DNA of 26,091 bases from positions 1 through 26,091 of the IMG/VR virus record IMGVR_UViG_3300034166_001444. One strand, given 5' to 3'. Both the position numbers and the translations under genes were made by a program. Positions 1 through 26,091 of this stretch are shown here, piece after piece; position 1 is the first letter of the stretch, and the number at the start of each line of letters is the position of its first letter. The notes beneath the pieces were generated by a model. It worked only from the letters and a program-made list of their open reading frames with translations, did no database searches and had not been told where the DNA came from. The DNA is from a virus.

Positions 1-127
1 GACCTTTTACAGTAGATGCTAAAGGCAGACTAACATCTGTCGGTACAGCAGTAACCATTGCTCCAGCCTTTAGCTCCATCACTAACAAGCCTACAACCCT
101 TAGTGGTTACGGCATTACTGATGCACT
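1..127 (+). repeat. Direct repeat copy 1 in tail fibre gene
   Basis: Bases 1-127 are identical to 385-511. The period is 384 bp, exactly 128 codons, so the fibre reading frame is kept. The left limit may lie outside the window. The lack of even silent differences suggests recent duplication or ongoing recombination between copies. Confidence 0.95.
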
Positions 128-1298
128 GTCAAACGGTAATCAAAATCCGAATCTGGTACTCGCTGGTCCTTCCACTGGTAGTACTGCAGGTACACCAACG
201 TTCAGAGCTCTAGTTGCTACTGATATACCAAACATAGATGCTACAAAGATAACCAGTGGAACACTTAATGCACTGAGACTACCTGCTTTTACAGGAGATG
301 CTACCAGTACATCCGGTACGTCAGCTCTTACTCTTTCTAATACAGGTGTTACAGCCGGTACTTACAATTCTTCCACAGAAATCAGACCTTTTACAGTAGA
401 TGCTAAAGGCAGACTAACATCTGTCGGTACAGCAGTAACCATTGCTCCAGCCTTTAGCTCCATCACTAACAAGCCTACAACCCTTAGTGGTTACGGCATT
501 ACTGATGCACTAGCCTCCAACAGTGACCGACTAACCCCTTCTGGTGCCATCACTCAATTCGCTGGCGCGACACCCCCGGCTGGTTGGCTTAAGTGCAATG
601 GTGACACCATACCCAATGGAACTGGCACAGTTCAAGGCGTCACTGCTAATTTTGCACCGCTATATGCAGTCCTACAAAATACCTACGGGGGATTCGGCAA
701 ACTGCCCGACCTCCGTGGTGAATTCATCCGAGGCTGGGATGATGGTCGTGGCGTGGACGGTGGACGGGGACGCGGCACGTCACAAAGCGGACAGCTGGAG
801 CAGCATGCTCACAGCATGAATCACGGGCACACGATTACAGACAGCGGCCACGTTCATGGAGTCAGCGACTCTGGCCACAGTCATGGAGTCAACGACCCCA
901 CTCACGCTCACGGCGTCTCCGACCCCGGCCATGGTCATAATATAGTTGTTTTCAATAATGTTGGCACATTAATAGGAAATGATACCACAACTACCATATG
1001 GCAAAGCGTAGCCTCGAACACTCCCTTAAATAACTCTGGCATCACAAGCTATGTACAGGGGACAAATGCATCGCAACGATTTTTGGGAATTGGAGGAAGA
1101 ACTACTGGCATTAGTACCATCGCAGCTGCTACTAGCATTACCATTGTTAATAGCGGCACCGGTATTTCCGTCGCTAACAACGGCACCGGTATCTCAGTCA
1201 ACGGTATGACCGGCAATACAGGCACAGCAGGGGCAGCGGTAGGCGCAGACGCCAACAGGCCGCGTAACATTGCGATGCTAGTCATTATCAAAATATGA
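1..1298 (+). CDS. Tail fibre protein with collar-type C-terminal tip (5' partial)
   Basis: The frame is open from base 3 with no stop until 1298, so the gene enters from the left edge and its start is not visible. About 431 residues are present. The N-terminal part is a low-complexity Gly/Thr/Ser fibre shaft that holds two identical 42-residue blocks. A collar-like segment follows (around bases 545-770), with GAITQFAG..PPAGWLKCNG and LPDLRGEFIRGWDDGRG, as in phage tail collar domains. Next is a His-rich stretch (about 805-940) with six His-x-His pairs: HAH, HGH, HVH, HSH, HAH and HGH. The C-terminus NRPRNIAMLVIIKI is typical of collar-domain fibres. The family builds trimeric fibres that contact the host surface. 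An internal GTG at 753 lies within this frame and is not a separate gene. Confidence 0.88.
   Translation, partial: PFTVDAKGRLTSVGTAVTIAPAFSSITNKPTTLSGYGITDALSNGNQNPNLVLAGPSTGSTAGTPTFRALVATDIPNIDATKITSGTLNALRLPAFTGDATSTSGTSALTLSNTGVTAGTYNSSTEIRPFTVDAKGRLTSVGTAVTIAPAFSSITNKPTTLSGYGITDALASNSDRLTPSGAITQFAGATPPAGWLKCNGDTIPNGTGTVQGVTANFAPLYAVLQNTYGGFGKLPDLRGEFIRGWDDGRGVDGGRGRGTSQSGQLEQHAHSMNHGHTITDSGHVHGVSDSGHSHGVNDPTHAHGVSDPGHGHNIVVFNNVGTLIGNDTTTTIWQSVASNTPLNNSGITSYVQGTNASQRFLGIGGRTTGISTIAAATSITIVNSGTGISVANNGTGISVNGMTGNTGTAGAAVGADANRPRNIAMLVIIKI
385..511 (+). repeat. Direct repeat copy 2 in tail fibre gene
   Basis: This is the second copy of the 127-bp block at 1-127 and it lies just upstream of the collar-type tip. 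After base 511 the copies diverge: the first continues into more shaft, while this one leads into the collar domain. In-frame copies can change shaft length by unequal recombination. Confidence 0.95.
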
Positions 1299-1353
1299 TG
1301 AATAACCAATTCATGTCTAGCGCACATGTCCCCCGAGACCGGAACCAGTAACC

Positions 1354-2580
1354 ATGACTGTCCCTTTCCCGCCTTTGCGACCCTCCAACCGCTCTTTCAC
1401 CAAGGGGCAATATCCGGTTAGGCGTCAACTATCCCCAGCAGGTACAGGCATTTCTCGGCGCTTTGGCACTAGGCCTATAGATACAGTAATGTCCTTGGAA
1501 TTCGCCAACATAACCGATGCGGATGCTGCTGCTATTGCTAGAGCTTACGATGATGCTGCAGGTTCTTACCACACGCTTTTACTCCCCCTCGAACTGTGGG
1601 CAGACTTAAGCGAGTCACTCCGTAATCAATTGAGCCCTGGAGATAGTCCATTAGTGACTACCCCTACTTCTCTTACGACTAACGGAAACCTAGACACATG
1701 GTTCGGATCAACTCTCGGCCCCCTTTCTGTATCGGGAAGTTTTGGACCTGAATCATTATCATTGGCTTATAAATGGTTTGCCGCTACTTATATTGAACCG
1801 TCTAACTCACCTACCGGAACCTTTACGATTGAGAAAAAAATCTCCGGACCAACAGAACTCTCCAGTTTTACTGCCAATAACTATTTAAGATTTAATACCA
1901 GTCATACTATAGGTACTATTTCACTTAATAATCTAACAACTGCTGCTTACTCTTTCATTATTCAGGAAATTGAAAATGCAAATACTGTACTTGGTTCCAC
2001 GGTTACCTTATCCTTTAAGGCTAGAGCAAGTCAGAATAATACTAAAATTGTTTCTGAAAGCCAGATTTATTCCAGCAATAATTCCTTCTGGACTCCCACA
2101 ATCTGTAAAACATTTAACTTATCTACATCTTGGCAGACATACACGCACATATACACTATGCCAACCTACGCTCAAGTAATAGGCGCCGCTTACAACCCCA
2201 CTGCTGTTAATCCGACTTTAGCCAATCCTACTTATACACCTATTGGCGTAGGGGCTCTACCTCCTCGTTCTAGTTGGATGTTTCAAGTAGATATTAAAAC
2301 TATGTGGTCTCTAGGTGAGTGGAGAAGAGCAGGCAACGCTTATCTAGGCCCACGTCCAGCGGGATTTGAAAACACACAACAGACTGAATCCGAAATGAAC
2401 GCAATGAATAATAGCTACATCAGTAATGGATATTACGACATTGCTGACATTCAGCTCATGCCTTCTAGTGCCTATTCCTCACCTCTTTGGCGCTTCAGTC
2501 AATCACCTGTGTTTTCTAAAGGATCCAGACCGGGTTATAAAACAGTCACGGTTGAACTCATCGGAGATCCGGCATACTGA
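1354..2580 (+). CDS. Tail protein with a large inserted domain (paralogue of the next gene)
   Basis: This 408-residue protein is made of two parts. Residues 1-93 and 379-408 match the whole of the 128-residue protein encoded just downstream: similar FPxLxPxNR start, LE[FY][AS]NITDA core, and WRF.Q.P...PGYK.V...L end. Between them lies an insertion of about 285 residues. Its part with SFIIQEIENA, VTLSFKARAS, SWQTYTHIYTMP and YYDIADIQL has the pattern of beta-sandwich, carbohydrate-binding-like domains seen in phage receptor-binding proteins. A minor tail or baseplate protein carrying a host-binding domain is the likely role; the family of the core is not named with confidence. The ATG at 1354 is supported by alignment with the paralogue. 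Confidence 0.75.
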   Translation: MTVPFPPLRPSNRSFTKGQYPVRRQLSPAGTGISRRFGTRPIDTVMSLEFANITDADAAAIARAYDDAAGSYHTLLLPLELWADLSESLRNQLSPGDSPLVTTPTSLTTNGNLDTWFGSTLGPLSVSGSFGPESLSLAYKWFAATYIEPSNSPTGTFTIEKKISGPTELSSFTANNYLRFNTSHTIGTISLNNLTTAAYSFIIQEIENANTVLGSTVTLSFKARASQNNTKIVSESQIYSSNNSFWTPTICKTFNLSTSWQTYTHIYTMPTYAQVIGAAYNPTAVNPTLANPTYTPIGVGALPPRSSWMFQVDIKTMWSLGEWRRAGNAYLGPRPAGFENTQQTESEMNAMNNSYISNGYYDIADIQLMPSSAYSSPLWRFSQSPVFSKGSRPGYKTVTVELIGDPAY

Positions 2581-2581
2581 A

Positions 2582-2968
2582 ATGGCAGTTACGTTCCCTT
2601 CTTTAAAACCGACAAACCGTACCGTCTCACAGGGTACTTATGCAGTCAAGATGTTCAAATTCATCACGGGACTACCGGCAGCACGGAGGTACGGCACTTC
2701 ACCGCATAGCGCCACCCTAGATCTTGAATACTCCAACATCACAGATGCCAATGCAAGTCTCCTTACAGCTGCATTTGACCAAGCCTACGGTACATTCGAC
2801 TCCCTCACGCTGCCTAACGCCCTCTGGGACGACATCGAAGAGCCTCTGCGCAGTCAATTAAAAGGCACATTCATATGGCGCTTTGCCCAGGCACCAACAG
2901 TGAATCAAAGTGCCGTACCCGGCTACAAATCCGTCAGCATCCAGCTGGAAGGTCAGCGTGACGGGTAG
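2582..2968 (+). CDS. Small tail protein (short paralogue)
   Basis: This 128-residue protein starts one base after the stop of the previous gene. It has the same N- and C-terminal sequence pattern as that gene (NITDAN, ALWDDIEEPLRSQL, WRFAQAP, PGYKSVSIQLEG) but no inserted domain. It is therefore the compact form of the family. Position among tail genes suggests a minor tail or distal-tail component. An in-frame ATG at 2426 would extend it into the previous gene, but 2582 matches the paralogue's start. Confidence 0.75.
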   Translation: MAVTFPSLKPTNRTVSQGTYAVKMFKFITGLPAARRYGTSPHSATLDLEYSNITDANASLLTAAFDQAYGTFDSLTLPNALWDDIEEPLRSQLKGTFIWRFAQAPTVNQSAVPGYKSVSIQLEGQRDG

Positions 2969-3024
2969 CTCTCCAATCCCCCCGAGCCCGTTAAACTTTA
3001 TATAACGCATAGCGCCCGCGAACC

Positions 3025-3414
3025 ATGGCGGTTCAGACAACTAAAAATGCAGCTTTATTCTGTGATGGCAATCAGGTAGGAAAAGTAGTATCCGCCTCTT
3101 TAGACATCTCCTTGGAGGCGATGGAGACGACCACAGTTGAGAAATACTTCCGTACTTTTGTCCCTGGTATTAATAGCGCTACAGGCTCTGTCTCTGTACT
3201 TTACGACCCCGATGACACGCAAGCCGTCGCTCTTCTCAATACGATAATCAGTGGGGCTTTGGTTACCTTAGTATTTGTCATCAATACTGTACTTAGCAAA
3301 TCAATAACAGTTACAGCATTTGTGACCCAAGCAAGTATCCCATTCGCAGTTAGAGAAGCTGTAGTCATCTCCCTGTCTCTGCAAATAACAGGCACTATCA
3401 CACCTGTTCTCTAA
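3025..3414 (+). CDS. Tail tube-like protein 1
   Basis: The product is a 129-residue beta-rich protein. Features include NAALFCDGNQVGKV, a TTTVEKYFRTFVPGI segment, and SATGSVSVLYDPDD followed by alternating hydrophobic strands. This pattern fits phage major tail tube proteins, which polymerise into the tail channel. No tail-sheath gene is visible, which favours a siphovirus-type tail, although the window does not include every tail gene. Its stop overlaps the next start by one base (TAATG at 3412-3416), so the two are probably translationally coupled. Family assignment is by pattern only. Confidence 0.6.
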   Translation: MAVQTTKNAALFCDGNQVGKVVSASLDISLEAMETTTVEKYFRTFVPGINSATGSVSVLYDPDDTQAVALLNTIISGALVTLVFVINTVLSKSITVTAFVTQASIPFAVREAVVISLSLQITGTITPVL

Positions 3415-3920
3415 TGGCTGTCATCGGACGTCACGGAATCTTACGGTTAAGCCCCCAGGCTGTACCGCCTAGTACTACTACACCTTACACGGGTTTTCGC
3501 ACACAGATCAATCTTGTGGATTGGTCTCTTAACTTATCTCATAATGAAATTGATACTACAGCTATTGGTGAAGCATTTGGTGATGCTGTTAAATCCGGTG
3601 TTGTCAGCGGTGGCGGCTCTCTTAATTTCCTTGTTGAGCGTTCTCAAGCTAGTACCACAGAAGAAGACAGTACCCTTTTACTCGAACTGCTATTCCTAGC
3701 AAATCCAGGCGCCAATGCACTTGCTGAATTTTGGATGATACGAAATCGACCTACACTTAGCTGTAGCGTACTAGCCCCAGGTAGTTTGTACTATACCGCA
3801 GACATTCAGATTACGTCAACAGTAATAAATACCGCCGCTGACAACCTAATCAGTGGATCTGCAGAGTTCATTACTATCGGCGAGATCAATCTTGTCGCAA
3901 CCGGGGCTGCAACTCCCTGA
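3414..3920 (+). CDS. Tail tube-like protein 2
   Basis: The product has 168 residues and is coupled to the preceding gene through TAATG. It has a layout like that of the neighbour: VDWSLNLSHNEIDTTAIGE, a GGGSLNFLVER strand pair, YTADIQITSTV and a final GSAEFITIGEINLVATGA. A segment of the type 'small oligomer of beta strands with added loop' is typical of tail tube and tail-tube-associated proteins. The two genes may be diverged tandem duplicates, one perhaps forming the tube tip or an outer layer. No sheath or tape measure lies in the window. Confidence 0.55.
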   Translation: MAVIGRHGILRLSPQAVPPSTTTPYTGFRTQINLVDWSLNLSHNEIDTTAIGEAFGDAVKSGVVSGGGSLNFLVERSQASTTEEDSTLLLELLFLANPGANALAEFWMIRNRPTLSCSVLAPGSLYYTADIQITSTVINTAADNLISGSAEFITIGEINLVATGAATP

Positions 3921-3959
3921 TCCCCCTTTTGCCTTAAAATTCTATGAGATTCCCGACAC

Positions 3960-4238
3960 ATGGCTGAGCCCCAATTCGACGAGCAACACCCCCCGACGCA
4001 TTGGCACTTGCTTGTCGAGCTACGTGTAATGCAGGAAAAGCTAAGCAGTGTAAGTGGCGTAATAAACTCTGCTTTAGAGACTCACAGCAATCTGAAAAAG
4101 GAAGTTGATCTCTTGAAAATCCGTGTTGCCCAGGGCGTTATTTTAGCAGTGACTGTAGCTATTGTCCTGCCTGTAGTAATTAATATGATGAACCCTCGTA
4201 TTCACTTTGAATCACACTCAATAATAAAACCCAAATGA
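3960..4238 (+). CDS. Small coiled-coil membrane protein
   Basis: This 92-residue protein has a soluble N-terminus, a predicted helical coiled-coil (about residues 15-60, with VMQEKLSSVSGVINSALETH) and one strong transmembrane segment (about 58-76, VILAVTVAIVLPVVINMM). A short basic tail follows. The next gene starts within its stop codon (ATGA, 4235-4238). Two coupled small membrane proteins inside a tail block could be holin-like or could anchor an injection apparatus, but no family was recognised. Confidence 0.6.
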   Translation: MAEPQFDEQHPPTHWHLLVELRVMQEKLSSVSGVINSALETHSNLKKEVDLLKIRVAQGVILAVTVAIVLPVVINMMNPRIHFESHSIIKPK

Positions 4239-4450
4239 ACAGAGTACTTGGTATAGCAGCTCTATTTGTAGTTTCCCTTAGGCTCGTCCTCGGGGGTCTG
4301 TATGTCGCTGATTGCAGGCAGGTCGGCGGTCCTCCCAAAGACTGTTGGGCTGAAGGCTACGAAATGTCCGGTTTCGAATCCCTTGGTCTCGCTGCAGGCG
4401 GCTTCTTAGCTGGATTCTGGACTCATAATCCTGCCCTAGATCGAAATTAG
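4235..4450 (+). CDS. Small membrane protein, possibly holin-like
   Basis: This 71-residue protein has a hydrophobic N-terminal helix (IAALFVVSLRLVLGGLYV) that could be a signal anchor. Two Cys follow in a polar loop (DCRQ...KDCW), then a second hydrophobic stretch (ESLGLAAGGFLAGFW). It is translationally coupled to the preceding coiled-coil membrane protein. A two-helix topology resembles class II holins, but size and topology alone do not prove this. No family was recognised. Confidence 0.55.
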   Translation: MNRVLGIAALFVVSLRLVLGGLYVADCRQVGGPPKDCWAEGYEMSGFESLGLAAGGFLAGFWTHNPALDRN

Positions 4451-4492
4451 GCTGGCGCTCCCTCTGCAATCCATCCAGCGCTAATCTGCTGC

Positions 4493-4846
4493 ATGAGCAT
4501 TCAGCCTGCGAATTACGATCTGCTGGTTCCTCAGAGAGCGTCCCTTGAGGAAACATTCCGCTTCCCTTATGACGGCACGGGATCTCAGATCTTCGCTTCA
4601 ATCTACGATAACGAAAGACGCCGCCGTAAGTATCTCGATTTAGATGTCTTCTGGGTTAATAGACTGCAAGTAATTAATACATCAACTGTACGATCTACAG
4701 TCACAATAAGCGCGTCTTGGGAAGATACGAGGGAGATTACTAAAGAAGGTTACTGGGACCTTTTGTGGGTATGGCCTGACGGCTCAAGAAACTACTTAGT
4801 CGAAGGTCGAGCTGTTCTCAACCTTAATGTTTCTGAAGCCTCATGA
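4493..4846 (+). CDS. Small beta-sandwich structural protein
   Basis: The product has 117 residues. It opens YDLLVPQRASLEETFRFPY and ends with GYWDLLWVWPDGSRNYLVEG plus a final strand. This 'driven start, aromatic strand, YxDL...G..xxLxxG' layout is common to small Ig-like baseplate or fibre-attachment proteins of phages (similar in style to BppU-like N-terminal domains). It is the first of three tightly coupled genes (ATGA overlap at 4843-4846) leading into the long tail fibre, so a role in fibre attachment is inferred. Confidence 0.5.
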   Translation: MSIQPANYDLLVPQRASLEETFRFPYDGTGSQIFASIYDNERRRRKYLDLDVFWVNRLQVINTSTVRSTVTISASWEDTREITKEGYWDLLWVWPDGSRNYLVEGRAVLNLNVSEAS

Positions 4847-5022
4847 CCGCTTTAACCATTGAAGTAATACAGGATGGGCCCGTCAAAATCGTAGAAGTTC
4901 TACACCCCGGGCCTCGGGGACTGAACGCCCTAGATATTAATCTTCTTCAAATTGATGGCGGAGCGGCCTCGACAATTTACGGGGTAACTAACTACCACGT
5001 TGTTGACGGAGGCGGAGCATAA
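4843..5022 (+). CDS. Very small tail-associated protein (59 aa)
   Basis: An ATG at 4843 overlaps the previous stop (ATGA), and the stop at 5020-5022 overlaps the next ATG (TAATG). The product has 59 residues: [20 protein letters not shown] at the start and an end containing [11 protein letters not shown] and VVDGGGA. The paired 'DGG.A' strands are a common motif in phage appendage proteins. The double coupling to both neighbours is the main support that this short frame is a gene. Confidence 0.65.
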
Positions 5023-7199
5023 TGGCCACCCGTATTCAAAAACGTAGAGATACTGCCGCGAACTGGACTGCAGTAAACCCAGTCTTAGCCCAAGGAGAAG
5101 AAGGAATTGAGCTGGATACCAACAAAGAGAAAATTGGCAATGGCACTACCGCTTGGAACAGTCTCCCTTACAAAACACTTGGACTCACCCCGAGTGCGAT
5201 AGGCGCTGCCACTGCAGCTCAAGGAGCAAAAGCAGATTCTGCTGTACAACCTGCAGGCTTGACCAAGGCTGCTGTAGGCCTTGGGAACGTTGATAACACC
5301 AGTGATGCTAACAAGCCTGTCAGCACAGCACAGGCTGCTGCTTTGATAGCCCATGAAGCTGCAGCAAATCCACATCCCGGCTACCTGACACCGGCCGAGG
5401 CGAACGCGGCTTATGCAACGGTGGCGCAAGGGGCACTAGCGGTAACAGCAATTCAACCGGGCAATCCAGCGCTGAGTGATCCCAGGACGCCCACAGCACA
5501 CAAGAGCAGCCATGCTGTTGGCGGATCTGATGCGCTGAGCCCTGCAGATATTGGCGCGGTTGGCACCAGTGACAGCAGAATGAGCGACTCCAGGGAATGG
5601 AGCGCTCCAACAGTCACGGAAGCAGAGGCCACCCAGGGCACGTCTACGGAAAGGCGCGCCTGGACTTCAGTTCGAGTCTTCCAATCCATCGCAAGCTGGT
5701 GGAACGGCTCAGCGGCAAAGACCAAGCTGGACGGAATTCAGGAGGGGGCCCAGGCAAATGTGGCTACCAACCTCAGTTACGACGCCGCAACCCGCAACCT
5801 GACCAGCAGCACGGGATCGCCTGCCGTGCTGCCGTTGTTTGGGAGTGGTACCGCTGGATTGGTGCCAGCCAGTGGAGGCGGAACCACCAAATACCTGCGG
5901 GAAGATGGCGCATTTGCGGAGCCCCCTGGCGCTGGTGGATTCCCCGGCGGCTCCAATACCCAGATCCAATTCAACGATGGCGGCACTTTCGGTGGGGACA
6001 TAGATCTCACCTACAACAAGACCACCAACCTGCTGACCAGCAAGGGCGACATCCTTCTGGATGATGGTGGGTCTTTTACTACCACGCTTCAGACGGTTAC
6101 AGCAACGGCGAATCGGACGATTTCATTCCCTGATGCGACCGGCACGGTGGCCCTGGTTGGTGGCAGCAGCGGTCAGGTTCTAGTCAACACCAATGGTGCT
6201 GTTGCGGGGCTAAGCACTCTCACCGCTGACAGCTCGGGCAACCTCACGCTCACGGCCAGGCTGATCAATGCGTTTAACAGCCTGGCCAGCGCACCGGCCA
6301 AGCTGTTCAGCGGCACTTGGTTCACGGGTGGGACGTCAACCACCACGAAACCGCATGTGTTAATTGAACCGGCGGGGACCAGCTCAACGCACTGGAACAC
6401 GGGGGGGACGGGATGGGGGGTTAATGGTCCGCCTGGGTTTGCGGGGGATCTGGCGTGGCTTGGGGTGAATGGGACTTCCTTTTTTCGGCTTTCCTCCGGA
6501 AGTGGATTGTCTATCAATGGAACGGTTGCTGGTAATTCATTTAGAGATGGCGGCGGGACTTTTCAGCTTGACGGTAATGGATTGCGTATAAGATCAGACA
6601 GAGTATTCGGGATTGGAACTGATGCTTTTGGTACAAATGCAGACGTTTTATGGAGGCGCGACGGTGCCGGGATCTGGGCAACTTACAACGGTGTCAATCC
6701 TCAGACAGTCAGGATCTACAACACCTTCACCAACGACACCAACTTTGAGCGGGGCAAGTCAGGATGGGAGCGCAGCACATCTGATGGTGTGGTTACTGGT
6801 TCGATTGCTGGCACCACGCTGATAGTAACGGCTCTCACCAGTGGTGCTTTAGCAGTTGGTCAGATCATTACAGGAACCAATGTTCTGTCGGGCACTCGTA
6901 TCACGGCACTTGGCACTGGCACCGGAGGAACCGGAACTTATACCGTCAGCCAGTCCCAAACCGTAGCTTCCACCACAATCACAGGTGGTGCCCCTGCGTT
7001 CCGCCTCGGCACCGAAAAAGGCTCCGGCGGCGGCACTGCCCGCGATATGGAGTTTCAGACTGATGGCATCACAAGGATCACGCTGAAGGCTGATGGCGCG
7101 ATCCTGTTTTCCAACATACCAACGACGAATCCAAACGTTGCGGGCCAGCTGTGGAGCGACGCCAATGACGGCGGAACCCTGAAACTCTCTGCCGGTTGA
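5022..7199 (+). CDS. Long tail fibre protein
   Basis: The product has 725 residues. Residues 1-50 ([20 protein letters not shown] and the following [20 protein letters not shown]) match the N-terminal attachment domain found in many phage fibres, including Mtd-like ones. A fibre repeat follows around 78-107 ([18 protein letters not shown]). Further on are shaft modules of the [10 protein letters not shown]...TTNLLT type (about 310-340) and a [13 protein letters not shown]...[12 protein letters not shown] module near residue 600-650. The end ([20 protein letters not shown]) is also fibre-like. GC content rises clearly after about base 5300, suggesting mosaic assembly. It is coupled by TAATG to the 59-aa gene. 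Confidence 0.85.
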
Positions 7200-7204
7200 C
7201 CGCC

Positions 7205-7609
7205 ATGAACAGCCTCACCATCACCCTCACTGATCTCCGCGCCATCGACGGCTGGATCGAAGCCGCCAACAAAGCAGGCATGACCCCTGAGGCCATGGCC
7301 CTGGAGCTGCTGCAGCATCAGGGGTTGCGGTATGCGGATCTGTTCAAGATCGGCGTACTGACCAGCGCTGCGTTCGTTCAGCGGTTTACAGCCACAGAAC
7401 ATGGCGACATTAGGGCGGCAGCCGAGCAAGTGGCTGAGGTGGCCTCCGCAATCGGGGAGCTGCTGGAGGAGCCATTTGTGGTCTTAACGGATCCTCGAAT
7501 TGCCCCCAGGCTGGCAATGTTCACAGCTGCGGGGCTGCTGGCCCAGGGCAGGGCAGCGGAGATCCAAGCGTGGGAGCATCCAACTCCGCAAGCGCCGGGG
7601 GAAGTATGA
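7205..7609 (+). CDS. Unknown protein downstream of tail fibre
   Basis: The product has 134 residues from ATG 7205; a TTG at 7196 overlapping the fibre stop is the alternative start and would add three residues. It is mostly helical (ITLTDLRAIDGWIEAANKAG, then AAAEQVAEVASAIGELLEEP). The stop is coupled to the next gene through ATGA (7606-7609). The position between a fibre and a tail-tip gene suggests a fibre-assembly or tail-associated role. No family was recognised. Confidence 0.6.
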   Translation: MNSLTITLTDLRAIDGWIEAANKAGMTPEAMALELLQHQGLRYADLFKIGVLTSAAFVQRFTATEHGDIRAAAEQVAEVASAIGELLEEPFVVLTDPRIAPRLAMFTAAGLLAQGRAAEIQAWEHPTPQAPGEV

Positions 7610-8439
7610 CCCTGATCCTGAAGAAGGGGTTGAGGTTGCGTAGGAGTGGGCCGTCCAGTTGGCTGATTACAGGTACACAAAAATTAGACCTCAACGCCGC
7701 TGCCTACATCGCCGCTGCCTACATCTCCGCTGTGGAAGCCGCAGACGGGCAGGCACTAGAGACTGGAGTGAGGGACGCCATCAATGCGTTTGTGCTGGGC
7801 TGTGAAGCTGATGGCATCTGGAACGCCATCAAGACCTGTTGCATCCTGGCTGGGGCTCGAACATTAGCTGGAGCGCTGATGCCACTGGTGGGGGCTGCGC
7901 CGACGAATGTTGGTTTTACAAGCAGCAACTACAACCGAAAGACAGGCCTGCTCAGAAATAGCACTCAGTATCTTAACAGCAACAGGGATAATAGTGCCGA
8001 TCCACAAAATAGTAGCCATCTTGCTTTGTACTCTGCAGTTCAGTGGCCTGAGCAAAATGGTTTTTATTTTGCTGGGATGGGAACAAATAACCCTGGATCA
8101 ACTTGCCTTCGGTCTATTACTGGCGTTATCAGGGGAAACATAAGACATGGAACCACGTCGCAAATAAGTTTTACTCGAAATTCTGGATTTCTTGGCATGG
8201 CAAGGTTTAACTCTGTCGAGTTCCAGATGCGCGTCGATGGTACTACATCAACACTATCAGCAGTTTCCACGACTCCGCTTTTGGGCCCCATCTCAATCTT
8301 TACAGATTCTTCAGTGGCTACATCGGGCGTTGCGAATACCCGCCTAGCCTTCTACTCCATAGGCGAATCCCTAGACCTCGCCCTACTTGATGCCCGTGTG
8401 ACGGCACTTGTGAATGCACTGGCGGTGGCGATACCATAG
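7606..8439 (+). CDS. Phage tail-associated / receptor-binding-like protein
   Basis: The product has 277 residues from ATG 7606, with a GGGGGAAG upstream as a possible ribosome site. An in-frame start at 7570 exists but would overlap the previous gene. Residues 25-75 (AYISAVEAADGQALETGVRD, FVLGCEADGIWNAIK, then PLVGAAPTNVGF) match a family of phage structural proteins that carry 'LGxKxxGIWxKIK' followed by a beta-rich, lectin-like body. The rest is beta-rich with ARFNSVEFQMRVDG and a final ALLDARVTALVNAL helix. A surface-exposed tail component is inferred. Confidence 0.6.
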   Translation: MTLILKKGLRLRRSGPSSWLITGTQKLDLNAAAYIAAAYISAVEAADGQALETGVRDAINAFVLGCEADGIWNAIKTCCILAGARTLAGALMPLVGAAPTNVGFTSSNYNRKTGLLRNSTQYLNSNRDNSADPQNSSHLALYSAVQWPEQNGFYFAGMGTNNPGSTCLRSITGVIRGNIRHGTTSQISFTRNSGFLGMARFNSVEFQMRVDGTTSTLSAVSTTPLLGPISIFTDSSVATSGVANTRLAFYSIGESLDLALLDARVTALVNALAVAIP

Positions 8440-8443
8440 AGCC

Positions 8444-8605
8444 ATGGAAAACTCGATCGCTCCTGTTAACGAATTACGGCAGCCGGTTCAGACTCTTGAG
8501 TTCAGCATCGGTCCCGCCGTCGATCTAGCAAAGCTAGACGCCGCATTCAAAGAATGGGCCAAAACGCCGTGGGACGACCCCACCGCCCCCTTCCCTGACG
8601 CATGA
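8444..8605 (+). CDS. Small unknown protein (53 aa)
   Basis: This protein begins at ATG 8444, four bases after the previous stop, and gives 53 residues (MENSIAPVNELRQPVQTLEF then a helical middle and PWDDPTAPFPDA). An upstream in-frame ATG at 8414 lies inside the previous gene and is less likely. It overlaps the start of the following truncated gene by ATGA (8602-8605). No family was recognised. Confidence 0.5.
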   Translation: MENSIAPVNELRQPVQTLEFSIGPAVDLAKLDAAFKEWAKTPWDDPTAPFPDA

Positions 8606-8676
8606 CCACCTCCCGCCGCGAGCACATCCTGCAGCCCCTACTGGCCAGCCTCAACGGCCTGGCGGGGGTGGGCTAG
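8602..8676 (+). pseudogene. 5' stump of a phage tail gene
   Basis: An ATG overlapping the previous stop opens a 24-codon frame, MTTSRREHILQPLLASLNGL then AGVG and TAG. This opening looks like the start of small tail-terminator-type or minor tail proteins (MTTxRREhIL..L...L.G..GVG), which normally continue for well over 100 residues. Here the stop at 8674-8676 overlaps the stop of the minus-strand transpeptidase gene (8673-8675). The rest of the gene is gone. The identification rests on a short stretch. Confidence 0.45.
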
Positions 8677-9269
8677 ACCCTCTTTGCTTCCTGTAGCACC
8701 GAGATATACAAATTGCCCATCCCTACCAAAGGCATCAGCCTTTCTTTCAAATCCTGATTGTGCATACGAATACAACCCAGAGTCGCAAATAAACCTTGTC
8801 GTGGCATCCATGCACCGGGCCAGCCACAAGCGCTTCCACCTCCATGCACCATAATCCCGTCTCGATACGGTCGACTATCCGGCCCTTCCTGCCCCTCTAA
8901 CCCCACGAGATCGAAAGAGTACCAACCGTAAGCACACCTATCTCCTGTCATGAAACTAGAAGAAGGGTTTTTCTCATAATCTCTATAAATACCCTTTTTA
9001 TTGACTCTGTACAATCCAGGCGGCGTATCTTCTCCGGTACGGCCCCACTCAGCTTCTTTTCCCTGACCCCTACATAAACAAGGTACAGACCACAGTCTCA
9101 TCCCTTTATGCGTGTACGCAGTAATAGTCTCATTTATATCATTAGCAATCAAATGGTGATCACCGGCTTTAAGCGGCGGCCGGATCTTCGGTCCCACCAT
9201 GCCCGAAGGCCACACAGGAGACGCGATAGCCACTGAAAACAACCCGTATAGGCCACTGTAGCGACCCAT
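8673..9269 (-). CDS. L,D-transpeptidase (YkuD-like) family protein
   Basis: The product has 198 residues. The catalytic region is visible: MVHGGG supplies the conserved His, and LFATLGCIRMHNQDL carries the nucleophilic Cys in the position of the YkuD motif [S/T]xGC[IV]R(M). A mildly hydrophobic N-terminus (GLYGLFSVAIASPVW) may be an export signal, but no clear cleavage site is seen. L,D-transpeptidases make or exchange 3-3 peptidoglycan links. In a phage this could act in lysis or wall entry, or be acquired cargo. It sits on the strand opposite to the tail genes, directly downstream of TnpB. Confidence 0.7.
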   Translation of the reverse strand: MGRYSGLYGLFSVAIASPVWPSGMVGPKIRPPLKAGDHHLIANDINETITAYTHKGMRLWSVPCLCRGQGKEAEWGRTGEDTPPGLYRVNKKGIYRDYEKNPSSSFMTGDRCAYGWYSFDLVGLEGQEGPDSRPYRDGIMVHGGGSACGWPGAWMPRQGLFATLGCIRMHNQDLKERLMPLVGMGNLYISVLQEAKRV

Positions 9270-9291
9270 TCATGAACCGTTGACGTACTCC

Positions 9292-9307
9292 CCCGCCTGA
9301 AGGCGGG
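9292..9307 (-). repeat. Right-end hairpin of the IS element
   Basis: CCCGCC-TGAA-GGCGGG forms a 6-bp stem with a 4-base loop, 25 bases beyond the tnpB stop on the minus strand. In this family such a hairpin forms part of both the TnpA substrate and the omega-RNA scaffold. Confidence 0.75.
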
Positions 9308-9331
9308 AGATTCTCGGATCTTCAGGAGCCC

Positions 9332-10507
9332 TCATGGTGCTTCCCCTCCCCGAGCTTCTCTAGCGCCCAGCCCGGACGCTGAATGGATTCCACGCTTGAG
9401 CACCACCTGAGCGGCGGCTACATCCCGATCGGCGGTGTAGCCGCACTCCGGGCAGTCGTGGACACGAACACTGAGATCCTTCGGCACTGCCGCCCCGCAC
9501 TCGGGGCATTGCTGGCTGGTGCCCCTGGCATCCACCTTCTTCACGCAGACGCCACGCTTCAGCCCGACCCATTTCAGGATCGAGATGAACTGGCTCCAGC
9601 CTGCATCGAGCACCTGCTTCGACAGGTTGCCGCGTGCCATCCCTGCGATGTTCAGCGCCTCAACCACGATGGTGTCGGCGGTGTCGCAGAGCCGGTGGGC
9701 TTCCTTGAAGTGGAAGTCTTTGCGGACATTGCTCAGGCGTTCGTGTTGCCTGGCGAGACGGTGCATGGCGATGCGCCAGCGGCTGCTCCCCTTGCGCTTC
9801 TTCGATGCCAAACGGTTCAGCTCTTTCAGCCTGTGTTGTCCGGTCTCGAAGAAACGGGGATTGGCCACCAACTCACCGGCACTGGTCGCCAGGAAGTTGT
9901 TGATGCCGACATCGACGCCGATCGCATTGCCGTGTGGCTGCGGTTCGGGGATGTCGATGTCCTGCTCAAGCGAGAGCATGGCGTAGAAGCCAGACGCTCG
10001 CTTGACGATCCGCACCTGCTTGACGATGGCGCCATCAGGCAGCGGACGAGACTGGCGTAGCTTCACCCAGCCGATCTTCGGCAGGCTGATGCGGCCAGCA
10101 GATAACACCTGCTTGTTCAACTGCGGGAACAGGAAAGACCTGATCCGTTTCTTGAACCTTGGGAAGCCCAGTCCTCGCTCCCATGTCGCCACAAAGGATG
10201 CCTCCAGGTTGCGGAGGACTTGCTGGAGAACATGGGTGTGAGGTTCCTTCAGCCATGGCCGTGATGGCTTGGCGGCTGCCAATGCAGCGCACTGCTTGGC
10301 GAAGGTGGGCTTGGGTGCATCCGGCGGAATGATGTACTCCTGCCGGATCGAGCAGGCGTTGACGGGTGATTTCTTCGCACGAGCGAAGTCCCGTCGCTCA
10401 GCCAGGGCGTAGTTCCAGACGCCTTTGCAGATGTCCAGCCAGCGGTCGAAAGTCTCGACCTGGGCGGGCGTCGGCAGCAGCTTGAACTCGTAGGTCTGGT
10501 TAAGCAT
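9332..10507 (-). CDS. tnpB: TnpB, RNA-guided RuvC-like nuclease of IS200/IS605
   Basis: The product has 391 residues from ATG 10507 (MLNQTYEFKLLPTPAQ, the usual TnpB start); an upstream in-frame ATG at 10747 would run through the element's left end and is not used. The RuvC triad looks intact: Asp199 in GVDVGINNF, Glu283 in IVVEALNIAGM, and Asp362 in TADRDVAAAQ. A zinc ribbon lies at Cys334/337 and Cys352/355 (CPECG...CPECG). TnpB uses an RNA from the element's right end to cut DNA and so promotes retention of the element. Intact catalytic residues suggest it is active or recently active. Confidence 0.92.
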   Translation of the reverse strand: MLNQTYEFKLLPTPAQVETFDRWLDICKGVWNYALAERRDFARAKKSPVNACSIRQEYIIPPDAPKPTFAKQCAALAAAKPSRPWLKEPHTHVLQQVLRNLEASFVATWERGLGFPRFKKRIRSFLFPQLNKQVLSAGRISLPKIGWVKLRQSRPLPDGAIVKQVRIVKRASGFYAMLSLEQDIDIPEPQPHGNAIGVDVGINNFLATSAGELVANPRFFETGQHRLKELNRLASKKRKGSSRWRIAMHRLARQHERLSNVRKDFHFKEAHRLCDTADTIVVEALNIAGMARGNLSKQVLDAGWSQFISILKWVGLKRGVCVKKVDARGTSQQCPECGAAVPKDLSVRVHDCPECGYTADRDVAAAQVVLKRGIHSASGLGAREARGGEAP

Positions 10508-10562
10508 GACTAAATGGTAGCCGTTTTCTTCAGGCTGTGCTGGACAAGGCTTTGAGGGAAAG

Positions 10563-10578
10563 CCGCCCTGAAGGGCGG
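10563..10578 (-). repeat. Left-end hairpin of the IS element
   Basis: CCGCCC-TGAA-GGGCGG forms a 6-bp stem, 56 bases upstream of the tnpB start codon. It has the same TGAA loop as the right-end hairpin. Confidence 0.7.
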
Positions 10579-10718
10579 GGCTTGAGACCCAGTTCCAAGG
10601 GTCAGCTACCAGGGCTGGCAGGGGCGGCACTGCCGCGACACCTTCCGGGATCTGAAGGCTTGCATCAGCGCGGTGGATCAGCGGCTGATGGGGGATTGCC
10701 CCATGGACCCTTAACGAG

Positions 10719-11015
10719 ATGCTGATGGGCAGCCGCTTGGTCGCCATTACGACTGAGGCCTTCCAGGGCAGCAGCGACCGAAGCTTCAGAGCTCCCCGCC
10801 CTCGTGCTCAGGGGGTAGGCAACCACCAAGCCAAGCTGACCGAGCGTGAAGCCAAGGAGATTCTCCGCGCTCGGGGGAACTGCTCTCAGGCTTCGCTGGC
10901 GGCTCGTTACAAAGTGTCACCCGCACTGATCAGCGCCATTCACCGGGGCAAAAAGTGGGGCCATCTTCAGCAGCAGTCCACTTCTAGTCCACCTGCAAAG
11001 GGTGCGCTACCATAA
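10719..11015 (+). CDS. HTH DNA-binding protein, possible HNH-endonuclease C-terminal fragment
   Basis: The product has 98 residues. The C-terminal half, AKLTEREAKEILRARGNCSQ then ASLAARYKVSPALISAIHRGKKWGHL, is a helix-turn-helix of the kind at the C-terminus of phage HNH homing endonucleases and related regulators. The N-terminal 35 residues are low in structure and no HNH core is seen. The transposon lies immediately upstream, so the original N-terminal region may have been lost. It could also be a free-standing regulator near the attachment site. The start at 10719 is uncertain. Confidence 0.5.
   Translation: MLMGSRLVAITTEAFQGSSDRSFRAPRPRAQGVGNHQAKLTEREAKEILRARGNCSQASLAARYKVSPALISAIHRGKKWGHLQQQSTSSPPAKGALP
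10975..10993 (+). repeat. AGTCCAC pair left of the att core (candidate integrase arm sites)
   Basis: AGTCCAC occurs at 10975-10981 and 10986-10993 (second copy AGTCCACC), 11 bp apart, i.e. about one helical turn. A similar pair lies on the other side of the tRNA-like core. This arrangement matches arm-type binding sites of tyrosine integrases. Confidence 0.5.
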
Positions 11016-11050
11016 ACGCAGTCGTAGAAAGCCTTCTCAGCGACTACCTA

Positions 11051-11097
11051 TCACTTTGGGGTAGTGGGGGTCGTGGGTTCGAATCCCGCCGCTCCGA
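11051..11097 (+). other. Probable attP core: 3' half of a tRNA-Pro(GGG)
   Basis: The sequence folds as the 3' half of a tRNA. The anticodon arm is TCACT-TTGGGGT-AGTGG (anticodon GGG at 11058-11060), the variable loop GGGTC, the T arm GTGGG-TTCGAAT-CCCGC (11073-11089), and the acceptor strand CGCTCCG plus A (11090-11097). No D arm or 5' acceptor strand (expected CGGAGCG) is seen upstream, so it is not a full tRNA. Phage tyrosine integrases often recombine into tRNA 3' ends and carry this piece to restore the gene. It lies 130 bp before the integrase start. Confidence 0.75.
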
Positions 11098-11107
11098 TTC
11101 AGTTACC

Positions 11108-11123
11108 GACTGAGATCTCAGTC
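11108..11123. repeat. Perfect 16-bp palindrome next to the att core
   Basis: GACTGAGATCTCAGTC is fully self-complementary. It lies 10 bp beyond the tRNA-like acceptor end and before the terminator. It could be a dimeric protein binding site, or part of the tRNA trailer carried with the att site. Confidence 0.7.
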
Positions 11124-11127
11124 ACAG

Positions 11128-11157
11128 CCCGCCTTCTCCCCCGAGGGCGGGTTTTTT
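11128..11157 (+). terminator. Rho-independent terminator
   Basis: A 9-bp stem (CCCGCCTTC / GAGGGCGGG, one G-T pair) with loop TCCCCC is followed by six T (11152-11157). It may be the trailer of the host tRNA-Pro gene after integration, or it may stop transcription entering the integrase. Confidence 0.8.
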
Positions 11158-11204
11158 GTTTCGGCCTGTTTGGACCCACTTAGGCCCACTCAGGCGCCAA
11201 AATC

Positions 11205-11224
11205 AGTCCACCTTTCAGTCCACC
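11205..11224 (+). repeat. AGTCCACC pair right of the att core (candidate integrase arm sites)
   Basis: AGTCCACC occurs at 11205-11212 and 11217-11224, 12 bp apart, just before the integrase start. Looser versions, GACCCACT and GGCCCACT, lie upstream near 11173-11190. These mirror the AGTCCAC pair left of the core. Confidence 0.5.
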
Positions 11225-11227
11225 GGC

Positions 11228-12280
11228 ATGTCCCTGGCCATCGCTCTCGGGGAGCTGAACGCCCGTCTCAAGGCCGGCCGACATCGCTGCAGCGCCGAGC
11301 AGCGCAAAGCCTCCCTGGTCCTCCGGGCCACACTGCCCGACCGCAGCGACCCCTCTATCTCGCGACAGCAGCGGATAAGCCTGAACCTCCCGGCCACTTA
11401 TGCCTCACTCCCTGAGGTCGAACGCCTAGCTGTCGGACTCAGCCATCAACTCCGAACTCGCACCTTCCACTGGGAAGCCTGGGAAGCGTCCGAGGCGGCG
11501 GAAATCACCACAGACGACTTTCACGCAGCTGCAGTCCGCCTCCACGCCACCAAATACCGCCACTCCCCCGAGCGCGGCTCCACTGCCTGGGCCAAGAAAT
11601 GGCAACCCGCCCTCCGCAAGCTGCCTCAGGGCCCCGTTACCGAAGCGATCCTCCTGCGCACTGTGCGGCGCCTCCCTGAGGGCTCTGCAGCCCGCCGCGA
11701 TCAGGGAAACATCCTGGCCCAAGTAGCTCGTTCCCTGGGGATTCCCGACGCCGCCCTGCTGGCAGCCTGCCGGGGCTACGGGGCAGCCTCCCTGCGTCCC
11801 CGGGACATCCCCTCCGATCCCGAGATCGAAGCCGCCTGGAGCTCCCTGCGCCTGCCGCACTGGCGATGGACCTGGGGCATGTGCGCCGCCTACGGCCTGA
11901 GGCCTCACGAGTGCGCAGAGCTGGTCTGGCTGGAGGACGATTGGATCGAAATCGCAGATGCCACGAAGACCGGCTCCCGGCGTGTGACCCCCTGCCCAAG
12001 TTCCTGGGTGCAGCTCTGGGGCCTGCGAGAGCTGCAGCGGCCTACCCAGTCTTCACAAACCTTAAGCAAAGCTTTCGCTGATGCTCTCACCCGAGACCGC
12101 GTCAGCACCAAGCCGTACTCCTTGCGTCACGCCTACGCCCTCAGGTTGCTGAGCAGGGGCGTCTCTGCAGATCTGGCTGCCCGCCTGATGGGCCACAGCC
12201 TGGCCGTCCATCAGCAGACCTACCAGAGGTGGATCGAGGCTGACCGGATTCAGAAAGCTATGCAAGGCTGTTCGCTTTAG
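11228..12280 (+). CDS. int: Tyrosine integrase
   Basis: The product has 350 residues from ATG 11228; an earlier in-frame start at 11156 would read through the terminator and arm repeats. Catalytic residues are visible: Arg225 in AYGLRPHECAEL, Lys247 in ATKTGSRR, Arg300 in YSLRHAYALRL (the usual His of HxxR is Tyr297), His323 in LMGHSLAVHQQ, and the nucleophile Tyr332 in TYQRW. The N-terminal half is the DNA-binding part. It would catalyse integration and, with an excisionase, excision at the tRNA-Pro-derived att site. It is GC-rich relative to the replication genes. Confidence 0.9.
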   Translation: MSLAIALGELNARLKAGRHRCSAEQRKASLVLRATLPDRSDPSISRQQRISLNLPATYASLPEVERLAVGLSHQLRTRTFHWEAWEASEAAEITTDDFHAAAVRLHATKYRHSPERGSTAWAKKWQPALRKLPQGPVTEAILLRTVRRLPEGSAARRDQGNILAQVARSLGIPDAALLAACRGYGAASLRPRDIPSDPEIEAAWSSLRLPHWRWTWGMCAAYGLRPHECAELVWLEDDWIEIADATKTGSRRVTPCPSSWVQLWGLRELQRPTQSSQTLSKAFADALTRDRVSTKPYSLRHAYALRLLSRGVSADLAARLMGHSLAVHQQTYQRWIEADRIQKAMQGCSL

Positions 12281-12325
12281 GGTATAGTTCAACCAGTTTA
12301 GGCCTGCGAAGGCCCAATCAGACCG

Positions 12326-12670
12326 ATGCCACTGAGCCTGTTGCCCGATGCCGACGAGCGTTCCGAGCTGTTGTATCGCCTCACACGTATTGAGGCTGTA
12401 CTAGACAGCCTGGTGCGAGCACAAGAAAAACATTCCGAATGGATTGATTCTGAAGAGTTTTGCAAACAAGTCGGAATCGCTCCAAAACAACTGACTTATT
12501 ACATGTCAAAAGGGACGCCGGGCGGTGATGCAGTACGAAACATCGGCACGGTTGCTCGTCCTCGGTATCGGTTCCATCGCGTGAAGGCCGTTGACCAGTT
12601 CCTGAATAGGGGTCTGCATAACCCAGCCCTCTATTTTCGTACGGCAAAATCCGCACCCAAGAATATGTAG
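12326..12670 (+). CDS. Probable excisionase / winged-helix DNA-binding protein
   Basis: The product has 114 residues. Residues 39-95 (EWIDSEEFCKQVGIAPKQLT then PRYRFHRVKAVDQFLNRG) follow the MerR-like excisionase pattern: 'xxxSxxEFCxxxGIxxxxLxxY', then a wing and a hydrophobic strand. An N-terminal helix (ELLYRLTRIEAVLDSLVRAQ) is likely a coiled coil. Its place 45 bp after the integrase on the same strand fits a recombination directionality factor. Another small DNA-binding role is possible. Confidence 0.55.
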   Translation: MPLSLLPDADERSELLYRLTRIEAVLDSLVRAQEKHSEWIDSEEFCKQVGIAPKQLTYYMSKGTPGGDAVRNIGTVARPRYRFHRVKAVDQFLNRGLHNPALYFRTAKSAPKNM

Positions 12671-12700
12671 AGGAGCAATGTGCGCGGAAGACCCCGACGC

Positions 12701-12916
12701 TCAGAGCTTGGAGATAGAAAGTATTGCTATGTACTTAGGATCAAAAAATGTAAGCGAGTTCTTTAATGCAATCTGCTGGGATAATCTTACTCTTAAGTCA
12801 TCAAGCCACCCTTCTTGTTCTGGATTCTCTAATTCCAGTAAGCAATCAGAATATCCGTAAATATCATCAGTTGAAACAAAACAGCAAACATGATAAAGAT
12901 TGTTAGCCCTCATCAT
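12701..12916 (-). CDS. Small unknown protein at the end of the replication operon
   Basis: The product has 71 residues. Its ATG follows directly after the TAA of the dCTP deaminase gene (12917-12919), with no spacing, which supports translation as the last gene of the minus-strand operon. It is acidic in the middle (LELENPEQEGWLDDL) and hydrophobic at the end (KYIAILSISKL). No family was recognised. A plus-strand frame over the same bases was judged less likely. Confidence 0.5.
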   Translation of the reverse strand: MMRANNLYHVCCFVSTDDIYGYSDCLLELENPEQEGWLDDLRVRLSQQIALKNSLTFFDPKYIAILSISKL

Positions 12917-13492
12917 TTACACCCTCGCTAAAGTCACACCAGCCGCCTGATTCTGGTACTTTCCCTGACCATAGGGCTTCAGACAGGGCTCACCTCGAAA
13001 AAACAGCGCCTGGCAAATACCTTCCATAGCGTAGATCCGCACATCAGCGTCGGCTGAATTGCTGATTTCTAGGGTCAGGTGACCTTCCCAACCCGCTTCA
13101 GCAGGTGTCGTATTTACGATAATGCCACAACGTGCATACGTGCTTTTACCGATAAATAGCACCGTAATATCTTCGGGAATCTTCAAGTAGTCATACACAT
13201 AAGCCAAGCTGTATGAGTGATGCCTTGCGATGAAAAAACTACCATCTTCATCGGTATGCAGTGGGTCATCCTCCAGATTCTTTGGATTAAACCGCTTCGG
13301 ATTTATGACCGTCCCCGGGATATGGCGGAAGCTCTTGAACTGATCCGGAGCCAACCGCAAGTCGTAGCCGTAAGAACTGGCACCGAAACTGATTGCTGCG
13401 ATGTCATCAACCTTTCGTATCTTCTCGGGGACGAAAGGTGTGATCATACCCGCTTCCGCCAGTTCGCGGATTTGCAAGTCATTCAGAAGCAT
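12917..13492 (-). CDS. dcd: dCTP deaminase
   Basis: The product has 191 residues, the usual length. The family signature is present: GKSTYARCGIIVNTTPAEAG followed by WEGHLTLEISN, with Glu142 in the place of the catalytic Glu, and the C-terminal QGKYQNQ loop that closes over nucleotide. It converts dCTP to dUTP (and ammonia), the first step toward dTTP. No separate dUTPase is seen in the window. With ThyX and the dNMP kinase on the other strand it would shift the pool toward dTTP for phage DNA. The start overlaps the upstream gene by 14 bp. Confidence 0.9.
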   Translation of the reverse strand: MLLNDLQIRELAEAGMITPFVPEKIRKVDDIAAISFGASSYGYDLRLAPDQFKSFRHIPGTVINPKRFNPKNLEDDPLHTDEDGSFFIARHHSYSLAYVYDYLKIPEDITVLFIGKSTYARCGIIVNTTPAEAGWEGHLTLEISNSADADVRIYAMEGICQALFFRGEPCLKPYGQGKYQNQAAGVTLARV

Positions 13493-13682
13493 TGCTTTTA
13501 CCTACATTTGTACTACGTGTGTACTGCGCTAAACGGGCTGAAGCCCGCGCTCGCTTTTTACCCAAGTTCCAATCGTAAAAGAACTGAGCATCATCAACGA
13601 GGCGGACTAACAACCCGTTCGGCAGCTTACGAGCTATTACAGTTAAGCGGTGCAATAGCTCGTTTCTGTGGTCGACGCTCAC
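13479..13682 (-). CDS. Small unknown protein (67 aa)
   Basis: The product has 67 residues: MSVDHRNELLHRLTVIARKL, then PNGLLVRLVDDAQFFYDWN and a basic tail. Its start overlaps the cyAbrB stop (ATGA, 13679-13682), and its end overlaps dcd by 14 bp, so it is coupled to both. A compact helical protein is likely. The function is unknown. Confidence 0.6.
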   Translation of the reverse strand: MSVDHRNELLHRLTVIARKLPNGLLVRLVDDAQFFYDWNLGKKRARASARLAQYTRSTNVGKSNASE

Positions 13683-14098
13683 GCAGCAACAGCTTCGAGT
13701 TCCGCTTCTTTTTTCTTGAACCGGCCCTTGGAATCCCGAGGCTCAACTTCAGCCGCCCGTTGGAGAAGCACTACCCGAACTTCGCCAGGAGAGACAACAA
13801 TCTGCAGTTTGTCACCAGGATCGAAGCCTGCGTCCTCTGTGTAGGTCTTGCCCAGCAGCATCACACCATTCGTGTGAACAGTTGTGACATACCGTGCTGC
13901 TTTGCCCCTGTTCCGATTCGGATCAGCACCGACTTTCAGATCCTTAGCAGCGAGCAGCTGCGTCATGAAGCTTTTCTTCAGCACTTGCGGCTTTCCTGAA
14001 GTGGTCGTCCGCACGTACCCAGCTCCGCTAGCTAAGTCAGTTTCAGAAATGCCAGGGTTGGCTTGGACAAATGAAACCAGTTCGTCGCCTGTCAGCAT
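13679..14098 (-). CDS. cyAbrB-like transcriptional regulator
   Basis: The product has 139 residues with the two-part layout of cyanobacterial AbrB-like proteins. The N-terminal module (LTGDELVSFVQANPGISETD, then LASGAGYVRTTTSGKPQVLK, AAKDL) is followed by an AbrB-type beta module (ARYVTTVHTNGVMLLGKTYT, then DAGFDPGDKLQIVVSPGEVRVVLL) and a basic C-terminal tail (SKGRFKKKEAE). In hosts, cyAbrB proteins bind DNA broadly and influence carbon and nitrogen genes. A phage copy in a replication operon may reprogramme the host or regulate phage promoters; this role is inferred. Confidence 0.75.
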   Translation of the reverse strand: MLTGDELVSFVQANPGISETDLASGAGYVRTTTSGKPQVLKKSFMTQLLAAKDLKVGADPNRNRGKAARYVTTVHTNGVMLLGKTYTEDAGFDPGDKLQIVVSPGEVRVVLLQRAAEVEPRDSKGRFKKKEAELEAVAA

Positions 14099-14165
14099 TG
14101 GAATGAAAGGAATGCGTTTTTAGCCTAACCCGTGCTGCGGGAAAAAGCAACCAAACCAGAACAGG

Positions 14166-16112
14166 TCATTTTGCGTCAGCCCAAGTAGCCCCCTTAGACA
14201 CCTCGGCCACGATGGGCACTTTCTCGCAGATCGATGCCCCCGCCCTCTCCATACATTCCCGCAGGCGCTCGCTCCAGTAGTCAGCAAACCTAGTCTCAAC
14301 CTCCAGCACGATCTCGTCATGGACCATCGCAATAAGGCGGCACTGCCCCTCCGGAGCTCTTGAAACCTCGCGCCATATCAGGCCTATGGCTCTTTTTGCA
14401 ATATCTCCAGCCGTCCCCTGCACCTGAGTATTTATTCGGGTGGTGTACTTGTCATCAAACCCTTTCAGAACCCTGCGCCTCCCCGAGAGCGTGAGTACAG
14501 CCGGGGAAGTTCTGGATCCCTCGACTTGCTGCCATCTATAAAGCGTTGGGTATGCTGTTCTAAAACCATCGACAATCTCTTTTGCTTCAGAAGCGCTCAT
14601 ATCAATATTGTATTCAGCCATAGCTTGCTTTCTCAAAGTTGCTGGACCGGCACCGTATAGCAGACCAAAGTTTGCAATTTTTGCACTTGTTCGTTGCGCT
14701 TTAGTGATCTTCTCGCTTTCGACGCCTGTGATTAAGGTCGCGGTCTCGGTGTGAAGGTCCCTACCAGCTTTGTAAGCCTCTAGCATGCGTTCCTCCCCTG
14801 ACAGTTCTGCCGCTACCCGCAGCTCAACCTGTGAGAAGTCTGCGACCACAAGAACATAACCATCTTCCGCTACGAACTTACTTCTAAACTCTGGACTGCG
14901 ATCGACTTGCTGCAGATTGGGACCAGCGCAACTGAGCCGCCCTGTCTTGGTCCCCATCTGCCTGTACCCCGCGTGAATCCGACCGTCCGGTCCGACCGCT
15001 TCAATGAGCTTCTGGATGCTAGTAACTTGGTTCGCCGATGATTTCCATGTCAAATACTGATCGACTAATTGATACTTCTGCCGTATAAACGCTAATAAGT
15101 TCTGGTCAAGACTTGTTTTACCCTCCGCACCAGGCGGCAGAATGATACCCGCATTAGTAAAGGCTACTGCCATCTGCTGTGTAGATGCGGGATTAAAACC
15201 CTTGTACTGTTTAGTTCCTAAGCGGACAGACCCAGTGTCTTTAGCTCTGGTATTAACGCTACCGTCGTCTTCTCTAGGCATCCATAGTGCTGGCTCGCTA
15301 GGGTGCCTCTCTTTAATATGAGTGTCCAGATTCTCTAAAAATGCGGTTTTTAACCCGTCAGCTTTCAATATAAGAGCGTCGTACAGTGACAATGCGTTTG
15401 GTACGTCGAACTTAAAGCCGTACCACTGCATAAGCGCCACAGGACGTAAAACATTCATTTCTAATGCAAAAATATTGTACAAAGTGACGTTTTCTTTTGT
15501 CCTAGCCTGCATTAATGCGGCTATTAACTCTTCTGATAGATGCGGTAAACACATAGCGTCACGAGCGGCGTACAGAAGCATTTGGTCATCAATAGCTCCA
15601 GCCCAATTCGCTTTTTGTAATTCTTTCGGAAGTTCATATTTCAAAATCCGCTGCGCGATGGAGCCTAGGTCGTTTTTAGCACCTGTCCCATTGTTCATAA
15701 TACTACTAGCGATCATAGTATCAAACAGTGGGCCACCTAATACCACCCCTTCACTTCGTAAGAAGTTCAGATCGAAAGTAGCGTTCTGCAGCACCTTAGG
15801 TATTTCCGATTCTAAAAGCTCTTTTAACAGCTTCATCTCAGGAAATTCCCATTCAACTTTATTACTCTTAAAATCTCTCCATCCTTCAATGTCTACTATC
15901 AGTGTAAAATCCTTTGACGCGACTTGTATTAGTCGCACATTGTCTACTGTGAAGTCTAAACCCGTAGTTTCAGTGTCTACTCCCAGTACAGTCTCCTCTT
16001 TAAGGCGCTTGACTGCTTTTACAAACAATACATGGTCTTCAGGACCTCCTACAAACACATAGTCAGCTTTGTCTAGAACCTGCTTACGGTTCAGCACTTT
16101 GTCAGAAGGCAT
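14166..16112 (-). CDS. DNA polymerase I-type (family A) with 3'-5' exonuclease
   Basis: The product has 648 residues. The proofreading domain has Exo I (VDTETTGLD, Asp46/Glu48), Exo II (NATFDLNFL, Asp114) and Exo III (YAARD, Tyr181/Asp185). The polymerase domain has motif A (VVADFSQVELR, Asp425), motif B (RTSAKIANFGLLYG, with Phe482 at the E. coli Phe762 position) and motif C (MVHDE, His598-Asp599-Glu600). No 5'-3' exonuclease domain is present, as in most phage Pol A. All key residues are intact. It replicates phage DNA with the primase-helicase encoded just upstream in the same operon. Confidence 0.95.
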   Translation of the reverse strand: MPSDKVLNRKQVLDKADYVFVGGPEDHVLFVKAVKRLKEETVLGVDTETTGLDFTVDNVRLIQVASKDFTLIVDIEGWRDFKSNKVEWEFPEMKLLKELLESEIPKVLQNATFDLNFLRSEGVVLGGPLFDTMIASSIMNNGTGAKNDLGSIAQRILKYELPKELQKANWAGAIDDQMLLYAARDAMCLPHLSEELIAALMQARTKENVTLYNIFALEMNVLRPVALMQWYGFKFDVPNALSLYDALILKADGLKTAFLENLDTHIKERHPSEPALWMPREDDGSVNTRAKDTGSVRLGTKQYKGFNPASTQQMAVAFTNAGIILPPGAEGKTSLDQNLLAFIRQKYQLVDQYLTWKSSANQVTSIQKLIEAVGPDGRIHAGYRQMGTKTGRLSCAGPNLQQVDRSPEFRSKFVAEDGYVLVVADFSQVELRVAAELSGEERMLEAYKAGRDLHTETATLITGVESEKITKAQRTSAKIANFGLLYGAGPATLRKQAMAEYNIDMSASEAKEIVDGFRTAYPTLYRWQQVEGSRTSPAVLTLSGRRRVLKGFDDKYTTRINTQVQGTAGDIAKRAIGLIWREVSRAPEGQCRLIAMVHDEIVLEVETRFADYWSERLRECMERAGASICEKVPIVAEVSKGATWADAK

Positions 16113-16218
16113 GGTAGTTAGTACCTCGTAAAGAAACGATAAAATAAAAGTGGAGCTAGTAGAGGTGCTCCGGCCCGCAGGTAAATAGTCCCGGGAGTTC
16201 CACCTCTAGGGACTAGGG
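16113..16218 (-). promoter_or_regulatory. Intergenic region with inverted repeats between primase and polymerase genes
   Basis: TAGAGGTG (16160-16167) and CACCTCTA (16201-16208) form an 8-bp inverted repeat, with CTAG further out on both sides. A second pair, GGAGC/GCTCC (16153-16171), overlaps it. A hairpin here could attenuate or process the transcript between the two genes. No T-tract typical of a terminator is seen on the minus strand. Confidence 0.4.
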
Positions 16219-18876
16219 CTATATCGGCCAGCTCCAGTCGTCATCCTCTCCCAGAGCCTCCGCGCGCGCGCGTGATATCTGTGTGGGGATGATATTTGCA
16301 ACTTGTTCCCCGAGATCGCCCTCGGGAGCTGAGGAAAAAGAAGTATCACCTGTTCCGGATCTGGTGGCCTGATAATTGTTTTCCGGAATCGGTGACTCCT
16401 CCAAAGAAGAATTATCATCCCCCTCCGGAGCCTCAGGGGTGATATTTCTTTTTTCCTGTTCCTGCAACCGTTCTCGGGGAACAAGTTGCAAATATCGCTC
16501 ATCCATGGACAACGCACGCACGCGCGAGGGGGGAAGCGTATAGGTGGTTACCGGTTTTTTGCTTCCTGGGACGGACTGCTTTTTCCCCTCCACGAGCACG
16601 CCACCTACAACCCAGCGATCCAACCAGCGCCTCACAGTCAACTGAGAAGGCGTCTTCCTCGCCTGGCCGGTCATCTCCTCTCCCAGGCGCTCCCAGACCT
16701 CTTTGGCGGTCACCCGGTCCGGACCTCCCCCAGACTCCCCCCGAGCACGCTGCACAGCGTCCTTGACGATCCTCAGCGCCATGGTGTGTGGCTCTGGATC
16801 CCCCTGCCCCTCGTCCTCCCGCCGCTCTGTCGGCGTCCAATCCCACACCGAGTACGCGAAATCAGCGTCCCGCTCCACCACCAGCAGGTCCCCTTCCCGG
16901 CCCAGGCGGCTTTTTTTGATCTGGATCAGCCTGCAGCTGGATGGCACCAGGCGCCGCTCCCGCATTTTTTCCCGCTCCTCGTCTGACGGCTTACGGAGAT
17001 GCCATTGCTCGTCTACGGCCGCTGTGAGGTATCGCGTACCGCGAGCACCACCCTGCGCGTTGTCGTGGTGAATCCAAATGATGCTAGTAGCAGGGAAGCC
17101 GTCAGGAGACCCGTTCTTTTCTCCGTAGTAGTAAAAAGGTGAAGCAAATGCTTTATCTTTTTCCTCTACTTGCATTTTTGTACTACATGAACCGATACTA
17201 TCTACTACGACTAATGCTGGCTTGTATTGCTTAATCCACTCTCCGAACTCATGGGTGTGGTTAAGCTGGAAGCCCTTTTTTACAATGAACCAGGAGTCTG
17301 TAGCTAGATCAATTCCATTGTCTTCGCAGTCTTGCACCAACTTGGCAGCGCTCTGATCATTTTGTATCCACAGCACTGGGCCCTGTCGTAGAGGTAGTTC
17401 AATGCCCCGAATCCGCATGGGTATCCCCCGGCCGATGGCTGTAGCCAAACCCATGCAAGCCGATGTCTTCCCGAGTCCGCCAGCGGCATGAAGCATGACC
17501 TGAGTGGGTTTTTGCAGCAGGTTAGGAATAACAAAGGTCATTCGTTCAATTTCTTGCCACCAGGCTTTCTTAAGATTGGATTCCCTAGATGATTCGTAGT
17601 ATCTGTATTCGTCCATAGCAGCTAAGCACTGCTGACCAGTTAGGCGGCGACCAGTCTCAGCAGCTAACCCCGCCATACGGCCTATTCGAATAGCGGGGTT
17701 TAATTCAGTATCATGTATGCGTATCAACGCTTCATGAAACTCACGCTCGTTCATCACTAGACGAGGCGTTTCAATAGATTTAACAACTTGCAGCTGCGCG
17801 TCTTCGGGATAAGAGTAACCGATAGCTGTCGCTATTTCAGCTACATAAGTCTCTAAATCTCCCCCTTGCGGACGAGGGGCGTGTTTCTTACCTGTCCGCA
17901 CTTTATGTATAAAGTCTAAAACATCACCATGCACCCCACACGCTTTACAGTCCCAGCATCCTGTATCCAGTGAATACTGGAATGCCGTCCCGCTCTTGCC
18001 CCCATGCCAAGGGCACCCTGAAAGCATTTGAGGTTTGGAACCAGAACGCAGTGTCCATCCGTATTCGTCGAATGTGGAATGTTGGAATACAAGATCTTCC
18101 AACCGAGGACGTAGTTTTGCCTGTACTTCTTCTCGGAAAAACCAACCCCTAATTTGCTTAGGCGGAATCATTGTATTAGCACCTACATCCGCTGTTAATT
18201 CCTCAAGCTCATCTGTACTTAGGAATTGAACCGGCTTTCTATATGGACGTACAGCATCTAACAGCCATCCCGGCGCATTAGCGGGCATTCCATCGTTGTA
18301 ACTAAGCCATTTGTAGATCATTCCATCTGGATGCTTAGATCCAGGGAGCACGCTCTGGCAGGCATTAAATCGTATGACTAATTCTTGATAGTCGCCCTCA
18401 GTTTGTACCTCAGGTACGGTATCTATCCATTCATCTTTCTCAGTTGCTGAATTATAAGCGTAGTACAGCTTCTTTACACCAGTCATCTCATAAACAAGCT
18501 GCGTCGGTACTCTATAGACAATCTGTCTTCTTTCCAATCTGCCTGATGTCCAACTCATAGTTCTTTCACTCCCATAAGGTTCATATTCTGTTCCTGCCAT
18601 CTTTTTAAATCGCACATCCGCATCTGGACCATCGATGTCCACTGCAATAAGCCCGTCAGAAAGGCTTCCTGTAACAACTCCTATTCCGTTGTAGGCCGTT
18701 TTGCTCTTATACAGTGCAATTGTCTGTTCTTTTGTTAAAGGCTGAATAGTCCAGTCTTTAACATAAGTGTCTTTCCCTGCAACAGGAACAAAAGACCAAC
18801 CGCTTGGGAAGACATTGTTTTCTAATTGCTTAATCGCTTTCGCTCCTAAGAGCTCGGATTTGTCTTGTTCTGCCAT
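16219..18876 (-). CDS. Primase-polymerase / helicase fusion protein
   Basis: The product has 885 residues. The N-terminal part (about 20-210) fits a bifunctional primase-polymerase domain: GIGVVTGSLSDGLIAVDIDG with Asp80/Asp82. A zinc-binding segment follows (CPWH at 288-291 and CWDCKAC at 307-313), like DnaG-type primase fingers. A RecA-like helicase core comes next, with Walker A GGLGKT (466-471) and Walker B ALVVVDS (554-560). A winged-helix segment near 700-770 (VTAKEVWERLGE, QLTVRRWLDRW) and an acidic, low-complexity tail finish it. It would unwind DNA and make primers. Its last 760 bp are much more GC-rich, and the tail carries a large quasi-palindrome. Confidence 0.88.
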   Translation of the reverse strand: MAEQDKSELLGAKAIKQLENNVFPSGWSFVPVAGKDTYVKDWTIQPLTKEQTIALYKSKTAYNGIGVVTGSLSDGLIAVDIDGPDADVRFKKMAGTEYEPYGSERTMSWTSGRLERRQIVYRVPTQLVYEMTGVKKLYYAYNSATEKDEWIDTVPEVQTEGDYQELVIRFNACQSVLPGSKHPDGMIYKWLSYNDGMPANAPGWLLDAVRPYRKPVQFLSTDELEELTADVGANTMIPPKQIRGWFFREEVQAKLRPRLEDLVFQHSTFDEYGWTLRSGSKPQMLSGCPWHGGKSGTAFQYSLDTGCWDCKACGVHGDVLDFIHKVRTGKKHAPRPQGGDLETYVAEIATAIGYSYPEDAQLQVVKSIETPRLVMNEREFHEALIRIHDTELNPAIRIGRMAGLAAETGRRLTGQQCLAAMDEYRYYESSRESNLKKAWWQEIERMTFVIPNLLQKPTQVMLHAAGGLGKTSACMGLATAIGRGIPMRIRGIELPLRQGPVLWIQNDQSAAKLVQDCEDNGIDLATDSWFIVKKGFQLNHTHEFGEWIKQYKPALVVVDSIGSCSTKMQVEEKDKAFASPFYYYGEKNGSPDGFPATSIIWIHHDNAQGGARGTRYLTAAVDEQWHLRKPSDEEREKMRERRLVPSSCRLIQIKKSRLGREGDLLVVERDADFAYSVWDWTPTERREDEGQGDPEPHTMALRIVKDAVQRARGESGGGPDRVTAKEVWERLGEEMTGQARKTPSQLTVRRWLDRWVVGGVLVEGKKQSVPGSKKPVTTYTLPPSRVRALSMDERYLQLVPRERLQEQEKRNITPEAPEGDDNSSLEESPIPENNYQATRSGTGDTSFSSAPEGDLGEQVANIIPTQISRARAEALGEDDDWSWPI
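16258..16529. repeat. Large quasi-palindrome with repeated TGATA motifs (candidate origin)
   Basis: Bases 16291-16315 and 16472-16496 are a perfect 25-bp inverted repeat. Inside it, 16332-16350 and 16438-16457 match inversely at 19 of 20 positions, and TGATAATT (16370-16377) is inversely matched at 16410-16417. All pairs share a centre near 16393.5. Beyond them, alternating CG tracts at 16261-16272 and about 16515-16528 are also symmetric. Seven related motifs with consensus about TGATAWTTST occur on both strands. The region codes the low-complexity end of the primase, so constraint at DNA level is plausible. Confidence 0.8.
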
Positions 18877-19056
18877 TTTAGAACAGGTGGAATGAGGTGA
18901 GTACCGCCACAGCTTGTCCAGTAACGGTCAGGTCATCATAACACCCGTTCACGAAAAAGGGCTAAACTGACATATTTTGGCAGTAAACACGCGACAAGTG
19001 GTCTTTTCGATTGCTTTCTAACCTTCGCAACTGCTTTAATTGGGACAAGTGACGCC
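18877..19056. promoter_or_regulatory. Divergent control region between the two replication/nucleotide operons
   Basis: This 180-bp gap separates the minus-strand primase operon from the plus-strand genes. On the minus strand an extended -10 element, TGTTATGAT (complement of 18935-18943), is seen without a good -35. GACAAGTG occurs twice on the plus strand (18993-19000 and 19044-19051), and CTTGTCC/GGACAAG are inversely placed at about 18913 and 19043. A shared operator for both directions is plausible. No clear plus-strand promoter was found. Confidence 0.45.
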
Positions 19057-19791
19057 GTGTTCTCTTTCTTTTTAAAAATGATGGATCCAGATCAAAAGCA
19101 AGATTCGCTTCACTTAGCCGAGTTTAATCAAGGTGTACGAAACTTTTCTCTTCTTTTTACCCGCTGGATGGACACAAATGAGTGGTCCCACCCGGTTATG
19201 ACTGTTTTGGCTAAAAAGGCGTTAAATGGTACTGCATGGTTACACAGTAGTCAAATTAGCGGTTTAAGACACGGTAAGTTATTCAGCCCCGGCCCACGCA
19301 CTTTTATAGCAATAGAACGCTTAAACTATTACTTGTTTCGCTATATAGAAAGCAAGACACTTATTCCCGGCACAACGAGTAGCAATCAATACTCTAAACC
19401 TTATGCTGTTACTGAGGATAATAAACCGCCTGCTTTGGGCTGGTGGGTAGAAGTCTTTTGTGGAGTTCGTATCCCTAAAGACATAGACTTGAGAATCAAT
19501 TTCTTTACTGAAACACAAGCTAGAGAGATGTCTTTGTCTTGGGCAGCTCTTGTTCGTAAACTGATGATTGCCAATCAAGTGGATATTATTACTGAACTAG
19601 AGCATACTATTCGTATGAACTATCCCGCTAATGACCACGACCGTGTCCTTAAAGTTATCCAAGTAATCCAAAACAAAGCTGTGTGGACTCCCCTGGAACT
19701 TACTGCAGAGTTACCGGCGATCACAGTGCTTACTGAAGCTTTAGGAGGCCCCGAGACCGAAGATCAGCTCCTTCTAGCCTTGCAGAAGTAG
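19057..19791 (+). CDS. Unknown protein with possible DNA-binding N-terminal half
   Basis: The product has 244 residues from GTG 19057; ATG at 19078 or 19081 are alternative starts (MMDPDQKQDSLHLAEFNQGV). No convincing ribosome site decides between them. A segment near residues 60-95 (LHSSQISGLRHGKLFSPGPR then TFIAIERLNYYLF) resembles a Cro/XRE-type helix-turn-helix with 'ISxLRxGK'. The C-terminal half has no recognised motif. It is the first gene of the plus-strand set, which fits an early regulator, but this is inference. Confidence 0.6.
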   Translation: MFSFFLKMMDPDQKQDSLHLAEFNQGVRNFSLLFTRWMDTNEWSHPVMTVLAKKALNGTAWLHSSQISGLRHGKLFSPGPRTFIAIERLNYYLFRYIESKTLIPGTTSSNQYSKPYAVTEDNKPPALGWWVEVFCGVRIPKDIDLRINFFTETQAREMSLSWAALVRKLMIANQVDIITELEHTIRMNYPANDHDRVLKVIQVIQNKAVWTPLELTAELPAITVLTEALGGPETEDQLLLALQK

Positions 19792-19831
19792 TAGAATCTT
19801 GTAACATGCAGATATTCACTACAGCTCAACG

Positions 19832-20119
19832 ATGCCTGATCTTTCTACCTGTGTATATCTGCCAGTTGTAGCTGTTAGCGAATGCCCTAAGTATTTTGCA
19901 TTTTCTTGTTACGATTCTGATGTGGACACTACTTATGAGGTAAGGGGTTACGACAAAGCATCCCTTCTATCATACGTTGACCAAGCCAGAAACTGGAGTA
20001 GGGCGCCACTTGTCCATGAACAGGCGGTTATCCCCGTCTATTTCCTTGAGGGGGTGATTCGGATCCATATGCCGACTGTCTATGCCCATGCCTACATCGA
20101 TACCCCCCCCCCCCCTTAA
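19832..20119 (+). CDS. Small unknown protein ending in a poly-C tract
   Basis: The product has 95 residues (MPDLSTCVYLPVVAVSECPK at the start, with several aromatic and Cys residues). The last codons run through 13 consecutive C (20103-20115) and give PPPP before the stop. A gain or loss of one C would change the end of the protein. No family was recognised. Confidence 0.5.
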   Translation: MPDLSTCVYLPVVAVSECPKYFAFSCYDSDVDTTYEVRGYDKASLLSYVDQARNWSRAPLVHEQAVIPVYFLEGVIRIHMPTVYAHAYIDTPPPP

Positions 20120-20127
20120 ATCAGCCA

Positions 20128-20207
20128 GGTTGACATTCCAACCAAGATCGGTTACTCTGCTTGCAGGTTGATCCACGATCAACTCAAAACCCTCCATTCA
20201 ACCTGCA
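20128..20207 (+). promoter_or_regulatory. Promoter and nested inverted repeats upstream of ssb
   Basis: TTGACA (20130-20135), a 17-bp spacer and TACTCT (20153-20158) give a candidate sigma-70-type promoter. Its -35 lies in an inverted repeat, GGTTG-ACATTC-CAACC (20128-20143). Downstream, GTTGATC-CAC-GATCAAC (20167-20183) forms a 7-bp hairpin. TGCAGGTTGA (20162-20171) also pairs perfectly with TCAACCTGCA (20198-20207), so two folds compete for the same bases before the start codon at 20217. Confidence 0.6.
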
Positions 20208-20216
20208 TCTGTTTCC

Positions 20217-20759
20217 ATGACCGCAGCATTTCTTGAGACTTCCGTTCTGGATGAACTCACAAAAGAACTCCAAAGTGGCAAGTACTTGAATCTCAGCAAA
20301 ATTAACGGAGACAAAAAAGTCCGTTTCTTTGGTACTGGGATTAAAGGATGGGAAGCCTGGACCGAAGACAACAAGCCTCTCCGTTGGGAATCCAAGCCTA
20401 GTGAGTATCCCGCAAACATCAAAAGAGCTGAAGATGGAACCGTAAACATCAAACGCTTTATTGCGGCTGCTATCTGGGACTATGACGATGAGATGTTCAA
20501 GATTATTAACTTGAACAAGACAACTGTACTCAAAAAGTTTTTGACTTACTGCAAGGCTGAAGAGTATGGCAATCCCACTACATACGACATTCGCATTTCA
20601 CGTACCGGAACAGGTATGGATACCGAATACGAGTTGCTAGCCCTGCCACCCAAAGCAGTGACCAAAGAAATCGCAACTGCATACGCTGCAGAATGTGCCA
20701 ACTGGAATCTTGCCGCCATGTTTGATGGTGATGATCCCTTTGGCGAATCCGCTGTTTAG
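20217..20759 (+). CDS. Putative single-stranded DNA-binding protein
   Basis: The product has 180 residues. The central region (GTGIKGWEAWTEDNKPLRWE, KRFIAAAIWDYDDEMFKIIN, then TYDIRISRTGTGMDTEYELL) has the aromatic and strand pattern of a phage OB-fold ssDNA-binding protein. The C-terminus AMFDGDDPFGESAV is acidic with a terminal hydrophobic pair, as in tails that dock to replication partners. It would coat ssDNA at the fork with the phage primase-helicase and polymerase. A terminator follows directly, so it may be its own transcription unit. Assignment is by pattern. Confidence 0.65.
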   Translation: MTAAFLETSVLDELTKELQSGKYLNLSKINGDKKVRFFGTGIKGWEAWTEDNKPLRWESKPSEYPANIKRAEDGTVNIKRFIAAAIWDYDDEMFKIINLNKTTVLKKFLTYCKAEEYGNPTTYDIRISRTGTGMDTEYELLALPPKAVTKEIATAYAAECANWNLAAMFDGDDPFGESAV

Positions 20760-20774
20760 TTCAACATCATACAT

Positions 20775-20800
20775 GGGCCCCCTTGGGCCCTTCTCTTTTT
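20775..20800 (+). terminator. Rho-independent terminator after ssb
   Basis: GGGCCC-CCTT-GGGCCC forms a 6-bp GC stem, followed by TTCTCTTTTT. It lies 15 bp after the SSB stop. Confidence 0.75.
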
Positions 20801-20806
20801 CATCTC

Positions 20807-21055
20807 ATGGGAACTGAAGCTCCTCTAATCCGCATTTATGTACGCAACATTGAGCTACTCGGCTTCAAACGCGGTTGGGATTCCACTCGTCTGGCTTCAG
20901 AGTTAGGGATCTCCACTAATACTTTTCGGCGTCTCCGCTCCGGAGTGAATCGCTACATCTGTACTGATCTATTTCGTACAGTGCTGAAACTGTTTGACTG
21001 CAGCCCTAACGACCTACTGCTCCCTCAAGATGGCGTTGATTACACCTTTGACTGA
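20807..21055 (+). CDS. Cro/XRE-type helix-turn-helix regulator
   Basis: The product has 82 residues from ATG 20807; an in-frame TTG at 20783 lies inside the terminator and is rejected. Residues 25-75 (GWDSTRLASELGISTNTFRR, LRSGVNRYICTDLFRTVLKL, FDCSPNDLLL) form a five-helix Cro/C1-type domain. Its place beside the GGTTGA repeats makes it a candidate for binding them. The next gene starts inside its 3' end (21030), in another frame, which suggests coupled translation. Confidence 0.75.
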   Translation: MGTEAPLIRIYVRNIELLGFKRGWDSTRLASELGISTNTFRRLRSGVNRYICTDLFRTVLKLFDCSPNDLLLPQDGVDYTFD

Positions 21056-21785
21056 GCGTTTAATCGCGCTTCCCTGCTGGGAAATACCTAGCCACACAGC
21101 CCCTAACGGGGAGCGGACATACGAAGCCCCCACCGGCCTCGCTAGTTCAGTCACTACTATTTTGAGTGGCTCTCGTGACAACACCGAGATCGAACTTTGG
21201 CGCGAGTCTGTAGGTACTGAAAAAGCCGATGCTATTCGTGATTTCGCCGCCGCGAGAGGCACAGATCACCACAGCCTAATCGAGCAGTTTCTAAAAGATC
21301 ACAAGGAGCCCGCCTTTGACTACGTCCAATCATCCTACTGGTCTTCTACTCGTCCTTTTCTCGATACGATTGATCATTGCCTTTTAAACGAAGGCACCAT
21401 TTGGCATCCAGAGGGCTTCGCCGGTAAGCTAGATAATATCTCTTACCTGTCCCGTGCTGAGTTGCTGGTTTGGGATAAGAACCATGGAGCGGTCTCAGTA
21501 ATCCAAGTAGCAGATGATTTACAACCCACTCTAATAGATTGGAAAACAGCAGATACCCCTCGTAATCCTAAAAAGATGTACGAGTATTCGCTGCAGGTCG
21601 CTGCTTATGTTGCTGGTGCTAATTACGTCTATGGCAATTTAGGTCTTGACATCCAGCGAGCCAAAATCGTGGTGGCACTACCTGATCAACCGCCGCAGAT
21701 AAAAATCATGGTAGGAGAGGAACTAGACCAATTATTCGAGCATTTTCTTGCCCGTTTACAGCGGTACACGTTCGCGAAGAAATGA
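21030..21785 (+). CDS. PD-(D/E)XK exonuclease (RecB/Cas4-like)
   Basis: The product has 251 residues from ATG 21030; a TTG at 20994 is an in-frame alternative. The nuclease core is visible: DHHSLIEQFL supplies the early His, EGFAGKLD gives the first Asp, TLIDWKT gives the D-x-K motif, and YSLQVAAYVAGANYVYG is the QxxxY motif. This order is typical of RecB-family phage exonucleases such as MGME1-like ones. It would process DNA ends in recombination or replication. The start overlaps the preceding HTH gene by 26 bp. Confidence 0.8.
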   Translation: MALITPLTERLIALPCWEIPSHTAPNGERTYEAPTGLASSVTTILSGSRDNTEIELWRESVGTEKADAIRDFAAARGTDHHSLIEQFLKDHKEPAFDYVQSSYWSSTRPFLDTIDHCLLNEGTIWHPEGFAGKLDNISYLSRAELLVWDKNHGAVSVIQVADDLQPTLIDWKTADTPRNPKKMYEYSLQVAAYVAGANYVYGNLGLDIQRAKIVVALPDQPPQIKIMVGEELDQLFEHFLARLQRYTFAKK

Positions 21786-22012
21786 TCCATCTACACTGGC
21801 TGAATCTATTCTGCTTGCTTTACGCAGCGTGTACGTTCGGGTATCTATTTTCTAAGTACCTAAACAATCGCAGATTGAAGCGCCTAGAAGCACGGATTCA
21901 CTCAACTATCGAATCATCTACTACCCACCCTTCCTTCCTTATCGATCATGGCCCCTCACGTAATAGCCCTGTACTCTTCCGCTCCCGGCGCGGGAAAGTC
22001 CACAGTCGCTAG
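21782..22012 (+). CDS. Small membrane protein overlapping the kinase gene
   Basis: The product has 76 residues, coupled to the nuclease stop by ATGA (21782-21785). An N-terminal transmembrane helix (WLNLFCLLYAACTFGYLF) is followed by a basic segment (KYLNNRRLKRLEARI). Its last 65 bp overlap the kinase gene in another frame. No family was recognised. Confidence 0.5.
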   Translation: MIHLHWLNLFCLLYAACTFGYLFSKYLNNRRLKRLEARIHSTIESSTTHPSFLIDHGPSRNSPVLFRSRRGKVHSR

Positions 22013-22601
22013 ACACCTGTGTGACAAGCATTCATACACTAGGCTTTCTTTTGCGGACCCACTAAAGCGGGTAGTTGAAACCTTTCTTATTGAACTAGGT
22101 TACGACCACAGCTGCACTTATTCGCTACTGCGCGGCTCTCTCAAAGAAGTGAGACTCCCCGAGATCGGCACGACCCCCCGTCACCTGATGCGTACCCTTG
22201 GGACAGAGTGGGGGCGTCAATGTGTCCATCCTGATGTATGGGTCACCATTGCTGATAAGCACATCTCCCGCGCCTTGTCCGAGGGTCGAAATGTCGTCAT
22301 TGATGATCTACGTTTCCCGAATGAATACGACCTATTGGTCAACAAGTACAACGCTACCATTTGGCACATAACCCGTGATCTGCATACCAAGGACAGCACC
22401 CACGCTAGCGATGGAGCTTTAGAAAATAAATTCTTTACCGGATACATAAATAACAACAGCACTATTGTTGAGTTGCTCTCCTACGTCGATCTCCTCCTTC
22501 TTCCCCTCACCTGCTCAACAAAAAAGCCCCCTGAGCCTGACGATAGGAATAGGAATACTGTTGGCACAAGACTGTGCATATCCGCATCATCACCAACGTA
22601 A
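21948..22601 (+). CDS. Deoxynucleoside monophosphate kinase
   Basis: The product has 217 residues. The P-loop is GAGKST (14-19). LSFADPLKRVV, TPRHLMRTLGTEWGRQCVHP with DVWV, and VVIDDLRFPNEYDLL (Walker B-like) match the T4 gene 1 type dNMP kinase family, which phosphorylates dTMP and other dNMPs. It sits directly before thyX, so the product of ThyX (dTMP) is its likely substrate. The last 25 residues (after about 190) are polar and may be a non-conserved extension. Confidence 0.82.
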   Translation: MAPHVIALYSSAPGAGKSTVARHLCDKHSYTRLSFADPLKRVVETFLIELGYDHSCTYSLLRGSLKEVRLPEIGTTPRHLMRTLGTEWGRQCVHPDVWVTIADKHISRALSEGRNVVIDDLRFPNEYDLLVNKYNATIWHITRDLHTKDSTHASDGALENKFFTGYINNNSTIVELLSYVDLLLLPLTCSTKKPPEPDDRNRNTVGTRLCISASSPT

Positions 22602-22613
22602 TGCACAACCGCC

Positions 22614-24365
22614 ATGACACTCCCTGATCCCCGTTTCCGCGTCGAACTAATTGCTCAGACACCTAATCCCCAGCGGGTAATCTGGGCGGCCATGCACCAG
22701 GACTACAGCGAGGGCTTCGTGGCCGCTGAGCGGGAGGCCTGGCCCGATGAGAAACGGTCCGGTGAGATATGTGTTAAGCGGCTACTTGCTGGAGATAGGG
22801 GCCATTATGGATGTTATGACTCTATTACAGAAGTCCTAACAAGTGACGGGTGGATGGCTTGGCCAGATGTAAAGGAGCAGTGGGACTCTGACTGCAGTCC
22901 CAATCTTCTAGCCGTTGACATCGCAAATGGAACCTGTCACTTCGAGGCACCCAAGGACATACAGGCCATCGAGTTACTCAATGGTGACCAACTCTATTCG
23001 CTAGGCAGCCAGTACCTAAACTTTGCGGTGACCCTTGACCATCGAATGGTCGTAAGCCATCGGCAGACTGGAGGTGCATTCAGCTCATGGTATTTCAAGC
23101 GGGCTATAGATGTACTAGGGAAGCCTGTCCGCTACTTGCTGAATTCCTGCCTGGCGTCCGATTGCCGCAGCCTGCCTGACGACATGCCAGTAGACGCAGA
23201 TCCACTGACCGCGTTCAAGCTCGCTGGCTTTTTCTTTGGTGATGGCTTGAGATCTAACAACAAAAATCCCTTTTGCATTCGTTTTCGCATTAGAAGACCA
23301 CGCAAGATCGCCTACCTTTTAAGCCTTGGATTGCCAACAGAAGAGAAAAAGGGGGACCGATACACCATCGCCCGCCCAGACCTGGCACGGTGGATTCACA
23401 AACATTTTTCTAATAGTTCGGGCAAAGTTGTGCCTGTCTGGATCTTGACACTACCAGAGGAATTGGTCGCAGCCTTCTGGGATGGACTCAAGAACAGCGA
23501 CGGAACCAGGATTGTAGAAAAGAGCTGGGCTTATGACAGCTCTGACAAGGAAAGCCTAGATCTTATTCAGGCGTTGGCCCACATAAATGGTTTTTCGGCA
23601 AATATGTCGTTAAATAATCTCAACGAAGGGCCCGAACATGCAAATCATAGGCCTTGCTGGAGGCTAACCATCGCCGAAAACTCTACGCGAAGAGTAGAGG
23701 CATGCTATGGGAGAAGTCCAGGGGTATCTGAGTCGCTAATTGACTATTCCGGTTTTGTTTATTGCGCCACGGTTTCCACTGGTGCGCTAATGGTTCGCAG
23801 GAAAAACAAAGTATTTGTATCCGGCAACTGCCTAGAGCATCCGGCCATCACACTAAACGTAGGCTGGTTTCCTCACTCTGTAATGCAACAGGCTAGGACT
23901 CACAGAGTAGGAGTAAGTTTTGATGTCCAGAGCATGAGATATTCGGGACAACGAATCTGTGATGCTGCAGAGGGAAGGCTAAAGATTGAAGATGTATTTT
24001 ATCTTAGGCCTGTTGGTGACTATGCAGATCGTCAAGGCAAAAAGTACACCTACACGGCTGATCAGCGAGCAATCGACTTAAACACTTGCCACCTTGCCGC
24101 TGAGCGTTATTGGGATCTGATGGCGGCAGGTTTTGCAGAGGAGCACGCTCGCGGCATCCTGCCCTTTGACTATCGCCAGCACTTCGTGGTCAGCTTCAGC
24201 TTGCGGGCCTTCCTCCACTTCCTTGACCTGCGGGCGAAGCTCGATGCCCAGGAGGAAATCCGCGCCCTGTGTGATCTGATGTGGCCCCACCTAGAGGCCT
24301 GGGTCCCCGAGATCGCCGGCTGGTACGCCAAGACCCGCCTGCACAAAGCCCGCCTCGCCCCCTGA
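22614..24365 (+). CDS. thyX: Flavin-dependent thymidylate synthase ThyX with in-frame intein
   Basis: The product has 583 residues before splicing. Residues 1-66 and 406-583 form a 244-residue ThyX, about the usual size. The N-extein ends AGDRGHYG and the C-extein begins CLEHPAITLN, then VGWFPHSVMQQARTHRVGVS with FDVQSMRYSG, the ThyX RHRxxS...S.RY region. ThyX methylates dUMP using FAD and methylenetetrahydrofolate. The intein occupies residues 67-405. Dcd and the dNMP kinase supply the steps before and after. Confidence 0.92.
   Translation: MTLPDPRFRVELIAQTPNPQRVIWAAMHQDYSEGFVAAEREAWPDEKRSGEICVKRLLAGDRGHYGCYDSITEVLTSDGWMAWPDVKEQWDSDCSPNLLAVDIANGTCHFEAPKDIQAIELLNGDQLYSLGSQYLNFAVTLDHRMVVSHRQTGGAFSSWYFKRAIDVLGKPVRYLLNSCLASDCRSLPDDMPVDADPLTAFKLAGFFFGDGLRSNNKNPFCIRFRIRRPRKIAYLLSLGLPTEEKKGDRYTIARPDLARWIHKHFSNSSGKVVPVWILTLPEELVAAFWDGLKNSDGTRIVEKSWAYDSSDKESLDLIQALAHINGFSANMSLNNLNEGPEHANHRPCWRLTIAENSTRRVEACYGRSPGVSESLIDYSGFVYCATVSTGALMVRRKNKVFVSGNCLEHPAITLNVGWFPHSVMQQARTHRVGVSFDVQSMRYSGQRICDAAEGRLKIEDVFYLRPVGDYADRQGKKYTYTADQRAIDLNTCHLAAERYWDLMAAGFAEEHARGILPFDYRQHFVVSFSLRAFLHFLDLRAKLDAQEEIRALCDLMWPHLEAWVPEIAGWYAKTRLHKARLAP
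22812..23828 (+). other. Intein with LAGLIDADG homing endonuclease inside ThyX
   Basis: The element has 339 residues. It begins with Cys (CYDSITEVLTSDGW), has a TxxH-type block (VTLDHRMVVSH), two LAGLIDADG motifs (LAGFFFGDG and VAAFWDGLKNSDG), and ends ATVSTGALMVRRKNKVFVSGN before Cys+1. The catalytic Cys1, terminal Asn405 and Cys+1 are in place. The penultimate residue is Gly where most inteins have His. The insertion point is just before the conserved LEHP of ThyX. Spliced product and mobility of the endonuclease are inferred from the motifs. Confidence 0.9.
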
Positions 24366-24370
24366 AGACA
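24351..24370 (+). repeat. 20-bp direct repeat, left copy (end of thyX)
   Basis: This copy is identical to 25223-25242. It covers the last codons and stop of thyX plus 5 bp. The match ends abruptly on both sides. Confidence 0.95.
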
Positions 24371-24449
24371 TCATGCGACGGGCTTGCGGTCTTGCTGAGT
24401 TGCTGCCTTGCTGAGGAAAGCAGTTCCAGTAGCGCCTCATTCAGGAACA

Positions 24450-24481
24450 GGTTGACAAAACCTATCAACCCTGTCTAGGAT
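24450..24481 (+). promoter_or_regulatory. Promoter overlapped by GGTTGA inverted repeat
   Basis: TTGACA (24452-24457), an 18-bp spacer and TAGGAT (24476-24481) form a candidate sigma-70 promoter. GGTTGA (24450-24455) and TCAACC (24465-24470) form an inverted repeat over the -35. The same half-sites occur upstream of ssb. It lies about 78 bp before the AT-rich gene. Confidence 0.6.
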
Positions 24482-24512
24482 GCAATCGAACAGCAGGCCC
24501 CGGCCAGCTGAC

Positions 24513-24535
24513 CACACACACACACACACACACAC
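24513..24535 (+). repeat. (CA)11 dinucleotide repeat
   Basis: Eleven CA units plus one C lie between the promoter and the start of the next gene. Such repeats are rare in phages and can change length by slippage, altering the leader. Confidence 0.95.
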
Positions 24536-24558
24536 CAAATAAAAGTCGCCCAGCCCTT

Positions 24559-25212
24559 ATGGTCACAACGCAACTGTCTACTGTTGACACCTGGAGAAGT
24601 GACATCAAGCACGCAACGCTTCTACATAATGAAGCCCGCAAAAAAGCTGAACCTTATGCAATATGGGACAGGGAAAGCAGGGTTGTTTTCGTCAGCGAAG
24701 TCCAAGGTATGTCCATGGAGCAACTGCGAACGTTGGCTGATGACTTGAGAATTGTAATCACAAGTCTAAATGACCGAATAAGCACGGAATACGTACTCCT
24801 TGCTGAGTGCCCGCAAGATAAGCCAATGGTGGCCCGCGACATCAGAAAAAAGATTAGAAGGCTAATTGCAAGAAAAGAGCAATGCAAATATGTCATGTTA
24901 GAAGCGACTAGGTATAAAAAGCACCTCAATAGAGAGGCGAACAAGCCGAAAGAAAAGCCCATGAAGCTTAATAACAGAGACGAAAACAAGCATGTAACCT
25001 TTTTGCGTGTACAAAAAAAGATGGAGTATTTAAGTCGAAAAAGGCAATTTGAAATCTTGGCTGACAGATTTGGTGCAGATACTCTCGCCGATCTTGAAAA
25101 GGAAGCTGTAACGGCTTCTATCGAACCTTTTACGCAATGGGCAAGAGAAAATGACGTAGAGCAAAACATCGTTGATCACATCATCTTCCATGCGCTGAGA
25201 AAGGGGGCCTGA
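24559..25212 (+). CDS. Unknown helical, charged protein (moron-like)
   Basis: The product has 217 residues, mostly helical and charged (VARDIRKKIRRLIARKEQ, HVTFLRVQKKMEYLSRKRQF). There are no transmembrane segments and no motif was recognised. The coding sequence is AT-richer than its neighbours. It has its own promoter at 24452-24481 and a terminator-like hairpin at its stop, and it lies within a unit flanked by 20-bp direct repeats. These features suggest a gene acquired by insertion and expressed independently. Confidence 0.7.
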   Translation: MVTTQLSTVDTWRSDIKHATLLHNEARKKAEPYAIWDRESRVVFVSEVQGMSMEQLRTLADDLRIVITSLNDRISTEYVLLAECPQDKPMVARDIRKKIRRLIARKEQCKYVMLEATRYKKHLNREANKPKEKPMKLNNRDENKHVTFLRVQKKMEYLSRKRQFEILADRFGADTLADLEKEAVTASIEPFTQWARENDVEQNIVDHIIFHALRKGA

Positions 25213-25221
25213 CCCCCTTTT
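25200..25221 (+). terminator. Hairpin terminator containing the stop codon
   Basis: AAAGGGGG-CCTGA-CCCCCTTT with one more T forms an 8-bp stem. The TGA stop of the preceding gene is in the loop (25210-25212). The T-run is short (4), so efficiency is uncertain. Confidence 0.6.
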
Positions 25222-25222
25222 A

Positions 25223-25242
25223 CGCCTCGCCCCCTGAAGACA
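25223..25242 (+). repeat. 20-bp direct repeat, right copy
   Basis: This is the second copy of 24351-24370, placed immediately before the ATG at 25243. It carries a duplicated thyX 3' end (sequence coding RLAP and the stop), which supports insertion of the 872-bp unit between thyX and the small gene that follows. Confidence 0.95.
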
Positions 25243-25476
25243 ATGAGAATCATTATCACCAGCGCTTTCCCCCTCGACCCCAGCTCCCCCGACCTTTGCA
25301 ACTGGGAATTACGCGACGGCCCCGAGGAGATCTTCACCGAGACCGGAACCACTCTCAGCCTCTACTCCGCTTTCGCCGAGATCTGCCAGGCCCGGGCCCG
25401 ACTCGCAGTACACATCACAGGAGAACCGGATCCCGAGGAGCTGCTCCCTGCACCTGAGTTCTCCCCGGATCACTGA
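25243..25476 (+). CDS. Small unknown protein (77 aa)
   Basis: The product has 77 residues, acidic (MRIIITSAFPLDPSSPDLCN, then EEIFTETGTTLSLYSAFAEI). Its ATG directly follows the 20-bp repeat. If the insertion is removed, its start would fall five bases after the thyX stop, with GAAG as a ribosome site, consistent with an original thyX operon. It is GC-rich like the ThyX C-extein. No family was recognised. Confidence 0.5.
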   Translation: MRIIITSAFPLDPSSPDLCNWELRDGPEEIFTETGTTLSLYSAFAEICQARARLAVHITGEPDPEELLPAPEFSPDH

Positions 25477-25571
25477 CTGTCCCCAGACCATCCGCCCCCT
25501 CGCACACGTCTCCCCCTGCAGCAGCACATCCCACCCCTCTGCCATGACCACTGACCCAGCATGCTTTACAG

Positions 25572-25596
25572 TTGCCTAACCAAATCCGGTTGGCAA
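25572..25596 (+). promoter_or_regulatory. Hairpin just upstream of the sigma-factor start
   Basis: TTGCC-T-AACC pairs with GGTT-GGCAA around the loop AAATCC, a 9-bp stem with one bulged T. It ends 7 bp before the ATG at 25604, where a ribosome site or operator would lie. There is no T-tract, so a terminator is unlikely. Confidence 0.5.
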
Positions 25597-25603
25597 GCTA
25601 TGT

Positions 25604-26091
25604 ATGACCCGATCTGAAATACAGTCCTATTTAGACGATCTAGGTCGTTACCCTATTCTCACCAAGGAGACGCAACTTCGTCATTGCTACAACATCCACG
25701 CTTGGGTGAACCACCCTGACGGAAAAGAGAACTGTCCTAAGAAGATACGACGCTTGGGCAGACGTTCCATGGAAGCTATGGTTCAAACTAATCTGCGCTT
25801 GGTCCTATCTGTTGCTAAGAACTACCAAAATCGCGGTTTAGACCTTGCAGATTTAATCCAAGAAGGGAACCTAGGCCTCATACGCGGTCTCGAACTTTTC
25901 GATCCAACTCGCGGCTACACAGTCAGCACTTACAGCTACTGGTGGATCCGTCAATCCATCACCCGTGCATTGCATGTCCGTGGTCGTGCCATACGTCTCC
26001 CTATCAATATTCACGAAGTCATAAGTCAAGCCGAGAAAGCCACCGCTGAATTCACCGCAGAGCACAGACGCAGCCCCACTATCGCTGAACT
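25604..26091 (+). CDS. RNA polymerase sigma factor, sigma-70 family (3' partial)
   Basis: The start is ATG 25604, and 162 complete codons are visible before the window ends. Region 1.2 (SEIQSYLDDLGRYPILTKET) is followed by region 2 (AMVQTNLRLVLSVAKNYQNR, GLDLADLIQEGNLGLIRGLE, FDPTRGYTVSTYSYWWIRQS, ITRAL) and the start of region 3 (RGRAIRLPINIHEVISQAEK). This matches cyanobacterial primary or group 2 sigma factors. Regions 3.2 and 4 lie beyond the edge. It could direct host RNA polymerase to phage promoters. Confidence 0.92.
   Translation, partial: MTRSEIQSYLDDLGRYPILTKETQLRHCYNIHAWVNHPDGKENCPKKIRRLGRRSMEAMVQTNLRLVLSVAKNYQNRGLDLADLIQEGNLGLIRGLELFDPTRGYTVSTYSYWWIRQSITRALHVRGRAIRLPINIHEVISQAEKATAEFTAEHRRSPTIAE

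Follow-up and report, generated by a model that had tools for sequence, protein, structure and literature searches.

The gene for a 217-aa protein that separates thyX from the small gene p77 in this phage is probably accessory cargo in a slot, bounded by thyX on one side and p77/sigma on the other, whose content has been exchanged repeatedly; it most likely entered there by illegitimate or unequal recombination. This slot is a hotspot through which many cargos without mutual kinship have passed, and since it holds nothing or unrelated genes in relatives, the 217-aa gene is one more swappable accessory gene. The window, that is the whole stretch of DNA analyzed here, is an IMG/VR virus record of 26,091 bases that encodes phage replication genes and a tyrosine recombinase. 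Its features around the slot are the following.

22614..24365, plus strand: thyX, flavin-dependent thymidylate synthase, left anchor of the slot (NCBIfam TIGR02170, E 3e-49; Pfam Thy1)
about 22812-23828, plus strand: ThyX intein of ~339 aa (inteinless relatives align across the gap)
24351-24370, plus strand: left copy of the repeat CGCCTCGCCCCCTGAAGACA, made of the thyX codons RLAP, the stop and AGACA
24371..24558, plus strand: 188-bp leader of the inserted unit
24452..24481, plus strand: sigma-70-like promoter match TTGACA-18-TAGGAT (10/12 positions)
24513..24534, plus strand: (CA)11 tract; the twin record L003 has (CA)12
24559..25212, plus strand: cargo gene from the ORF list, coding for an orphan 217-aa protein predicted to be all-helical by a single-sequence model
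25199..25221, plus strand: hairpin of 9 pairs spanning the cargo stop (arms 25199-25207 and 25213-25221), a possible terminator
25223-25242, plus strand: right copy of CGCCTCGCCCCCTGAAGACA, directly before the p77 ATG at 25243
25243..25476, plus strand: p77, small conserved phage gene, right anchor, divergent in this phage
25604..26091, running off the window, plus strand: phage sigma-70 factor, next conserved gene past p77, assigned by synteny (5828-6715 in L003)

The two copies of CGCCTCGCCCCCTGAAGACA are perfect, lie 872 bp apart and bracket the 217-aa ORF. An earlier note on this DNA had described them as the end of thyX and a copy abutting the next ATG, with a (CA)11 tract in between, and all of this was confirmed, the repeat coordinates exactly. 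A simple count of position pairs gives a chance expectation of ~3e-4 for a perfect 20-mer pair in a 26-kb record. The repeat is not a general motif of the genome: only these two copies are present in the record, no further one appearing even when two mismatches were allowed, and a reversed control pattern gave zero. Apart from the window, its twin L003 alone has the perfect duplication, which is absent from the other filled slots described below. It is particular to one phage and its twin, not a property of the slot, and is uninformative on how the other slots were filled, since these have no direct repeat. We read it as the scar of an illegitimate recombination. All filled slots might have contained degenerate remains of the thyX end, but this idea was rejected, the best matches being of 5-8 nt and mostly as in shuffles. 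A prophage att site in a host thyX was ruled out as well, because the DNA past the slot is phage and not host. Beyond the window end, the genes of L003 are still those of a phage: the sigma factor, then two proteins which, from their sequence resemblance, we take to be clamp-like and methyltransferase-like.

L003, which comes from a 21.5-kb contig, has 6.3 kb in common with the window at 99.95% identity, with the same insert and repeats. The two differ over this length only at two simple repeats, each with a shift of reading frame. Ahead of the 217-aa gene, (CA)11 in the window is (CA)12 in L003, which puts the ORF in the frame of an ATG further upstream and extends it to 244 aa; at 20103-20115, C13 in the window is C12 in L003, and the 95-aa ORF there becomes one of 112 aa. 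These differences are due either to slipped-strand switching or to assembly noise. The nearest cellular ThyX proteins belong to Cyanobium, Vulcanococcus and Synechococcus, mostly from fresh or brackish water, and freshwater picocyanobacteria are thus the putative hosts, as judged by ThyX similarity only. In 400 genomes of the Cyanobium/Synechococcus family, neither p77 nor the 217-aa gene turned up; for the latter the survey is weak, as it had no positive control. The tyrosine recombinase (11156-12280) shares 71% identity with one encoded by the L037 contig, so that the phage group is probably temperate. The record also contains an IS200/IS605-type TnpB gene (9332-10747, minus strand; NCBIfam guided_TnpB, E 1e-82).

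Relatives of ThyX and of p77 were fetched from viral contigs for comparison of the slot. About 16 contigs of one phage group have in common the order exonuclease, dNMP kinase, thyX, slot, p77, sigma and the next gene, and a second phage group presents thyX, slot and a shorter p77. The p77 family is present in about 40 viral contigs, and the sigma factor of the relative L034 matches RpoD/SigA models. The search for empty sites called for by the earlier note was successful: thyX and p77 abut or overlap in about nine contigs across the two groups (L034, L035, L037 and L121; L098, L100, L110, L111 and L117 in the second group). These empty-site relatives are ~77% identical to the window in ThyX, and within the close lineage of the window itself no contig devoid of the 217-aa gene came to light. 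Filled contigs outnumber empty ones. Counting the 217-aa gene of the window, nine cargo types occupy the slot, the other eight being:

winged-helix-like protein of ~200 aa, so classed from a model of its C-terminal part: L029/L030, L086/L087, L096, L097, L105
NUMOD4-HNH endonuclease: L088, L107/L108, L124 (four contigs, two phage groups)
SF1 helicase: L062, L093
PLD-domain protein (PLD-like nuclease): L092
ribbon-helix-helix-like (RHH-like) protein: L091
orphan protein of 134 aa: L081/L082/L102
orphan protein of 133 aa: L122
orphan protein of 66 aa: L116

When each cargo was compared by phmmer with all ORFs of the loci, no kinship between cargo types was detected, and the model of the winged-helix-like family had no PDB match under E 0.001. 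The length between thyX and p77 ranges from -4 to about 1470 nt. Other junctions vary less, the p77-sigma gap being of 11-131 nt with the exception of 582 nt in L107/L108. Several further traits of the anchors were noticed. A ThyX gap of a size similar to the intein occurs at the same position in L015, L022, L047, L122 and L124. In L099, L106 and L112-L115, the ThyX upstream of p77 is only 25-29% identical to that of the window, apparently the outcome of a replacement of thyX itself. A further ORF, conserved and antisense to p77 (GWDVLLSGERVARGR...), overlaps it (25312-25551 in the window and, for example, 5591-5824 in L034, both on the minus strand). The first codon position is the most variable one in the second half of p77, which suggests that the minus strand may be coding there; at that point p77 of the window has an in-frame stop, the antisense ORF remaining open.

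Exchange at the slot is fast. The filled L128 matches the empty L126/L125 at 98.3-98.7% identity across 5.3 kb on the left and 0.95 kb on the right, and the slot is their only large difference. Likewise, the filled L097 is 96-98% identical to the empty L100, and L081 and L105 are 96-98% identical and carry different cargos. On a tree of the exonuclease and kinase with 16 rows, the slot must have switched state at least nine times, and L088, L092 and L093, whose cargos are HNH, PLD and helicase respectively, cluster on very short branches; the place of the window in this tree is unsure, as its row sits on a long branch. Empty sites and repeated exchange together bear out the claim that an accessory gene was inserted between genes that are adjacent in relatives.

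The 217-aa protein itself is an orphan. Searches against phages, IMG/VR and GTDB genomes found only the twin L003 above noise, and those against Pfam, PHROGs, NCBIfam, PADLOC and PDB sequences gave no convincing match; no nuclease family was matched in Pfam, PHROGs, NCBIfam or PADLOC. A weak PDB match (transposase 2ec2, E 0.003) and matches to DUF3818 and Csn2 (E 0.002-0.005) fall in coiled or basic helical stretches and were disbelieved. The single-sequence fold consists of helices (mean pLDDT 64, pTM 0.41), and Foldseek against viral models returned nothing under E 0.001. Kinship with the winged-helix-like cargo family was rejected (hhalign probability 0.5%), and no donor was found in the collections searched. 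With a GC content of 0.44 and a GC3 of 0.47, the gene resembles polA, ssb and a 244-aa ORF of the phage's own; it differs from the adjacent thyX exteins and p77, which are the composition outliers (GC 0.55-0.61), and equals the rest of the phage. It is thus AT-rich, as the earlier note had it, only relative to its GC-rich flanks, and is not foreign to the phage in composition. Of the description as a newly gained accessory gene, the empty sites uphold that it is accessory and inserted, but "newly gained" cannot be read from a composition that is not foreign.

The note had further credited the unit with its own promoter and terminator. The promoter motif is present, but it is no better than chance, 0.9 sites matching at 10/12 positions being expected in shuffles of the region. 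The hairpin at the stop exists as well (centroid -14.3 kcal/mol, ending one base short of the right repeat), but with a z-score of -1.7 it does not exceed chance either, and it does not satisfy the terminator scan rule of a hairpin plus a T-run. Apart from L003, none of the phage and host loci that were fetched contains a match to the leader. Rfam returned nothing. Most other cargos begin 2-6 nt past the thyX stop, which leaves no room for a promoter.

The slots with NUMOD4-HNH genes are distinctive in their left flank. Over the last ~150 nt of thyX, the HNH carriers, which come from two phage groups, are 0.66-0.72 identical to non-carriers and 0.73-0.84 identical among themselves, whereas in the body of thyX they are as similar to non-carriers as these are to each other. 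Free-standing phage endonucleases are known to cut near, and not at, their insertion site, with co-conversion of the flanks (PMC2988022). The tract of the HNH carriers corresponds to this co-conversion pattern of intronless homing, which makes break repair near the thyX 3' end one likely route of filling. It could then be proposed that the slot is driven by a free-standing HNH enzyme that cuts close to the thyX 3' end, break repair at this site having carried in all other cargos, among them the 217-aa gene, as passengers or replacements. The presence of HNH genes in four contigs of two groups, their common thyX tract and the known behavior of such enzymes all speak for this explanation. Nevertheless, we hold it to be rather unlikely for the whole slot, because the slot of the window has no HNH gene, the other cargo types lack the HNH-type tract and cutting by the HNH proteins is itself a prediction. 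A bolder and somewhat less probable version would make the thyX-p77 junction a landing pad held open by recurrent HNH breaks, whose repair would import anti-host or anti-competitor genes such as that of the 217-aa protein, the (CA)n tract acting as a contingency switch between the 217- and 244-aa forms.

Alternatively, the filled state could be old and the empty sites derived by deletion, the 217-aa gene being ancestral. The excess of filled contigs and a composition like that of the phage would fit, but we consider this improbable: the cargos are mutually unrelated and so cannot all descend from one ancestral gene, both phage groups include empty sites, a perfect duplication marks a gain, and a search of the empty relatives found no remnant of the 217-aa gene. 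Even less probable is an excisable 872-bp cassette whose repeats would be att-like sites of a site-specific recombinase such as the tyrosine integrase at 11156-12280. Such a cassette would agree with perfect repeats at both ends, with their position at a gene 3' end and with a tyrosine recombinase encoded by the phage, but the repeat is simply the thyX 3' coding end with five further bases, nothing like inverted core arms is visible, the integrase is 12 kb distant, and the other filled slots have no repeat although a relative possesses the integrase. The least credible origin is a transposon or other mobile element that duplicated 20 bp of its target. The direct repeats around the insert and the TnpB gene elsewhere in the record would fit, but the unit has neither terminal inverted repeats nor a transposase, and elements of the IS200/IS605 type, to which this TnpB belongs, are known to make no target duplication.

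The recombinational entry that we favor would start from a lineage in which thyX and p77 were apart by AGACA only. A unit with its own 188-bp leader would have entered at this junction, most likely through illegitimate or unequal recombination between phage genomes, in which the crossover would have joined the end of the incoming unit to the thyX of a second genome, ~15 bp before the gene end. The product would be an intact thyX, the cargo, the last 20 bp repeated and p77; as the crossover leaves a second copy of these 20 bp before p77, both thyX and the p77 start region would remain intact. For the slot in general, the conserved thyX and p77 flanks would permit cargo swaps by homologous recombination between co-infecting phages, and HNH genes homing into the slot may at times assist, dragging the thyX 3' end along. 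Given the company of nucleases, a helicase and DNA-binding proteins in the slot, our guess is that the cargo has a DNA- or host-directed accessory role, through which it might benefit the phage.

Comparable slots have been described in other phages under the names of morons or regions of genome plasticity (PMC4378225, PMC6814406), and the searches of the open literature brought up none between thyX and sigma in cyanophages. Like the morons of lambdoid and other temperate phages (PMC4378225, PMC6814406), the 217-aa gene is a single gene between genes adjacent in relatives, and its unit likewise combines a promoter-like leader with a hairpin at the stop. The term moron-like, proposed earlier, is therefore apt for its place and its exchange, as the empty sites indicate. 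In contrast to morons, its promoter and terminator are not above chance, its composition is not foreign to the phage, and most other cargos of this slot start 2-6 nt after the thyX stop. The regions of genome plasticity of Pseudomonas Mu-like phages (PMC4378225) are likewise fixed slots between core genes with varying single genes; their flanks gave no hint of mechanism, whereas the thyX slot offers a 20-bp duplication and a co-conversion-like tract. T4-like intronless homing (seg, mob; PMC2988022) also places HNH genes between core genes, with co-converted flanks and next to nucleotide-metabolism genes, as in the relatives at thyX, but its cargo is an endonuclease, which the cargo of the window is not by any search, and homing into the thyX slot is a prediction.

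The entry of single accessory genes into phages has been called mysterious, their flanking sequences not being recognisable (PMC4378225). Here, one junction brings together filled and empty phages that are ~98% identical, nine cargo types, one 20-bp scar and one co-conversion-like tract, so that the mechanism of gene entry becomes testable with defined sequences. The slot is thus unusually good material on how such genes move, their swapping being directly observable, and it provides an address for finding cyanophage accessory genes, possibly including counter-defence or superinfection genes.
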